Source: Pedosphaera parvula Ellin514
Lineage (GTDB): Bacteria > Verrucomicrobiota > Verrucomicrobiia > Limisphaerales > Pedosphaeraceae
DNA: 64,000 nt
Assembly: GCF_000172555.1 (NCBI RefSeq)
Contig: NZ_ABOX02000001.1
Location: 128,164-192,163 of the forward strand
Direction: 5' to 3'
Shown here: piece after piece, positions 1 through 64,000 of the stretch
Layout of the letters: every line of letters starts with the position of its first letter
Position numbering within the stretch: the first letter of the stretch is position 1
Translations under genes and position numbers: made by a program
Notes under the pieces: model-generated
Seen by the model: only the letters and a program-made list of their open reading frames with translations
What the model was told of the DNA's origin: nothing
Databases searched by the model: none

Positions 1-549
1 TGCAATTCAACTGGTATATCGTCCGGTGGCAGCGGTGGTGCTAGCCCACAGCAATCCGTGCAGAACTTCCAGCCCACCGGCAATGGTTGCTTCTCTCCGG
101 ACACGCTGGTGTTAATGTCCGATGGCACCCAAAAACCGATCGCGGAGGTGAAGACCAACGACATCGTGCGGACTGGTGTTCGCACAGAGAACACAGCCAT
201 GGTGAGCGGAGTCTTTACACTGGACTCTGACAGGCTGCATCGAATCAAATTTGAATCGAACAATGGTCATGCCAGAGCCGATTTGCTTGCGACAGAAGAG
301 CACTTGTTGTGGGTGGACGGCAAGGGTTGGACCGCGGCACAGAGCGTGCGTGCGGGCGATTACCTTTTCAACTCGCAAGGTGTGCGGGCCCAGATTGTGA
401 GCAATGAACGACTCAATCAGAAAATGAAGGTCTATACGCTTAGTCTTATGGGAGACACTGCATTCTATGCCAATGACCTTCTAGTCCACGAGTTGTGCGG
501 TGTCCCACCGCAGTTAAGCCAGGTGAATGCAACGGAGGTGGTGAAATGA
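1..549 (+). CDS. Hint-domain protein, C-terminal part (cut by left edge)
   Basis: The reading frame is open to base 1, so only the last ~182 residues are visible. A short Gly/Ser/Gln-rich stretch leads into a Hint (hedgehog/intein-type) autoprocessing domain. It opens with the block NGCFSPDTLV, where the Cys is the expected splice/cleavage nucleophile, and continues with IAEVKTNDIV. It has a TEEHLLWV block (the conserved internal His) and ends with YANDLLVHELCG. The usual C-terminal His-Asn of true inteins is missing, as in hedgehog-like Hint domains that only cleave at their N-side. Such domains often sit at the end of Rhs/YD or other secreted polymorphic proteins, but what precedes it cannot be seen. 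The stop overlaps the next start as ATGA, so the next gene is probably translationally coupled. Confidence 0.8.
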   Translation, partial: CNSTGISSGGSGGASPQQSVQNFQPTGNGCFSPDTLVLMSDGTQKPIAEVKTNDIVRTGVRTENTAMVSGVFTLDSDRLHRIKFESNNGHARADLLATEEHLLWVDGKGWTAAQSVRAGDYLFNSQGVRAQIVSNERLNQKMKVYTLSLMGDTAFYANDLLVHELCGVPPQLSQVNATEVVK

Positions 550-3500
550 ATGTTCCAACCTCATTAAAACGATTTACTGCAATTAAGATGATGTCTAAAC
601 AATCACAAACCAGAACGATGCCGGCAAAGGCCTGGAGGTTCCTTTTGAGCCTGGGTTTGCTTTGCCTGCCTCTTAACGGTTTCAGCCAGCAACAACAACA
701 AGGACTTTGCGCCCTGATCAAGATCGTGATCAACCAGGAGTTAACGCTGGAACGAGTGGGATTCCAGGCGACGCTGGAGATTACTGATAATGACGGCAAT
801 GATCCCATCACGGATTTTTCTGCAAATCTGACTTTCGAGAATCCGCAATTTTCCACTAATGGTGTGGTCAACGATGCCTCGAGTCTGTTTTTCGTTCAGC
901 CTCCAACAGTGGAAAACATTCAGAGTGTGAATGGCACCGGGGTAATCGGGCCGACGCAGAAAGCGCGCATCACCTGGTTTATCATTCCGAAGATCAGTGC
1001 CGGTGGAACCGACCCGAACGGCATCCGTTATAATGTAGGAGCGACCTTGAGCGGCAAATTGCGCGGGCTGGAGATTCCGCCCGAAGTGTTGAAAGCCTAT
1101 CCCGCTCCCATCTACGTGAAACCGGAACCGCAGTTGGAGATTACCTACTTCCAGCCCCGTGACGTGGTGGGCGATGATCCGTTCACACCGCAGGTCGAGA
1201 GCCCGATTCCTTTCACACTGGGTGTGTTGGTGAAGAACTCAGGCTATGGCGTGGCGCACAGCCTGGTCATTAATTCGCAACAACCCAAGATTGTTGAGAA
1301 CAAACAGAATTTGTTGATCATTGCGCAATTGCTGGGATCACGCATCAATGACTCAGCGCTCGCCAATGCAAATCTCGTGGTGAATCTGGGTGACCTTTTG
1401 CCCGGTCAGACCAAAAAGGGAGCCTGGGACATGATCACGTCGCTTTCTGGTGAATTTATTGAATTCAAGGCTTCCTATACACATTCCACGGAACTGGGTG
1501 GCTTGGATACCTCGATCATCAAATCATTGAATGCCTATTTGATCCTGCACGAAGTATTGAACGATCAACCGGGACGAGATTCGGTCAAGGACTTCCTGGC
1601 GGACAGCAGTGGAACTTTGGACCCTTTGGGCAACATGATTCCGGATGCCATTTACGAAAGTGAGGGAAATATTCTGCCGGTAAATACCCTCACCAATGTG
1701 GCGATTACCACTGCAGGCAATCCTTTTCAAATTACGCTGACGGCCGATAAGCAAGGGTGGGGATTCATTCGGCTGGCCGATCCCGGCCAGGCGAAGCTGC
1801 CGATTGGCAGCGTGGTTCGTTCCGACGGGAAGATACTCAATCCCAATAACGTCTGGACAAACATTCGTTACGACCAGAGCAATAACAAGCTTACGTATCT
1901 GAATATTTTGGATTTGGTGGACTTGAACACCTATACTTATACCGTCACCTATGCGAACATCGCAACCGATACGACTCCTCCGGTGACCACGCTTGGTTTC
2001 GCAGGTTCATCCACGTTCAGCGGTGGCAAATATTATATCACGCCAGACACACAGATGTATTTCATTTCGGATGACCAAAGTCCGGTCAGCATTTACTACA
2101 GCATTACCAACGGTCCCTTCCTGCCAGCCCTGCCTTTCAGCCTGAGCAACCCGGGGGAATACCCGATCGTTTATTATGCCAAGGATACCAGCAACAATCA
2201 GGAGACCAATCATACCGCGACGTTGGTGGTTTCCGGAGCTCAATCATTGGACTTTGCCAATGTGAATCTCCCATCGCAGCCGCTATTCGCAGCCGGGGAT
2301 GCCTCCTCGATCCGGCCTGGGACGGTGCCGATTTCATTCCAAGCCTTGCCTAATCCGACGGCAGTGAATGCTCAATTGGATATTTTCCAGGGCGTCGCAG
2401 CGTGGGCGACGGTTGGCGGAGTTCCGTCCTCGCCCACGGCGAATACCACGGCTTCGCTGCTCATTGGTGGGGACAACGTTGACTACTATATTTACAGCCT
2501 CAATGGTGGCGCCTGGAGCAGTGAACAAGCAGTCGGGGCACCGCTGAATCTTTCCAGCCTGCCGGCGGGAACGAATACGGTTGCGGTCTTGGGCCGCTCC
2601 CAATACGGAAGTTACCTGAACGCCAGCAATGCCGCGAGTGTGAGCTGGGTCATTAGTGCAACTGCTCCCGCAACCTTCATCGCTGGTGCACCGGCTACTC
2701 CGACGCGCAACACGTCGGCGGAGTTGTCCGTGGGCGGAGCAGGCGTTACCGCGTATCGTTGGACGATTAACAATGGATATTATCGGGCCGAGACCAACGT
2801 TGCGAGTGCCCTTACGTTCACGAATATCAGCGGCACACAACAAGTCGTTTCCGTGATTGGCAAGATTGCAGGCAATTATCAACTGACCAATAATGCGACC
2901 ACTGTTTCCTGGTTTATCAACCCGCTTTATGGCTATGACCTGTCCACGCTGCCCCTGGTGAAAAGCGTCACGCTGGCGAATATTGGCGGGGGATTAAATA
3001 CTTATAGCTGGGATGGACGGAATACGAACGGCACGATCATGCCTCCTGGTTGGTACAGCGTTCGCATCGCCCTGGTTGATTTACTCGGGCGGACCAATTT
3101 TACAACCCGTCTGGCACAAATCGGCGAACTCTCCGGCAATCGCACCGTGCTGGCGGATGTGGTGCGTGGGCCGAAGAATCCCCATGCACGAGGACGCTGG
3201 GCGGTGTGGGAGGATCAAAGCGATGGTTACTGGCAAATCTACGCTCAAGACTTGGGCAGCAGCAACAGCAGCATTTTGAAACTTACCACTGGTTTGCTCA
3301 GCCAGGAAAATCCGAAGACTGATGGGCGTTATGTGGTGTGGCAGGCGCGTCAGCCGAATGGCAATTGGGATATTTACGTCAAGGATCTAAACAGTGGCAC
3401 GCCGGCGCAGGCGGTCACCGCGACCTCGACGCAAGATGAAATCAATCCGAGCATCGATTGGCCATGGGTCGTTTACCAGAGCCGACCCACGAGCAGTTCG

Positions 3501-4583
3501 ACCGCACCCTGGCAGCTCTCCGCGTATAACTTGCTGGCGGCTCAAAAATTTGCCGTCGCTCCTTCGACGCAGGATGAACTTGACCCTGAGATTCAGGCGG
3601 GCAGGGTGGTGTGGCAGGATTTCCGTGATGTAGGCCCCGGTGAAATCTATTTCCGCAACCTCGAAGGAAATCAGTTGCGACGGATGACCACCAACTCGTT
3701 CGGCCAATATCATCCGGCAATATTCGACAACTGGATTGTCTGGCAGGACAACCGGAACGGTGAAGTTGATATTTATGGCTTTGATTTATTGCGGAATCGA
3801 GAAATCCAAATCACCAGCACGGCTGAAAATGAAACACGGCCTTACCTTGATGGTCCATGGCTGGTGTGTGAAGAGGATTCATTGGGAGCGCAGACGGGCA
3901 ACGCCCGCCTGATTCATCTGCCCAGTTTGCGAGCTGTGCCAGTGACCAGGACGGCTTCGTTAAAGGATCGTCCGGCGCTGGCGGGTGGTCGGGCCATCTG
4001 GCAGGAGACCGTGACCAATCAGTCGCGGATCGTGGCCGCCGATTTGCCGACGTTGCAACCGGTGTTCCAAAATCAAAATGCCATTGCCGTGACGGATGCG
4101 ATGGTGGCCTACGCCCAGAACGCCTACGGGTTGTTGAATGCCTGGAAAGCACAGGGAGTTTTGCAAATTACGCATTACACAGCCCTGGTCCCACAAGTCA
4201 CGAGTGAGACAGTCGTCCTGACAAATGGGATTGCAACCGGACCTAACTTTTCTCTGGTGCCCGGAACTTTCCTCTGGGTGAAATTTGACAGTCAACGCGT
4301 GCTGGATCTCGGCGTGAACAGCAGTCCGACTCTGAACCTGGCAACGGGTATCAATGTCTTCAGTTATACGCGATTCCCGAGCTCTTACAGTGCCTACCAA
4401 CTGCTGCGCCAACTAGGATTGAACAACGCGCGGTCGGTCCGCATGTTGGATTCGCAATCCGGACGATGGATGGTGGCGGAAGCTAAAAATGGTGGGCTGA
4501 TCGGCAATGATTTCAGCATTCCAGGAGTGGCTGTCCTTATGGTGGACGTGGTAAATCCGGTGAATCAATTTCAACCGCAGTAA
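546..4583 (+). CDS. Large secreted beta-propeller/Ig-like protein (1345 aa)
   Basis: Chosen start is the ATG at 546, which overlaps the upstream TGA and has GGAGGTG just upstream; a longer in-frame start at 495 exists but lacks this signal. The N-terminus has a signal peptide, the hydrophobic run FLLSLGLLCLPL followed by NGFSQ. The middle holds Ig-like and Thr/Ser-rich beta modules. A FlgD-like Ig stretch (YSWDGRNTNG) lies near residue 820. From about residue 860 to 1190 there are repeats of the type W-V-V-W-Q-x-x-x-x-G-x-x-D-I-Y, typical of TolB-like beta-propellers. It is an extracellular or periplasmic structural or binding protein; no catalytic motif was recognised. It lies in a compact run with the Hint, rhodanese and Fn3 genes, so joint expression is likely. 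Confidence 0.85.
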   Translation: MNVPTSLKRFTAIKMMSKQSQTRTMPAKAWRFLLSLGLLCLPLNGFSQQQQQGLCALIKIVINQELTLERVGFQATLEITDNDGNDPITDFSANLTFENPQFSTNGVVNDASSLFFVQPPTVENIQSVNGTGVIGPTQKARITWFIIPKISAGGTDPNGIRYNVGATLSGKLRGLEIPPEVLKAYPAPIYVKPEPQLEITYFQPRDVVGDDPFTPQVESPIPFTLGVLVKNSGYGVAHSLVINSQQPKIVENKQNLLIIAQLLGSRINDSALANANLVVNLGDLLPGQTKKGAWDMITSLSGEFIEFKASYTHSTELGGLDTSIIKSLNAYLILHEVLNDQPGRDSVKDFLADSSGTLDPLGNMIPDAIYESEGNILPVNTLTNVAITTAGNPFQITLTADKQGWGFIRLADPGQAKLPIGSVVRSDGKILNPNNVWTNIRYDQSNNKLTYLNILDLVDLNTYTYTVTYANIATDTTPPVTTLGFAGSSTFSGGKYYITPDTQMYFISDDQSPVSIYYSITNGPFLPALPFSLSNPGEYPIVYYAKDTSNNQETNHTATLVVSGAQSLDFANVNLPSQPLFAAGDASSIRPGTVPISFQALPNPTAVNAQLDIFQGVAAWATVGGVPSSPTANTTASLLIGGDNVDYYIYSLNGGAWSSEQAVGAPLNLSSLPAGTNTVAVLGRSQYGSYLNASNAASVSWVISATAPATFIAGAPATPTRNTSAELSVGGAGVTAYRWTINNGYYRAETNVASALTFTNISGTQQVVSVIGKIAGNYQLTNNATTVSWFINPLYGYDLSTLPLVKSVTLANIGGGLNTYSWDGRNTNGTIMPPGWYSVRIALVDLLGRTNFTTRLAQIGELSGNRTVLADVVRGPKNPHARGRWAVWEDQSDGYWQIYAQDLGSSNSSILKLTTGLLSQENPKTDGRYVVWQARQPNGNWDIYVKDLNSGTPAQAVTATSTQDEINPSIDWPWVVYQSRPTSSSTAPWQLSAYNLLAAQKFAVAPSTQDELDPEIQAGRVVWQDFRDVGPGEIYFRNLEGNQLRRMTTNSFGQYHPAIFDNWIVWQDNRNGEVDIYGFDLLRNREIQITSTAENETRPYLDGPWLVCEEDSLGAQTGNARLIHLPSLRAVPVTRTASLKDRPALAGGRAIWQETVTNQSRIVAADLPTLQPVFQNQNAIAVTDAMVAYAQNAYGLLNAWKAQGVLQITHYTALVPQVTSETVVLTNGIATGPNFSLVPGTFLWVKFDSQRVLDLGVNSSPTLNLATGINVFSYTRFPSSYSAYQLLRQLGLNNARSVRMLDSQSGRWMVAEAKNGGLIGNDFSIPGVAVLMVDVVNPVNQFQPQ

Positions 4584-4587
4584 AAGT

Positions 4588-5418
4588 ATGAAGTTTAATA
4601 AAATGAATATGCAACCACTGGCCTGGCTGGGCCTGTTTACGATGGTTGCCTGCAATGTCAGTGGCATCACGGTGGCGGAGTTGCAAGCCCGGCTCGCCAA
4701 AAGTGACAAGCTGACCATCATCGATGTGCGGTCACCGATCGCATTCACGCAAGGTCATATTCCCAATGCCATCAATGTTCCAGCTTCGCTGTGTGCGGAT
4801 AAGAAATTGCCGCCATTGGGGCAGGTGATTGTCTGTGGAGAGGGCCTGGGTCACGATTCGGCGGAGAGCGCCACTGTGACTTTGAATACTAAGCCAGGTA
4901 TCACCGCTGAGAAGCTGGATGGCGGCTATATCGCGTGGGAAGCCACGCAATCAGCGACGACAAGGGACAAAGGTTTGCAGCCGGAAGCGTTGAATTATAT
5001 CACCTATGCGCAGTTGAAGAACGTGACGAATGAGGACGTCGTGCTAGTGGATTTGCGCAAACAGCCGACGGCAGCGCGAACGGCTTTAGGTGGAACCAAC
5101 GCCGCTTCAGCAACAGCACTCAGTGACCTGGGCAAGGAATTTCCCGGTCTCCCGGTGACGCAAACACCCTTCAAAGCGACGCAACCGCAGAAATCAGCAA
5201 AAGCCCCGGCAACACCGTCGTTGATGGTGCTGATTGATAATGGCGATGGCAGTGCACAAAGCATGGCCCGAACCTTGAAGGCAAATGGCATTCAGCGCTA
5301 TGTGATTCTCGCGGGTGGTGAGGAAATCATTACCCGTAAAGGTCAATCCGGACTTCAGCGCAGCAGTTCCGGGTTCCTTTTTAAGAAGCCCAACGCCAAT
5401 CCCGCGACAACCAAATAA
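4588..5418 (+). CDS. Exported rhodanese-domain protein
   Basis: 276 aa. An N-terminal hydrophobic segment ends in MVACNVSG, which could be a signal peptide or a weak lipobox, so the protein is probably periplasmic. Residues ~28-112 form a rhodanese fold: LTIIDVRSP near the start, QGHIPNAINVP, a candidate active-site Cys in VIVCGEG and the closing LDGGYIAWE. The loop after the Cys (C-G-E-G-L-G) differs from the usual CxxGxR, so sulfurtransferase activity is uncertain. The C-terminal ~160 aa look like a second, degenerate rhodanese-like module with no catalytic Cys (VLVDLRKQ, VILAGGEE). It starts 4 bp after the previous stop and probably shares its transcript. Confidence 0.8.
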   Translation: MKFNKMNMQPLAWLGLFTMVACNVSGITVAELQARLAKSDKLTIIDVRSPIAFTQGHIPNAINVPASLCADKKLPPLGQVIVCGEGLGHDSAESATVTLNTKPGITAEKLDGGYIAWEATQSATTRDKGLQPEALNYITYAQLKNVTNEDVVLVDLRKQPTAARTALGGTNAASATALSDLGKEFPGLPVTQTPFKATQPQKSAKAPATPSLMVLIDNGDGSAQSMARTLKANGIQRYVILAGGEEIITRKGQSGLQRSSSGFLFKKPNANPATTK

Positions 5419-5422
5419 TTTC

Positions 5423-7297
5423 ATGTTCCCGGAAAAACCAAAATCATCTCAAACGAAGAGTCGGATGTTCAAAGCGCGACTGTTTGCTTTCGCGCTGTTA
5501 TTCGCCTTTTCGAGTTCCATCCAGGCGGTAAGCATCACGAACGTGACGGCAGTAAATATTACGCCCAGCAGCTTCTCGTTGGTCTGGCTAAGTTCCTCCG
5601 CATCCATAATTCCCACCGTTTCCGTTTTTGCCGATAGTGGAGGAGCAACGAACTTAAGCGGGCAGGTGGGAATTGAACTTTTTCCTTTGCACACGGGCGA
5701 CCCTTCATACACCAATACCTACCAGCGGCGATTGAATCAATCAATGTTGAGGCAGAAAAGTCTAAGCATGGGTGTATTGCACGTGCGGGTTTCAGGCTGT
5801 CTGCCCAATACCACTTATTACTACCGGATCCAGGTTACAGACACCAACAGCCAGCAGACGGTGGTTTATCCGAATTCAGGCGCCCTGCCTGCGGTAACCA
5901 CGGCGCTGGAAAATGGGTTTGTCACGCAATCAAAACAGTTGGTGATTAATCTGCCGGGCTTTGATCCGTCAGGGCTCATCGTAACACTTTCAAATTCAAA
6001 TTCTCCCAGCATCCTGGCGGCGGTGGCGGGAGATGGGGTGGCGAACAATCAAGTTTACTTCAATGTCAGCGATTTGCTTGCAAGCATTGGTGGCACCAAC
6101 TTTTCTCCGATGGGAAACCAGGAGTTTGCAGTTAAGTTTCTAAATTCCTCCCAAGGTTCTGCAGCGCAGACTTACAGCCTGTATTTCACCCCGGAATTTG
6201 GCGTCGGTCAGGACAATCTGTTTAATTACAATCAATTTTTATCGTTGAAAATTGGGAGCGCTCTTTTGCGGGCTGGAGACACTGTCAGCATTCCCATTGA
6301 GCTCAATGCCAGTAGTGTGACCAACTTCAGCTTTACCATGGACCTGGCCACGAATCGTTTTAGCAACATGACCTTGCAACCCCTTTCGCCCTCCCTGGGT
6401 TCAGCAACCTTGCAGGTGACCGCCTCAAATCGGATTCAAGTCAATATGTCCGCTGTTTCCGGACAGACCTTTCAAGGCGATCAACAGATTGCTCAATTCA
6501 ATTTTGTAACTGCCTCAAATCAGCCTTCGGCCTTCATCCAGCTTTCACCACGATCCGTTCAAGCACGCAACGTCGATTCCTCGGTAACCAGCAATATCCT
6601 TTTGCAAGATGGTAGAATGGTTGTCATTGGCAATGAGCCATTACTCGAGACTTCATTGGGAGCAAATCGCTCACGCAATCTGACACTTTATGGAAAACCT
6701 GGAGCGAGTTACCAAATCCAATATTGCACGAACATTGTGAACCCCCCGGCCTGGACATATTTGATGCGCGTGCCCATGACAAATCTTTCAGAGGTCTTTA
6801 CAGGCCTGGATGGCAGCAAAACTTCCATGTTCCTGCGCGCTTACGAATTTACTGCTTCCGACCCGATTCTTGATGTAGGACCGACGATTGGTGGCCTGCC
6901 ATCCATGATTTTGTATGGGACGCCATGGACAGCCTACGAGGTGGATTATGCGGCCAACCTTAATTTTCCCATCAACTGGAATTTGCTTGCGCGAGTCCCA
7001 CTTACAAATTCGTTTCAGTTCATTACCGGCATAAACTCGACCACTCCCAACTTATTTTATTGGACCCATCCACTGATTGCTGACCCGCCCATCATCGAGG
7101 CAAAGCGAGTCAACAACGTCAGATCATTAATGGTCTATGGCCAGGCCGGGACGAATTACGTCCTGCAATACTCGACCAATCTCTCAGGCACAGTGATTTG
7201 GAATCCATTGCTTAGCTACACGATGACGAACGGTTTCCAGTCCATCACGAACATAGCCAATACCAATCCGGCGATCTTTTATCGAATCAAGAAGTAG
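5423..7297 (+). CDS. Secreted Fn3/cohesin-like protein with C-terminal repeats
   Basis: About 624 aa from the ATG at 5423, which lies 4 bp after the rhodanese stop. An alternative ATG at 5465 gives a shorter, more typical signal peptide (FALLFAFSSSIQA); neither has a strong Shine-Dalgarno. After the signal comes an Fn3-like domain (SITNVTAVNITPSS) of the type seen before purple acid phosphatases. Around residues 270-400 is a cohesin-like beta domain (AGDTVSIPIELN). The last ~210 residues contain three related modules with the pattern 'YGKPGASYQIQYCTN...W', a module common at the ends of verrucomicrobial secreted proteins. No enzyme motif is visible. A surface or extracellular binding role is likely. 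Confidence 0.8.
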   Translation: MFPEKPKSSQTKSRMFKARLFAFALLFAFSSSIQAVSITNVTAVNITPSSFSLVWLSSSASIIPTVSVFADSGGATNLSGQVGIELFPLHTGDPSYTNTYQRRLNQSMLRQKSLSMGVLHVRVSGCLPNTTYYYRIQVTDTNSQQTVVYPNSGALPAVTTALENGFVTQSKQLVINLPGFDPSGLIVTLSNSNSPSILAAVAGDGVANNQVYFNVSDLLASIGGTNFSPMGNQEFAVKFLNSSQGSAAQTYSLYFTPEFGVGQDNLFNYNQFLSLKIGSALLRAGDTVSIPIELNASSVTNFSFTMDLATNRFSNMTLQPLSPSLGSATLQVTASNRIQVNMSAVSGQTFQGDQQIAQFNFVTASNQPSAFIQLSPRSVQARNVDSSVTSNILLQDGRMVVIGNEPLLETSLGANRSRNLTLYGKPGASYQIQYCTNIVNPPAWTYLMRVPMTNLSEVFTGLDGSKTSMFLRAYEFTASDPILDVGPTIGGLPSMILYGTPWTAYEVDYAANLNFPINWNLLARVPLTNSFQFITGINSTTPNLFYWTHPLIADPPIIEAKRVNNVRSLMVYGQAGTNYVLQYSTNLSGTVIWNPLLSYTMTNGFQSITNIANTNPAIFYRIKK

Positions 7298-7727
7298 GAG
7301 ATCTGACGGCGCCTGGCGGAGGTCAAATGACATTTGCCTGGCAGGAAATCTCTGCAACTCCAATGGACAGCGTTGCTTTTGTTCGACTTCGGTGGGTCCT
7401 GTGCCTTGCTGAATTACTCGAATCTTTTCCTCCCAATTAGCTAAAAAGCGTTAAGATAGTTCTCGAATTCTTTGGTTGGATTTGGATTGCCATTTTCGAA
7501 GGCTGTCCACCCTCTGTCATTTAGATTAGGCAGCGATAAGCTCCATTCCCCCCTTTGGTGACTACACTGTTGTTCACCACACGTGGCGTTTTGATCTTGA
7601 CGATTCATTGGATGGTGTTTAGAAGAAGCTATTCCACGCTTCACCAAGGAATTCTGTTGGCTGTTCAGCCGTTGAAACGTTCCATCACGCCTTATCCATG
7701 CTCCTTGATGGCAGCCCATTTTGAACT
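7298..7727. other. Intergenic stretch, 430 bp
   Basis: It separates the secreted-protein run from the large membrane-protein gene. Short frames exist on both strands but have no recognisable protein content. No convincing hairpin plus T-run or tRNA was seen. It probably holds the promoter of the 7728 gene. Confidence 0.4.
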
Positions 7728-10700
7728 ATGGAAGATAACAAAGGATTCAATGCAGGAGTCTGGACGTTGCTCTTCACTTTCGTGGCGGCCATATTTACTT
7801 ACATAGAGTTTGAGCCAAGGTTATCCAGTTCACGGCCTGCAGGAGGAGGGGACGCGGTTTCTTCTCTGATCGGCGATCAGAAATTTTCTTCCAGGTTATG
7901 GCAGGATCCACTTGGTGAGTCTCTGAAGGCTTCACCGCAGGATCTCACCGAGTGGAGCATCATGGGAAGCCAAATCCAAAATTTTATCGATCAAAAGTAT
8001 AACTGCTCGGTGATGGCTGTGATGGTCGAAGGTTTTTCGTATCCCGAGGACGTGGAAGTCCGATTGCGCCTGCGATATGCAGTGCAAACTGCTCTCGCCA
8101 GCGAAAATTATAAGCCCAACGATCGAAGCCATCTAGGCCTTGCCTCCGTCGGTTGGCCGGTTGGAGCCAGGCTGTTTGCAACCAATAATTCCACTGCAGA
8201 TCCGCAGAAGGACACCTCAAAATCAGATGAGGGCGGGAAGCTTCTCATCCCTTTCGAATGGTTCCTTGCTGATGATCTGAATACAAACAAGAGCGCAATT
8301 TTGGTACTCTGGTTGAAAGAAGAAGAATTTGCTGATTACCCGCTAACCCGTTTCGCCAGGCTTTTTGAAAAATTGAACCTTCCTGCCACGAACTCCACCC
8401 AGATAAAGCTCATCGGCCCCAGATCATCAGATACCCTTGCGAGAATGGTGCTGGATACGAATGTTCAGCCGTTCCGGGTATTATTGACGAATTTTGTAAT
8501 TTACTCCTCCGAAGCCACCGCCCCGGATGCCTTGATAATGCCTCGCGGCACCATAAATTACTGCACCAATTCAAGCCGTGCCAAAATCGAACAAGCGATT
8601 TGCGCAAACCTCGGCAGGAATGGTGCCTTTACCAATCTGATTGTCACTGATGAGGAACTTTCCCGTCAGCTCGTTCAGGAGTTGGTATTCAGGGGCGTTG
8701 ATACCACTCCCGACTCGGGTGACCACATAGTGCTGATTTCCGAAACAGATACTTCATACGGACGCTCGCTCCCAATTTGCTTTGCTGGAATGGCATCAGA
8801 TACCAACAGCCCTCCGGTTTGCGCGCTCTCTAAATTTCTTCTGAAAGTCGATAAATGGCCCACAAATTTTCTTCGTTTCGCTTACTTGCGCGGCCTGGAT
8901 GGCACTCTTGCAAAAACGGAATCCAAACCAGCGGAATCCAAAAATGCCGGATCGGCGCCCGCGAATCCCAGGGCCATCCGAAGTCTGGATGAATACGCCA
9001 AATCTGAAGGAGAATCCCAGTTCGACTACGCACGCCGCTTAACCAAGGAGTTGGAACTCAAAAACGAGTTGCTCAAAAAGGGCGGAAAAAAGATCAGAGC
9101 CATAGGAGTTCTGGGGAGCGACATATATGATAAATTGATTCTTCTGCAGGCTCTTCGGGCATCTTTTGGAGATGCGGTATTCTTTACCACCGATCTGGAT
9201 GCTCGTTATCTCGATCCGGAGCAGAATCCGATCACTCGTAATTTGATTGTGGCATCCTCCTATGGTTTGCAGCCGGATTGTAGCCTGAAACCTGCGATAC
9301 CCCGAGTCACACCCTTTCGAGATTGCTACCAAACCGCCGTATTTACCGCCTGCTTGAACGCACTGGGAGAACCTTCTGCTCGCAAAGGGCCAATCAGAAT
9401 GTTTGAAGTGGGAAGAACCCGTGCGGTGGAACTGGGCTGTGCGGGCCGGGCGGTACATGACGACCTGTTCCAGAATCTGGATATCAGTCCTCGTAAAATT
9501 TGGGGTTTCGCCATGATACTGATCGGTGCGATTGGGACTTTGGCTTTGCTCAGATCAGTATCGAGATTTCTTGCTGACCACTATCACCTTGTTTTCCAGC
9601 GACTCCATCTTTTCGTGCGATCTCTTTTGCCCATGAGAGTGGCATCGGCTGTCGCAACCGCACAGATGAACACCACCATCGCCTCGCAAACCCCGAACAC
9701 CCCGACCACCAACACAACCTCTCTGGAGTTTCGACTGGTAGCAATCGAAAGGAGGATGTCATTCTGGACGTCAGTAATTCTGCTGATGGGCATGGTTTTC
9801 ATCATGGGGATTATGTGGGTGGCATGGGTTCAACGCGGCCAACCCGATGCCGAACCCATCAAATTCAATGAGGGAGTCAGCATCTGGCCGACCGAAATCC
9901 TGCGGTTGGTGGCTGGCGTGCTATCATTTCTCTTCGTAGTTCGGTCGTGGTTCCTTTACAAGCGCCACCGGCTGAAACTTCGGGACAAGTACTTTGCTCA
10001 TTCTGAGTCACCCGCATCTGTCTCAACAAAGCGCAATTTGGCTGAAAGCTGCAAGTGTCTGTTTGATGCACTGCGTTCCTGGTGCAAAAGTGCATCATTT
10101 ACGAGTCTAAAAAAGTGGCGCACTGACTGTAGTATTAACTTCTGGCCAAAACCCGATGGAAACGTCGATGCGCAAAAGTTGTATGAAGCATTTTTAATAC
10201 GCGGAAAACTATCCAACCGACTCTGCCGGATTATTCCTACCTGCATTAGCTACCTGCTCCTGGGCTTCGGCGTTTTTCTCATATTTGGATTTCCGAATGT
10301 GCCCTCCCGCGGTCACGTCAGTGCGTTGGTTGACCGGCTTATGCTCGTCTCGTCGATCTTAGGCTATTCCTTTTTGGCATTCTACGTTGTCGACGCAACC
10401 CGGCTGACGGAGCGATTCATTACTTGTCTCAGCGAACAAAAAACCACATGGCCGGACAAAATCCTGAAAAGCTATGCTGAGGACCGTCACATGGATCCAG
10501 ACCATCTTCCGGGTTACCTGGATGTTGAATTTGTTGGTCTCCACACCAAGGCGATTGGAAAGCTGTTTAAATTTCCCTTCATTGTCCTCTCCATAATGTG
10601 GATCGCCCGCAACAAGTTTTTCGATAACTGGACCTGGCCTCTTCCCATGTCGATCATTTTTGGGCTGAATGCGATCATCGTTTTTCTTTGCGCATTTCTG

Positions 10701-11000
10701 ATCCGCCGCGCAGCGGCTCAAGTGCGGAAAGCGGCCGTTGCAGATCTTCAGAAGATTGAACTCAAATCCATGGAAGCTTCACACAAACCCCATACGTGGA
10801 CGGTGGTGGATGAAACGGGGCACAGGCAGACGCTGCAGGCCACCAATTATGCTGAAAAGGTTCGACATTTGATTGAAGAGATTAGCAGCGTCAGCATGGG
10901 CTCCTACACCTCCTGGATAAAGGATTCTGCAGTTCAAGCTTTGCTTATCCCCGGCGTCGGGTACGGGTTGATTACTCTTTTTGAAAAGCTGGTTTTTTAA
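7728..11000 (+). CDS. Large multi-pass membrane protein of unknown function (1090 aa)
   Basis: One membrane segment lies near the N-terminus (VWTLLFTFVAAIFTYI, residues ~11-26). A long soluble region of about 550 residues follows, and then at least seven more membrane segments (for example IWGFAMILIGAIGTLALL near 590, SVILLMGMVFIMGIMWVAW near 685, LVAGVLSFLFVV near 725, and further ones near 845, 880, 950 and 980). The soluble part would lie outside the cytoplasm if the first helix is a signal anchor. It includes an alpha/beta-looking stretch (IRAIGVLGSDIYDKLILLQALR) that could be a receptor-like or periplasmic-binding-like fold; this is a guess from pattern only. It stands alone on the strand, facing the convergent LysR gene. 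No family was recognised with confidence. Confidence 0.75.
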   Translation: MEDNKGFNAGVWTLLFTFVAAIFTYIEFEPRLSSSRPAGGGDAVSSLIGDQKFSSRLWQDPLGESLKASPQDLTEWSIMGSQIQNFIDQKYNCSVMAVMVEGFSYPEDVEVRLRLRYAVQTALASENYKPNDRSHLGLASVGWPVGARLFATNNSTADPQKDTSKSDEGGKLLIPFEWFLADDLNTNKSAILVLWLKEEEFADYPLTRFARLFEKLNLPATNSTQIKLIGPRSSDTLARMVLDTNVQPFRVLLTNFVIYSSEATAPDALIMPRGTINYCTNSSRAKIEQAICANLGRNGAFTNLIVTDEELSRQLVQELVFRGVDTTPDSGDHIVLISETDTSYGRSLPICFAGMASDTNSPPVCALSKFLLKVDKWPTNFLRFAYLRGLDGTLAKTESKPAESKNAGSAPANPRAIRSLDEYAKSEGESQFDYARRLTKELELKNELLKKGGKKIRAIGVLGSDIYDKLILLQALRASFGDAVFFTTDLDARYLDPEQNPITRNLIVASSYGLQPDCSLKPAIPRVTPFRDCYQTAVFTACLNALGEPSARKGPIRMFEVGRTRAVELGCAGRAVHDDLFQNLDISPRKIWGFAMILIGAIGTLALLRSVSRFLADHYHLVFQRLHLFVRSLLPMRVASAVATAQMNTTIASQTPNTPTTNTTSLEFRLVAIERRMSFWTSVILLMGMVFIMGIMWVAWVQRGQPDAEPIKFNEGVSIWPTEILRLVAGVLSFLFVVRSWFLYKRHRLKLRDKYFAHSESPASVSTKRNLAESCKCLFDALRSWCKSASFTSLKKWRTDCSINFWPKPDGNVDAQKLYEAFLIRGKLSNRLCRIIPTCISYLLLGFGVFLIFGFPNVPSRGHVSALVDRLMLVSSILGYSFLAFYVVDATRLTERFITCLSEQKTTWPDKILKSYAEDRHMDPDHLPGYLDVEFVGLHTKAIGKLFKFPFIVLSIMWIARNKFFDNWTWPLPMSIIFGLNAIIVFLCAFLIRRAAAQVRKAAVADLQKIELKSMEASHKPHTWTVVDETGHRQTLQATNYAEKVRHLIEEISSVSMGSYTSWIKDSAVQALLIPGVGYGLITLFEKLVF

Positions 11001-11092
11001 CCCTTAACACTTTTCCCCGGCTTTGATCGCACAGATGCCGAGTATGGCTGCACCCGCCAATCGGCTTTTCCAGCCTTGGCACGACTCATCAT

Positions 11093-11983
11093 TTACCCCA
11101 CCCCCTGCAATGCCGGCTCTTTCAAAAACTCCGCCAATACCGGCGACGTGTTTGACCCGTTCCAAATGATCGAATGTTCATACGGCGCCAATTTGTCCTT
11201 CAATGGTCGAAACACCAGTCCGGCCGAAGGCAGGGCACTGACCGCTCCCGGAAAGATGGAAATCCCGACACCCGCCGCGATCAAACTCAGCAGGCTCTGC
11301 GCGCGCGATGCTGTCTGCGCCACTCTCGGCGTATAATTCACCTGGCGGAACATCTCCAACAAGGCATCGTCCAGCGCCGGTGAGACTGCCCGTTGAATGA
11401 ACACAAAACTTTCCCTCCGCACTTCCTCCAACCACACCTTTTCCTGTTGGGCGAGGGGATGCTCGGAATGAAAACAGGCATACCATTTGTCTTTCCGCAG
11501 AATTCTCGAACTGATTTCCAGGCCCGGTTTGTCCGGAGGCAGCCCGGGAAAGGCCACGTCCACCTTGCCATCGCTGACCGCTTCAAACTGCTTCGCTGCC
11601 ACCATCTCCAAAAGCGTTACCTGTACATCGGGAAATCTCCGCCGGAATCGCATCAATAGAGGAGGGATAAAATCGTAAAACAATGCGCTTAGGAACCCAA
11701 TCTTTAACTCACCGGTCTGACCAGCTTGCGCCCGTTGAGCCGCTAGTTTGGCCTCCTCCAACTGGTATAGCACGTTCCGCACCTTCTCCTGATAAATTCT
11801 TCCCGCCTCGGTTTGCACCACGGAACGCCGGTTTCGAATGAATAACTGCACCCCCAGCTCTTGCTCTAACTGGCGGATATGCTTACTTAAAGGAGGTTGG
11901 GATAGATGCAGGCGCTTGGCCGCCCGGGAAAAATGTAATTCTTCCGCCACTGCCAGAAAACATTCTATCTGCCGAAATTGCAT
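11093..11983 (-). CDS. LysR-family transcriptional regulator
   Basis: 296 aa, the usual length for the family. Residues 1-60 are the winged helix-turn-helix (FLAVAEELHFSRAAKRLHLSQPPLS is the helix-turn-helix region). A linker helix follows, then a two-lobed effector-binding domain from about residue 90, starting GELKIGFLSALFYDF. The sequence resembles the BenM/CatM/HcaR-like branch of LysR regulators, which respond to small organic acids; the ligand here is unknown. The gene is divergent from the pyruvate dehydrogenase operon. Two T-N11-A palindromes in the shared upstream region suggest that it controls that operon and itself, which is inference from layout. Confidence 0.9.
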   Translation of the reverse strand: MQFRQIECFLAVAEELHFSRAAKRLHLSQPPLSKHIRQLEQELGVQLFIRNRRSVVQTEAGRIYQEKVRNVLYQLEEAKLAAQRAQAGQTGELKIGFLSALFYDFIPPLLMRFRRRFPDVQVTLLEMVAAKQFEAVSDGKVDVAFPGLPPDKPGLEISSRILRKDKWYACFHSEHPLAQQEKVWLEEVRRESFVFIQRAVSPALDDALLEMFRQVNYTPRVAQTASRAQSLLSLIAAGVGISIFPGAVSALPSAGLVFRPLKDKLAPYEHSIIWNGSNTSPVLAEFLKEPALQGVG

Positions 11984-11988
11984 GTCTT

Positions 11989-12003
11989 ATTCTTAAAGAG
12001 AAT
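11989..12003. promoter_or_regulatory. Candidate LysR box 1
   Basis: ATTCT-TAAAG-AGAAT is a perfect inverted repeat fitting the T-N11-A rule of LysR-type sites. It lies 6 bp upstream of the lysR start, where an autoregulatory site is expected. Confidence 0.5.
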
Positions 12004-12023
12004 CACAGACTATTAAAAGATGT

Positions 12024-12038
12024 ATTTCAGTTATAAAT
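12024..12038. promoter_or_regulatory. Candidate LysR box 2
   Basis: A second T-N11-A element, ATTT-N7-AAAT, has its centre 35 bp from that of box 1. The pair resembles the recognition and activation sites of LysR-type promoters. It is AT-rich, so chance occurrence cannot be excluded. Confidence 0.35.
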
Positions 12039-12197
12039 CATTTTACTACACACTATGTCATCGGGTGGGCAGGTGGCTGGGGTCATCCAGAACGGGAGCA
12101 GGGTAAAATTTGGCCTGAAAATTAGGCCACGTTTTGCTTTGATTTCTTTTTTTGGTAAGGTCAAATAGATGTCTTTAAGGCGTAACTAATTAGTTCA

Positions 12198-13274
12198 ATG
12201 GAAACTCTTGCTGAAAAACGAACCTTTGCTGATGCCGAAGTCAACCGCAAGTTGAAACCGGCTCAGAAAATTGATTTGCTGCGGGAAATGCTGCGCATCC
12301 GCCGCTTCGAGCAGACTGCTCTCAAGTACTACCAAACCGGCGGCGACATGGGCGGTTTCCTTCACCTATACATCGGCCAGGAATCCGTCGCCGTGGGGAC
12401 TATTTCTCTCTGTGGTGACAACGACCACGTTATCACTGCGTACCGCAATCACGGCCACGCCCTCGCAGTTGGCATGTCCATGAACGAGTGTATGGCTGAA
12501 CTTTTCGGCAAGGCCACCGGTTGTTCCAAAGGCAAGGGTGGTTCCATGCATTTCTTCGCTCCAGATAAGAATTACTGGGGCGGTCACGGCATTGTTGGCG
12601 GTCAAACCCCGCTCGGCCTGGGCCTGGCTTACGCCGTCAAGTTCAAAGGTCTCAAAGGCTCCTGCCTCTGCTATCTCGGTGATGGTGCCGTGAACCAGGG
12701 AGCGTATCATGAATCTTTGAATCTCGCGGCGCTCTGGAGCCTTCCGGTGATCTACATCATCGAAAACAACCAATATTCCATGGGCACCAGCCTGGGACGT
12801 TCTTCTTCCTTCAAGGATTGTCTCGCTGCTCGTGCCGAAGGCTACGATATGGAATGGGACCGCATCAACGGCGAGGACATTTACGAAATTCGCGCGAAAA
12901 CCTGGAAAGCCATCGAACGCGCCCATAACGAATCTCGTCCCACCGTTCTCGAAATCGACACCTACCGTTACTACGGTCATTCCGTTGCCGATGCGAATGC
13001 GAAGAAATATCGCGATCCAGCCGAAATCGAGAGATACCAGAAAATGCACGATCCAGTTCGGCTTTTCCAAAAGCGGTTGATTGAAGATGGCATCCTGACC
13101 ATTGAGGACGCCGAGAAAATTGATGCCGAGGCGAAAGCCGAAGCTTCTGCTGCCGCGCAATTCGCCCAGGAAAGCCCGCTGCCAAACGTGCAGGACATTT
13201 TCTCGGATGTTTATTACGAGGTCGATAATCAAACTCTGGCTGGCAAAACCGGCAAGCACTTTTTCAACGATTAA
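12198..13274 (+). CDS. pdhA: Pyruvate dehydrogenase E1 component, alpha subunit
   Basis: 358 aa. It is the thiamine-diphosphate-binding alpha chain of the heterotetrameric E1, which decarboxylates pyruvate and passes the acetyl group to lipoyl-E2. The TPP/Mg motif is visible as GDGAVNQG followed by ENN about 30 residues later (residues ~161-191). The phosphorylation-loop type region YRYYGHSVAD is present near residue 255. The N-terminal MLRIRRFEQ and GFLHLYIGQE blocks are typical of the family. It is the first gene of a four-gene operon, and E1beta starts about 20 bp downstream. Branched-chain or acetoin dehydrogenase E1 are relatives; the GKATGCSKGKGGSMH block and the complete gene set favour pyruvate dehydrogenase. 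Confidence 0.92.
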   Translation: METLAEKRTFADAEVNRKLKPAQKIDLLREMLRIRRFEQTALKYYQTGGDMGGFLHLYIGQESVAVGTISLCGDNDHVITAYRNHGHALAVGMSMNECMAELFGKATGCSKGKGGSMHFFAPDKNYWGGHGIVGGQTPLGLGLAYAVKFKGLKGSCLCYLGDGAVNQGAYHESLNLAALWSLPVIYIIENNQYSMGTSLGRSSSFKDCLAARAEGYDMEWDRINGEDIYEIRAKTWKAIERAHNESRPTVLEIDTYRYYGHSVADANAKKYRDPAEIERYQKMHDPVRLFQKRLIEDGILTIEDAEKIDAEAKAEASAAAQFAQESPLPNVQDIFSDVYYEVDNQTLAGKTGKHFFND

Positions 13275-13294
13275 TTCAGTTTGCTCCCTCCTGT

Positions 13295-14269
13295 ATGCCG
13301 AAGATCACTTATCGCAAGGCTTTGAACGATGCGCTCGCCGAAGAAATCATGCGCGATGAAAACGTGGTGATCATCGGTGAAGAAGTCGCGCAGTATAATG
13401 GCGCCTATAAAGTCACTGAAGGTCTCTGGGAACGCTTTGGCGACAAGCGCGTGGTTGATACCCCGATCAGTGAAGCTGGCTTCATCGGCATGGGTGTGGG
13501 GGCTTCGATGCTCGGCATTCGTCCCGTCATGGAATTAATGTTCTGGAGTTTTGCCTTCGTGGCTTACGACCAAATCATCAATAACGCCGGTTGCGTTCGT
13601 TACATGTCCGGTGGTTTGATTAACTGCCCCATCGTCATTCGTGGCCCGGCCAACGGCGGCACCAACGTCGGTGCGACGCACTCCCACACACCGGAAAATA
13701 TTCTCGCGAACAATCCTGGCGTGAAAGTGGTTTGCCCGGCGACCGCTTACGATGCCAAGGGCCTGATGAAGGCTGCCATTCGTGACAACGACCCGGTTTT
13801 CGTAATGGAGAATACTCTCCTTTACGGTGAAACCTGGGAAGTGCCGGAAGAGGAATACGTGATTCCGCTCGGCGTGGCGGATGTAAAGCGTGAAGGCACG
13901 GATATTTCCTTAATCGCTCACGGTCGCGCCGTTCTCACCTGCCTGAAGGCAGCCGAAGTTCTCGAAGCCGAACACGGTATCAAAGCCGAAGTGGTGGATC
14001 TTCGCTCGATCCGTCCGTTGGACGAGGAAGCCATCTTGAAATCAGTGCGCAAAACTCATCGCGCCGTGCTGGTCGACGAAAACCGTCCCTTCTGCGCTGT
14101 CAGTTCCCAGATTGCGACCTTGATTCAGGAGAAGGCCTTCGATGATCTGGATGCTCCGGTGCTGCGTGTTTGCACGCTCGATGCCCCGGCGATTTACAGT
14201 CCGCCGCTCGAGAAGCAACAATTGCCCACGGTTGAACGTGTGGTCGAAAAGGTCCTGAGCCTTTCCTGA
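13295..14269 (+). CDS. pdhB: Pyruvate dehydrogenase E1 component, beta subunit
   Basis: 324 aa, normal for the family. It begins with ITYRKALNDALAEEIMRDENV and contains the conserved IIGEEVAQYNGAYKVTEGL block, the glutamate of which contacts TPP in this family. The GPANGGTNVGATHS block is typical of E1beta. The C-terminal domain carries EVVDLRSIRPLDEE, as in transketolase C-terminal domains. It pairs with the upstream alpha subunit to form the alpha2beta2 E1. It lies inside the operon, with about 30 bp to the E2 gene. Confidence 0.93.
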   Translation: MPKITYRKALNDALAEEIMRDENVVIIGEEVAQYNGAYKVTEGLWERFGDKRVVDTPISEAGFIGMGVGASMLGIRPVMELMFWSFAFVAYDQIINNAGCVRYMSGGLINCPIVIRGPANGGTNVGATHSHTPENILANNPGVKVVCPATAYDAKGLMKAAIRDNDPVFVMENTLLYGETWEVPEEEYVIPLGVADVKREGTDISLIAHGRAVLTCLKAAEVLEAEHGIKAEVVDLRSIRPLDEEAILKSVRKTHRAVLVDENRPFCAVSSQIATLIQEKAFDDLDAPVLRVCTLDAPAIYSPPLEKQQLPTVERVVEKVLSLS

Positions 14270-14300
14270 TTCCCAATCCATTTAGAAAGCGAATTCTTTT

Positions 14301-15536
14301 ATGTCGGCGTACGTTGAAATGCCTAAATTGAGCGACACCATGACCGAGGGTACCGTGGTCAAGTGGCGCAAAGCCGTTGGTGATACCGTGGAAGTTGGCG
14401 ATATCCTCGCCGAAATCGAAACCGACAAGGCCGTGATGGAAATGGAATCATTCGAGGAAGGCGTCCTCAATGAAATTTATGTGCAGCCCGGTGAAAAAGC
14501 GGCCATTGGTCAAAAGCTCGCCATGATTGGCACAGCCGGTGAAAAAGCTCCTGCCAAGGCAAATGGTGCGCCGGTAGCCGAGAAGGCCAAGGTCGAAGCG
14601 ACCAAAGCCGCTGTTATCGCACCTCAACCTGCTGCCAAACCACAAGCAGTGAGTGGTAGCCGCGTAAAAGCCTCTCCACTGGCCAAGAAAATTGCCACTT
14701 CCAAAGGTGTCGATATTTCAAGTCTCCAAGGCTCCGGCCCTGGCGGAAGGGTCGTTGCAAAAGACGTGGAAGGTGCATCTGCCTCCGCCCCTGCGCCCAA
14801 ATCTGCTGCGCCGGCTCCGATTGCAGTTCCGGCACCAACCTTGGCCGATAAACGCATCCCACTCACCGGCATGCGCAAAGTCATCGCCGAACGCCTGCTG
14901 CAAAGCAAAACGCAGATTCCTCATTTCTATCTCCACATCGAGGTAAATGCCGAGGAACTCATGCGCACGCGCGGCCAGATCAACACGCTTGCTGAGAAAT
15001 CCGGCCAGGCAAAACTGACGGTCAATGATTTCGTTCTCAAGGCCGCCATCATGGCCGCTGTCCGCGTGCCTGCAGTGAATGCTTCATTCGCCGGCGATGC
15101 CGTTGTGCAATATGCCAACATCAATATGGCTGTTGCCGTGGCCATTGATGATGGCCTGGTGACTCCTGTAATTCGCGAAGCACAGAAAAAATCACTCCGC
15201 GAGATCAACGAAATAGTAAAAGATTTGGCCACCCGCGCCCGCACCAAAAAACTCAAGCCGGATGAATATCAAGGCGGCACGATCACTGTGTCGAACCTCG
15301 GCAGCTATGGCATCGAAAACTTTTCTGCGATCATCAATCCTCCGCAGGCCATGATTCTTTCCGTCGGCGCCATCGTTAAAAAGCCAGTGGTGAATGACAA
15401 GGACCAGATTGTGGTTGGCCAACGGATGTCGGTTGGTCTCAGTGCGGATCATCGGGTGGTAGATGGCGCCATTGGTGCTCAATACCTCGCCGAGTTGCGC
15501 CAGATTCTTGAAAACCCGGTGACCATGCTGCTCTGA
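14301..15536 (+). CDS. pdhC: Dihydrolipoamide acetyltransferase (E2 of pyruvate dehydrogenase)
   Basis: 411 aa with one lipoyl domain at residues ~1-78, carrying the lipoylated lysine K43 in ETDKAVME. An Ala/Pro/Lys-rich linker follows, then a peripheral subunit-binding domain (~120-160; SPLAKKIATSKGVD and GPGGRVVAKDV). A second linker leads to the catalytic core (~185-411). The core has the acetyltransferase signature DHRVVDG at 382-388, in which H383 and D387 are the expected catalytic residues. E2 transfers the acetyl group to CoA and forms the core of the complex. The gene lies between E1beta and E3 in one operon. Confidence 0.93.
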   Translation: MSAYVEMPKLSDTMTEGTVVKWRKAVGDTVEVGDILAEIETDKAVMEMESFEEGVLNEIYVQPGEKAAIGQKLAMIGTAGEKAPAKANGAPVAEKAKVEATKAAVIAPQPAAKPQAVSGSRVKASPLAKKIATSKGVDISSLQGSGPGGRVVAKDVEGASASAPAPKSAAPAPIAVPAPTLADKRIPLTGMRKVIAERLLQSKTQIPHFYLHIEVNAEELMRTRGQINTLAEKSGQAKLTVNDFVLKAAIMAAVRVPAVNASFAGDAVVQYANINMAVAVAIDDGLVTPVIREAQKKSLREINEIVKDLATRARTKKLKPDEYQGGTITVSNLGSYGIENFSAIINPPQAMILSVGAIVKKPVVNDKDQIVVGQRMSVGLSADHRVVDGAIGAQYLAELRQILENPVTMLL

Positions 15537-15541
15537 TTTTT

Positions 15542-16921
15542 ATGGCTTCTTACGATCTTATTGTAGTGGGCGGTGGCCCTGCGGGTTATGTCGGTGCGAT
15601 TCGGGCCGGGCAACTCGGAAAGAAAGTCGCCTGTGTTGAAAAAGAACGTGCTGGTGGCACTTGCTTGAACTGGGGTTGCATTCCGACCAAATCACTCCTG
15701 CGCAACGCTGAGTTGTTTCACCTGATGAAACATCGTGCCGCTGAGTTTGGATTTAGCTTCGACAACCTGAGTTACGACTGGACTAAAATCATCAAGCGCT
15801 CGCGCGACGTTGCGGACAAAAACGCTGCCGGTATCGAGTATCTTTTTAAGAAGAACAAAATCGATTATATCAAGGGCGAAGCTTCCCTCGACAAGGCTGG
15901 CGTTGTGACGGTCAAAGGGGCGGACGGCAAGACGCAGAAGCTCGAAGCACCCAAGATTCTTCTCTCCACTGGTGTGGTGGCACGGCCCATGCCCGGACTG
16001 CCCTTCAACGGCAAGACCGTGATCAGCAGCCGCGAAGCGATGGTGATCGAGAAGCAGCCAAAAAGCATCATCATTATTGGAGCAGGGGCCATTGGTGTTG
16101 AGTTCGCCTATTTCTTTAATGCTTTCGGCACCAAGGTTACGATCGTAGAAATGTTGCCGAACATTTTGCCAGTTGAAGACACGGAAGTGTCACAGACTTT
16201 GGAAAAAGCTTTCGCGAAACAAGGCATTGAAGTGCTGACTGGCACCAAAGTTGTAAAAACCGAAGCGAGCGATAAAGGTGTCAAGATCACGGTCGAAGGC
16301 AAAAAGAACGAAACCTTGGAAGCTGAGGTCTGCCTCGTCGCCATCGGCGTGCAGCCATTGCTCCCTGGTGGTGCGCAGGTCAAGTTAACCGACCGCGGTT
16401 ACATTCAAATCGACGAGCGTTATCAGACCAGCATTTCCGGTGTATACGGGGCAGGGGACATCATTGGACCTCCCTGGCTCGCACATGTCGCCAGCTACGA
16501 AGCCATCCAGGCTGTCGAAGGCATGTTCATGGATCATAAGCCAAAGAAAGTGATCAACTTCCCAGGCTGCACCTATTGCAATCCCCAGGTGGCCAGCGTC
16601 GGGCTCACCGAGCGTGCCGCGAAGGAAAAGGGACTCAAGTTCAAGGTTGGGAAATTCCCCTTCATGGCCAGCGGTAAAGCCCGCGCCATCGGTGAGGTGG
16701 AAGGTTTTGTGAAGCTGATCATTGGCGAACCGCATGGTGAGATTCTGGGTGCACACATCATTGGCCCTGAAGCCACTGAAATGATCGCTGAACTTGGCCT
16801 GGCTATTACTCTTGAGGCCACTCATGAAGAAATTGAAGCCACCATTCACGCTCATCCGACACTGAGTGAGGCGATCCACGAAGCCACCGGCCAGGCTTTC
16901 GGCACGGCCATCCACATCTAA
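15542..16921 (+). CDS. lpdA: Dihydrolipoamide dehydrogenase (E3)
   Basis: 459 aa flavoprotein that reoxidises the dihydrolipoyl group of E2 and reduces NAD+. The FAD-binding GxGxxG-type motif is VVGGGPAGYVGAIRAG near the N-terminus. The redox-active disulfide is GGTCLNWGCIPTKS (C41 and C46). A second nucleotide-binding motif, IIGAGAIGVEFAY, occurs near residue 180. The C-terminal dimer-interface motif HAHPTLSEA carries the catalytic H438 and E443. It starts only 5 bp after the E2 stop, so it is the last gene of the operon and is probably dedicated to this complex. Confidence 0.95.
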   Translation: MASYDLIVVGGGPAGYVGAIRAGQLGKKVACVEKERAGGTCLNWGCIPTKSLLRNAELFHLMKHRAAEFGFSFDNLSYDWTKIIKRSRDVADKNAAGIEYLFKKNKIDYIKGEASLDKAGVVTVKGADGKTQKLEAPKILLSTGVVARPMPGLPFNGKTVISSREAMVIEKQPKSIIIIGAGAIGVEFAYFFNAFGTKVTIVEMLPNILPVEDTEVSQTLEKAFAKQGIEVLTGTKVVKTEASDKGVKITVEGKKNETLEAEVCLVAIGVQPLLPGGAQVKLTDRGYIQIDERYQTSISGVYGAGDIIGPPWLAHVASYEAIQAVEGMFMDHKPKKVINFPGCTYCNPQVASVGLTERAAKEKGLKFKVGKFPFMASGKARAIGEVEGFVKLIIGEPHGEILGAHIIGPEATEMIAELGLAITLEATHEEIEATIHAHPTLSEAIHEATGQAFGTAIHI

Positions 16922-16953
16922 GCGGCGTCAACCCGCAGCCAAATCAATCTCCA

Positions 16954-16979
16954 CAGGGCAGGGCGCAAGTCCTGCCCTG
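16954..16979. terminator. Hairpin between convergent lpdA and UPF0261 genes
   Basis: CAGGGCAGG and CCTGCCCTG form a perfect 9-bp stem around an 8-nt loop. It sits between two convergent stops and is followed by a weak T-rich stretch on the plus strand, so it could end both transcripts. Confidence 0.55.
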
Positions 16980-16987
16980 AGTGTTTA

Positions 16988-18214
16988 TCAAGGTCTATTT
17001 TGCTTCGCAATATTCTTTAAGAGAGTCTTCGCACAAGCCTCGGCAAATTCCGGATCGTTAATCGCGCAATCCAATTCCGTGACCTCGATATCTTTGCGCA
17101 GATTCGCTCTCACGGCATCAAGCAACGCCTTGTCTGCAGTCGGGTCATGGAACCGCTGTCCTGGTGCACTGATGACACTGACCGCCTTCGCTGGAAAAAG
17201 AAACGTCACCGGCCCTTTTGACATGTTCAGTTTCTCCGCAATGATTTTGCCGAGTTGCATACACTCCTCGGGTGTTGTCCGCATCAACGTTACCTGTGGA
17301 TTGTGCTGATAGAAATTTCGTCCGTTAAACTTCGCTGGCACCGTCTCTGGCCCGTGAAAATTCACCATGTCCAGACATCCGGGTGTTACGATTGCTGGCA
17401 CACCATGCCTCGCCGCTGCTTCCAGTCGGGTTGGGCCGGCTGTTAGAAATCCGCCCACCAATTCATCCGCCCATTCCGTTGTCGTAATATCCAATACACC
17501 GGCAACGAGGCCGGTTTCGATCAAGGACTCCATCGTCCTGCCGCCCACACCTGTCGCATGAAACACGAGCACTTCATAACCAGCTGCTTCCAAAATCTTC
17601 TTCGCTGCCTGCACACAATCCGTCGTGTTGCCAAACATGCTGGCTGCGATGATCGGCTTATCTTCTGACGCCCCTGACGCCTCGGGCACCGACTCCACCA
17701 TCCCGCAAATCGCACCTGCTGCCCGGGTCAAGATCTGCCGTGAAATCCGGTTTAAGCCCGCCACGTCCACGATGCTCGGTATCATCACAATGTCCTTCAC
17801 GCCCAAGTATTGGGCCGTGTTCCCGCTGGCCAGGGTCGAAACCATCAACTTCGGAAAACCAATCGGCAAAGCCCGCATCGCTGCTGTTCCGATCGCCGTT
17901 CCTCCTCCACCTCCCAAAGAAATCACGCCATCCACCTTCCGCTCTGCCACCAATCGCTCCATGATTGCTGCCGCTCCTTTCGACATGGCGGCAACAGCTT
18001 CCCCTCGATCCTTCTTTGCAACCAAAGCTGGCAAATCTATCCCCGCTGCCTGAGCAACTTCAAACCGTGTTACATCAGGCTTAACGAAAGGATCCCCCAG
18101 CGTTCCCACATCAACGATGAGCGTCTTATGGCCGCGTTGACGAATCAACTCCGCCACAAAGGCATGCTCCTCGCCTTTGGTGTCCATCGTCCCTAGAATT
18201 GCAATCGTCGCCAT
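16988..18214 (-). CDS. UPF0261 / Tm-1-like ATP-binding protein
   Basis: 408 aa, matching the usual ~400 aa of the UPF0261 family. The N-terminus IAILGTMDTKGEEHAF is the family signature, followed by VDVGTLGDP. A glycine-rich stretch SLGGGGGTAIGTAAM (~100-115) belongs to the nucleotide-binding N-terminal domain. The C-terminal half (EVLVFHATGVGGRTME, PGCLDMVNF) is the TIM-barrel-like domain of the family. In plants the Tm-1 homologue binds a viral replicase; the bacterial role is not settled. It is convergent to the pyruvate dehydrogenase operon and is not obviously linked to it. Confidence 0.88.
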   Translation of the reverse strand: MATIAILGTMDTKGEEHAFVAELIRQRGHKTLIVDVGTLGDPFVKPDVTRFEVAQAAGIDLPALVAKKDRGEAVAAMSKGAAAIMERLVAERKVDGVISLGGGGGTAIGTAAMRALPIGFPKLMVSTLASGNTAQYLGVKDIVMIPSIVDVAGLNRISRQILTRAAGAICGMVESVPEASGASEDKPIIAASMFGNTTDCVQAAKKILEAAGYEVLVFHATGVGGRTMESLIETGLVAGVLDITTTEWADELVGGFLTAGPTRLEAAARHGVPAIVTPGCLDMVNFHGPETVPAKFNGRNFYQHNPQVTLMRTTPEECMQLGKIIAEKLNMSKGPVTFLFPAKAVSVISAPGQRFHDPTADKALLDAVRANLRKDIEVTELDCAINDPEFAEACAKTLLKNIAKQNRP

Positions 18215-18272
18215 AAATTTAAGGTGTGCTGAAACATTAATACGCGAGGGAGCAGGGGAAGCAATGCCTGAT

Positions 18273-18303
18273 TAAAAGAAAAGGAGCCGCATAAAACGGC
18301 TCC
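18273..18303 (-). terminator. Rho-independent terminator for the 18338-20701 gene
   Basis: On the minus strand, GGAGCCG and CGGCTCC form a 7-bp GC-rich stem with a 7-nt loop, followed directly by TTTTCTTTT. It lies 35 bp past the stop of the gene. Confidence 0.85.
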
Positions 18304-18337
18304 ATGACTTCACGAGAGCTAAACTGCCACGGACTGA

Positions 18338-20701
18338 TTACTGCACCAGAACTGCTTTGTAAAATTTCCTGACCTGGCTGGTACTGTTTGTATCCGCAAA
18401 ATCAAATTGACCGGAAACATTTGTAACTGAGCTCAGACTATCCCAATGGCTCAGATCGGTGCTCTCAAAAATTTGAAAGACAGACTGCGGGTTGCCAACG
18501 ATCCTAAAATGAAATCCTGAAGAATTGGGGTTTCTGGTTGCTACCAACTGAGGTCTGGTTCCACTCGTGCCAAAGCGGGAAAATGAGCCGTTGGCGAACG
18601 AAAGGATGCCACTGCCCAAATTATCCAGCAGCATTGACGTGACTACAGCTCCATAATTGGTCGACCACATAAAGTTCCCATTGGCATCATATTTTGAAAA
18701 TAATCCATTTGTGGCTGAGAGGTATAGATTGGCAGCAGCGTCCGCTCCGACAATGAATTGCTCCATTCCTCCTATCGGCTGCATCCAAATTATGACTCCG
18801 TTGGTGGAAAGTTTTTGAAGTTGTGGTTGTGCCGTTTCCAAAGCCAGGCTCGCCAGGAAGGCTGTGTTCGTGGGGCCGGAAACGGCTACTGCATTGGTGC
18901 ACGCAGAGCTGCCCCACAGCAAAGGCGGCCCCAGAGTGTAAAAAGGAGTGTTGCCTGCTGCATCATAGAAACCTCCAATCATGCTTCCAGAGTAGCGAAT
19001 TTCAAGAAAGCTTCCATAATGGCCGTCGAAAGTTGAGACTTTCATCGCCATGCTATCGCCAAAGCTGCTGCTCATAAGTCCCTTGCTCCAGATATTCGAA
19101 CCACTTGCTGAAAACATTGCAAGCGATGCAAGACCGGAAGTATCATAACCAACAGTAATCGTACCATCCGGATTCAACGCCAGATCTGTCACTCGATTAA
19201 AGCTGCTGTTTACCGAAAAAGCAGTCGCCCATTGGAGAGTGCCGTTGCTGGAATACTTCGCGAGGTAACACGAGGGCCATCCTGGTGCATAGTGTCCAAG
19301 CGAGCAATTCTGGCAACCTCCAACCAGTGTAATACCTCCAAAATTCTGCGTGCCATCAAAACTGCCACCATAATAAAAATTGCCACCTGAATCCCGCTGC
19401 ACAACTCCCGGTAAAGGACAATAACTGTTGGTCTGTTGCGGTATGCCAGCAGCATTCAAGACGATGATCTTATTACTTATGGAAGCATAAACGTTGTTCT
19501 GATCATCCAATGCAAATGGTTTCGCTCCCAAAGCCGTTGTCCACACCAGCGCAGGAGCTTGATAGGCAGATGATACAGGCGGGGCACCAAAACGTGCCAC
19601 TGCTCCATTAGAGAATGAGACAATGCCGTTGCCAGCCCCATCCGTCTGCAAGGCCTCGATCGCCGTCCCATAATTGGTGGACCAGAGCAGGCTCCCACTT
19701 GCGTCGTATTTGGAAAACAACCCGTTGGTGCCTGCGAGATATAGATTGCCACCGGAGTCTCCACCAAGAATGTATTGTTCAATACTTCCCAGCGATTGCG
19801 TCCAGACAAGACTTCCGCCAGTAGACCACTTTTGCAGTTGCGGCAGCAAGGTGTCAGAGGATAATCCGGCAATGTAGGTTGTATTCGTGGGACCAGTTGA
19901 TGGTTCCGCATTACCGGTCAGAGGACTGCCCCAGACAGGAGGTGGAAATGCAATGGAGGTTGTGAGATTGCCTGCACTGTCGTAAAATCCTCCCCTTATA
20001 AATCCGCTGAACCGATATTGTAAAAAAGAGCCACTGGTCCCATCAAAACTGCCCACTTTCATGGACATGTTGTCTCCGAGATTGCTTCCTGGCAATACCT
20101 TCGTCCAAAGGTTGGATCCAGTTGGAGAAAACATGCCCAGCGTCCCAACTCCAGAGGCATCATATCCCACAGTGATCGAGCCATCGGTGTTCAGTGCGAG
20201 GTCCGTCACCCTGTTGCTATAAGAATTGATGCCAAGGGAGGTGACCCACTGGAGCGTTCCACCACTTGAATACTTTGCGAGATAACAGGAGGGCCAACCC
20301 GGTCCATAGTGGCCAAAGGCACAATTCGTGCAACCCCCAGTCAAAGTGATGCCGCCAAAATTTTGTGTCCCGTCGAAGTTCCCACCGAAATACAGATTCC
20401 CGGCAGCATCCCGTTTGACAATGCCGGGCAAGGGACAAATGACGTTTGTCGACTGTGCCACACCTGCGGAATTCAATACAATGATTTGATTGCCCGCTGA
20501 AGCATACACGTTGTTCAGTCCATCCAACGCAAAAGCCCGTGCTCCTATATTATTTGACCATGACAGCGAAGGTGCTTGAGCCCTGGCGGGAAACGCTGTC
20601 GCTAAAAGAAGCCAGACCAATAGGAATGTCTGTGCGACAAAGTGATTGAGTTTACTTGATGGTTTAAGTGAGCAAAAGAACCCCAGACATGTCTTTTTCA
20701 T
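18338..20701 (-). CDS. Secreted beta-propeller protein made of two tandem copies
   Basis: 787 aa. A signal peptide covers about residues 1-42 (TFLLVWLLLATAFPARA). The body consists of two near-identical units of ~340 aa, one from about residue 43 and one from about 382. Each begins AP-x-L-x-W and contains FDGTQNFGGITL, a Cys-rich GGC-x-NC, GPGWPSCYLAKYSS or its variant, and VTDLALN. Repeats such as NNVYAS and GGNLYLAG are of the SBBP/PQQ-like propeller type, suggesting each unit is a propeller. A C-terminal module (VFQIFESTDLSHW) resembles the ends of other secreted proteins here. No catalytic residues were recognised. The gene stands alone with its own terminator. Confidence 0.8.
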   Translation of the reverse strand: MKKTCLGFFCSLKPSSKLNHFVAQTFLLVWLLLATAFPARAQAPSLSWSNNIGARAFALDGLNNVYASAGNQIIVLNSAGVAQSTNVICPLPGIVKRDAAGNLYFGGNFDGTQNFGGITLTGGCTNCAFGHYGPGWPSCYLAKYSSGGTLQWVTSLGINSYSNRVTDLALNTDGSITVGYDASGVGTLGMFSPTGSNLWTKVLPGSNLGDNMSMKVGSFDGTSGSFLQYRFSGFIRGGFYDSAGNLTTSIAFPPPVWGSPLTGNAEPSTGPTNTTYIAGLSSDTLLPQLQKWSTGGSLVWTQSLGSIEQYILGGDSGGNLYLAGTNGLFSKYDASGSLLWSTNYGTAIEALQTDGAGNGIVSFSNGAVARFGAPPVSSAYQAPALVWTTALGAKPFALDDQNNVYASISNKIIVLNAAGIPQQTNSYCPLPGVVQRDSGGNFYYGGSFDGTQNFGGITLVGGCQNCSLGHYAPGWPSCYLAKYSSNGTLQWATAFSVNSSFNRVTDLALNPDGTITVGYDTSGLASLAMFSASGSNIWSKGLMSSSFGDSMAMKVSTFDGHYGSFLEIRYSGSMIGGFYDAAGNTPFYTLGPPLLWGSSACTNAVAVSGPTNTAFLASLALETAQPQLQKLSTNGVIIWMQPIGGMEQFIVGADAAANLYLSATNGLFSKYDANGNFMWSTNYGAVVTSMLLDNLGSGILSFANGSFSRFGTSGTRPQLVATRNPNSSGFHFRIVGNPQSVFQIFESTDLSHWDSLSSVTNVSGQFDFADTNSTSQVRKFYKAVLVQ

Positions 20702-21077
20702 AATGATTTCTTCAATCTCCCGTGGAAAAATGTAGTTAATCGAGGGTGCGTCCCACTGTCAAGAGATAAAAAGTGAGTAACCAGCTAAAGCAGGTTGCCA
20801 GGTTCTAAAGGAGAGCCAGAGACCGGTGCCACCCCCAATCTGCCACCGGCCCCAGCTGCTTACATTCGTAGATTATTCTAGAGAATGGTTGCCGGTTGGC
20901 AATAAAAAAAGTTTACGAGCGTAAACCGCTTCCGAAAACCTGTTTCCTTCGGATCAAATTAGGCTGCTTTGTTATTATCGACAAAATTCATCGACGATTT
21001 TAACTTACTAGCGAACAGGGTTGCCGTGATGCTGTGCGCCAAAACTTTTTCAGCTAGCATCGGCTCCTTCCAAATTT
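20702..21077. other. Intergenic region between divergent genes, 376 bp
   Basis: It separates the minus-strand propeller gene from the plus-strand TerB-like gene and should hold both promoters. The palindrome at 20911 is the only clear structured element. No RNA gene was recognised. Confidence 0.4.
20911..20926. promoter_or_regulatory. Perfect 16-bp palindrome, possible operator
   Basis: GTTTACG-AG-CGTAAAC has two 7-bp arms with a 2-bp centre, preceded by an A-run. It lies in the intergenic region of two divergent genes, so it is a reasonable operator candidate. The binding protein is unknown. Confidence 0.35.
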
Positions 21078-21448
21078 ATGGACATTACTGACTTTACAGC
21101 GGGGCAGCGCCAGGCGCTTCTGGATTTGGTTGTGCTTACGATGTATATGGATGGCAATCTGGCCTCCATTGAGGCCGCACGCATCCAGCAGATACTGACT
21201 GCCATGGGGTTGGATTCGCCCTACGACCGTGACAAGGAATTTGATGCCTCAGTGACACGTGTCAGCCGCATTCTGAGAATCTGGAAGCCGCCCGTTCCTG
21301 TGCCTCCAAGCTGGCACGGAATTTTACCACGCCAGAGCAGCAGAGGAGAGTTTACGATTTGCTAAATGAGATTACCGAAAGCGATGGCCAGATATCTCCT
21401 TCCGAGAGCAAATTTCTTTCCACCATTAAAAATGGTTTTCGACTCTGA
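21078..21448 (+). pseudogene. TerB-like protein gene with a frameshift
   Basis: The first frame (MDITDFTAGQRQALLDLVVL...) reads well to about base 21267 and then becomes low-quality Pro/Ser-rich sequence ending at 21365. Moving to the codon series starting at 21269 restores a sensible protein: HSENLEAARSCASKLARN, then EQQRRVYDLLNEITESDG and a TGA at 21446-21448. The joined ~123-aa product has two helical halves, each with an acidic M-D-G or S-D-G turn, as expected of a TerB/tellurite-resistance-type helical domain. One missing base explains it, either a genuine mutation or a sequence error. No slippery heptamer for programmed frameshifting was seen. Confidence 0.6.
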
Positions 21449-21521
21449 TGGAAACCATCCTTGCTGGTGGCTCCAATTGGCGGGTTGATGTGGTTAAAAG
21501 TGTGTTCTTTTTTTACCATTA

Positions 21522-21890
21522 ATGATCGTGGTCCCGCTTTTCCTTATCCTGGTTTTAGTTGCAGTAATTCTTTCCTCCCTGGCGACCGCGATCCTGCTTG
21601 GTTTCGGCATCGTTTCGTGCTCGATTTTAATTGGATGGTTGAGGCGAAATCCGGCGACCGCGTTTCGCGCACTCTTTGTGCAACTTGGAGCATTTTTTGG
21701 TATTGCTGGTGGTATGGTCATAGCTTTCCTCCTTCGATCCCTGACGGCGATGGATGGCGGGCTTGGCCTTCAATTATTTGTTGGCGCAGCCGTGGGGTTG
21801 CTCTGCGGATTGGCCCTGGCTTTTGCATTCAACCTGATGTGGACCTCCGCCCTTAACTGGGCATTTAAGCGTATAAACCGCATTGGCTGA
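21522..21890 (+). CDS. Small membrane protein of unknown function
   Basis: 122 aa with three strongly hydrophobic segments: PLFLILVLVAVILSSLATAI near the N-terminus, a Gly-rich one around residues 58-70, and FVGAAVGLLCGLALAFAF near 87-105. There are few charged residues apart from the WLRRNP loop, so it is an integral inner-membrane protein. It lies about 75 bp after the TerB-like gene on the same strand and may be cotranscribed with it. No family was recognised. Confidence 0.65.
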   Translation: MIVVPLFLILVLVAVILSSLATAILLGFGIVSCSILIGWLRRNPATAFRALFVQLGAFFGIAGGMVIAFLLRSLTAMDGGLGLQLFVGAAVGLLCGLALAFAFNLMWTSALNWAFKRINRIG

Positions 21891-22086
21891 TCAGAATTCC
21901 GTCCGAACGCGGGAGGTCAGTTCGGATCCTGCTGACGCTTTGTGAGCAAGGGAGAAACTGGCGGATTTTATTGGAATTTAAGCCAAAACAGCGAGCTTTC
22001 ATTGACCATTAGCCAAAAGGGCAAAAAATAATTATATTTTTGCGTGACAATGGCTTTGGGCCGATTATATTTCTGCGCCCGTTGAC

Positions 22087-22161
22087 GACCCTATCGTCTA
22101 GCGGTTAGGACACTGCCCTTTCACGGCAGCGGCACGGGTTCGATTCCCGTTAGGGTCGCCA
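22087..22161 (+). tRNA. tRNA-Glu (anticodon UUC), CCA encoded
   Basis: The acceptor stem pairs GACCCTA (22087-22093) with TAGGGTC (22151-22157). The anticodon loop reads CCTTTCACG with anticodon TTC. The T-arm GGGTTCGATTCCCG is canonical, and discriminator G and CCA follow at 22158-22161. A tyrosine recombinase starts 70 bp downstream, so the 3' half is probably an attachment site. Confidence 0.97.
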
Positions 22162-22231
22162 TTCTTTTATGGCAGTTCTTCGTCTTCTCGGTTTTTCCGA
22201 ACAAATTCCGAACAAACCACTCAAATAACAG

Positions 22232-23479
22232 ATGAAGAATCCAGATTTCCCAGTCGTAATTAAAAAGGGAAACTCAGTCGTGAAAATTTACCGCCACCGC
22301 AACGGCGAGTATGACGAGTTCAAGGTAGGCTATTATAGCCAAGGCAGGCGCAAGCTTGAAACCTTCGGGAGCTACGACAAAGCGACGAAACGGGCGCACC
22401 AGATCAATGATAGTGTCAACAATGGAAATTTAGAGTCCTTGACCCTCACTGGGCCGGAGCGGTTGGCTTTTACCAGGGCAGTCAATGCGCTGGAGCCATT
22501 CGGGCTGTCCTTGGATAGCGCGGTAATGGAATTTGTCGAGGCATTAAGGGCGCGAGACGGTGTCCCTGTATCGATGCCAGAAGCCGTGAGGTATTATGTC
22601 AAGCGCCACCCAAGTAAGCTTCAAGTGAAGACCGTTGCTGAGGCGGTGGATGATTTTATCAAAGCAAAGACCGATGCACGGAGGTCTGAACGGCATGTCC
22701 AAGACCTAAGCCACAGGCTCGGCAAATTCAAAGACGCTTTCCATTGCAACCTGACCATGGTTACCGAACCGGAGATTCAGTTGTTCCTGGGTAAAATGGA
22801 CTTGGCACCTCGATCACGAAACAACTTTCGTGCAACTATCGTTTCGTTCTTCAAGTGGGCAAAGCGGAAGAAGTATTTGCCACTCGACTGGGATGAGGTA
22901 TCAGGCATCGAAGTCATCGAGGATGGAGAGGGGGAGATCAAGATCTTTACTCCTGAAGAGCTGGTGGCAATCCTGACCCACGCCGATGAAAAGCTCATTC
23001 CGTTCCTTGTGATTGGCGCATTTGCTGGCCTGAGAAGCTCTGAGATCTGCCGTCTTGATTGGCAACAAATTGGAGTTGGTGACGGGAAGTATATCGAGGT
23101 GAAGGCAAAGGATGCTCGTAAAACCAAGCAGCGCAGACTGGTGCCCATCCCCGAGAATCTCAGGTTGTGGCTCAAACCCTACTCAAAATCCACTGGCAAA
23201 ATTTGGCCTTACCTACATACCTATCTTTACGAGTTGTTGGAGGTCGCCCTGGTTGATGCAAAGGTGAAGTGGAAGAAAAATGGTTTGCGACATTCGTTCA
23301 TCAGCTACCGGGTTGCCGAGGCGCAGGACGTGGCAAAGGTGGCACTGGAGGCTGGAAATTCTCCGCAGATGATATTCAGCAATTACCGAGAGTTGGTAAC
23401 ACCAGAGAAGGCCGGTAAATGGTTTGCTATAACGTCTGACTCAGTAAAGGAAGCGGGATCTATGACATTGGCCGAGTAA
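22232..23479 (+). CDS. Tyrosine recombinase / phage-type integrase
   Basis: 415 aa. The N-terminal part (VKIYRHRNGEYDEFKVGYY) looks like an arm-site-binding or AP2-like segment. Residues ~145-230 form the SAM-like core-binding domain (LGKFKDAFHCNLTMV, PRSRNNFRATIVSFFKWAK). The catalytic domain follows: AGLRSSEICRLDW holds the first Arg, NGLRHSFISYR the HxxR-type block, and SNYREL the likely tyrosine nucleophile. It sits just 3' of tRNA-Glu and points away from it, the standard layout for an island integrating into the tRNA 3' end. It probably carries out excision and integration of the accessory DNA that follows. Confidence 0.9.
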   Translation: MKNPDFPVVIKKGNSVVKIYRHRNGEYDEFKVGYYSQGRRKLETFGSYDKATKRAHQINDSVNNGNLESLTLTGPERLAFTRAVNALEPFGLSLDSAVMEFVEALRARDGVPVSMPEAVRYYVKRHPSKLQVKTVAEAVDDFIKAKTDARRSERHVQDLSHRLGKFKDAFHCNLTMVTEPEIQLFLGKMDLAPRSRNNFRATIVSFFKWAKRKKYLPLDWDEVSGIEVIEDGEGEIKIFTPEELVAILTHADEKLIPFLVIGAFAGLRSSEICRLDWQQIGVGDGKYIEVKAKDARKTKQRRLVPIPENLRLWLKPYSKSTGKIWPYLHTYLYELLEVALVDAKVKWKKNGLRHSFISYRVAEAQDVAKVALEAGNSPQMIFSNYRELVTPEKAGKWFAITSDSVKEAGSMTLAE

Positions 23480-23509
23480 GAGAGCGACCCAATGCTCAAC
23501 GGGAAACCA

Positions 23510-23776
23510 TCAAAATTCCCATATCTCATGGCGCACTGGCAGGCGATTCAGCACCACACGGTAGAACTGCCACTTGAGAATGAATCGGTCCATAAGGGCG
23601 AGGAACCGGGCGTTGTGTGTTGGTTCCAGCAGGTGAGCCAGTTTGTGGACCACTAGGTATTCCACACATTCTCGTGGTTTCTTGGCAAGATCCGTGTTGA
23701 AGCGGATACCGCGTGTTGCATCCCGAGGTGTGGAGAAGATGGCCGAAAAGGTAAAACTCGCTGCCTGGAAAATCAC
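23510..23776 (-). pseudogene. C-terminal remnant of an M48/DUF45 (YgjP-like) metallopeptidase
   Basis: The 88-aa frame matches only the last part of YgjP/DUF45 zinc-peptidase-like proteins: IRFNTDLAKKP, then ECVEYLVVHKLAHLLEPTHN, then LKWQFYRVVLNRLPVRHEIW. The metal-binding motif, normally HExxH, reads HKLAH, so the catalytic Glu is replaced by Lys. The TKWGSC block and the N-terminal half expected upstream are missing from this frame. Family members often accompany type I restriction genes, so this may be the scar of a lost restriction locus. It lies immediately inside the island, after the integrase. Confidence 0.65.
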
Positions 23777-24086
23777 CGCCTGTGTTGAAGTCTATGCCAG
23801 CCCAATCGGCCAGGTGAAATGAAAACCTGTCAAACAGGAAATCAAAAATTTTTTGTTTGGCATCGTTTGGGGTTTGTTTTTCTTTCGTCCTCTCAATCAC
23901 CTGCCATGTCCGCCTTCAAAAAAAGGTGCGCTATGTTGTCGCGGCAACAATAAAATTCAGCCCGGTCTTGAAGATACTAAAAATTCAATGTTCCAAGAAT
24001 TAGAACCATATGAATCGAAAACAAAGAACGAAAGGCCAGAACTTAGCAGGTGGGAAATCACCTCTTAACTCCTTACACACTCTGAG
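23777..24086. other. Stretch without a recognised gene, 310 bp
   Basis: It lies between the metallopeptidase remnant and the next plus-strand gene. A second minus-strand frame running through to 23900 may hold scrambled N-terminal remains of the metallopeptidase. No intact gene, RNA or strong hairpin was seen. Confidence 0.35.
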
Positions 24087-24725
24087 ATGAATATCCAAAG
24101 CAAACATTCATTGACTACAGAAGAAACAACCACGCTATCAGAATGCGAAGCTGTGATCGAGGAGGGGATGAAAACCTTCGTCGAAGTTGGTTCGGCAGTT
24201 TTGACCATTAGCGACAGAAGGCTATATCGGGCTACGCATTCCACCTTCGAGGATTATATACAAGATAAATGGGACATGACTGCTCGGAGAGCGTATCAGC
24301 TTTGCGAAGCGGCTGAAGTGGTCATGAAACTTGAAAATGTGAAACATGCTTCACAAATTGAGAATGCCCGGCAAGCCGAGGCTCTCGCGAAGGCTCCTGA
24401 AGAAAAGCGAGATGAGGTGTTGGAAAAAGCTATTCAAACTGCTCCTGAGGGTAAACTCACCTCCAAGCATATTTCGGAAACGATTATTGCGGTCACCTCA
24501 AGGACTGAATCCATCAGTGAGCAAACTGAGCATGGCGAGGCACAGGCCGCACTCGGGAGCAAAGAAATTCCACCTTCGTCAACACTCCAAAGCACAATCC
24601 GAAAGTTGAATAAAATAATTGACCAAGCCCTTATCACCTTTAACACACCACAAGACCTGAAAAAATTATGGGAGGAAATGGATGCTTTGTCCCGCAAACT
24701 CCAGCATCCAGTCGTTGACGTATAA
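24087..24725 (+). CDS. Phage/island-type hypothetical protein
   Basis: 212 aa, soluble. The N-terminal half has the pattern common in phage and integrative-element proteins of unknown role: a long helix (FVEVGSAVLTISDRRLY) followed by STFEDYIQDKWDMTARRAYQL. That block is typical of a helix-turn-helix-like segment linked to replication or partition functions. The C-terminal half is Ser/Thr/Glu-rich with a final helix pair (IRKLNKIIDQAL). The likely DNA-binding role is inferred only from this pattern. It starts the plus-strand run before the Argonaute pair, with a 440-bp gap between. Confidence 0.65.
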   Translation: MNIQSKHSLTTEETTTLSECEAVIEEGMKTFVEVGSAVLTISDRRLYRATHSTFEDYIQDKWDMTARRAYQLCEAAEVVMKLENVKHASQIENARQAEALAKAPEEKRDEVLEKAIQTAPEGKLTSKHISETIIAVTSRTESISEQTEHGEAQAALGSKEIPPSSTLQSTIRKLNKIIDQALITFNTPQDLKKLWEEMDALSRKLQHPVVDV

Positions 24726-25166
24726 GGTTGAGGATCGCCAGTGAGAGGCAAAGGCAGTATTTGTTCACGGCAAATAGTAACGATTAACTCTGGTAAGGCA
24801 CCGAGTAATTCATGCCATCGAGGCGATCAGTCGGGTGCGGGTTCCATTGGAAATCGCTAGCGGCGTTTGGTTGCTGGACACTATGCCGAAAGTGCAATGG
24901 ATGAGCGCATCGGTCAGAAAAGGTGACTGTGGAGTGCGAGGCATTCAGTCTGACAGACGTGGAAAACTTTCGCCCGGAGTCGATACATGGTATTCCAGAG
25001 GTGAAGGTCATCCTCGAAGAAATCTGTTGCTGATGTATGAACCAAGCGGAAAGACTTGAGCAGGATCGTGACTTGACGAACTGGAGGATTTCTTCAAGTT
25101 TCTCCTGTAGGTAAGATTTGGGACTGCCAGCTCTCAGTTCACTGGACACATCAGAATTGGCACGGC
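24726..25166. other. Intergenic region upstream of the Argonaute operon, 441 bp
   Basis: Frames on both strands are short and lack recognisable domains. It may hold decayed coding sequence and should contain the promoter of the two-gene Argonaute operon. Confidence 0.35.
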
Positions 25167-26597
25167 ATGATGAGAACTATGCGAAATGGTCGCCGCCAAC
25201 ACTCTTCTCAAAAGGTTCAAGGTAAGTTCATTACCCAAAACCAGATCACTGGCCAGAAGGGAATCAATCTCATTGAACGCTTTGTCCTTGAAATGGGCTT
25301 CACTTGGACATCGACCAGCGGAGCGAATGATGCCGGAATTGATGGCATTATTGAAATCCGCGATCCGGCAACTGGTGAAGCGACCAACCTGATCGTCCAG
25401 GTTCAAAGTAAAGCAACTGAAACAGAGTTTGAGTCTGAAACCGCTACGTCTTTCGTGTACCGGGTGAAGGAACGAGACTTGAACTATTGGCTTCAGGGCA
25501 ATGCACCCGTGCTATTGGTTGTCTCCCGTCCTTCAAAAGGGGAGGCTTATTGGATACCTGTCAAAGAATACTTCAAGGCCCCCGAACGTCGGACCTCCTG
25601 TAAAGTCCAGTTCGATAAAATCAGGAACCTGTTCGACAAAAATGCCACCAGTGCAATCGCCAGCCAGGCGCTTCCGACGGACAAGGGGATATATCTGCGC
25701 CCCCCTCCAAAGGAGGAGATACTCACCACCAATCTGCTGGAGGTTAAACATTTCGCTTCGAAACTTTTTGTTGGTGTAACCCATTACAACACAATTAAAG
25801 AGGTTGAAAACATCTTCAAGGAGTTGGACGAGAGGCCAGGACGCCTGTGGTTTGTGAAGGAAAAGAAAATATTTTCTTTTCATAACCTCACCGAATATCC
25901 TTGGACGAAGGTCACCGACCTTGGTGCCGTTGAAGAATTCAATACTAAGGAATGGGCAGTTGCCAAGGATACGGAGCGACAAAACGACTTCGTTCGACTG
26001 CTTAATCAGGCACTCCGGACATTTGCCAGTCGAAAGGATTTTGCAGCGTACACTGCTCAAAAAGGACGCAACCCCATTTTCTTTTTCAGGCCCCGAGTTC
26101 GTCGAAACCGCGAAACGGATGTCGATGAACTAGTAAGGCGAGAGGAGTCTTGGAAGCTGGAGAAGGCCAGCATTCGCACCCTAGTGGAGGTTTATCGAAG
26201 CAGCAAAGATCAAAACAGGATTCTCTATTATCGTCACCATGCCTTCGAGGGCAGGTTTCGGCGATTTGAAAACCGTTGGTTCCTGGAGATCAGCCCCACT
26301 TACCATTACACCAGTGACGGGATCAACGAATCAAAGTACAGGGCGGAAAACTTGGCCGGAATGAAACGCCAGGAGGGCCATCAATCTGTAGCCAACAACG
26401 TGCAATTCCTGGCATACTATCTTGCCCAACATGACTTGATTAACAAGGAGTACCCATTCCTCGGCTTCGGAAAACTTCTCAATTTCCAAACTGATTTCGG
26501 CATTCCCGATCTCGATTGGAAAAACCGTGCTGATCCGGACGAGATAATGCCGGAAGAGGTATTGCCTGATCCACAGATCGAACTGCTTACTGAATGA
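25167..26597 (+). CDS. DUF4365 (DREN-like) nuclease-APAZ protein, partner of short Argonaute
   Basis: 476 aa. The N-terminal DUF4365 domain (~20-165) has a PD-(D/E)XK nuclease layout: an early Glu (E37 in NLIERFV), D59 in NDAGIDG, an IEI strand, and Q80-x-K82 in VQVQSK. The next ~300 residues fit the APAZ region that sits beside short Argonautes, with basic and aromatic blocks such as FFFRPRVRRNR and ILYYRHHAFEGRF. In SPARDA systems such a DNase/RNase effector forms a heterodimer with the Argonaute and degrades nucleic acids once the guide-loaded Argonaute meets target DNA. The stop overlaps the start of the Argonaute gene as ATGA, as expected for a stoichiometric complex. Domain assignment is by pattern; activity is inferred. 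Confidence 0.82.
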   Translation: MMRTMRNGRRQHSSQKVQGKFITQNQITGQKGINLIERFVLEMGFTWTSTSGANDAGIDGIIEIRDPATGEATNLIVQVQSKATETEFESETATSFVYRVKERDLNYWLQGNAPVLLVVSRPSKGEAYWIPVKEYFKAPERRTSCKVQFDKIRNLFDKNATSAIASQALPTDKGIYLRPPPKEEILTTNLLEVKHFASKLFVGVTHYNTIKEVENIFKELDERPGRLWFVKEKKIFSFHNLTEYPWTKVTDLGAVEEFNTKEWAVAKDTERQNDFVRLLNQALRTFASRKDFAAYTAQKGRNPIFFFRPRVRRNRETDVDELVRREESWKLEKASIRTLVEVYRSSKDQNRILYYRHHAFEGRFRRFENRWFLEISPTYHYTSDGINESKYRAENLAGMKRQEGHQSVANNVQFLAYYLAQHDLINKEYPFLGFGKLLNFQTDFGIPDLDWKNRADPDEIMPEEVLPDPQIELLTE

Positions 26598-28039
26598 ACG
26601 TTCAACTACTCGACGAACCGGAACTGGAATTTGGACACAAGGGCCGACACGTTGACATCCGCTTCGGCATCAAAGCCCATGGTCCTGTCAGCATCGATGA
26701 CCCGCAAGCTCCAAAAGAGATCAAGTTGGGCTTTGTTGGCACTGCCACCAGTATCGAAAAGCTTACCGCTTGGTTGGAGGAATGCCGCAACCCCATCGAA
26801 GCCAAGCAGAGTAAGAAACCGAACCTTTTTCCTTCCTTCCCTGGCTTCGGGCAGGATCGTTGCTTTTACTGCGACTGGATCTCGTCAGAGAAGTTGAAGA
26901 GGAAAATTGCTCCTAGAGAACTCAAAGAAATCCTGGAGGGGATGGAGCGCAACGCGGCGGTTAAAAAAGTGGCTGACCGCTTCATTGATGAATGCCGCTA
27001 CCTTACTGAATACACTAACGCAGACGTTCTGGTATGTGCGCCACCCCTGGACATGTTCGAGAAATTTGACCTCCCAGTCGGGATTAGCGATGACGACGAG
27101 ACTCGTGAAACAGACACGCCCGAGTACAAGATCGATTTTCACGACTATCTGAAGGCCAGAAGTCTCAACTTGGCAAAACCCATTCAGTTCGTCAGACCGC
27201 CCACGTACGATCCTGATGCCAAACATATCCGGAGCACTGGCAACCCTCGCAGTCTCCAAGATCCAGCTACCCGCGCATGGAATTTCCATACTGCTCTTTA
27301 CTACAAAGCCAGGGGAGTTCCGTGGCGGTTGTTGCGGCGAACATCCGACTTGGATTCCGCATATATTGGGATCAGCTTTTATCTTAGCCCCGATAAGGAA
27401 CACATTCACACCAGTGTCGCCCAAGTCTTTAACGAGCGCGGTGAAGGCATGGTTGTTCGGGGCGGCGAAGCCGAGCGGTCAGAGGAAGACCGCCAAGTCC
27501 ATCTCAGTCGAACAGCGACATATGACCTGGTAATTAGCGTACTTGCTGAATACAAAAGCCACCATCACAACCTGCCGGCCCGCATCGTAATTCATAAAAC
27601 TTCGAGTTTTAACCAAGATGAAAAGGATGGCTGCAACGAGGCTCTCAAAACATTAGGTGTGGATAGCCACGATTTCCTCGTTATCAGGGACTCAATGGTA
27701 AGACTTTACCGCAACGGGGAATACCCTCCGCTCCGAGGCACATTTATGGAACTTGATAGCGACCATTGGTTTCTCTATACCCGAGGAAGCGTGGACTTCT
27801 ACATGGCTTACCCAGGCATGTACGTGCCAAAGTCGCTCGAAATTACCCCTGTTGAAACAGACGAATCGCCACGCAAAATAGCTGAAGAAATCCTTGGCTT
27901 GACCAAAATGAATTGGAATAACACTCAGTTCGATAATATGCAGCCCATCACCATCAAAGCAGCACGCCAGGTTGGGGGTATTCTCAAATACGCAACCGAC
28001 CTGCCAAAAATTGAGGCTTCCTACGCCTACTACATGTGA
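26594..28039 (+). CDS. Short prokaryotic Argonaute (MID-PIWI, catalytically inactive)
   Basis: 481 aa, the typical length of short pAgos that lack N and PAZ domains. The N-terminus LLDEPELEFG...GRHVDIRFGI is characteristic of them. The MID region covers about 20-220. The PIWI region begins near 255 with SAYIGISFYL, where the first catalytic Asp of the DEDX tetrad is Ser, so slicing is not expected. Later blocks RIVIHKTSSF, VRLYRNGEYPPLRGT, YTRGSVDFY and LTKMNWNN are standard PIWI landmarks. It would bind a short guide and complementary target and trigger the DUF4365-APAZ partner encoded just upstream (ATGA overlap). Of the known short-pAgo types, SPARDA fits best because the partner carries DUF4365 rather than TIR or SIR2. 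Confidence 0.88.
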   Translation: MNVQLLDEPELEFGHKGRHVDIRFGIKAHGPVSIDDPQAPKEIKLGFVGTATSIEKLTAWLEECRNPIEAKQSKKPNLFPSFPGFGQDRCFYCDWISSEKLKRKIAPRELKEILEGMERNAAVKKVADRFIDECRYLTEYTNADVLVCAPPLDMFEKFDLPVGISDDDETRETDTPEYKIDFHDYLKARSLNLAKPIQFVRPPTYDPDAKHIRSTGNPRSLQDPATRAWNFHTALYYKARGVPWRLLRRTSDLDSAYIGISFYLSPDKEHIHTSVAQVFNERGEGMVVRGGEAERSEEDRQVHLSRTATYDLVISVLAEYKSHHHNLPARIVIHKTSSFNQDEKDGCNEALKTLGVDSHDFLVIRDSMVRLYRNGEYPPLRGTFMELDSDHWFLYTRGSVDFYMAYPGMYVPKSLEITPVETDESPRKIAEEILGLTKMNWNNTQFDNMQPITIKAARQVGGILKYATDLPKIEASYAYYM

Positions 28040-28097
28040 CCTCATCCACTTTCAATGATGGGGAAGAGATATTTATGACGGACATTGAACGCGCTCG

Positions 28098-28463
28098 TTA
28101 GTCAGCAGTCTTCTGGTCCATTACCTTCAAAATGAACTCTGAGGTGTCAGCAGCCGCTGTCTTAATTTCTTCATTGCTGGCGCGGGAGTGAATGTAATCA
28201 GTGATTGTCAAAAAAGTATTGCCGAGCTTTACGTGTGCAGCGGCACTGGGCATCAATCCTTCTTCAGGAGGCAGCTCCGGCAAGCCGGCTTTGGCGCGAA
28301 CGAGAACATAATTATCCACCAGCCACATGATGAAACTCGGGTAATCGATCATGCCGTCCTTGGCTGGACAACCGCAATCAACCACCAAACGAATGAGAGA
28401 GGTGGGATAACCGTAAGTTCGTGCGAAATCTTCAATTGGTAGTGGCGGATACTCAGATTCCAT
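28098..28463 (-). CDS. Small hypothetical protein
   Basis: 121 aa from the ATG at 28463 (MESEYPPLPIEDF). The frame extends upstream to 28712, but that part reads like non-coding sequence, so the shorter start is preferred. It is a mostly helical soluble protein with a CGC pair near residue 33 and a SFIMWLVDNYVLVRAK helix. No family was recognised. It lies convergent to the Argonaute gene, with its stop about 58 bp away, and heads a minus-strand block. Confidence 0.5.
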   Translation of the reverse strand: MESEYPPLPIEDFARTYGYPTSLIRLVVDCGCPAKDGMIDYPSFIMWLVDNYVLVRAKAGLPELPPEEGLMPSAAAHVKLGNTFLTITDYIHSRASNEEIKTAAADTSEFILKVMDQKTAD

Positions 28464-28714
28464 ATCTTGTAGATTGCGCAGGATGATAATCTTGCGATCA
28501 AAATAAGCAACCAGTGTGATTTTCAACCGAATGGCAAATGATTTTATATGCGCCGGGTAGTGAGCCTTTGGAAGCGTCAGCGGCTCAAAGTTACTGCCAT
28601 GTGCGATTGTGCACATCGCGGTGTGATTTGAAATCGGCTTTTTTTCCCGCCCCGCTGCTAAGAGGCAACAAGCGGACGACGCTAGGCGCAGAGGAATTAC
28701 ATGTCGTTGCAACG

Positions 28715-29293
28715 TTACTCGGTGGTTATGCTCGAAATTTCTGTATCGCCCAGTTTCCTCAAAACGTTTTGGCTATGATCGACATAAGCAATTTTCAACC
28801 TGTTTGGCTGCTCTTTCTCGATCAGATCCAACACGGCTTCAATCACACCCTTCTGGCTGCGGCAACGCGGGGTTGCGAAGTGGATAAGGTAACGGTTAGG
28901 CACACCACTTTCCTGGAGTTTCCGTAGATCCCCTTGGAGATGTCGAAGACTGTAGTTCAACCCAATCTCGATGGCAGCGACGAGCGGTGCACGTCCGTAG
29001 CGAAAATCATCCAATCCCCAATTTTGTGCCGTCGGCTTCAAAACAGCCAAATCGAAGTTCCCGCGCCGGGGGCGGGTCCCTGACTTCTGTGGCTCCGGCC
29101 ATTCTTTGTGAACTAGCTGCGTGGTAAATCCTTTTCCTTCCATCACGCCACTTAGAGCGTGGGATTCTTTGAGGAGCATAAATAACTCGCAATGGAGTGA
29201 ATGCTCTACTCGATGCAGCCATGGGTTGGCGATGAATCCATCCACTAAACGGTTAATTGCGATGTCCATTGCATCGATAATTGCTTGGCTCAT
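28715..29293 (-). CDS. PD-(D/E)XK-like hypothetical protein
   Basis: 192 aa. The central region has the strand-turn-strand pattern of PD-(D/E)XK nucleases: RGNFDLAVLKP (candidate Asp), then about 25 residues later LVAAIEIGLNY (candidate Glu). The Lys expected two residues after the Glu is Gly. It may therefore be inactive, or the match may be superficial. The N-terminal helix pair (LHCELFMLLKESHAL) and the C-terminal YLIHFATPRCRSQKG are consistent with a small nuclease-like fold. Its position in the island beside other defence genes makes a nucleic-acid role plausible, but this is inference. Confidence 0.6.
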   Translation of the reverse strand: MSQAIIDAMDIAINRLVDGFIANPWLHRVEHSLHCELFMLLKESHALSGVMEGKGFTTQLVHKEWPEPQKSGTRPRRGNFDLAVLKPTAQNWGLDDFRYGRAPLVAAIEIGLNYSLRHLQGDLRKLQESGVPNRYLIHFATPRCRSQKGVIEAVLDLIEKEQPNRLKIAYVDHSQNVLRKLGDTEISSITTE

Positions 29294-29460
29294 AACTCTC
29301 CTTTAAGTGCGCAGTGCAATAGGGGACTGCAACAGGTCGTCCAAGCGACGGCGGTTGGTGGCTTGCACGGCGCGAATTTCGGCCATGCGTGGCACGAATG
29401 CCGTTGAACCGCAGATAAGGCGGTTGAACACAGATTGCCAGCCAACCGAGTGCATGGCGC

Positions 29461-30318
29461 TCATTTCTTGGGAGACCGCCAGGCCAATATATTAGTCGCC
29501 AGCTGGGAATCATTGTTTTGGAAGAAGACAAATCGGGTGGCCGCCCTAGCCAGAATGCAGTTAAAAATGTCTAAATTCGCCAATTTGTAATGTGCGAAAG
29601 CATGCGGCCAATCATCGCAGATGGCCAAAAGTCGAGTAGGGCTGATCGGGAACAGAATCTGAGTGCCAGCCGTGCCATATCCTATACTTTGTTTGGTTGC
29701 TGTGCCACGATGGAGAACCATAGGGGAATCGGATGTAACGAATGCCGGACGCTCGGAGAACACAATGCCCCATTTTCTTTGAACCAACACCTCTGCCAAG
29801 TCCTGAATTAGGTCGGGAAGGTGACGCAAGAACGTGCTCTTGATCATTTCCTTGCCGTCCTTGGTTCCATCCCGTAATTCTGCGACGGTGCAGGAGGCTG
29901 ACTCACCATGGCTCCGAACTTCAACGACTTCATCCGGAGACATGCCGCTCACCGCAGACCGGAAGGAGCTGTTAAGGCGACGGATTTGGTTTTCTCGCTC
30001 TGGGTGGCGCAAGGCCATAAGTGCGACGAACCGTGCCAAGTTCTTTCGTGTGTCTGCCGCAGAGGCGCGGTCCCAGATGTTTGGCCAAACCAAAGAGTAA
30101 TGGCCTTCTATTTTTGCCATTATCTGCTCCGTTCTGAGTGGGTAGATGTTGTCGGTGGAAGGATGCGAGTAAAGACCCTTCTCGCAGGCAACATTCGCGA
30201 CCGAAGTAGCAAACGGCGCAACTCCCTCAATGGGGTAGGCCCAAATGGAATCTCTATCCTCACTCCAACCTCGGAGGTAAAACTGCGGGACATAGTGTTG
30301 TCTGCTATTGACCTTCAT
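29461..30318 (-). CDS. DUF4238-domain protein
   Basis: 285 aa from the ATG at 30318; an in-frame TTG at 30363 would add 15 residues. The N-terminus NSRQHYVPQFYLRGWS is the diagnostic opening of the DUF4238 family, whose function is unknown. Further landmarks are FVALMALRHPER and WGIVFSERPAFVTSDSPMV, the latter typical of the family's second half. Members are frequent in accessory regions and near defence genes. No catalytic residues can be assigned. It lies between the PD-(D/E)XK-like gene and the HEAT-repeat operon on the same strand. Confidence 0.82.
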   Translation of the reverse strand: MKVNSRQHYVPQFYLRGWSEDRDSIWAYPIEGVAPFATSVANVACEKGLYSHPSTDNIYPLRTEQIMAKIEGHYSLVWPNIWDRASAADTRKNLARFVALMALRHPERENQIRRLNSSFRSAVSGMSPDEVVEVRSHGESASCTVAELRDGTKDGKEMIKSTFLRHLPDLIQDLAEVLVQRKWGIVFSERPAFVTSDSPMVLHRGTATKQSIGYGTAGTQILFPISPTRLLAICDDWPHAFAHYKLANLDIFNCILARAATRFVFFQNNDSQLATNILAWRSPKK

Positions 30319-30541
30319 GCGAACGTTGGCAATAGCGATAGTAACACCCTCTCCAAACGACAAACAATAACAGCTTCTCTGGGATCTGACATTCGTTCAT
30401 TGATAAGCATTTCAGGTCCGATCCGCAATGCCGTATTGAGGGAGTGGCGGCTTGGGCGACCGGACCGAGCGTATCACACGCCATCAGCCCGAGGTGCTGC
30501 CTTTGCATGGCTGTGGTAAATTTAAGCTTAATGAGTGATTG

Positions 30542-30814
30542 CTAGTTCGCCAGGGCGACGGATTTCAATTTCAAAGGAGAATCCTGGGAGTGCAAAAGTC
30601 CAAGTATCAGGGGCATCCCATTTACCCCGATTTCGCGCACTGCCTCCCTTGCTTGATTCTTGGTTTCAGGCGCTTCTGCCTGCAAGTCCTTAATCCAAGC
30701 ACTCAAACATTTACCTTGGTAAGAAGGTTCACGTGAGAATAGCGCAGTAAATGTGAGTCCGCAAAGGGCAACGGTAATGGCAAGAGTGATCAGGATGCGA
30801 TTGCGCTTCTTCAT
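30542..30814 (-). CDS. Short membrane-anchored HEAT-family protein (probably truncated)
   Basis: 90 aa. The N-terminus carries a single membrane anchor (ILITLAITVALCGLTFTAL) and then the family mark EPSYQGKCLSAWIKDL. The first HEAT repeat begins (AREAVREIGVNGMPLILGLL), but the protein stops right after LKLKSVALAN, where its paralogs continue for 130-200 residues. The start overlaps the upstream gene's stop as ATGA, so it is the third gene of a coupled operon. It looks like a 3'-truncated copy. It may or may not be functional. Confidence 0.65.
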   Translation of the reverse strand: MKKRNRILITLAITVALCGLTFTALFSREPSYQGKCLSAWIKDLQAEAPETKNQAREAVREIGVNGMPLILGLLHSQDSPLKLKSVALAN

Positions 30815-31491
30815 TTCAAGCTTTCTTTGGTGGATTCGGGTGCATTCGTAACAAAGGGACGAAGTTGCAAAGGATCGTGGACGTGCGCCTTTTCCGCCTC
30901 TTCGGGATAAAGCGCTTGCAGGTTCGCCGTGGCGACGTGCCGCATTTTTGAATCGGACTCACGGCAGGCCCGGAGAAGAACCGGCAACAACTGATCGCGG
31001 CTGGGATTTATAATGATTAGACACCGTAAGGCGTGGAGTCGGATTTCCTGACCCTTGCTTTTTGTGAGTTCAACCAAAGCAGGCACGGCTGGTAGCGCGT
31101 CTTCTTTCAGCATCCCAAAGCCATTGGCGGCCAAGTCCCGGCGCTCCTCAGCATAAAGATAATTATATCGAATCACAGATTGCCGCCTCAGATACGCCAG
31201 TAGTTTAAGTTTAGCCGGAGAATCCTCCGCTTGGGATAATTTTAAGAGAGTGGGAATGGCGTTCGTGCCCATCCCTTTGACCACCCGTTCGGCTGTCTGG
31301 AAACTCATGTCAGGTTTGCCAAGCTCCGGCGGAATCCATTGCGTGGGGAATGTCTTGCAATAAACTTGCAGCCATTGCGTGAGGCTACGGCCTTGACTAC
31401 GTGGTTCCTTGGTCTTGCCGAAATAACAAGCAAGTCCGCCAAGAGTAGCGACAACGGCGATGACGATCAGGATGCGATTGCGTCGATTCAT
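30811..31491 (-). CDS. Membrane-anchored HEAT-repeat protein
   Basis: 226 aa. After an N-terminal anchor (ILIVIAVVATLGGLACYF) comes the shared motif EPRSQGRSLTQWLQ. HEAT-like helix pairs follow: GTNAIPTLLKLSQ, AVPALVELTKSKGQEIRLHALRCL, and VLLRACRESDSKMRHVATANL. It is probably held at the membrane with the repeats outside the cytoplasm. HEAT repeats are protein-binding scaffolds. Both ends overlap neighbours by ATGA, giving a three-gene translationally coupled set of paralogs next to the Rhs gene. Confidence 0.78.
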   Translation of the reverse strand: MNRRNRILIVIAVVATLGGLACYFGKTKEPRSQGRSLTQWLQVYCKTFPTQWIPPELGKPDMSFQTAERVVKGMGTNAIPTLLKLSQAEDSPAKLKLLAYLRRQSVIRYNYLYAEERRDLAANGFGMLKEDALPAVPALVELTKSKGQEIRLHALRCLIIINPSRDQLLPVLLRACRESDSKMRHVATANLQALYPEEAEKAHVHDPLQLRPFVTNAPESTKESLK

Positions 31492-32381
31492 TTTACCCCC
31501 ACTTTCGCCGCAGCCTCGGGGTCGATTTCTCGGAGGGCAGAGAGCACCTCGCTGCGCACAATAGTGTTCGTTGTGTTCGTGGAATTAGGTGTTTTGTTCA
31601 GAATATCCAGCAGAACAGGCACTGCGGGTTTTGCATTATTCTTGTAGCGCACCAAAACCTCCAAGGCATAATTCAGATAGTCCCATTCCACCTCCGGCAG
31701 CGTTCCGATGAGTGTGGGAACAAACTCATCGGGGTTGCCACCCAGTTTGCCGATAATATCGGCTGCACCCACCCTAACATAGGGATCTTTATCCTTAAGC
31801 TTTTCTTTTACGAACGGAATGGCAGCTTTTGCATCGGAGCCGATGTGACCCAGCGCACCAGCGGCCAGGCACCAAACCTGGGTGTCTTGATTGGTCAGAG
31901 CGCAAATCAAGGGAGGGATGGATTCCGGGGCCATTCTTGGCAGAATCAACCAGGCTACGCCCGCTACCTGACTTACTTCGTCTGGCTTGTGATTCTTGTC
32001 GCCGAGCATTTGAATGAGGGTTGGGATGGCTGCTTTTCCTTCAGGCCCAAGCTCAGATAAGACCGCATTGCCGAGCGATCGGTAACTGGATTTCCAATCC
32101 ATCTCAAGGCTTCTGGGGCGAGGTTCAATAAACCTGTGAGACTCCAAGAAAGAAATCATGCCTTGTTTTGACTGAGCAACTCTGCCCTGAAATGTTGGTT
32201 TGTCATCCTTACGAAGCCAATCCAGGAGCAATGGAATGGAATTGCTGCCTAATTGGCGGATGACTTTGTGTGCCTTTTCGTCCTGTGGTCTTTCCCTCAT
32301 GACCACGACCCAGTCGCTCAAAGTCTTTCCTTCGAGAGAAGGTTCCTTGGGGCAGGCGAGATAAAACGTGAAGCAGCCCAC
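31488..32381 (-). CDS. HEAT-repeat lipoprotein or membrane protein, start uncertain
   Basis: 297 aa from a GTG at 32381, but that start cuts into a hydrophobic stretch. The open frame continues upstream to a TAA at 32466-32468 and encodes a typical anchor (KKLNIIIPALALIVVGC), yet it holds no ATG, GTG or TTG. An ATA at 32454-32456 stands where a start giving MGERSYRF... would fit. Either an unusual start is used or the start codon is mutated. The family mark EPSLEGKTLSDWV is present. HEAT repeats include AAIPTLIQMLGDKN, SIPPLICALTNQDTQVWCLAAGALGHIG and VKEKLKDKDPYVRVGAADIIGKLG. The ending DPEAAAKVG is shared with the 39505 paralog. It is the first gene of the HEAT operon. Confidence 0.75.
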   Translation of the reverse strand: MGCFTFYLACPKEPSLEGKTLSDWVVVMRERPQDEKAHKVIRQLGSNSIPLLLDWLRKDDKPTFQGRVAQSKQGMISFLESHRFIEPRPRSLEMDWKSSYRSLGNAVLSELGPEGKAAIPTLIQMLGDKNHKPDEVSQVAGVAWLILPRMAPESIPPLICALTNQDTQVWCLAAGALGHIGSDAKAAIPFVKEKLKDKDPYVRVGAADIIGKLGGNPDEFVPTLIGTLPEVEWDYLNYALEVLVRYKNNAKPAVPVLLDILNKTPNSTNTTNTIVRSEVLSALREIDPEAAAKVGVK

Positions 32382-32456
32382 TACGATCAGGGCCAGCGCA
32401 GGTATAATGATGTTGAGTTTCTTCCGGATGCAAAATCTATAGCTCCGCTCTCCTAT

Positions 32457-32761
32457 GGAGACGAGTTAAAAAGGGTAGGGTTTATCTGAGGAAATGATGT
32501 GGCTCCGAATGAACCGGAATAGATGAGGCAGCACAACCTCTGTCAAGACTGCAAGCACGACAAGCAGCGAATTTTGAGGCAATTATCTGCCCGTATTGCC
32601 GGAAAGAATCGGCTGAAAAATAAATCAAAATTTTTGAAAGATTCGTCCGTTTCGGAACGTAGTAGTAGTAACGCAGTGCTGTAGAAACAAACATTGACTT
32701 CGACAGGAGGATGACCAGAGTCTCCGCTGCAAAGTCGCAAACAGAAGAAACCTAACTGAAC
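32457..32761. other. Intergenic region upstream of the Rhs gene, ~305 bp
   Basis: It separates divergent HEAT and Rhs genes and should hold both promoters. A short plus-strand frame ending near 32623 encodes a CPYC zinc-ribbon-like tail (IICPYCRKES) without a good start, probably a gene remnant. The Rhs start at 32762 lacks a strong Shine-Dalgarno. Confidence 0.4.
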
Positions 32762-35700
32762 ATGAAGAGTATCAAGCTAGCAGCGATTGGGGGACTCATA
32801 TTCCTGTGCGCCATCCTATTTTACATTCCTCACCGGGCGTTGGGGCAATTGACCATTAGCACACCCACATTCCCGACGAGCAACACCATTCAGCTTACTC
32901 TGAGCGGTACGCAAACAAACCTGCTCTACAACATCCAATACACCCCCGCACTCGTTAGTGTTCCGTTCTCAACGATTGCGACCGGGGCGCAGGGACAGAC
33001 GGTCTTCAATTTCACGATGGGCAGCAGCAATGCGAACTTTTTTCGGGCTTTTGGGATGACGAATGCCTCCGGCCCGCTGATCGTCAGCACCCCAGCTTTC
33101 AGTCCGGGTGGGGGTGCATACTCGATGCCGCAAAATGTGATTATTTCCTGCTCAACGCCTCTCGTTTCGATTTATTATACAACAAACGGCGCAACGCCGA
33201 CGACCAGCGACATTTACATTCCCTCCGGCGGTACGGTGTTTCTCAGTTCCATAGTCACCCTGAAGGCCAAGGCTTTTCGTTCCGGCTACGTGGACAGCGG
33301 CGTTGCCAGCGCGACTTACCAGATCAACTCTCCCCCGCTTGTCAGCGCGGGGCCGCAGCAGATCATCACCAGCGCAAGCACCACCCTTCAAGGATACGTC
33401 ACTGACGACGGCCTGCCGACCGGCCACACTCTAACCAAGACTTGGAGCAAGGTGAGCGGACCAGGCACCGTGACGTTTGGAAACGCCAGCCAGACAAACA
33501 CGACGGCGACTTTCGGGGCCGATGGCGTTTATGTGCTCCAACTGGTTGGCGGCGACAGCCAGTACAACGTGACCAATAATGTCACGATTGCCGTCAACCC
33601 CACAGTATCCGTTTCTCTTAACACCCCGGCGGACGGTTCCATTTACACCGTCCCGACCAACTTCACCCTGTCCGCCACCGCCGCTTGCGGCAGCGGCTCT
33701 GTGACCCAGGTGGCGTTTTATGCGAATAGCACTTTGATTGGAACGAGCACGACCCCGCCGTACCTTTTCGACTGGAAAAGCGTTTCGGCTGGAACACTGG
33801 CTTTGACGGCGGTGGCCTACACGACCGACCCGGCCAATACCGGGTTGGCCTCATCGCCGGTGACAGTGACGGTGAACTGGCCGACCAATGTGGGGCAGGT
33901 TACGTTTGCCTCGACTGAATTGCAGGTTCCAGCGGCAGGGCTGCCCATCACGATCAACCGTCTTTACGACACGCGCTTTGCCACCAACGGCTCCTTCGGT
34001 TACAATGGGAAATTGGATTACGAGCAGGTCAACATCCAAACATCAGGCCCGTTGTCCACCGGCTGGCTGGGGAAGCGCAGCGGGTTGACGTATTACGTCG
34101 CAGACACCGCGCAGCATGTTGTCACGGTAAGTCTTAGCCCCAGCGAACAATATTCATTTATTCCGCAAATTATTTTCGTCCTGAGCGGAACCAGCACCAT
34201 AAACGCCTCCCAGGTGCCGACCTGCTACAATGCCTACAAGGTCAAGCTGGCTTTCATCCCCGTTGGGCAGGGGCAGTTGACGGTGTCCGGGCCTTCGCCC
34301 AGCAGGGTTGGCATGGATGACGGCTTGTCCGGCTGGACGGTGCCTCTCACCGTGACCCGATATGATAGTTTCGGTTTTCCCACCAGCAACTACGAACCCG
34401 CCTTCTCGGATTTCACGTTCACCGCACCCGATGGCACGAAATACAATTTTGATGGCAACGGCAATCTCAGCCAGCACACCGACCGCAATGGTAATTACCT
34501 GCAATACGGGTATGGCGGAATCGTTCATTCCAGCGGGAAGCAGGTTTTGTTTGATCGCGACCCGACCAGCGGCAATGTCACGGCGATTTACGACCCCAAC
34601 TCGCAGGATGGTTTCGGGGGCATCACCGGCCCCGCTGCGGTGACGTATGGGTATGACGCGCTCGGCAACCTAACCAACGTAAGCCGGTTGGTGGATCGCG
34701 TGGCGACCAATTACAATACCACCGCGTATGCCTACACGAACGCAAGTTTTTCAAACAATGTTACGGCCATCACCGACCCGCGCGGCATTGTCGCTTCCCG
34801 CTATGAATATGACGCGAGCGGACGGTTGACCAAGCAGTATGACGCATTCGGGCACTTTACCATTTTCAGCTACGATACGGTCACTCATCGTCAGGTTGTG
34901 GTTGACCGGCTGGGCAACACGACGGTGCAAAATTTTACTGCTTCCGGCCTGCTCGCCAGCTTGCAGGACGCGGCAGGTGGAGTGACTGCTTACGCTTACG
35001 ACCAACAGGGGCGCAAAATCGCGCAAACCAATGCCCTTGGACAGGTCACCACCTACAGCTACGACAGCAACGATAACGTGACGGGCGTCACCACCCCCAT
35101 CGGTAGTTCTTCCAGCGCTACATATAATAGCTTTGGTGAGCCGCTGGTGGCCATTGACGATCTTGGCAACGGCACCACCAATGTGTATGACGTCAATGGC
35201 AATTTGTTGCTGGTGACGAATGCGCTGAATATCGTGACGGCTTACGGCTATGACAGCCAGGGCAATACGATCACCGAGACCAACGCGCTCGGTTTGCCCG
35301 AACAAGTACTCGTTACCAACGCGTATGACCAATTTGGCAACCTCACCAACACCACAACGCTCAACGTGCAGCTTTCCGTTCTTAACTCGGTCGGCTACAC
35401 GTATGATGCCAATGGCAACAAGCTGACGCAAACCACGACCCGAACGGCTTCCGGGAGCACGCAAACTATATTGATGCAGTGGAATTACGACGCCGCCAAT
35501 CGCATAACGGCTACGGTGGATACGCTGAACAACACCAACTTCACCGTTTATAATGGCATCGGAAAGCAAGCGCAAACCGTGGACGCCCTTAATCACACCA
35601 ATCTGCTTTATTACGATGCCAACGGCTTATTGACAAACGCCACCTATGCGGATGGCCTGTCTGAAACCATCGCCTACGATGCCGAGCAACGCATAGTAGC

Positions 35701-38326
35701 CAGCACGGATCTCTGTGGGCGAGCGACTACCTACACTTATGACGCGGTTGGTCACCTCATACAGACCACTTATCCCGACGGCAGCTATGTTGCCAGTAGC
35801 TATGACTTGGCAGGTCAATTCAAATATTCCACGATGACCACACCATCAGCAGGAATGTTACCGTCAACGACGATCACCACCGCCAAATATGGTTACGATT
35901 CGGCAGGGCGGCGGATTGCAATGACTAATGCCCTCTATCAAGTGACGCGCTTTGCGTATGATGCGAATGGGAACCAGACCAATATCGTTGACGCTCTGAA
36001 CCACACCAATTCGCTGGTGTATGACGCGCTCAACCGTCAAAGCGCGATGATCTATTCCGATGGCACGAGGGAAAGCTATGGCTTTGACGGCCTTGCTCGA
36101 AAGACAGCCGTCACCAATCAGGCGGGCATCGTCACGCTGTTTGGCTTTGATGCTCTTGGACACCTGACAGCGGTAACCAACAATTTTGGCGGTGCGGCTC
36201 AGGCCGTCACCAAATATGTGTATGATGAAGTCGGCAATCTGGTCCAACAGATCGACGCGCTCAATCACACGAATTTGTTCGATTACGACAACCTGGGCAG
36301 GCGCACGAAACAAACTTTGCCTGGAAATCAGATTTCTTTATTCAGCTACGATGCCGTGGGTAATCTGATTCGGGAGACCAATTTCAACGGTGTGGTCATT
36401 ACCAACCAATACGACGCTCTCAATCGCCTCACCAACAAATCATCTGCGGGCGGCTATAAAATAACCTTTGCCTATTCACCAACCGGGCAGCGCACGAACA
36501 TGGTGGATGCCAGTGGCACGAACAGTTATACGTATGACAGCCGTGGACGCTTGCTGACCAAGATCACGCCGCAAGGAACGCTGACCTACACTTACGACGG
36601 CTACGGCAACTTGGCGACGATTCAATCCTCAACTGCTGGCGGCACGTTACTGTCGTATGGGTATGATATTTTGAACCGATTAACGAACGTCGTGGATCGC
36701 TTCACCAACTCGACGGTTTACAATTTCGACGTTGTTGGAAATTTGCAGACGGTTCAGTTGCCCAACAAAGTTACGAACAGCTACACGTACGACACGCTCA
36801 ACCGGCTCACCAATCTTACTGCCAAATCAAGCGGCGGCACCGTGGCGAGTTTCGCTTACAAACTCGCCTTGGCTGGCAACCGCACGAATTTGACCGAGGC
36901 ATTGAATGGCGTGAATCGCACCAATTCGTGGAGTTATGACGCGCGGTTTCGTTTGACCAACGAGACCATCACCGCGTCCGCCGCGCCCACCGGCACGATC
37001 AGCAGCAAGTATGACAGTGCTGGAAACCGGACGAACCGCACGAGCAGTGTTGCAGGAGTTGGAAGCCAAACTTTCAATTTCAACGCCAATGACCAAATCA
37101 GCACAGATGTCTATGACAGCAACGGAAACACACGAACCAACGGCGCAAATGTGTTCTTTTACGACGCCGAGAACCGGTTGACCAACGCCACGGTCGGGGG
37201 AACGAACATCACTGTCATTTATGATGGTGATGGCAACCGTGTCCGCAAAATCATCGGCACGACCACCAATTTTTATCTCGTGGACGACTTCAATCCGACC
37301 GGCTACGCCCAAGTGTTGGAGGAAAAGACGGGCACGAATCTGACTCGCATCTACACCTACGGCCTCACCCTTATCAGCCAGCGCGACACCGTGACCCGCT
37401 TCTTTGGTTACGACGGAAATGGCAACACCCGCTATCTCACCGACACAAGTGCCGCCATTTCCGATACGTATGTGTACGACGCCTATGGCGTCCTGGTTGC
37501 CAATTCAGGAACCAGCACAAACTTTTATCGTTATTCAGGTGAACAGTTTGACCCAAATCTGGGACTGTATTATTTGCGCGCCCGTTACATGAATCCTGAT
37601 ACAGGAAGATTCTGGACGCGGGATTCATTCGAGGGCAACCCGGAAGACCCGAAGTCGCTGCACCGCTACACCTACGGTGAAGGCGACCCTATCGATAACC
37701 GTGATCCAAGTGGGCACGATATTGGCGGTGTCCTGACTGCCATCAATATAAGCGGGATGTTGGCTGCAATGAGCTCTCCCGTAACGACGCGAGCAAGCGC
37801 AATCGTAGGTGGATCGGGTAGCGTGGGAACGTCACGGCCTCTTACTCAGGGAGAAATCACCCTTGCTCAATCGATGTTTGGCGGGAAAATTGATTACACG
37901 AAGGTGAATATCTATCACAAAAAGCAAAACCCACTCCATCCAAAGGAAACCTTGATAACGCCTGATGGAAATATCTACTCCAACCCGAAGGGAAACACCT
38001 ACAGCACTGACTATTCTGCGGCGGCTCTTCCCAACCTCTCGCTTATAGTAACGAGCGAGTTGTTTATTCATGAAATGACACATGTCTGGCAATTTCAAAC
38101 GGGTGTCCATGTGATGGCATCAGCGCTATACAGAAAATACGAGTACGATTACTCAAAATTAGGCACGATAAAGTTCACAGAATATGGGGTCGAGCAACAA
38201 GCAACCATTGTTGAAGATTATTTTCTTCTTAAAAATGGCTACACGAAAAACGACAAGAATGGCAAACCTGTGCAGATGCCTTCCCTTCAAACCTACCAGA
38301 CAGTCACGTCGCCGTATTTCCCTTAA
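32762..38326 (+). CDS. Rhs/YD-repeat protein with C-terminal HExxH metallopeptidase domain
   Basis: 1854 aa. The signal peptide covers ~1-28 (FLCAILFYIPHRALG). Next come chitobiase/CHB-like (IYYTTNGATPTTSD), PKD-like and Ig-like modules up to ~residue 370. From about 380 to 1600 there is a long array of YD repeats (Y-x-Y-D-x-x-G-x-L/N/R). The Rhs core end is visible as GLYYLRARYMNPDTGRF, then YTYGEGDPIDNRDPSGHD. The variable C-terminus (~1660-1854) has PLTQGEITLAQSMFGGKIDY and HEMTHVWQ (H1770-E-x-x-H1774), a zinc metallopeptidase-type toxin or processing domain. Rhs shells encapsulate and deliver such C-terminal domains. A lipoprotein gene starts 6 bp downstream, the usual immunity position. 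Confidence 0.9.
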   Translation: MKSIKLAAIGGLIFLCAILFYIPHRALGQLTISTPTFPTSNTIQLTLSGTQTNLLYNIQYTPALVSVPFSTIATGAQGQTVFNFTMGSSNANFFRAFGMTNASGPLIVSTPAFSPGGGAYSMPQNVIISCSTPLVSIYYTTNGATPTTSDIYIPSGGTVFLSSIVTLKAKAFRSGYVDSGVASATYQINSPPLVSAGPQQIITSASTTLQGYVTDDGLPTGHTLTKTWSKVSGPGTVTFGNASQTNTTATFGADGVYVLQLVGGDSQYNVTNNVTIAVNPTVSVSLNTPADGSIYTVPTNFTLSATAACGSGSVTQVAFYANSTLIGTSTTPPYLFDWKSVSAGTLALTAVAYTTDPANTGLASSPVTVTVNWPTNVGQVTFASTELQVPAAGLPITINRLYDTRFATNGSFGYNGKLDYEQVNIQTSGPLSTGWLGKRSGLTYYVADTAQHVVTVSLSPSEQYSFIPQIIFVLSGTSTINASQVPTCYNAYKVKLAFIPVGQGQLTVSGPSPSRVGMDDGLSGWTVPLTVTRYDSFGFPTSNYEPAFSDFTFTAPDGTKYNFDGNGNLSQHTDRNGNYLQYGYGGIVHSSGKQVLFDRDPTSGNVTAIYDPNSQDGFGGITGPAAVTYGYDALGNLTNVSRLVDRVATNYNTTAYAYTNASFSNNVTAITDPRGIVASRYEYDASGRLTKQYDAFGHFTIFSYDTVTHRQVVVDRLGNTTVQNFTASGLLASLQDAAGGVTAYAYDQQGRKIAQTNALGQVTTYSYDSNDNVTGVTTPIGSSSSATYNSFGEPLVAIDDLGNGTTNVYDVNGNLLLVTNALNIVTAYGYDSQGNTITETNALGLPEQVLVTNAYDQFGNLTNTTTLNVQLSVLNSVGYTYDANGNKLTQTTTRTASGSTQTILMQWNYDAANRITATVDTLNNTNFTVYNGIGKQAQTVDALNHTNLLYYDANGLLTNATYADGLSETIAYDAEQRIVASTDLCGRATTYTYDAVGHLIQTTYPDGSYVASSYDLAGQFKYSTMTTPSAGMLPSTTITTAKYGYDSAGRRIAMTNALYQVTRFAYDANGNQTNIVDALNHTNSLVYDALNRQSAMIYSDGTRESYGFDGLARKTAVTNQAGIVTLFGFDALGHLTAVTNNFGGAAQAVTKYVYDEVGNLVQQIDALNHTNLFDYDNLGRRTKQTLPGNQISLFSYDAVGNLIRETNFNGVVITNQYDALNRLTNKSSAGGYKITFAYSPTGQRTNMVDASGTNSYTYDSRGRLLTKITPQGTLTYTYDGYGNLATIQSSTAGGTLLSYGYDILNRLTNVVDRFTNSTVYNFDVVGNLQTVQLPNKVTNSYTYDTLNRLTNLTAKSSGGTVASFAYKLALAGNRTNLTEALNGVNRTNSWSYDARFRLTNETITASAAPTGTISSKYDSAGNRTNRTSSVAGVGSQTFNFNANDQISTDVYDSNGNTRTNGANVFFYDAENRLTNATVGGTNITVIYDGDGNRVRKIIGTTTNFYLVDDFNPTGYAQVLEEKTGTNLTRIYTYGLTLISQRDTVTRFFGYDGNGNTRYLTDTSAAISDTYVYDAYGVLVANSGTSTNFYRYSGEQFDPNLGLYYLRARYMNPDTGRFWTRDSFEGNPEDPKSLHRYTYGEGDPIDNRDPSGHDIGGVLTAINISGMLAAMSSPVTTRASAIVGGSGSVGTSRPLTQGEITLAQSMFGGKIDYTKVNIYHKKQNPLHPKETLITPDGNIYSNPKGNTYSTDYSAAALPNLSLIVTSELFIHEMTHVWQFQTGVHVMASALYRKYEYDYSKLGTIKFTEYGVEQQATIVEDYFLLKNGYTKNDKNGKPVQMPSLQTYQTVTSPYFP

Positions 38327-38331
38327 CCATT

Positions 38332-38787
38332 ATGAACAAGATATTCGCTATTTGCTGCGCGTTTCTATTATTTCAAGCAGGTTGCTATTTGGGAGACCGA
38401 GCCGCAACAACCCAAATGGTTTCGCTGAACTTTCCTGTGCCAGAGGGACAGACCAAGGCGAGCTTTTCTGTTAATGATTCCGAGGTTCAAGAGGCACTAA
38501 AGCTCATTGACAGTGTGTTGGTTTCCGCCGGATTTGTTCGCGAATCAATCCCTCCTGTCGCGAACCAGCAAGACCCTGTTGCCACCTACTCCAAATACAA
38601 AGGTACAGGTCCACGGCCAGTCGGCGGGCCGCGCGTATATTTTAGAGACGACCGATTGGATGTCGTTCTTGTGGAGGGGGGCAATCGGAATGCGCCTGTC
38701 AGTACAGCCACAAAAGAAATATGCAATTCGTTACAGAGAGAATTGAGCAGTCGCTATGGTGCAAAGAGAGTCCGGGTCGAACGCTAG
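38332..38787 (+). CDS. Lipoprotein, candidate immunity protein of the Rhs toxin
   Basis: 151 aa. The signal peptide with lipobox is FLLFQAGC, so it is probably a membrane-anchored periplasmic lipoprotein. It starts 6 bp after the Rhs stop, where immunity genes usually lie. A paralog lies at 40295-40726, sharing VSLN-P-EGQTKA, the block EVQEALKLID-x-VLVS and a common C-terminus. No catalytic motif was seen. The immunity role is inferred from position, export to the compartment where the toxin domain would act, and duplication. Confidence 0.75.
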   Translation: MNKIFAICCAFLLFQAGCYLGDRAATTQMVSLNFPVPEGQTKASFSVNDSEVQEALKLIDSVLVSAGFVRESIPPVANQQDPVATYSKYKGTGPRPVGGPRVYFRDDRLDVVLVEGGNRNAPVSTATKEICNSLQRELSSRYGAKRVRVER

Positions 38788-38820
38788 GAAAGCAGGCCCA
38801 GTGAGTCTATCCAGTGGAAA

Positions 38821-38856
38821 TGCGATTCATTCGGCTAACACAAGCTCTCCCGGCTT
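38821..38856 (+). repeat. Intergenic repeat A, copy 1
   Basis: A 36-nt element beginning TGCGATTCATTCGGCTAACA matches 39441-39476 at 32 of 36 positions. It lies just upstream of a small lipoprotein gene, and its partner lies upstream of the HEAT gene. It may mark past duplication or cassette-like exchange. Confidence 0.6.
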
Positions 38857-38895
38857 TTTACGTTGGGAGCTACGCCTATGGAAACTAGGCGTCCC

Positions 38896-39387
38896 ATGAA
38901 AAACAAAATCATCTCCGTAGTCTCACTTGTCAGCCTCACGATTGGTATGGTAGTAGCCAGTGCTGGCTGTCATTCCACAGCAACTACCGCTGACCAAAAA
39001 TATAGTGCTTGGGAAGTCGAGACCTTCAAGAAAGAGGCACAATCACATCAGGACGTTGTGTTGGTTTGCATTTACGAAAACCAACTTCAAAGGATGCCTC
39101 TGCCCCACAAACACCGTGTTAACAGCAAGGCAACTGTCGTTCGCAGCTATAAGGGAGCTTGGCAGGTCGGAGAGCCAATCGCCTTTTACCGAGTATTGGA
39201 ATCCGTTCCGCAGGACTGGAAGCCAAATGTTGGCCATCTCGTTTATCTGCTTTTCGATAAACATACGCCGGAGCCAGTCGGTATTGATACGGGAGAAGAT
39301 TGGGCATACAAGCCGGAGTTTGAGCGTGCTTTACGGTCCGTTCCGAGTTCTAGCGCGAAAGAAAGGCGATCCCGTTCCGGTGAGTGA
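38896..39387 (+). CDS. Lipoprotein of unknown function
   Basis: 163 aa from the ATG at 38896 (MKNKIISVVSLVSL), chosen because it begins a clean signal peptide; an upstream start at 38863 adds 11 residues. The lipobox is VASAGC. The mature part contains a beta-rich region (VVLVCIYENQ, TVVRSYKGAWQVGEPIAFYRV) that reads like a small OB- or Ig-like domain. It lies in a plus-strand string of small exported proteins after the Rhs gene. No family was recognised. Confidence 0.65.
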   Translation: MKNKIISVVSLVSLTIGMVVASAGCHSTATTADQKYSAWEVETFKKEAQSHQDVVLVCIYENQLQRMPLPHKHRVNSKATVVRSYKGAWQVGEPIAFYRVLESVPQDWKPNVGHLVYLLFDKHTPEPVGIDTGEDWAYKPEFERALRSVPSSSAKERRSRSGE

Positions 39388-39440
39388 TAAGGTGTACATA
39401 TTTTTTTACAGCAATGTGCCCGGACGTTAGGTTTGAGCGA

Positions 39441-39476
39441 TGCGGTTCATTTGGTTAACACAAACTCTCCCGGCTT
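39441..39476 (+). repeat. Intergenic repeat A, copy 2
   Basis: Partner of 38821-38856 (32 of 36 identical, beginning TGCGGTTCATTTGGTTAACA). It is preceded by CGTTAGGT, which loosely resembles an integron attC core, but no complete attC structure could be shown. Confidence 0.6.
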
Positions 39477-39504
39477 TCGGGCTGCAACCCGCCATACTCA
39501 CACG

Positions 39505-40287
39505 ATGAGAAAACGGTTACGCATCGGGCTTGCCATCTTGGTGGCAGCCCTTGCTGCTGGATTTGGTTGGCAATTGCTGCATCAGAAAGAGCCAAGCTAT
39601 CAAGGACGGTATTTGAGTGATTGGTTGGAAGGAGTTTGGTATCTCGATGGGGGAGTTGATCCAGAGGCCGAGAAAGCCGTCCGGCAAATCGGAACGAATG
39701 CGATCCCGTACTTGTTGAAGTTGGCGACAACCAAAGACTCTGCGTTGAAAACAAAAGTCACGGCGATCTTGCCTGAGAAGTGGTTTGTCAGTTACGCAAC
39801 GCGGTCCACTCACAACCACTTCTCCGCTGCTTTCGGATTTGACGCGCTCGGCTCTGCGGCGAAATCAGCGGTGCCAACGTTGATTGGTTTGTTGGATGAC
39901 AAAGACGACGATATTCGCCAAACGGCTGCGCGTTCGCTTGGTTCAATCGGCCCGGAAGCACAGAATGCTATACCCGGTTTGATAAGGCACCTGAGCGACC
40001 CAAATCAGGACGTGTGTGTCTGTTCAGTCGAAGCTTTGAATAATATTCCACCAAAATCAGTTGAGGAGGTACCGGCTTTGCTACAGGTCTTGAACAGCCC
40101 GCCAAAGGAGTTGTTCATAGCGATCCGGGTGATTGATCGGCTCGGTGAATTTCAAAGCCAGGCCAAAGCAGCCGTTCCGGCCATTCTGCCATATTTGCAC
40201 AACCAAGACATCTCCACCCGTGATTGTGCTGCTAAAGCTCTAAAACAAATTGACCCGGATGCCGCCGCGAAGGCTGGAATCCAATAG
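39505..40287 (+). CDS. Membrane-anchored HEAT-repeat protein
   Basis: 260 aa from the ATG at 39505 (MRKRLRIGLAILVAALAAG); the frame opens earlier at 39433 without a good signal. After the anchor comes the family mark EPSYQGRYLSDWLE, shared with the minus-strand HEAT operon 7 kb away. HEAT repeats include AVPTLIGLLDDKDDDIRQTAARSLGSIG, AIPGLIRHLSDPNQDV and AVPAILPYLHNQDISTRDCAAKALKQID. It ends DPDAAAKAG like the 31488 paralog. The next lipoprotein starts about 8 bp downstream. It probably acts as an exported protein-binding scaffold; the target is unknown. Confidence 0.78.
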   Translation: MRKRLRIGLAILVAALAAGFGWQLLHQKEPSYQGRYLSDWLEGVWYLDGGVDPEAEKAVRQIGTNAIPYLLKLATTKDSALKTKVTAILPEKWFVSYATRSTHNHFSAAFGFDALGSAAKSAVPTLIGLLDDKDDDIRQTAARSLGSIGPEAQNAIPGLIRHLSDPNQDVCVCSVEALNNIPPKSVEEVPALLQVLNSPPKELFIAIRVIDRLGEFQSQAKAAVPAILPYLHNQDISTRDCAAKALKQIDPDAAAKAGIQ

Positions 40288-40294
40288 CTCTCTA

Positions 40295-40726
40295 ATGAAA
40301 TTCATTGCCATCGCATGGGTATGTTTCGCCGGATTGACCATGACCGGCTGCTACCGTGGAGATTCCAGCGCAGTCAGAACTGTTTCGCTGAATCTACCGA
40401 TTCGGGAAGGACAGACCAAGGCAACTCCTTCTGTTGGGAACGCTGAGGTTCAGGAAGCACTCAAACTCATTGATAATGTGCTGGTTTCTAATGGACTAAC
40501 TCCAGTTCCAAATCTCCAGACTCCGAGCCCGGACGGCACCATTCTTCACTATCTGGGTCCTCCGACAAAAGGGTGCAGCGTGTCTCTTAAAGATGACAAA
40601 TTAATCGTTGTTTTCTTGGAGTTCAAGCAACGTCATTCCTCCGAATCCGTAAAAAAAATATGCAATTTGTTGGAGGAAAAGCTAAAGGATCACTATGGTA
40701 ATGAGAGAGTCACTGTTGGTCGTTGA
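40295..40726 (+). CDS. Lipoprotein, second copy of the candidate immunity protein
   Basis: 143 aa from the ATG at 40295 (MKFIAIAWVCFAGLTMTGC, lipobox TMTGC). It is paralogous to the lipoprotein directly after the Rhs gene: both have an EGQTKA-x-x-SV block, EVQEALKLID, and a final helix with KEIC or KKIC followed by a basic R/K-V-x-V-x-R ending. Extra immunity copies next to Rhs loci protect against related toxins in known systems. This supports, but does not prove, an immunity role. Confidence 0.72.
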   Translation: MKFIAIAWVCFAGLTMTGCYRGDSSAVRTVSLNLPIREGQTKATPSVGNAEVQEALKLIDNVLVSNGLTPVPNLQTPSPDGTILHYLGPPTKGCSVSLKDDKLIVVFLEFKQRHSSESVKKICNLLEEKLKDHYGNERVTVGR

Positions 40727-40777
40727 ATGAGCACGGGAAGCACAAAATGCCAGAGGACACGGGCGAAAATTATAAAA

Positions 40778-41551
40778 ATGAAATTTAACACATTCGCGTG
40801 CGTGACCTTGTTCGCTTTTGGTTGCTCCTCACCAACCAGAGTTGGGTCGCGCCCTGATCCCCGTGGGGACGCGTCCCAACTCAATCGCAAAGAGACGCCA
40901 TCTCGTCTTGAAACGGTGAATTATGATTGGGAGAAATACGGCATACGAGTCGCGTTTTACAGGCTGGATCGTGACTCGCTTTGGCGGATGGATGTCAAAG
41001 ATTCGTGGAGCATTTACGACCAGTTCACCAAAGCAGAGAGGACATGGATGGTTTCCGAAAGCAAATGTTCGACCGAGGAATGTCTTCAAATAATCGACCG
41101 AAGCCTTTCGCTCTTTCATGCCGAGAAACCAGCCGCGAAGCTGGGGGAATTGCATTTGGAAATGCAGGTCGTCAGGGATTTATGGGCTGATATTTTGGCT
41201 GGTTTGAATGGAACGCTCTCCACGATAGATATGCAAAAAGCGGCCTCAGGCGCTGACATGCCGGACGAGGTTGATGAAGAACTTCAGAGGGTAGCGAGCA
41301 CATCTGCGACTATTGGAAAAATAAAGGCGCTTCTTGGCCGACATGGAATGTCCGCGCGGGGTGTTTATCCATCTATGCTCACGTTCAAGGACTCACTCAC
41401 CGGTCGGAAATGGTCTGACATAGGCAAGTTGCCAGACGCCGGAGTTTTGGTGCCAGGCATCTTCGCGTTTGACCTTGGTGAATCCAGAATACGGTCGGCA
41501 TCGGACACCGGGGCGAAAGGGCTTACTGTTTCGCAATCAGCGACACGGTAA
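40778..41551 (+). CDS. Lipoprotein of unknown function
   Basis: 257 aa from the ATG at 40778 (MKFNTFACVTLFAFGC, lipobox LFAFGC); an earlier start at 40727 is less likely because it would bury the signal peptide. The mature region is soluble, with a long central helical part (AKLGELHLEMQVVRDLWADILAGL) and a conserved-looking KCSTEEC pair of cysteines. The C-terminus carries DSLTGRKWSDIGKLPDAG. No family was recognised. It follows the second immunity-like lipoprotein on the same strand. Confidence 0.65.
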   Translation: MKFNTFACVTLFAFGCSSPTRVGSRPDPRGDASQLNRKETPSRLETVNYDWEKYGIRVAFYRLDRDSLWRMDVKDSWSIYDQFTKAERTWMVSESKCSTEECLQIIDRSLSLFHAEKPAAKLGELHLEMQVVRDLWADILAGLNGTLSTIDMQKAASGADMPDEVDEELQRVASTSATIGKIKALLGRHGMSARGVYPSMLTFKDSLTGRKWSDIGKLPDAGVLVPGIFAFDLGESRIRSASDTGAKGLTVSQSATR

Positions 41552-41617
41552 GGATGAAAATGTGAACGAAAGTTTCTTTTCTGTTGGCAACTCCCCATCC
41601 CATGAGGAGCAACAAAT

Positions 41618-42163
41618 ATGAAATTCAAGCCTATGAAAATTACTGTCCGTGCTATCGTTGCCGTCTTTGCTCTCTTTGCGCTATCAGCATTTGCTGACGA
41701 GGCATTGTGGACGGCAGCGTTGGTGCATTATGATGTTGGTCAAGATGAGTGGGCTATTTATCCAGCAGTTGAGCCAACGCCGCCGCAACGGTTCGTGGAT
41801 GTGCTACAGGTTATCCACTCCAAGGACAAGAAGGGTCATATACACAGCATTGCACTTGGCAAATTCTTCACCAGAGCCGATCTCCAGTCAGATGTCGTTG
41901 CTTATTTGCAGAAGCAAAAGTTATTTCAGACGTCACCACCTCCTTTTGGGCATAATCGGTGGAATTTCAAGAACAGCGGCGAGATGCAGAGGCTAGTTTC
42001 AGACGCGCTGCTACAATCAAGATTTGTGGACTCGCTTAACAGGGACCTTGCCGCGTATAAATGGAAAATAACTTCCGCAGGTATGGAGAAACTATTTTTC
42101 ACAAAGGAAGACGAGAAGATTGTTTGGCATGCGATTGTGAGCTTTAGCGTTACTAAACAGTAA
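41618..42163 (+). CDS. Secreted protein of unknown function
   Basis: 181 aa. The signal peptide ends in ALFALSAFADE (cleavage after AFA). The mature protein is small and mixed alpha/beta (WTAALVHYDVGQDEWAIYP, KKGHIHSIALGKFF). The start ATG at 41618 is preceded by GAGGAGCAAC, a plausible Shine-Dalgarno. It belongs to the string of small exported proteins after the Rhs gene. Confidence 0.65.
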   Translation: MKFKPMKITVRAIVAVFALFALSAFADEALWTAALVHYDVGQDEWAIYPAVEPTPPQRFVDVLQVIHSKDKKGHIHSIALGKFFTRADLQSDVVAYLQKQKLFQTSPPPFGHNRWNFKNSGEMQRLVSDALLQSRFVDSLNRDLAAYKWKITSAGMEKLFFTKEDEKIVWHAIVSFSVTKQ

Positions 42164-42196
42164 TCTGATTTTCGGGCAGCAGACGTTTCTTCAGCG

Positions 42197-42235
42197 GGAT
42201 TCCCCATCCCCACCTCCTTGGCGTCTGCTGCTCGA
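42197..42235 (+). repeat. Intergenic repeat B, copy 1
   Basis: A 39-nt sequence beginning GGATTCCCCATCCCCACCTC matches 42889-42927 at 38 of 39 positions. Here its right end (CGTCTGCTGCTCG) can pair with GGGCAGCAGACG about 37 nt to the left, forming a long-looped stem. Confidence 0.75.
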
Positions 42236-42281
42236 ATTGTTAAACACCCTTGACCACAAACCGCGAAATGAACCTCCACTA

Positions 42282-42811
42282 ATGGCCCTTATAAACTGCC
42301 CAGAGTGTGACAAAGAAATCAGCAACAAGGCGAAGACTTGCCCTCCTTGTGGCGTGCCAGTAAAGAAGGATGCGCCGGGCTGCGCTCCTATCGGCTGCAT
42401 TTTAATTGCTCTGTTACCTGTGGGCATTTTCGTCTCTATCTGCCTCAACCAAGCCATGGTTGGCACATCAACGAGCCCCAACGAAGCCAGAGGTGACACA
42501 TCAACAAGCAGGAATTCCGAGCCTTATCCAACCGATTCGGTCACACAACAAAAGCTAGCCGATGAAATTGAGAGGTTTGAGACAGTGGGGGTGCTGATAA
42601 AGATTCGCGTTGTGTCTGGCGATCAAGTCGGGTGGATGTGGGCGACAAGTTCTACAAGTTGACCTTGGATGACAAAACTTACCTCAGCGCAGCCATCTAC
42701 AGTGTTTACCATCGAAAGCAATCCTCTGTGAACTTCGTTGTTTTACACGACGCCTACACGGGAAAGAATCTGGGAATGTATGCACCGGGCTATGGGTTAA
42801 AACTGGACTAG
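42282..42811 (+). pseudogene. Zinc-ribbon membrane protein gene with a frameshift
   Basis: From the ATG at 42282 the frame reads MALINCPECDKEISNKAKTC, then PPCG, forming a four-Cys zinc ribbon. A membrane helix follows (CILIALLPVGIFVSICL), then a linker. Near 42620 the frame turns into low-quality sequence and stops at 42662. A different frame picks up at once with VDVGDKFYKLTLDDKTYL and runs through YSVYHRKQSS to a TAG at 42809-42811. A single base change in length around the GTCGGG at ~42628 accounts for this. The N-terminus is paralogous to the zinc-ribbon protein at 44727. It is a disrupted gene, or a sequence error. Confidence 0.6.
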
Positions 42812-42888
42812 GGCATCCATAATCCCGGCAAGGAGGTGACTCACGGTCGCAGGCACTCTAATACCAATCTTCGGCAATAGACAGAATA

Positions 42889-42927
42889 GGATTCCCCATC
42901 CCCGCCTCCTTGGCGTCTGCTGCTCGA
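42889..42927 (+). repeat. Intergenic repeat B, copy 2
   Basis: Second copy of the 39-nt repeat (one mismatch with 42197-42235). The pairing left arm is absent here. The two copies bracket the frameshifted zinc-ribbon gene, so that gene together with one repeat forms a ~690-bp unit. Confidence 0.75.
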
Positions 42928-42955
42928 CCTTTCAAATGCATTGTCTTGACGCAGT

Positions 42956-43474
42956 TTGCTGGAAGGATTCATCTATGGGCTGATGCCTGCTGACTGGGAC
43001 AATGTGCAGATTACGCTTGAAATGCGCCGCATTTGGAGTGTGAAGTCGGACACGCAGCGGATCAACCAGGACGAATTGCTTTTCGCGGATTATGCTGAGG
43101 CTCATGGGATGGTGTTGGAAGCATTGAAGAGGGTTCATGAGGATCTGCATCAGAAGCTCAGGGAAGAGAATAAACAAATTAATCCCATTGGCTTGTCTAT
43201 GATCGTCGTGAATTGGCCGCATCACGACAGGCATCACATGGAGCAACCATTCGACTTCGAGCGGGCTGTTAACAGGGTGCTGGTCCTCACGCATTGGGCA
43301 CATCTGGATGGGCTAGCCACCGTTTACCTGGAAAGAATCAAGGGCAGGACTTCTGAATATGCTGAGCGGGTTCTGGCTGAAACCTTGGGGGATGCTGAGC
43401 ATGTCAGGATCAATCCCAGCTATGTAGAGAAGTTGATAAGAAAGCGGTCTAACCTTGTAATTCAGAGCTTGTGA
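42956..43474 (+). CDS. Hypothetical protein, possibly partial
   Basis: 172 aa from a TTG at 42956, or 163 aa from the ATG at 42983. It is a soluble, mostly helical protein with a His-rich segment (NWPHHDRHHMEQ) and a charged helix (EALKRVHEDLHQKLREE). The composition looks genuinely coding, but no family was recognised. The in-frame stop just upstream and the weak start raise the possibility of a missing N-terminus. It follows repeat B copy 2. Confidence 0.5.
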   Translation: MLEGFIYGLMPADWDNVQITLEMRRIWSVKSDTQRINQDELLFADYAEAHGMVLEALKRVHEDLHQKLREENKQINPIGLSMIVVNWPHHDRHHMEQPFDFERAVNRVLVLTHWAHLDGLATVYLERIKGRTSEYAERVLAETLGDAEHVRINPSYVEKLIRKRSNLVIQSL

Positions 43475-43613
43475 CCAGGCGCGAGTTGGCTACGATCGTA
43501 ACGACTAGATCATAGTCAGCCCTGAGTGGGGTTGTTTCCTTCCAAAGACCAGTTCCAGAAATGGGCTGGTCTTTTGGTTGAGAGCGAAGGTCATGCGGCT
43601 GACCCACAAAAGT

Positions 43614-44099
43614 CTATCTATGGCGGTTCTTTTGCATCAAAAGCTTGGGGCCGCCAAAGTCTTCGAGGTCAAAGTCTGGATGGTGCAGAAGCTTATCGGC
43701 TACAATTCTGGCAAGTTTTGGCGTTGGACTGCTGCTTTTTTTTAAGACGTCAACAGCGAAATTGACTCTTCGTGCTTCTGCCAGCTCCAGACAATTGACA
43801 CAGATGAAGAGAGTGTCCACCGCCTCATGCCCTGCAATTTGCACTTGTGAAACAAGATTCGGGTTCTTGAAGTCTAGCGAAAAAGAGACGCTGATATCCT
43901 CCATATTGCTGTCTCCCCATGCGCGATACTCCGGGTCGCTCACGTCTCCAATTTGGATGCCAAGTATGTCCCTAAGCGCCTGTACAACTTCGGGCTTAGT
44001 TTTACCCGCAAGCGAGGCAGCAAACAGCATAATGAAGTGAATGCGCCTTACGTATGCATCTGCGGCTCCGTCTACTGCCCTATTACGCTGCCAAAACAT
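43614..44099 (-). CDS. Hypothetical protein
   Basis: 161 aa starting at an ATG. It has an N-terminal hydrophobic patch (IHFIMLFAASLAG) followed by a soluble part with a beta segment (DISVSFSLDFKNPNLVSQVQI) and a helical C-terminus. No family was recognised. It is the last gene of a minus-strand run with the next hypothetical gene only about 12 bp upstream, so the two are probably cotranscribed. Confidence 0.5.
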   Translation of the reverse strand: MFWQRNRAVDGAADAYVRRIHFIMLFAASLAGKTKPEVVQALRDILGIQIGDVSDPEYRAWGDSNMEDISVSFSLDFKNPNLVSQVQIAGHEAVDTLFICVNCLELAEARRVNFAVDVLKKSSSPTPKLARIVADKLLHHPDFDLEDFGGPKLLMQKNRHR

Positions 44100-44111
44100 A
44101 ACGGTTATTCA

Positions 44112-44681
44112 CTATAATGGTTTCCAAAGTTCCCATGACCTTTTGTGATACCTTAACAGTTGTAGTGATCTTCTATCGGGGATCATTTCAGCCAAGAAAT
44201 TGTTTTTCACTCCCTGATGGTGTTCTTCCAGGATTTTTAACATGGCGTCAATCATATCGAAGTATTCCGCATCAGATGCCTTTCCTGGAAAAATGAACTT
44301 AATCTTTGTCCCAGATACTGTCTCTGAATAGATAGAAAAGACCCTAGAATAATCTGAAGTATCTGGAACTTTATACTCTCCTGCTTTAATGATTTTTACC
44401 GGCAGCAAAGATGAATTTTTAGCCAATCGAACTATTCCATTCTTTAATGCCACGTAGGCATCTTTGCCTGCCTCTTTAAAAATGCCGCCGAAGAAATTGC
44501 TGGCGATAAAAATACCGACCAAAGTAGGGATGTAGAATTCGGAAGCATTGTAAATACGCTGTTCCCGTTCCTCAGCCAAATAAGGTATGGACAGTTCATT
44601 CAGCACAGAAGAGAAATCGGAAATTATGTCTGAGGGAATACCCTTTTCCCATCCGAGTAAAATTGGTTTGTTTGTCGCCAT
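44112..44681 (-). CDS. Hypothetical protein
   Basis: 189 aa from the ATG at 44681 (MATNKPILLGWEKG); an earlier start at 44717 adds 12 residues. One hydrophobic segment (YIPTLVGIFIASNFFGGIF, ~60-80) could be a membrane helix. A helical, lysine-rich C-terminal half follows. No family was recognised. It lies between the zinc-ribbon gene and the 43614 gene on the same strand, close enough for one transcript. Confidence 0.55.
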   Translation of the reverse strand: MATNKPILLGWEKGIPSDIISDFSSVLNELSIPYLAEEREQRIYNASEFYIPTLVGIFIASNFFGGIFKEAGKDAYVALKNGIVRLAKNSSLLPVKIIKAGEYKVPDTSDYSRVFSIYSETVSGTKIKFIFPGKASDAEYFDMIDAMLKILEEHHQGVKNNFLAEMIPDRRSLQLLRYHKRSWELWKPL

Positions 44682-44726
44682 ATAAATCGATTCGTTGTGA
44701 TTTTGTAAGCTGCCCATTCGCCACCT

Positions 44727-45098
44727 CTAATAATATCTTTCGACCAGTTCTCTTCCTCTCGGAGTGGCCACGCCTATCATTTTTCCGCCACAGTTTGGAC
44801 ATACTTTTTGGCGTGTGGTCATGCGCCAAGCGGTGTAGATGAATCCGGGGAGGCAGAAAAAGAGGTAGAGTAAGAGTTCAACCAGGAAACTCCCCTTGGT
44901 TTCGAGTTTTGGTTTTGCATTCGTGCCGCACGTTTCACAGATAAAAGGCTTCTTAGGAAACGGAATACCGCGCTTGACGGTCGCAGGCGCAAAGACAACT
45001 GGTGGCGCGGAAGGAATCTGGGGAGCCCCGCAACTAGGACAGGCAGTTGCGAGATCACTGATTTGCTTTTTACATTCGCGGCATTGAATGAGAGCCAT
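44727..45098 (-). CDS. Zinc-ribbon membrane protein
   Basis: 123 aa from the ATG at 45098 (MALIQCRECKKQI). The first zinc ribbon is C-x2-C...C-x2-C (CREC, CPSC). A second, split one follows: CETC before the membrane helix (FLVELLLYLFFCLPGFIYTAW) and CPNC after it. The N-terminus is paralogous to the frameshifted zinc-ribbon gene at 42282, which lies on the other strand. It is probably a small membrane protein of unknown role. It is upstream of the two hypothetical genes on the same strand. Confidence 0.7.
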   Translation of the reverse strand: MALIQCRECKKQISDLATACPSCGAPQIPSAPPVVFAPATVKRGIPFPKKPFICETCGTNAKPKLETKGSFLVELLLYLFFCLPGFIYTAWRMTTRQKVCPNCGGKMIGVATPRGRELVERYY

Positions 45099-45152
45099 GA
45101 TGATTTTTAATAGCTGGTGGTACTGTCTGAGAAGGACCAACTCGGAAAAAGG

Positions 45153-45431
45153 CTAGTTTTGAGAGCTGTTGTCTCCAGGCGCGAATGGAAGCAATCCTTC
45201 CCCACGAATATCAAAGCAGTCGCCACACAGACGAGTAGTTGCCACTGCATCTTTTTCCAACTCTTGACCCACGACCTGATAATCGCGGGTCGGAGTCTCG
45301 CCGCACACGGAGCAGACTTCCGTCGAACCAGCGGCCTCAATGACTGCTTTGGTGTGGGCTGCCTGTTGAGGATTGAATCTGGCAAGCGCGGCAAACCATT
45401 CCTTAGTGTGGGGCTTCGGATAAAGTGGCAT
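45153..45431 (-). CDS. Small CxxC zinc-binding protein
   Basis: 92 aa. Two Cys pairs (CSVC near 40 and CGDC near 70) spaced about 27 residues apart form a probable single zinc site. The N-terminal YPKPHTKEWFAALARFNPQ is helical. It resembles small zinc-finger-like proteins of unknown function found in many bacteria. It stands alone between other small minus-strand genes. Confidence 0.6.
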   Translation of the reverse strand: MPLYPKPHTKEWFAALARFNPQQAAHTKAVIEAAGSTEVCSVCGETPTRDYQVVGQELEKDAVATTRLCGDCFDIRGEGLLPFAPGDNSSQN

Positions 45432-45616
45432 AACAGGGGCTGACTTTAGTCACGCGCTTTCCCAGCGTCAAGAATACTGCGAATTTGCCGAACGGTCAGG
45501 CGGCAACGAAACGAATACGTTCAAATTCAAGGTGTTTTTTCCATCACCCGGTGAACTATTACTTGAGCCAGAAGACCCTCTTAGGGATGGACCGTTTCTT
45601 TTGAAACTAAGCTCAC

Positions 45617-46459
45617 TCATTGAACGAGATCAACTTTATATAGAGGGAACTTATTTTTTGGATCGTATTCTGTGTAAACTTGACGAAGGTTGCTTTGATA
45701 CCCGAATACCAGTGGCTGTGCGGCTCCTCCTGCGTTCAACGTAATGGTTTCACTATTGGTAGCCGAAGTATGGAAATCCAGCCCCAAAGCAGCTTTCAGC
45801 TTTGGAATCAAATACGAAACGACAGTGGAGGCTGACGTTCCCCCTCCCGTTTTCACTACCATTGTGAAGTTCGTTGAGTAATACAGGCGTTCCGGAATTC
45901 TAATGTATATACTATTCTGAAGCTCCTTTTGATTTTTAGACCATCCTGGTTTCTTAAGACCGCTGATCCCATCAATCCTATTTCGATATTCAGGATTGAC
46001 AATTCGGTAGTTCGTTTCTGGACGGCGAGGCGCAAAGGATGCGATGAAATCAGCATCTGCCATTACCTCAAATCCATCTGCTTTAATATCCACAGAGCTT
46101 GCAGTGCTATAGTTTGCACTAAGATTATAACCTGCGTCTGCTGTTATTTTGAAACTCGTTCCAGCGAATTCAGTCCTTGAAATGACAGGGTGCCTAATAT
46201 CATTAGTTCTTATTTCAAGGTCTTTTGGAATATGAAGCGGAATTAGAGACCAGACATTTCCTGGGCCATCATTGTGGTATGGCCCAGGTTTTGATGGATA
46301 GGAGTATGCATCACCGATTCTTAATCCACCTTCAAGTGGAATAACCGGGATAAACTGAAGCTCGTTGCCGACGACCTTCTGAACGTCTGGCGTTCCGCCT
46401 GACTTACACCCACTGATCAAAAGGGAAAGAAGCAGAAATGAATACGAAAGTTTTTTCAT
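45617..46459 (-). CDS. Lipoprotein of unknown function
   Basis: 280 aa from the ATG at 46459 (MKKLSYSFLLLSLLISGC, lipobox LLISGC). The start lies 1 nt after the stop of the GIY-YIG gene, so the two form an operon; a longer frame from 46510 would overlap that gene. The mature protein is beta-rich (TSFKITADAGYNLSANY, SIYIRIPERLYYSTNF) and ends near a surface-type TEYDPKNKFPLYKVDL. No family was recognised. Its coupling with a nuclease gene is unusual and unexplained. Confidence 0.7.
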   Translation of the reverse strand: MKKLSYSFLLLSLLISGCKSGGTPDVQKVVGNELQFIPVIPLEGGLRIGDAYSYPSKPGPYHNDGPGNVWSLIPLHIPKDLEIRTNDIRHPVISRTEFAGTSFKITADAGYNLSANYSTASSVDIKADGFEVMADADFIASFAPRRPETNYRIVNPEYRNRIDGISGLKKPGWSKNQKELQNSIYIRIPERLYYSTNFTMVVKTGGGTSASTVVSYLIPKLKAALGLDFHTSATNSETITLNAGGAAQPLVFGYQSNLRQVYTEYDPKNKFPLYKVDLVQ

Positions 46460-46460
46460 A

Positions 46461-47006
46461 TTACTTGGCATCAGCACTGAAGTGGGAGAAATCCTTTTGG
46501 AGCCATTCAAAGGCTTGCCAATCTGTACGGCGCTGGAATCGTTTGTCGAATTTGTTTATCAAAGTCTTTCGCCACTTTGCGATCAAAAATTCCTCGGCCT
46601 CTTTCCTTCCAATTGGGAGTTGAACAAATGATACATGAATACCATTGATCTCCGGACGCTCCAAAATGGAGACGTTGCGTATGGGTGTCTCTCCTTCTTT
46701 ATCGACGAGCTTCTGAATCGCGTTATGTCTTCCGAGACAGGTCATTTCATAGAGTCGATCCCACAGATTTGAGCTTTCACCAACGTAAATCGGTATCCAA
46801 TCGCCGACCTGATTGCGCCATAGAACATAAACGCCCCCGAGATACGGCACATGCTTAAGCCAGTCTGGATTCCTGATAATTGGACGTTTCTGGGCCATCG
46901 ACGCTTGTTGAACGACGAGTTCCCCGTGTGTAAGAAGGATCTGGTTCATCTGCCTAGATGTCGCGCCAGTTCCGCTTTGTTTGGTCTGGCCGGTCGTAGT
47001 ATCCAT
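46461..47006 (-). CDS. GIY-YIG nuclease-like protein
   Basis: 181 aa. The GIY-YIG core is at ~54-90: YLGGVYVLW supplies GVY (58-60), IPIYVGESSN supplies YVG (74-76), and LWDRLYE carries the catalytic-type Arg R84. A candidate metal-binding Glu lies in KEAEEFLIAKWR. The final helical region (RTDWQAFEWLQKDF) is extra. Such stand-alone nucleases occur in mobile elements and as single-strand nicking enzymes; the substrate is unknown. It is immediately followed by the lipoprotein gene. Confidence 0.78.
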   Translation of the reverse strand: MDTTTGQTKQSGTGATSRQMNQILLTHGELVVQQASMAQKRPIIRNPDWLKHVPYLGGVYVLWRNQVGDWIPIYVGESSNLWDRLYEMTCLGRHNAIQKLVDKEGETPIRNVSILERPEINGIHVSFVQLPIGRKEAEEFLIAKWRKTLINKFDKRFQRRTDWQAFEWLQKDFSHFSADAK

Positions 47007-47449
47007 CTTGGTAATCCTTGCTCTTCAATTTCGTTAATGTTTTTTCACATTTTTCCGGGTGAAAAAAGGTATTCAGCTAAAAAAGAATTGTTTATTATAG
47101 CCTCTGAATCTCTAGCAGGTAGAGGATATGTTCTGCTAGATCGGACTGTCTATGAAATTCTGTAGAGTTCTGGTTTGAAGTTAGGTAAAAAAACGGACGG
47201 CAAATGCCGTCCGTAAAACCTTGGGGGCTTCAAGCGTATTCTATAACTCGGCTTCGTGAGGCCGTTTCGTGAAAAAAACTGAAACCTTATCCAAGTTGTT
47301 TAACATCAACTGTGGATTACGATCTGTCAACTAGCAGCTTGCAATTTCATCGCAAAGTAGCTGTGGGAAAATTGGCACCCGCTTTTATGCGTTTACGGGT
47401 GCAGGCACCACTCCCGTTACTATCAACGGTCGATCATTGGTCGATAGCC
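47007..47449. other. Intergenic region, 443 bp
   Basis: It lies between the Mrr-like gene and the GIY-YIG operon, both on the minus strand. It holds a strong terminator hairpin (47187-47214) for the former and presumably the promoter of the latter. No other feature was recognised. Confidence 0.45.
47187..47214 (-). terminator. Rho-independent terminator downstream of the Mrr-like gene
   Basis: ACGGACGGC and GCCGTCCGT make a perfect 9-bp stem with a 4-nt loop, followed on the minus strand by six Ts. It sits ~236 nt past the stop of the gene, so a long 3' untranslated region would result. Confidence 0.8.
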
Positions 47450-48304
47450 TCAAGTGCTGGTTTCCAGTATGTATCGACAACGTGGAAACTGAGAGCAACC
47501 CCAGAAGGTTCCACCGGTATTGCAACCCTTTTGTGCTGTCCTGAGCACCATCTCGGCTTCGCACTTAGGGCAGAACTTTCGCGTGTCATTGAAAATGGCA
47601 AGCAGATCAAGGTCAAGTCGAGCGTTGGTCTGATCGAGCAGGGTTGATAGGTCACTTTCGTTTAAAATCTCGATGCTATGTTGTTCAGCCAATTGTTTTG
47701 CATCACCCGTATAGCCGCGCAAGGTGATGAAGATGCCTCGCTGAATACCTGCATGGGTCAGTGCGCCAAGGAACTCACGTATGCCTCGGACGTTCACATT
47801 CCAACTCTTCCAGTGTTTGCACTGAATCGCAGTTTGCTGGCCGTCCTTTTCGATGATGAGATCGATGCCGCCATCAGGATTGGCACCACCGCGCCGTGTC
47901 ACCTGATAGCCGAGTTTCCAATAAATGACCTCAATAGCTTTCTCAAACTGGAACCAGTCGATGGTCCGCAGTTTTTCAACCAAGTCCTTTGTCGTCAGAG
48001 GTGGCGGCGGGGTAGGGGACGCCTTGAGAGTGCTGGTTTGAGTTGCTGTCGTAAGTTGGTTGGGAGCCAACGAATCGCCATCACTTGGGAAGAATCTGGT
48101 ATTAAGGCGTGCGTCTTCGCGCTGCCTCGAACGCATTATCAACCAGACAAGCAAGGCGACCAAGCCCATGCCTGCCGCGATCAGGGCCAGTCCTTGGAGC
48201 ATCTGCCTTACCTTTGGCACGAACATGGCTCCAATAATTACTAGTCCAACCAGTTTTGCCACCGGTTCAATCCAGTCATCCTCGCGCTTTCTTCTCCGTC
48301 CCAT
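47450..48304 (-). CDS. Membrane-anchored Mrr-type restriction endonuclease with C-terminal zinc ribbon
   Basis: 284 aa from the ATG at 48304 (MGRRRKRED). Two membrane helices come first (VAKLVGLVIIGAMFV and GLALIAAGMGLVALLVWLI). The Mrr-like nuclease domain lies at ~105-225: FEKAIEVIYWKLGYQV, then GGIDLIIEKDG and IQCKHW, i.e. the D...(E/Q)-x-K core with Q-C-K. The C-terminal topoisomerase-type zinc ribbon is CPKC...GCSQFPRC. Mrr-family enzymes cut modified or foreign DNA. The membrane anchor suggests action at the envelope, for example on incoming DNA; this is inference. It is divergent from a small secreted-protein gene. Confidence 0.85.
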   Translation of the reverse strand: MGRRRKREDDWIEPVAKLVGLVIIGAMFVPKVRQMLQGLALIAAGMGLVALLVWLIMRSRQREDARLNTRFFPSDGDSLAPNQLTTATQTSTLKASPTPPPPLTTKDLVEKLRTIDWFQFEKAIEVIYWKLGYQVTRRGGANPDGGIDLIIEKDGQQTAIQCKHWKSWNVNVRGIREFLGALTHAGIQRGIFITLRGYTGDAKQLAEQHSIEILNESDLSTLLDQTNARLDLDLLAIFNDTRKFCPKCEAEMVLRTAQKGCNTGGTFWGCSQFPRCRYILETST

Positions 48305-48516
48305 ATAGCCTTCTTTGACAGCAAGGAGGGTGCCATGTTTTTCCGACGGCAACTGGCCTTGGAAGATGCCAAAAAGAGATTAGCCTCCTCTTGACCGCCA
48401 TTTAGGGAGGCCATCAGTTCACTGAGTCCTGAATGGTGACAGCGAAAAGCTTGGGGAAAATGTTGACATCTCCATGCTTTAAACCTCAGATTCGGTCAAT
48501 TCAGTTCCCAATCAAG

Positions 48517-49050
48517 ATGAAGACATTACGCCTTATCTTAGTCACATGTTTCGGGTTGTCGGCAATCATAGCTCATGCCGCAGATAAGATTGAGGGAGCC
48601 TTTGGCAAAAAGCTCGGTGATGTGTTTGATGTATCCACAGCCGTCGGAACCTCAAAACTCACAGATGGCACACCAATGTACGAATTTGCCACCACTAACG
48701 GCTTTCGTTCATTCAATCGATATTATGTTTTGGTGACGCCCAGGACAAAGAAGATTTACAGCGTTTGGGGAATTGGTCAGGCCGAGAGTACAGCGGCGGC
48801 GCAGAAGGAACAAGCTCTTGTGATGGAGATTCTCCAACAGAAGTACGGCAACAAAGAGAAGGAGGGAATACTTGATGCACTCGGTGATGCCAAGAGGATT
48901 GACCAAGGTAGCCGATATATTGTCACCAAAATTAGCGGTTTCACGGACGTTACTCTCGATATTCGTTACCATGACCGCGATTTAGACAAGCTCGCGGAGA
49001 GGGAGCGGCTGGAAGATGAGTCTAAAAAGGTGGATAAATCGGGACTTTAA
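48517..49050 (+). CDS. Secreted protein of unknown function
   Basis: 177 aa from the ATG at 48517 (MKTLRLILVTCFGLSAIIAHA), which starts a clean signal peptide; a longer frame from 48433 lacks such features. The mature part carries a conserved-looking GKKLGDVFD, a two-strand RYYVLVTPRTKKIYSVWG and a charged C-terminal helix. No enzyme motif was seen. It precedes the large helicase set by ~370 bp and is probably a separate unit. Confidence 0.7.
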   Translation: MKTLRLILVTCFGLSAIIAHAADKIEGAFGKKLGDVFDVSTAVGTSKLTDGTPMYEFATTNGFRSFNRYYVLVTPRTKKIYSVWGIGQAESTAAAQKEQALVMEILQQKYGNKEKEGILDALGDAKRIDQGSRYIVTKISGFTDVTLDIRYHDRDLDKLAERERLEDESKKVDKSGL

Positions 49051-49423
49051 GGAGTTTGAATTCTTGATTTTTATCTCGCATGGTCGCGTAAAATGACCGC
49101 TCTTGGCCAGAATTTGCGAATCGAGTCGCTTGGAGTCACGGTTAGCGAGGTTTCTCCGCTTCATTCGGAAAGCATGGCTCCTATAAAAGAAAGTCCATGT
49201 GATTACATTGACTGCTGCATTAACCTTGCTGTCCGCCTTCAAAGCAAAGTGGGTTGGAACTTCGTGATTTTCACCGCAAGTTCGCAATGGTTAAGTAGTG
49301 CGATTACACCTCCATCATTCTGGATTGCCAAATAGTATGAGCGAAATGACTTCTTGGGCCAGAGGGCAGAAAGCTCATTGTCGCCGCCGCTTACGTTCTG
49401 TAGGATGCGCCTCAGGTTAACAC
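49051..49423. other. Intergenic region upstream of the helicase cluster, 373 bp
   Basis: A plus-strand 80-codon frame is present but has no recognisable content. The promoter for the helicase-methyltransferase set is expected here. The element GGTTAACACA just before the start at 49424 also occurs inside repeat A. Confidence 0.4.
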
Positions 49424-52400
49424 ATGGATATATTCGAGGTCCATCGCAGGATTGTAAGCGACTACGCGAGTTATATTCGCAGTTTCGTTTCTATTTCTGA
49501 CGAGGATTTGCGCCAGCACGTCGAACAACACCTCAACGGTGGTCGTCTTTGGCCAGAGCCTCTGTTGTCATTCAACCCAGCATTTGCGTCTGCTGGCCGA
49601 ATCGAAAACCTCGTTGCTTCAGGGGCGCTCTCCTCACCTTTGGGTGACGCATTTCGTGGCTACGAACTTTTCGAGCATCAATTAAAGGCGATAAAGCTTG
49701 GGGCGGCAGGAGTTGATTTCGTGGTTACATCGGGGACAGGGTCTGGCAAGTCACTCACGTACATTGCGGCGATATTCGACCATCTTTTCAAGGCTGGCAA
49801 CCCCTTGCCATCAGGAGTCACTGCCGTAGTAGTTTACCCGTTAAACGCGCTGGTGAATTCACAGGAGGAGGAATTGCGACGCTATGCAGAGAATTACCGC
49901 CAGGCACGTGGCGAAGAATTCCCAATCCGCTTTGCGAAGTTTACTGGTCAGGAAGACCTTAGCCGCAGGCAGGCACTTGAAGCTGACCCGCCGCACATCC
50001 TGTTGACTAACTATATGATGCTGGAATTGCTCCTTACGCGCGGCGGCCAGCGAACTCTCCGACAGGCCATTTACGATGGACTGCGTTTTTTGGTCTTCGA
50101 CGAATTACATACGTACCGTGGTCGCCAGGGAGCGGATGTCGGACTTTTGATTCGACGCATCCGTTCGCGCGCGAAGCATCCGGTGGTCTGCATCGGCACA
50201 TCGGCGACGATGATTTCCGGAGGAACACTGGCTGACCAAAAGCAACAAGTTGCCAAAGTAGCTGAACAGCTCTTCGGAAAACCGTTCCAGCCGGATGCGG
50301 TTATTCGAGAAAAGCTCGTGGGGCGCTTCCCTGGCGCACCTGCAAGCGAAGTGCTCAAATCGGCGGTCGCCACGCCGGTGATTCAAGATGCTCCAGAAGC
50401 CGCGTTGTTGTCGCATCCAACGGCAGCTTGGCTTGAAGCGCGTATCGCGCTCGCGGAGCGCGAAGGGGAACTGGTTCGCGGCAAACCGTTAACCTTCTCC
50501 GAAGTTGCAGATTTGCTGGCGAAGGAAACTGGGTGCTCGCTGGCCCAATGCGCTACCCATTTGCGTGAAGTATTAATTTGGCTTGGGCGAGTAAACAAGC
50601 AACTGCTGGACGCAGGTAAGCATTACACGTTTCTGCCATTCAAGCTCCATCAGTTTTTCTCCCAGACCGGGGCTGTTTATTTGACGCTGGACCGGGGCAA
50701 GCAAGAGCACAATATTCTGCAAGCTGGCTACCACATTCCGGGCGAGCCTGATCGCCCATTGTTCCCCGCCGTCTTCAGCCGCTATTCGGGCGAGACGTTC
50801 CTTTGTGTGTCAAAAGATCCAGCGGGAAGGAAGTTGATGCCGCGTGAATTCTACCCCTCGGAGGATGAGGAGGATGATCTCACGCGTGGTTATCTCATCA
50901 CAAACGTGGACGTTTGGAATCAGGAGACGGATCTCGAATTGTTGCCCGATTCCTGGCTCGACGTGAATTCCGCAGGGCAAGTCCGGGTTCAGAAGAAATA
51001 TCGAGGCCGGATGCCGCAGTGCATTTACTACGACACGCAGGGACATTGTTCTGACGAGCCGCGTGAAGGTTGGATGCAGGGCTGGTTCATGACTGCTCCA
51101 CTCCTGTTCGATCCAACCTCGGGCTTGATGCCGGATCGGCAGACGAGAGATTCCACCAAGCTCAGCCAACTCGGCACGGAAGGCCGCAGCACGGCTACGA
51201 GTATTTCTGCCTTCGCCATTCTCACACGCATGGCGGAAAGCGGCTATCGCTTGCGCGATCAAAAACTCCTGAGCTTCACCGACAATCGCCAGGATGCTGC
51301 GCTCCAGGCGGGGCACTTCAACGATTTCATGGATGTCGTTCGACTGCGCTCGGCCATTCGCAAGGCGGTCGAAACTGCCGACGGCCAACAACTCCGACTC
51401 ACGACGCTTGGTCGGGCGGTGCGCGTGGCCAGTGGTCTTCAGTTCGCGGATTATGCAACGGGGGGCTCAGACCTTCCGGAATTCCGCAAACGTATTTACG
51501 AAGAAACGCTCGAAGCCTACTTCGCTTTCCGTTCGATTCACGACCTCCGTCGCGGTTGGCGGGTGGTGTTGCCGAACCTTGAGCAATGCGCCCTGCTTGA
51601 AATTGACTATGACCATCTCGCAGAAGTCGCATCATTGGACAACTTGTGGACCGAAGTTCCACTCCTCAGTCAATTAAGCGCAACCGACCGCCGCACAGTG
51701 ATTCGCGTAACGCTCGATTTCTTCCGACATGAATTCGCGCTTCACAGCGAGACGTATCTAACGGAAGCGAAAATCAAAGAACACTCAACCAGCTTCCGTG
51801 AACGACTTCGCGCACCCTGGCGGTATGAAGACGAGGACGACATACCGACGCCCACTTCCGTGCGCACCGAATCCCTCGCTCGATACAGCCGTCGCGAAAC
51901 GCGCAGCATTGGGCCGCAAAGCGGCTATGGACGATTCGTCCGGCGATTTGTTCAAGAGAAACTGAGTCATGAACTCAAAGCTTCACCCTATCAGGACTTC
52001 ATTGAGAAACTGCTAGCGGCGCTGGAAAACAAGGCTGGTTATCTAAACAGCGTCGAGGCGCGAAATCGCGACGGTAAACCAACCCGAATCTATCAACTCA
52101 AACTCACGGAAATACTGTGGAAGTCCGGCGACGGTATAACCGTGCGCGCCGATGCCGTGAAGTTACGTGCCTACAAAGCACTGGCACTGCGACCGAATCC
52201 CTTCTTCCAAGAGGTTTACCGCCGTGACTATGGCACGGGGAAGCTGTTGCTTGCTGCCGACCACACCGGCCAACTCAACTACAAGGACAAGCAGGATCGC
52301 GAGGAACGATTCCGAGCCGAATGGAAAACCAAAGATGGTCGCGATGACGAAGCCGAGATCCGCCGCCGCTCCATCAGTTCGCTGTTCTGCTCACCAACGA

Positions 52401-54586
52401 TGGAGTTGGGTATCGACATTGGTGGCCTCAGCGTTGTCCACATGCGCAACGCGCCGCCGAATCCGGCTAACTACGCGCAACGTAGCGGACGTGCTGGCCG
52501 CAGTGGACAGCCCGCGCTGGTATTCACATTCTGCGGGTCGCAGTCGAACCACGACCGACACTATTTCAACCAACAAAGCGACTTGGTCGCAGGGCAGGTT
52601 GTGCCACCGCGCCTCGACTTATTGAACGAGGAATTGCTTCGCTCCCATCTTCACGCAGTGTTCCTGTCCGAAATTGGGCTGCCAGGATTGAAGGATTCAG
52701 TTCCGGACTTGCTGGATTTGAACCAGACCTCACTGCCGTTGCGAGAAGATGTCATCGCCGCGTTGAATCTGAAACCAGCGGAAGTCGCCCGTGTCCGCAA
52801 CGCCTTTGAGCGCGCGATTGCTGATTTCCGAGATAAGCTTGCCAGCCAGCCGACCGCCTGGTTTTCAAGCGGCTGGATTGAGACCGAACTCGGTTGTCTC
52901 CACCAAAGACTCAACGAATCAATCGAGCGTTGGCGCGGTCTCTACCGCAGTGCGCAAACGCAGCTCAACTCCGCCTCGCAGCGCATCAATAGCGGTCTGT
53001 ATCCGGCCAACAGCCCAGACTTTAAGGATGCACAGCTTGAACAGCGGCTTTCCCAGCGACAGCTTGACCTTCTCAGGAACGAAGTCACCAGCGGTGAAAT
53101 GTCGGAGTTCTACGTTTATCGCTACCTGGCCGCCGAAGGTTTCCTGCCTGGTTACAATTTCACCCGCCTACCGCTCCGCGTGATGCTCCCCGGCAGTGAC
53201 GCAAGCGTGGAGTTCATCTCCCGCCCGCGACATATCGCCTTGCGCGAATTCGGTCCGAACAATGTCATTTATCACAAGGGCCAGAAGTTCGAGATTACTC
53301 AGCTACTCGGCGATCCACCTGGCAACCGATTCGAGAATGCCGTAGTGAGCGTCAAACCGGGCTATTTCCTGCGTGGGGAAGAAGGCAAACGTGACCGTTG
53401 CCCGTTCTCAGGAGAAGATCTCACGACGCAGGTGAACAAGGAACATCTACATTACCTGCTTCAACTCGGCGAAACTCGCGCGACGCTGCGTTCGCGCATA
53501 ACCTGTGAGGAGGAGGAGCGGGTCACGAAGGGCTATGATGTCAGCACCTACTTCACACTCGACGAGCTTACACAACTCGGCCCGACCGGATTGGTGAAGG
53601 CCAGTGGTGAAGTTTTGCTGCGACTACGTTACCTGCCCACAGCGCGGCTTGTCTGGGTGAATCGCAAGTGGCGCATCGCCCGCGAGGATAAGAACGGTTT
53701 TGCAATAGACGTGAAAACAGGTGCATTTGTGAGCGACCGGCATCGTGCAGAGCTCAAAGACAAAGGTGAGTCCACGGATCATATTCGGGATGTGATGTTC
53801 TACACCACGAACATCTCCGACGCCCTTTACGTTGAGCCTGTGCCCGCTCTCGGTTTGGATGAAGACGGCGTGCTTACGCTTCAGTTTGCATTGAAGCGTG
53901 CGATGGAACGAGTTTTCCAAGTCGAACCCGCCGAGCTTGGAGTGACTGCGATTGGCGACCCGGAAAACCCGAACATTCTCTATTACGAGGCCGCTGAGGG
54001 AACGCTTGGCGTTTTGAGCCAGTTGGCTGAACAAACTGGCCCGTGGCGGCGTGTTTTGGAGGAGGCTTGGAAAGTTTGCCAGTTCGACACCGATACCACG
54101 CTCAGTCCCGCGTCCTATGACAATCTCCTCGACTACTATAACCAGCGTCATCATCCGCGTCTTAATCGGTGGCTTATAAAAGGCGCACTTGAACGTCTCA
54201 CCGCCTGTTCGTTTGAATCAGTACAGAGCCCACAGTATGCGGATTACGAGGACCACTATCAACGGCTGCTTCGTCAAATTGACGGGAGTTCCTCAACTGA
54301 GCGGGAGTTCCTCGACCATCTATACGCTGGGGGCCTGCGTCTGCCGGATGCAGCGCAAAAGCCGTATCCCGGCATTTACGTCCAACCAGATTTCTTCTAT
54401 GCGCCAAATATTTGGATGTTCTGTGACGGCACGCCCCATGACGATTCATCGGTCCACAAGGACGACGAGGCGAAACGTCAGGCTATCATTAATGCAGGTG
54501 GAGAGGTCCTGGTCTGGTATTACCGCGACAGCTTGAACGAACTTGTCCATCGACGCGGCGACATTTTCCGAAAAGTCCGAGAATAG
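49424..54586 (+). CDS. Giant DEAD-like helicase with DUF1998-like region and C-terminal Vsr-like nuclease domain
   Basis: 1720 aa. Superfamily 2 helicase motifs: Walker A in TSGTGSGKS (~102-110), motif II as DELH (226-229), SAT (260-262) and motif VI QRSGRAGRSGQ near 1018-1030. The block SFTDNRQDAALQAGHF is typical of DUF1998-linked helicases. The next ~600 residues match that family too (EFISRPRHIALREFGP; YYEAAEGTLGVL in the DUF1998-like stretch). The last ~70 residues (QPDFFY, then MFCDGTPHD and AKRQAIINAGGEVLVWY) look like a Vsr/PD-(D/E)XK endonuclease. DruE of Druantia and a DrmA-DrmB fusion of DISARM are the nearest concepts. It is the first gene of the set. Confidence 0.85.
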   Translation: MDIFEVHRRIVSDYASYIRSFVSISDEDLRQHVEQHLNGGRLWPEPLLSFNPAFASAGRIENLVASGALSSPLGDAFRGYELFEHQLKAIKLGAAGVDFVVTSGTGSGKSLTYIAAIFDHLFKAGNPLPSGVTAVVVYPLNALVNSQEEELRRYAENYRQARGEEFPIRFAKFTGQEDLSRRQALEADPPHILLTNYMMLELLLTRGGQRTLRQAIYDGLRFLVFDELHTYRGRQGADVGLLIRRIRSRAKHPVVCIGTSATMISGGTLADQKQQVAKVAEQLFGKPFQPDAVIREKLVGRFPGAPASEVLKSAVATPVIQDAPEAALLSHPTAAWLEARIALAEREGELVRGKPLTFSEVADLLAKETGCSLAQCATHLREVLIWLGRVNKQLLDAGKHYTFLPFKLHQFFSQTGAVYLTLDRGKQEHNILQAGYHIPGEPDRPLFPAVFSRYSGETFLCVSKDPAGRKLMPREFYPSEDEEDDLTRGYLITNVDVWNQETDLELLPDSWLDVNSAGQVRVQKKYRGRMPQCIYYDTQGHCSDEPREGWMQGWFMTAPLLFDPTSGLMPDRQTRDSTKLSQLGTEGRSTATSISAFAILTRMAESGYRLRDQKLLSFTDNRQDAALQAGHFNDFMDVVRLRSAIRKAVETADGQQLRLTTLGRAVRVASGLQFADYATGGSDLPEFRKRIYEETLEAYFAFRSIHDLRRGWRVVLPNLEQCALLEIDYDHLAEVASLDNLWTEVPLLSQLSATDRRTVIRVTLDFFRHEFALHSETYLTEAKIKEHSTSFRERLRAPWRYEDEDDIPTPTSVRTESLARYSRRETRSIGPQSGYGRFVRRFVQEKLSHELKASPYQDFIEKLLAALENKAGYLNSVEARNRDGKPTRIYQLKLTEILWKSGDGITVRADAVKLRAYKALALRPNPFFQEVYRRDYGTGKLLLAADHTGQLNYKDKQDREERFRAEWKTKDGRDDEAEIRRRSISSLFCSPTMELGIDIGGLSVVHMRNAPPNPANYAQRSGRAGRSGQPALVFTFCGSQSNHDRHYFNQQSDLVAGQVVPPRLDLLNEELLRSHLHAVFLSEIGLPGLKDSVPDLLDLNQTSLPLREDVIAALNLKPAEVARVRNAFERAIADFRDKLASQPTAWFSSGWIETELGCLHQRLNESIERWRGLYRSAQTQLNSASQRINSGLYPANSPDFKDAQLEQRLSQRQLDLLRNEVTSGEMSEFYVYRYLAAEGFLPGYNFTRLPLRVMLPGSDASVEFISRPRHIALREFGPNNVIYHKGQKFEITQLLGDPPGNRFENAVVSVKPGYFLRGEEGKRDRCPFSGEDLTTQVNKEHLHYLLQLGETRATLRSRITCEEEERVTKGYDVSTYFTLDELTQLGPTGLVKASGEVLLRLRYLPTARLVWVNRKWRIAREDKNGFAIDVKTGAFVSDRHRAELKDKGESTDHIRDVMFYTTNISDALYVEPVPALGLDEDGVLTLQFALKRAMERVFQVEPAELGVTAIGDPENPNILYYEAAEGTLGVLSQLAEQTGPWRRVLEEAWKVCQFDTDTTLSPASYDNLLDYYNQRHHPRLNRWLIKGALERLTACSFESVQSPQYADYEDHYQRLLRQIDGSSSTEREFLDHLYAGGLRLPDAAQKPYPGIYVQPDFFYAPNIWMFCDGTPHDDSSVHKDDEAKRQAIINAGGEVLVWYYRDSLNELVHRRGDIFRKVRE

Positions 54587-54596
54587 AAATTGCCCC

Positions 54597-57455
54597 ATGC
54601 CTTCCACCCTCACATCTCCCGGTCGTCTCGTTAGCCTTCGTGGACGGGAATGGGTCGTGTTGCCTTCCGATGACGCCGAGACCCTGTTGTTGAAACCGCT
54701 TGGCGGCTCGGATGATGAAATCACCGGGATATATCTCCCACTGGGTTTCAAGGAAGACCAGCCTGGAGAGGCAAAGTTTCCCGACCCAAAGAAGGAAGAT
54801 TTGGGCGCGTTCTCCTCAGCACGACTGTTGCTTGAGTCTGCGCGTCTCGCCTTCCGCAACGGCGCGGGCCCGTTCCGTTGCCTAGCGAAACTTTCTTTTC
54901 GTGCTCGTGCCTATCAGATGGTCCCGCTCATCATGGCTTTGCGGCACGAGCCCGTTCGTTTGCTTGTGGCAGATGACGTGGGCGTGGGCAAAACAATTGA
55001 GGCTTTGCTGATTGTGCGCGAGTTGCTGGAACGTCGCATCATTCGCCGCTTTGCTGTTCTTTGCTTGCCACACCTCTGTGACCAGTGGCAGGAGGAAATC
55101 CGTTCTAAGATTGGTATCGAGGCCGTAGTCATCCGCTCAAACACTCAGGCACGTCTCGACCGTGAAATCCACGGTGACGCCAGCGTGTTCCAACACTTCC
55201 CATTTCAAGTTCTTAGCATTGATTACATAAAGAGCGATGCCCGTCGCGATGTTTTCGTAAGCCAGTGTCCGGAACTGGTCATTCTGGACGAGGCGCATAC
55301 CTGCGCCCGTCCCAGCGGAGCAAGTCCAGGCCAACAGCAACGCCATGATCTGGTGCGACGTATCACCGAGAAAGCCGAGCAACATTTCGTGATGCTCACG
55401 GCCACGCCCCACAGTGGTAAGCCGGACGAATTTCAGTCGCTGCTCGGGTTGCTTCATCGCGATTTCGCAGCTCTCGATTTGCCTGCCGCCACGCCTGAGC
55501 AGCGAAAGCGCCTTGCGAAGCATTTTGTCCAACGTCGGCGTGGTGACGTCTTGAAATGGATGGGCGAGGACACCCCGTTCGCGAAGCGAGAGGCTGGAGA
55601 AATTTCCTACGAACTCGGGACGGGTTACGCCACGTTTTTCGACCAAGTTCTGGGTTTCGCGCGAAAACTGGTGGCCGTGCAATCCGGCCCTGAACGGCAA
55701 AAGCGCGTCCATTACTGGACCGCACTCGGCCTGCTGCGTGGCATTATGTCTAGCCCGGCTGCCGGAATTGAGATGCTACGAAATCGTTTGGAATCTCCCG
55801 AAGTTGAATCTGACAGCCCTGAGTCCGAGGAAAATCCGGTTCTCGATTCATCCGATGGCTTCTTGTTGGATGTAACGCCGAGCCAGATGGTAGGACAAAT
55901 TTTGTGGAGCGATCCGGAGAAGCGTCAGCTTGCGAACTTCGCCCGTCAACTCGAATCACTCTCTGGTGCTCAGCACGACGGCAAACTTGAAGCCGCTGCC
56001 AAGACACTCGCGGAATGGCTTCGAGATGGTTTTCAGCCCGTAGTTTTCTGTCGCTACCTTGCAACCGCGCGCTATGTTGGCGAGCAGCTTCGTTCACTGC
56101 TGAAAGCCAAGTTCAAAGACCTGCGAGTTGAGGTTGTGACCAGTGAAGACCCCGACGACGTTCGCCGCCAGCGCGTGAACGACTTGGGCAAAGTCCCGCG
56201 CCGCCTGCTGGTTGCTACAGACTGCCTCTCTGAAGGCATCAATCTCCAGGAGTCCTTCACCGCAGTATTGCATTATGATTTGCCGTGGAATCCAAACCGC
56301 CTGGAACAGCGCGAAGGCCGCGTTGACCGTTTCGGTCAGACTGCGGAATACGTGAAGGCTTACCTGCTTTTCGGTCGAGATAATCCTGTGGACGGCCTTG
56401 TGCTGGGTGTAATCCTGGAAAAGATCCGCCAGATTCGGCGCGACCGTGGAATCACCGTGCCATTCCCGGAAGACAGCAGCACCGTGCTTGATACTGTGGC
56501 GAAGGCACTCCTTTTCAACCCCGACCGCACGGTCAAAGCCAGTTCCGACAAAAGCCAACTCAAGCTCGGACTCGAAGATTTTGCTGAGGCCCGTGAAGCC
56601 GAACTTCGTATTACCCACAAAATCGAGGATGCTGCGAAGCGCGAGGATGCCACACGCTCACTGTTCGCGCAGCACTCCATCAAATCGGAAGAACTTGAAA
56701 CCGACCTCCACGAAGCCGATACCGCCATTGGTGACGTATCCGCTGTGGAACGCTTCGTTACAGGAACGCTCACCGAACTGCTCGGCGTGCAGATTGACCG
56801 CACCAAAACTGACTGGAGACTCCATGCGGGTAACATTTCAGCCTCACTTCGAGCACATCTCCCAGATGAAGCGTTTCTAGATGTGAGTTTCCGTTCCCCG
56901 ACGCCTAAGAAGCATGTTTACCTCGGTCGCAATCATCCTTTTGTCGAAGCACTCTGCCAATACGTCATGGCACACGCATTGAGTCGGCAAGTGCGCCCAG
57001 GAGAAACACATGCAGCCCGTTCCGCCGTGATGCGTAGCCAAACGGTCAGCACCAAGACCACGCTCCTACTGTTCCGCTGCCGTAATGTCATCGGCGAGAG
57101 AAATGGGCCGGCACGAATCGTCGCTGAGGAGATGCTCGTGTGGGGTTATCGCGGCTCACCAATTGATGGCGATTTCCTTAGCAACGATGAGGCAATGAGT
57201 CTGCTCAACCAGGCATGTCCTGCTGGCGACATCACACCGCAGTCTCGCGAAAACTTTTTCGACAACGAAATTAAACTTCTAGGCCAGCTTCGCAAACAGT
57301 TTGACGCTGCGGCCGAGGAGCGCAACAAGCATCTCGTCGAAGCGCATGAACGGTTCAGCCGTTTCTTCCGAGCGGGACGCTACGAAGTTGTCTATCCAGT
57401 CCTGCCAATGGATATCATGGGGCTTTACATTCTCTTGCCGGAGGCCAGCCGATGA
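54597..57455 (+). CDS. SNF2-type helicase (DrmD-like)
   Basis: 952 aa from the ATG at 54597, 10 bp after the previous stop; the longer frame from a TTG at 54543 is less likely. Helicase core: DDVGVGKTIEALL (Walker A, ~126-138), VILDEAHTC (DEAH at ~231), LTATPHSGKP (motif III region), DCLSEGINLQ (motif V) and QREGRVDRFGQ (motif VI). The Q-x-x-x-R-x-Q motif VI and the layout match SNF2/RapA-like translocases and DrmD of class 1 DISARM. A helical C-terminal ~380 residues follow. The stop overlaps the methyltransferase start as ATGA, so translation is coupled. Confidence 0.87.
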   Translation: MPSTLTSPGRLVSLRGREWVVLPSDDAETLLLKPLGGSDDEITGIYLPLGFKEDQPGEAKFPDPKKEDLGAFSSARLLLESARLAFRNGAGPFRCLAKLSFRARAYQMVPLIMALRHEPVRLLVADDVGVGKTIEALLIVRELLERRIIRRFAVLCLPHLCDQWQEEIRSKIGIEAVVIRSNTQARLDREIHGDASVFQHFPFQVLSIDYIKSDARRDVFVSQCPELVILDEAHTCARPSGASPGQQQRHDLVRRITEKAEQHFVMLTATPHSGKPDEFQSLLGLLHRDFAALDLPAATPEQRKRLAKHFVQRRRGDVLKWMGEDTPFAKREAGEISYELGTGYATFFDQVLGFARKLVAVQSGPERQKRVHYWTALGLLRGIMSSPAAGIEMLRNRLESPEVESDSPESEENPVLDSSDGFLLDVTPSQMVGQILWSDPEKRQLANFARQLESLSGAQHDGKLEAAAKTLAEWLRDGFQPVVFCRYLATARYVGEQLRSLLKAKFKDLRVEVVTSEDPDDVRRQRVNDLGKVPRRLLVATDCLSEGINLQESFTAVLHYDLPWNPNRLEQREGRVDRFGQTAEYVKAYLLFGRDNPVDGLVLGVILEKIRQIRRDRGITVPFPEDSSTVLDTVAKALLFNPDRTVKASSDKSQLKLGLEDFAEAREAELRITHKIEDAAKREDATRSLFAQHSIKSEELETDLHEADTAIGDVSAVERFVTGTLTELLGVQIDRTKTDWRLHAGNISASLRAHLPDEAFLDVSFRSPTPKKHVYLGRNHPFVEALCQYVMAHALSRQVRPGETHAARSAVMRSQTVSTKTTLLLFRCRNVIGERNGPARIVAEEMLVWGYRGSPIDGDFLSNDEAMSLLNQACPAGDITPQSRENFFDNEIKLLGQLRKQFDAAAEERNKHLVEAHERFSRFFRAGRYEVVYPVLPMDIMGLYILLPEASR

Positions 57456-60400
57456 CATTCCCCTCCATCCGCATCGAAGGCACGATTCTCTCCGGCGAAC
57501 TGCTGGCGAAGCTCGATTCTGCCGACACGCTCGGTCAGCGGCCTGCTGATTTCGGCTTCGATTCGCAAAGCAAATTGAAGGACGAAATCGTCCGTTCCTG
57601 GACGGCGGGACAGGCGTTCTACACAGCATTTCAGCACAAGCTCACCAGTGTCAAGGAAGGCGCAGCCGCCACGTCCGAGACGCGAAATCAATGGATCATC
57701 CCGCTTCTCGGTTTACTTGGCTACGCGGAACTTGAATTCCAATCGCAGTCCGAACCCGTTGGCGACAAGCCCTTCCGTATCTCGCACCACCTGCGTAGTC
57801 ACGGCGGATTTCATGTCCATATTGTCGGTGCACGTGAGTCGCTAGACAAAAAAGCGACCACTGGCCCACGCGTCAGTCCGCACTCGCATTTGCAGGAATA
57901 CCTTAACCTCACCGAGCACCTATACGGCGTTGTCACCAACGGCAAACTTCTGCGGTTGCTTCGTGATTCCACACGGCTCATCAAACTATCCTACGTCGAG
58001 TTCGATCTCGACCGGATGTTCAGTGAGGAACTGTTCGCCGACTTCGCGGTTCTTTACCGCCTCCTGCACGTCACGCGTCTGCCGCGCTCGCCGGAGAAAT
58101 CCGTCGAGTCCCTGCTCGAACGTTATCATCAGGACGCTCTCGAATCCGGCGCACGTATCCGCGATGGCTTAAGCATAGCCGTTGAGCAAGTCATTCAGGA
58201 GCTTGGCTCTGGCTTCCTCGCCCGAAACGAAAGTCTGCAAGCCGCTATTGCCAATAATTCCGTCACCGCCCGCGATCTGTATTACGCGCTGCTCCGGCTC
58301 ATCTACCGGTTGCTCTTCTTGATGGTAGCGGAAGAACGCGGCCTCCTATTCAGCGAAGCCGCCACGCAGCGCCAGCGCCGCCTTTACACCGACCATTACA
58401 GCATCGGTCGCTTGCGCCGTATTGCCGAACGTCGCTCGCTCGCTGATTCCACCAAGCACGACCTCTGGCGCGGACTGCGAAGCAGCTTCCGCCTGTTCGA
58501 GACCGACGGCCCTGGCGCTCCACTCGGACTGACTGGACTCGGCGGACAACTTTTCTCCGCCGCCGCGCTCGGTCCGCTCCAAGCCGCCGAGATCGACAAC
58601 GGAACGCTCCTCTCCGCGCTTGCCAAGCTCTCGCTCTTTCGCCAGCCGGACACCGGGCAGTTTTCGCGCGTGAACTACGGTGCGCTCGCCACGGAAGAGT
58701 TCGGCTCGGTGTATGAACGCCTGCTGGAACTCCACCCCGTCATTCATCCCGCCACAAACACGCTCCCGTCGCACTTCGCCTTCAAGCAAGCCGCTGGCAA
58801 CGAGCGCAAGACCAGCGGCAGCTATTATACGCCCTCCAGCCTGGTCGAATGCTTGCTCGACTCCGCGCTGGACCCAGTGCTCGAAGACCGCCTGAAGAAC
58901 TTTGCCAGGCTCGGCTTCAAATCCGCCGACCAAGCTGTAATCGCCTTGAAAGTCTGCGACCCAGCCTGCGGTAGCGGCCATTTCCTCATCGCCGCTGCGC
59001 AACGAATCGCCCGCCGCCTTGCACTTCTCCGCTCCAATGGCGATGAGCCAAGTGTGAGTGAACTTCGCCACACCCTTCGTGAAGTCATCAGCCATTGCAT
59101 CTATGGCGTGGACATCAATCCTATGTCCGTCGAGTTGTGCAAAGTCGGCCTCTGGCTCGAAGCGATGGAGGCGGGCAAACCACTCTCCTTCCTCGACCAT
59201 CACGTCCGGTGCGGCAACAGTCTCCTCGGCGCGACGCCTGCGCTCATTGCCGAAGGCGTTCCCGACGACGCCTTCACCGCCATCGAGGGAGACGACAAGA
59301 AAGCATGCGCTGTTCTCAAGAAACTAAACGCCCGCGAACGTCGCGGCTTTGGCGAACTCTTCGCGCTCGAAGACCGCGCCACGTTCGAGCAACTGCAACA
59401 AGCCGCCGTGGCCGTCGAAAACCTGCCTGACGATTCCGTACGCGCCGTCGAGCAAAAGTCCGCTGCCTTCGAGCAACTCCAGCACAACTGCGATTTTGAA
59501 AAGGCCACGGACCTCGCCAATCTCTGGTGCGCCGCATTCGTCATCCGCAAACGAATGGCCGATGGTGAACCGCCTCTCGCGCCCGCCGCACCCTCCGCCG
59601 CCACCGAGGCTCAAACTGCCGCAACGCAAACCGGACTGTTCGGTGAGACGTTTCAGGAATCAGCCGGGAAGGCCAAGACTCCCGCGAAAGCGACCACCCA
59701 GCCCTCCGGTCTGGCCGAAGCCGTCGGTATCACCAGCGGCCATCTCCGCGATTTTGCCAAAAGCGTGGCCTTGCCGGATGACATGATGAAGGAAGTCCAG
59801 CAACTCGCCAGACAATACAACTTCTTCCATTGGCATCTCGCGTTCCCGGAAGTTTTCCAGCGTGGCGGGTTTGGCGTGATTTTGGGTAATCCACCTTGGG
59901 AGCGCGTAAAGTTGCAGGAAAAGGAATGGTTCGCTGAACGCCGACCGGAGATTGCTGAAGCGCCCAATACCGCCGCGCGCAAACGGCTCATTGAATCACT
60001 CAAAACGGAAACGCCCGCACTGCACACAGAGTTCCAAAACGCACTCCGCCAGGCTGAGGGCGAAAGTCATGTCATGCGGACCAGCGGCCTCTACCCGCTT
60101 TGCGGACGAGGTGACATCAACCTCTATGCAGTGTTCGCCGAACGAATGAGGAACAGTCTTGGAGAAGCAGGCCGGTTGGGCGCGGTTTTGCCCAGCGGTA
60201 TTGCCACCGATGACACGACTAAGTTCTTCTTTCAGGATGTAGTCGAGCGCCGATCTCTCGTGAGTCTCTTTGACTTCGAGAATCGTCTGGGGCTCTTCGC
60301 GGCCGTGGATAGCCGGATGAAGTTCTGCCTTTTTACAAGTGGTAGCCCGGTTGGTGGGCTAGTTCACGCAGCCGAGTTCGTATTCTTCGCCCATGACGTG

Positions 60401-62107
60401 GCAGACTTGCGCGACCAGCAGCGGCGGTTCTCTCTCACTGCTGAGGACATTGCTCGACTCAATCCCAACACGCGCACTTGCCCCATCTTTCGCTCTCGCC
60501 GTGACGCTGATCTGACCAAAGTAATCTACTTTCGCGTGGCCGTGCTGTTCCGCGAAGAACCAAAAGAGGAAAACCCTTGGAGCATCCGTTTCAACACGAT
60601 GTTTCACATGTCGAGCGATTCACATCTGTTCCGCACACGGGAGCAGTTGGAAGTTGAAGGTTGGAAATTGGAAAAAAACATTTTCTTCCGTGCTGGAGCA
60701 GAATATTTACCTCTTTACGAAGCGAAGATGACAGCGCCATTTGACCACCGTGCCGCCGATGTGGTTCTAAGCGAGACAGCGTTAGTTCGGCAAGGACAGA
60801 GCGAGGCTTTGGATAAAGCGGCGCACATTAATCCCGCGAGGCTTCCTCTGCCGCGTTACTGGGTAGCGAAGCAAGCAGTCCTTGAGGCGCTGAGCAGCGA
60901 AAAACCAAATTCATTGCTCGGTTTCACGGACGTTACCAGCCCAACCAATGAGCGGACGATGCTGGCGACGGTTTTACCGATTGCAGGTGTCGGACACACG
61001 AAGCCTCTGATTTTCTCGCCACTACATCCGACGCTGATGGCGTGTCTGATGTCAAACTTGAACAGTTTTGCTTTCGACTATTGCGCGAGACAAAAGGTTG
61101 GCGGAATCCATTTCACCTACTTTTATTTGAAGCAGCTTCCTGTTCTCACACCAACCATCTACACCCAACAGTGCGCATGGAGCGGTGGCGCGCGGACCCT
61201 CAAGGACTGGCTGATGCCGCGCGTGCTGGAGCTGATCTACACGGCGTGGGACCTGGAGGCGTTCGCGCAGGACTGCGGTTGGTCTGGCCCTCCGTTCCGG
61301 TGGGACGAGGAGCGCCGCTTCCGACTCCGGTGCGAACTCGACGCCGCCTTCTTCCACCTCTACGGCCTGAACCGCGACGATACCGCGTACATCCTCGATA
61401 CCTTCCCCATCGTGAAGCGGATGACGAGAAAAGCACGGCCACTACCGCACCAAGACCGCATCTCGACTCTACGATGCTTCGCCGATAGCCAGCGGCACTG
61501 GCAGGCGTTTGTCAGTCGTGGAATCCGCCGCCAGCAGATGCGCAGTGCCTGCCATCCGCCAATGGAAACTGCCTCTGCCAAGCCGCAGACTTCTCCCGAG
61601 TTTGCATCGTTCGCAGAAGCCTATCCTTCAAACGCGGCCGACAAGCTTGTTTGTGCCCTCACATTGGAAATCGTCGCATGGCGAGAAAACATACCGAGCA
61701 GCGATCATCTCGACGCGCTGATTCTTGCGACTCATCCGGATTTGTGCCGAGTCTTCATGAGCAGTGGTAGCAAATCCCAATTGGATTCATGGACCGCATC
61801 CATAAAAGCCGAACTCAAGGCGATCCACTCCAAAGGTTTGAAGTGGGTTCAATGTCTCAGTTATTTGGAGGAGCACCGGAGTGCACTCAAGATCGGAAGA
61901 ACTGAAACTGGTCGTCCCATTCATCAAGGGGTGCATTTTGATTCGACCCACCAGTCGTTTCCATGTCAGCACGGGGCGCTGGCTGTCTTTGCCCTCAGTC
62001 TCCTGGATTCTTTAAGGGAAAGGCGGCAAAAGAATTCGCTGTCCCCAGAACAAACCGCAGCTGTTGAAACCTTTGACCAATTGCACAGCAAATATGCCCT
62101 GGCATAA
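57452..62107 (+). CDS. Eco57I-like N6-adenine DNA methyltransferase (DrmMI/PglX-like)
   Basis: 1551 aa. The N-terminal ~450 residues contain blocks of this large methylase family (SPHSHLQEYLNLTEHLYGVV, KLLRLLRDST, LYRLLHVTRLPRSPEKS). Motif I is CDPACGSGHFLIAA (~501-515), binding S-adenosylmethionine. The catalytic motif IV is NPPW (~812-815), which marks N6-adenine enzymes. A large C-terminal target-recognition region follows (from ~900). No clear nuclease residues were found in the N-terminus, although type IIG relatives carry one there. It could mark host DNA while the helicases act on unmarked DNA, as in DISARM. It couples by ATGA to the SNF2 gene. Confidence 0.88.
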   Translation: MTFPSIRIEGTILSGELLAKLDSADTLGQRPADFGFDSQSKLKDEIVRSWTAGQAFYTAFQHKLTSVKEGAAATSETRNQWIIPLLGLLGYAELEFQSQSEPVGDKPFRISHHLRSHGGFHVHIVGARESLDKKATTGPRVSPHSHLQEYLNLTEHLYGVVTNGKLLRLLRDSTRLIKLSYVEFDLDRMFSEELFADFAVLYRLLHVTRLPRSPEKSVESLLERYHQDALESGARIRDGLSIAVEQVIQELGSGFLARNESLQAAIANNSVTARDLYYALLRLIYRLLFLMVAEERGLLFSEAATQRQRRLYTDHYSIGRLRRIAERRSLADSTKHDLWRGLRSSFRLFETDGPGAPLGLTGLGGQLFSAAALGPLQAAEIDNGTLLSALAKLSLFRQPDTGQFSRVNYGALATEEFGSVYERLLELHPVIHPATNTLPSHFAFKQAAGNERKTSGSYYTPSSLVECLLDSALDPVLEDRLKNFARLGFKSADQAVIALKVCDPACGSGHFLIAAAQRIARRLALLRSNGDEPSVSELRHTLREVISHCIYGVDINPMSVELCKVGLWLEAMEAGKPLSFLDHHVRCGNSLLGATPALIAEGVPDDAFTAIEGDDKKACAVLKKLNARERRGFGELFALEDRATFEQLQQAAVAVENLPDDSVRAVEQKSAAFEQLQHNCDFEKATDLANLWCAAFVIRKRMADGEPPLAPAAPSAATEAQTAATQTGLFGETFQESAGKAKTPAKATTQPSGLAEAVGITSGHLRDFAKSVALPDDMMKEVQQLARQYNFFHWHLAFPEVFQRGGFGVILGNPPWERVKLQEKEWFAERRPEIAEAPNTAARKRLIESLKTETPALHTEFQNALRQAEGESHVMRTSGLYPLCGRGDINLYAVFAERMRNSLGEAGRLGAVLPSGIATDDTTKFFFQDVVERRSLVSLFDFENRLGLFAAVDSRMKFCLFTSGSPVGGLVHAAEFVFFAHDVADLRDQQRRFSLTAEDIARLNPNTRTCPIFRSRRDADLTKVIYFRVAVLFREEPKEENPWSIRFNTMFHMSSDSHLFRTREQLEVEGWKLEKNIFFRAGAEYLPLYEAKMTAPFDHRAADVVLSETALVRQGQSEALDKAAHINPARLPLPRYWVAKQAVLEALSSEKPNSLLGFTDVTSPTNERTMLATVLPIAGVGHTKPLIFSPLHPTLMACLMSNLNSFAFDYCARQKVGGIHFTYFYLKQLPVLTPTIYTQQCAWSGGARTLKDWLMPRVLELIYTAWDLEAFAQDCGWSGPPFRWDEERRFRLRCELDAAFFHLYGLNRDDTAYILDTFPIVKRMTRKARPLPHQDRISTLRCFADSQRHWQAFVSRGIRRQQMRSACHPPMETASAKPQTSPEFASFAEAYPSNAADKLVCALTLEIVAWRENIPSSDHLDALILATHPDLCRVFMSSGSKSQLDSWTASIKAELKAIHSKGLKWVQCLSYLEEHRSALKIGRTETGRPIHQGVHFDSTHQSFPCQHGALAVFALSLLDSLRERRQKNSLSPEQTAAVETFDQLHSKYALA

Positions 62108-62116
62108 AAATTGGCT

Positions 62117-64000
62117 ATGAACATTCTCAAATCACTGTCAAGGCAACTGACTCGAAGCACACCCGATGTTTGGGTAAGCCGAATTGCGATTTATAGAAAA
62201 TTGGCAGATGCGCCGATCCGAGACGTTTCCCTGAAGAAAGGGCTGAACATTGTTTGGGCTGAAGAGCCCGAGGGTGAAGATGACAAACGCGACATTGCCG
62301 GGCATAGCGCAGGCAAGACAACATTCTGCCGATTGCTCCGATACGTGCTTGGAGAGAAATCATTCGCCAACAAAAGTAATACCGGGTTAATCAAAAAGGC
62401 GTTTCCAAATGGCTATGTTGGCGCAGAGCTATTTGTGAAGGGGGTTAAGTGGGCGGTTTTACGTCCGTTGGGTGAGAATCGGAACTCCTACGTGCTCAAG
62501 GAATCGACTATCGAAGTACTGATTGAAAAAAAGGGCGATGCCGCATATCAGGATACTTATCCGGCAAAAATTGGACTGGATGCTCTGCTTGACCCGCTTG
62601 AATCCGCCACGGTCGTCCGCACGAATGAACCCATCAAATGGGGGCACCTTTTGGCGTGGTGCACCAGGGATCAAGAAGCCCGATTCCAAAATATTCATGA
62701 CTGGCGGTCTCCGCGAAGTGATTCAGATTGGCCAGCATTCAGATTCCCGAAATCGGACCCGCTTTTCGTCATGCGGGTCGTTCTCGGCCTCTTTCTTCCC
62801 GATGAGCTTGTCGGTGAAGAAGCTCTATCTAAACTCCAACAATCGCTAGAGAGGGCGGAGGCCGCGCTGGAAGTGGCCAAAAAGGAACCAGCCTACTGGC
62901 GCGAGCACTACGACACCAAGGCTCGGCAACAGCTTAAGCAAATATTACCGAAGGACGGTGGAGCAATCGAGAGTGCCCCGCTATCCTCGGACGAAATGCT
63001 TCCAGATCTTAAGCGTTACACAGATAAAGCGAAATATGAGTTGGGCGAGCAGATCGGGAAGTTGGAAAAATCCGAGCTTGCACTCCAAATTGAAATTAAC
63101 TCCCTGAACGAAACAATTGCCGCCAACAAAACCGAATTGCAGCAATTGGCCGGTCTTTTCACCCTCGAATCCACGGCAGAATGCGAGGCAAGCGCTGGAT
63201 TGAAAAGAAATGAAGACTTCAGACAAAAGACGCAAGAGAACAAGGATAAAACCTGTCCCTTCGGAGATGTTTTAATCGGTCAGTGCAGTTATGTCTTGGA
63301 AAGACAGGAGCTAGTTAAACGCAATGCAGTCCAAGACGCTCACACGCTCGAGCAAATGGAAGCCAAACGAGCCAGTGCACGAGCAAAGGTCGCCTCACAA
63401 CAAAAGGCTTTGAAGCACGGCATCCAATCCAACGAACTGAAGCGGACGAATCTCACAAAGCAGCAGAGCAAGCTAGTGGTTGATATAGCACAGAAAAAGG
63501 TCATCCAAACCGAATTGGATGCTGACTTGGAGAATTTAACATTGTGGAAATTGCGCCACGAAGCTCCAGACAAATATGCAAAATTACAGGAACACTTTGG
63601 AATCATCGAAGGTTTGCGGAAACAAGTTGAAGCGAAAGAAACTGATTTGAATCGCCTCCTTGCCGAACACGACACCAATCGCGATCTTCTCAACACCATC
63701 TTTTCAGCAGCGGCAAAGAGAGTGCTGCCATCAACAAATTACGACGGCCGGGTTATGTTGGAGGATCGCGAGTTGCATTTTCAAATCACCCACGGCGGAA
63801 CGATGACGGGCGAGGCGATGGAAACGCTTGCGGTCTTGTTAGCCGACATCAGCTGCCTCATATACAACTCATTTTCGTCGCGGTCCTATCTTCCGGGATT
63901 TCTGTTGCACGACAGCCCGCGCGAGGCGGACTTGGGCTTGCGTCTTTATCGTGGCTTTTTCCGATTTGCGGCGCAGTTGGAATCTGACTTCCAAGAGCTT
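62117..64000 (+). CDS. SMC/Rad50-like ATPase (cut by right edge)
   Basis: At least 628 residues; the frame is open to the window end. It starts at the ATG 9 bp after the methyltransferase stop. Near the N-terminus AGHSAGKTTFCRLL is the Walker A (GHSAGKT), after GLNIVWAEEP. A long coiled-coil region (~235-550) follows, with a CPFGDVLIGQC segment in the middle that could be the hinge or a Cys-pair hook. Walker B-like FLLHDSPREADLG appears near 595-610, as in DUF2326-type coiled-coil ATPases. The layout is that of SMC/RecN-like proteins that sense or move DNA. It is the fourth member of the methyltransferase-helicase set. Confidence 0.8.
   Translation, partial: MNILKSLSRQLTRSTPDVWVSRIAIYRKLADAPIRDVSLKKGLNIVWAEEPEGEDDKRDIAGHSAGKTTFCRLLRYVLGEKSFANKSNTGLIKKAFPNGYVGAELFVKGVKWAVLRPLGENRNSYVLKESTIEVLIEKKGDAAYQDTYPAKIGLDALLDPLESATVVRTNEPIKWGHLLAWCTRDQEARFQNIHDWRSPRSDSDWPAFRFPKSDPLFVMRVVLGLFLPDELVGEEALSKLQQSLERAEAALEVAKKEPAYWREHYDTKARQQLKQILPKDGGAIESAPLSSDEMLPDLKRYTDKAKYELGEQIGKLEKSELALQIEINSLNETIAANKTELQQLAGLFTLESTAECEASAGLKRNEDFRQKTQENKDKTCPFGDVLIGQCSYVLERQELVKRNAVQDAHTLEQMEAKRASARAKVASQQKALKHGIQSNELKRTNLTKQQSKLVVDIAQKKVIQTELDADLENLTLWKLRHEAPDKYAKLQEHFGIIEGLRKQVEAKETDLNRLLAEHDTNRDLLNTIFSAAAKRVLPSTNYDGRVMLEDRELHFQITHGGTMTGEAMETLAVLLADISCLIYNSFSSRSYLPGFLLHDSPREADLGLRLYRGFFRFAAQLESDFQEL

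What the first reader, a model, noticed from the sequence alone, without database searches (positions are those of the whole stretch)
54380..54586. Vsr-like nuclease domain fused to the end of the giant helicase
The last ~70 residues read QPDFFY, MFCDGTPHD, then an AKRQAIINAGGEVLVWY helix-strand. This is the order of Vsr and related PD-(D/E)XK endonucleases (an Asp in a strand, a D-G-x-x-H motif, then a K-R helix). It would give the helicase its own cutting activity, a part that DISARM normally supplies through the PLD protein DrmC.
Basis: partly seen in the sequence, partly recalled or inferred. Interest (0 to 1): 0.65.

Follow-up and report, generated by a model that had tools for sequence, protein, structure and literature searches.

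The report
DNA-cutting domain on an antiviral helicase
A bacterial antivirus helicase carries a small predicted DNA-cutting domain at its end; the domain is well conserved, but the same fusion was already described for this kind of defence system (ARMADA).

Summary
Residues 1622-1716 of the 1720-aa helicase (window 54287-54571) form a predicted PD-(D/E)XK nuclease of the Vsr/DUF559 (EDxHD) type. Profile comparison aligns it to Vsr (Prob 96.7, E 3.4e-10) and DUF559 (95.7), against 0.3 for a helicase control. The predicted fold (pLDDT 90) matches I-Bth0305I and Vsr best. Glu1626, Asp1656, Asp1668 and His1672 are conserved in 90/90, 88/88, 86/88 and 87/88 rows with letters there.

The system is not DISARM. 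The order YprA helicase, BrxHII/DrmD-like SNF2 helicase, PglX-like methyltransferase is that of ARMADA Type I, and Bell et al. 2025 (PMC12458937) already state that ARMADA YprA helicases end in a predicted active Vsr-type nuclease. So this is a new member of a known kind. Nuclease activity and its need in defence are untested, here and in the sections of that paper I read.

In passing: the helicase belongs to a clade (68 of 90 rows) lacking the DUF1998 zinc cysteines, and a fourth, SMC-like gene follows.

The parts
49424..54586 (+). YprA/MrfA-family (DruE-like) SF2 helicase, 1720 aa, with fused C-terminal nuclease; DEAD domain residues 84-264, Helicase_C 974-1028, degenerate MZB/DUF1998 1486-1551 (20.3 bits, under the Pfam cut-off of 24.2)
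   Evidence: model of residues 1085-1720 matches MrfA 6znp (Foldseek E 2.5e-9) and chain B of DrmAB 7s9v (E 1.1e-5)
54287..54571 (+). Vsr/DUF559-type PD-(D/E)XK (EDxHD) nuclease domain, residues 1622-1716
54299..54301 (+). Glu1626, predicted active-site Glu of the first helix; aligns with the invariant Glu of the Vsr alignment A4 (E25 of its first row)
54389..54391 (+). Asp1656 of PDF, predicted metal ligand; aligns with the invariant Asp of A4 (D51 of its first row)
54425..54427 (+). Asp1668 of FCDG, predicted metal ligand; aligns with the residue before Gly in FVDG/FVNG/FVHG of Vsr relatives
54437..54439 (+). His1672, predicted catalytic His; a His is invariant here in the Vsr (A4) and DUF559 (A5) alignments
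54597..57455 (+). SNF2 helicase, BrxHII/RapA/DrmD-like (ARMADA ArmA-like); ATG 10 bases after the helicase stop
57452..62107 (+). PglX/Eco57I-like DNA methyltransferase (DrmMI-like, ARMADA ArmB-like), 1551 aa, overlapping the SNF2 gene by 4 bases
62117..64000 (+). SMC/DUF2326-like gene, 684 aa, running off the window (its stop lies 171 bases beyond the window end); possible accessory fourth gene

Best explanation
This is the helicase-nuclease of an ARMADA Type I antiphage operon. Its C-terminal domain is a metal-dependent PD-(D/E)XK endonuclease of the Vsr/DUF559 (EDxHD) superfamily with an intact predicted active site: Glu1626, Asp1656, Asp1668, His1672. Most likely mechanism: the YprA motor loads on exposed or 3'-tailed single-stranded DNA of an invading phage, translocates using ATP, and feeds DNA to the tethered nuclease, which nicks or cuts it. 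The PglX-like methyltransferase marks host DNA, and the BrxHII/DrmD-like SNF2 ATPase helps sense or remodel the target. Shown here: domain, predicted fold class, conserved residues, operon order. Inferred: catalysis, metal, substrate, self/non-self marking, division of labour.
For: Profile-profile alignment of the domain (78 sequences) with Vsr: Prob 96.7, E 3.4e-10; with DUF559: 95.7, E 9.1e-9; with a helicase-core control: 0.3. AlphaFold2 pLDDT 90.1. VIA-align 2 matches: I-Bth0305I Z 8.9, Vsr-DNA 1cw0 Z 7.9, 3hrl Z 7.3, 1vsr Z 6.8. Active-site conservation. The scan that found 80 of the relatives used residues 931-1545, which leave the nuclease out, so its presence was not selected for there. 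Operon order in 46 of 54 scanned loci with at least 8 kb downstream. Bell et al. describe the same architecture in ARMADA I/II and show that an ARMADA II system protects E. coli (PMC12458937 sections 5-8 read). Closest tested analogue: DruE of Druantia III cleaves DNA with ATP and Mg2+, through a different (PLD) nuclease (PMC13192584 section 11 read; passages).
Against: The window sequence alone matches no Pfam family at E up to 1. A profile search of PDB sequences puts an unrelated dehydrogenase first (E 0.19) and the two Vsr-like entries at 0.45 and 0.46. Foldseek finds no PDB match at E 0.001 or better for the isolated domain; its best, I-Bth0305I, has E 0.14 and TM 0.40. By the tool's own note, Z under about 8 may mean only a common arrangement. 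The canopy matches to MrfA and DrmAB have good E-values but low TM-scores (0.20-0.28) over multi-domain alignments. Bell et al. section 6 lists Walker and methylase mutants, no nuclease mutant. No activity data exist for this protein.
Confidence: 0.88

Rival explanations
1. The domain keeps the Vsr/PD-(D/E)XK fold but no longer cuts; it serves as a DNA-binding or regulatory module, as predicted for Druantia I and II helicases.
For: Bell et al. call the C-terminal Vsr domains of Druantia I/II predicted inactivated (PMC12458937 section 8). Activity of the ARMADA domain is untested in what I read.
Against: All four predicted catalytic positions are invariant or nearly so in 91 rows, in a domain whose mean column identity is 51%.
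Confidence: 0.08
2. The locus is a DISARM Class 1 system or variant with the nuclease moved onto the helicase.
For: The SNF2 protein scores to DISARM DrmD (290 bits) and the methyltransferase to DrmMI models.
Against: DrmD is far under its curated cut-off (290 of 610 bits); the helicase scores 15.8 bits against a DrmA cut-off of 950; the canopy is fused to the helicase instead of a separate DrmB; no PLD domain appears in the five genes scanned.
Confidence: 0.03
3. The locus is a Druantia Type III-like system with a Vsr nuclease; Bell et al. say such helicases exist.
For: The best PADLOC hits of the helicase are DruE models (E 1.7e-74), and the closest solved chain is 9tu7_Y, a 2108-aa DEAD/DEAH box helicase.
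Against: The DruE matches are partial; the upstream neighbour matches no PADLOC family at E 0.01; the SNF2 and methyltransferase genes are those of ARMADA and recur in 46 of 54 testable loci.
Confidence: 0.04

Closest known systems
ARMADA Type I (Bell et al. 2025, PMC12458937)
   Same: Gene order YprA helicase, BrxHII-like helicase, PglX-like methyltransferase; helicase ending in a predicted active Vsr-type nuclease.
   Different: The window protein has no CxxC motif and lacks the DUF1998 four-cysteine cluster. An SMC/DUF2326-like gene follows; neither 'DUF2326' nor 'SMC' occurs in that paper's main text (supplements not seen).
Vsr very-short-patch-repair endonuclease (PDB 1vsr, 1cw0; PF03852)
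   Same: Predicted fold and order of conserved residues: E, PD, (D/N/H)G, H.
   Different: Lacks the Trp-rich loop after the His (about 18 gap columns); fused to a helicase; the window sequence has no Pfam Vsr match.
DUF559 / REase_MTES_1575 nucleases (PF04480, PF18741; PDB 3hrl)
   Same: Order E ... DF ... DGxxH ... D ... R ... G..V and the short loop; 38 and 29 of 78 alignment members match these models at E up to 1.
   Different: The window's own member does not match them at E up to 1; DUF559 domains occur as small proteins and on other large proteins (open frames).
DruE of Druantia III (PMC13192584; PDB 9tu7-9tuc may belong here, inferred from the sequence match only)
   Same: Giant YprA helicase with a C-terminal nuclease; ATP- and Mg2+-dependent cleavage shown for DruE.
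   Different: DruE carries two PLD domains, not a Vsr-type nuclease, and partners with DruH.
Type III-B CoCoNuT CnuH helicase (PMC11090510, passages seen)
   Same: A Vsr-like PD-(D/E)XK nuclease fused directly to a defence helicase.
   Different: Described there as part of a CoCoNuT system, not an operon of the ARMADA gene set.

Membership tests
ARMADA Type I | Operon YprA helicase, then BrxHII/RapA-like helicase, then PglX-like methyltransferase | tested here: met
   the same order in 46 of 54 loci with at least 8 kb downstream
ARMADA Type I | C-terminal predicted active Vsr-type nuclease on the YprA helicase | tested here: met
ARMADA Type I | No GajB-like UvrD helicase (ArmD) directly after the three genes, as Type II has | tested here: met
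   The next gene is a 684-aa protein with no Pfam match at E 0.01, about 35% identical over 240 aa to an annotated DUF2326 protein; genes further on were not scanned
ARMADA Type I | Zinc-binding CxxC modules described for the lineage (a described property, not the naming criterion) | tested here: not met
   No CxxC in the 1720-aa protein
ARMADA Type I | BrxA-like insert after RecA1 | not tested
   that part of the protein was not modelled
ARMADA Type I | Placement in the ARMADA I clade of the published YprA tree | not tested
   the paper's reference proteins were not fetched
YprA/MrfA helicase family | SF2 core plus OB-CON-DUF1998 canopy fold | tested here: met
   (MrfA 6znp Foldseek E 2.5e-9, though TM-score only 0.28)
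YprA/MrfA helicase family | DUF1998 four-cysteine zinc cluster (lost in Dpd according to Bell et al., who still count Dpd in the family) | tested here: not met
   PASYDNLLDYYNQ in place of ACYxCLLSYxNQ
Vsr (PF03852) mismatch endonuclease | Conserved E, D, D/N/H, H in a PD-(D/E)XK core | tested here: met
Vsr (PF03852) mismatch endonuclease | Pfam Vsr match and the Trp-rich loop | tested here: not met
   no match at E up to 1 for the window member, 5 of 78 members (best E 0.0083); loop gapped
DISARM | DrmA plus separate DrmB plus PLD nuclease DrmC | tested here: not met
   (five genes scanned)
Druantia III | DruE with PLD domains next to DruH | tested here: not met
   no PLD match in the Pfam scan at E 0.1; upstream neighbour has no PADLOC match at E 0.01
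Active nuclease | Metal-dependent DNA cleavage | not testable with these tools
   needs biochemistry

The most novel reading that the evidence does not exclude
The window's helicase belongs to a broad zinc-free branch of ARMADA Type I that has not been set apart. In it the canopy keeps the MrfA-like fold without the DUF1998 zinc cluster, while the nuclease stays intact. A sub-branch adds an SMC/DUF2326-like fourth component that may sense DNA or load the nuclease, making a distinct ARMADA subtype.
Probability: 0.3. Interest if true: 0.4.

Novelty: new member of a known kind. Interest (0 to 1): 0.2.

Why it matters
It supports, by separate evidence, that one polypeptide in this defence operon couples a DNA motor to a predicted cutting domain, and it names the four residues to mutate. 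The ARMADA preprint lists no nuclease mutant in its section 6, so whether cutting is the effector step is a direct and simple test.

Tried and rejected
Pfam on the window's domain alone gave no family at E up to 1, so relatives were needed. Profile search of PDB sequences was weak: an unrelated acyl-CoA dehydrogenase at 0.19, then I-Bth0305I and 3hrl at 0.45 and 0.46. Foldseek on the domain alone gave nothing at E 0.001 or better. DISARM and Druantia III were considered and set aside. A paper search with 'EDxHD', 'Vsr' and 'endonuclease' listed 3 papers, by their titles on introns and transposable elements, not opened. A search with 'Vsr', 'DUF1998', 'helicase' and 'defense' listed 4 papers. 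PMC13316683, PMC12904381 and PMC11090510 were opened for passages only.

Rows dropped: L005-L020 (16 short loci) had no match to the C-terminal query and were not used further; most hold only about 2-4 kb, so this says nothing about their nuclease. L001 is the window itself. L003 was dropped from the count set (same contig as L036). L082, L110, L111 and L112 had no match to the C-terminal query; L082 ends at the locus edge, and the other three are distant viral-contig helicases that were not examined further. L029, L033, L044, L045, L065, L087 and L108 were left out of the structure alignments (truncated, masked or duplicate), and L073 and L103 also out of A3. L103 was too short for the tree. 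In one search I chose by eye 22 of the 30 Vsr loci and 15 of the 30 DUF559 loci, leaving out partial, weak or oddly placed matches.

Full report
What was claimed. All three strings are there, at 54383-54400, 54416-54442 and 54470-54520 of the 1720-aa ORF 49424-54586. A loose motif for the set is rare in shuffles: 46 of 20000 for the 151-aa tail and 23 of 2000 for the whole protein. That motif was written after seeing the tail, so the better test is conservation.

Relatives. Glu1626 is conserved in 90 of 90 rows with a letter, Asp1656 in 88 of 88, Asp1668 in 86 of 88, His1672 in 87 of 88. One exception (L044) lies in a run of X. The other (L054) has His for Asp1668; by my recollection of its sequence, E. 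coli Vsr also has a His there. Rows span many bacterial phyla and include two archaeal contigs, L065 and L096.

Family. The window's domain alone matches no Pfam family at E up to 1; of the 78 members of alignment A2, 38 match DUF559, 29 REase_MTES_1575 and 5 Vsr at that limit. I built a Vsr alignment (22 sequences) and a DUF559 alignment (15) from genome searches. Profile comparison of A2 gives Prob 96.7 and E 3.4e-10 to Vsr, 95.7 and 9.1e-9 to DUF559, and 0.3 to a helicase-core control; Vsr against DUF559 gives 97.7. The alignment puts Glu1626, Asp1656 and Asp1668 on the conserved Glu, Asp and Asp/Asn/His of Vsr, and His1672 by the Vsr His (one gap apart). Vsr's Trp-rich loop after the His is missing. 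So it is a Vsr-superfamily nuclease, not a Vsr repair enzyme.

Structure. AlphaFold2 on 151 residues with 78 sequences: pLDDT 90.1, pTM 0.75. Foldseek ranks I-Bth0305I first, but only at E 0.14. VIA-align 2 on Foldseek's top 1000 gives I-Bth0305I Z 8.9 (rmsd 3.1, 90 aligned), Vsr-DNA 1cw0 Z 7.9 (2.8, 92), 3hrl Z 7.3 (3.1, 85) and 1vsr Z 6.8 (3.1, 90). Chains of protist mitochondrial ribosomes score Z 7.3 to 7.9, and Bax1, VRR-Nuc and TnsA (6.7-6.5) and Holliday-junction resolvases (under 5) score lower. Z values near 8 can arise from common arrangements, so I rest the claim on fold, profile and residues together. A second model, residues 1085-1720 (pLDDT 89.5), matches MrfA (6znp, E 2.5e-9) and chain B of DrmAB (7s9v, E 1.1e-5), with low TM-scores of 0.28 and 0.20 over the whole multi-domain model; this is consistent with the YprA-type canopy.

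System. Downstream lie an SNF2 helicase (54597-57455; DrmD 290 bits against a cut-off of 610) and a PglX/DrmMI-like methyltransferase (57452-62107). Among 80 scanned loci, 54 have at least 8 kb downstream; 46 of these show SNF2 then methyltransferase downstream. Of the other eight, four have the methyltransferase (one of them also the SNF2 gene) upstream only, one has SNF2 downstream and methyltransferase upstream, one has SNF2 only, and two show neither within the stretch held. This is ARMADA Type I as described by Bell et al. 2025 (PMC12458937; abstract, sections 5-9 and figure legends read). [quoted passage not shown] The finding is therefore already in print for the kind. Section 6 lists mutants in Walker and methylase motifs only. 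A Vsr-like nuclease fused to a defence helicase is also described for Type III-B CoCoNuTs (PMC11090510, passages).

Mechanism. Inferred from DruE of Druantia III, which prefers 3'-tailed DNA and cleaves long DNA with ATP and Mg2+ (PMC13192584, section 11 and passages read): the motor exposes and feeds DNA, and the tethered nuclease cuts. Marking of self by the methyltransferase is inferred by analogy with DISARM and BREX. None of this was tested for the window protein.

By-product. The zinc pattern C..[AG]C[YH].C of DUF1998 is absent in 68 of 90 rows and present in 22, and the two groups are the two sides of one branch (support 100; quick tree, midpoint root). The rows were picked by closeness to the window, so these numbers are not the true proportions. 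The window is on the zinc-free side and has no CxxC anywhere. Bell et al. mention loss of this cluster in Dpd; in the sections and passages I read I saw no mention of its loss in ARMADA. Supplements were not available.

Noticed in passing
window 54056-54163 and whole protein 49424-54586: The helicase lacks the DUF1998 four-cysteine cluster and any CxxC motif; on a quick tree this loss marks one side of a branch, 68 of 90 rows against 22 that keep the cluster.
   Followed up: partly
window 62117-64000, continuing to L173:2835: A 684-aa SMC/DUF2326-like gene starts 9 bases after the methyltransferase stop; a homolog was found after the methyltransferase in 5 of 44 relatives with at least 600 bases left there (L021, L027, L032, L033, L036; L032 and L033 are near copies).
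   Followed up: partly
window 47450-48352 (-): Mrr-type restriction endonuclease with a topoisomerase-type zinc ribbon upstream of the operon, on the opposite strand.
   Followed up: no
L025, L026, L046, L048, L049, L074-L077: Stretches of about 1.4-3.3 kb between the SNF2 and the matched methyltransferase frames in some relatives suggest inserted accessory genes or undetected gene ends.
   Followed up: no
window 54597-57455, PADLOC model PDLC02853: A model labelled DpdE matches the window's SNF2 protein over nearly its whole length (E 1.4e-174), although the NCBIfam DpdE model scores far under its cut-off (168 of 500 bits); that PADLOC model may really describe ARMADA proteins.
   Followed up: no
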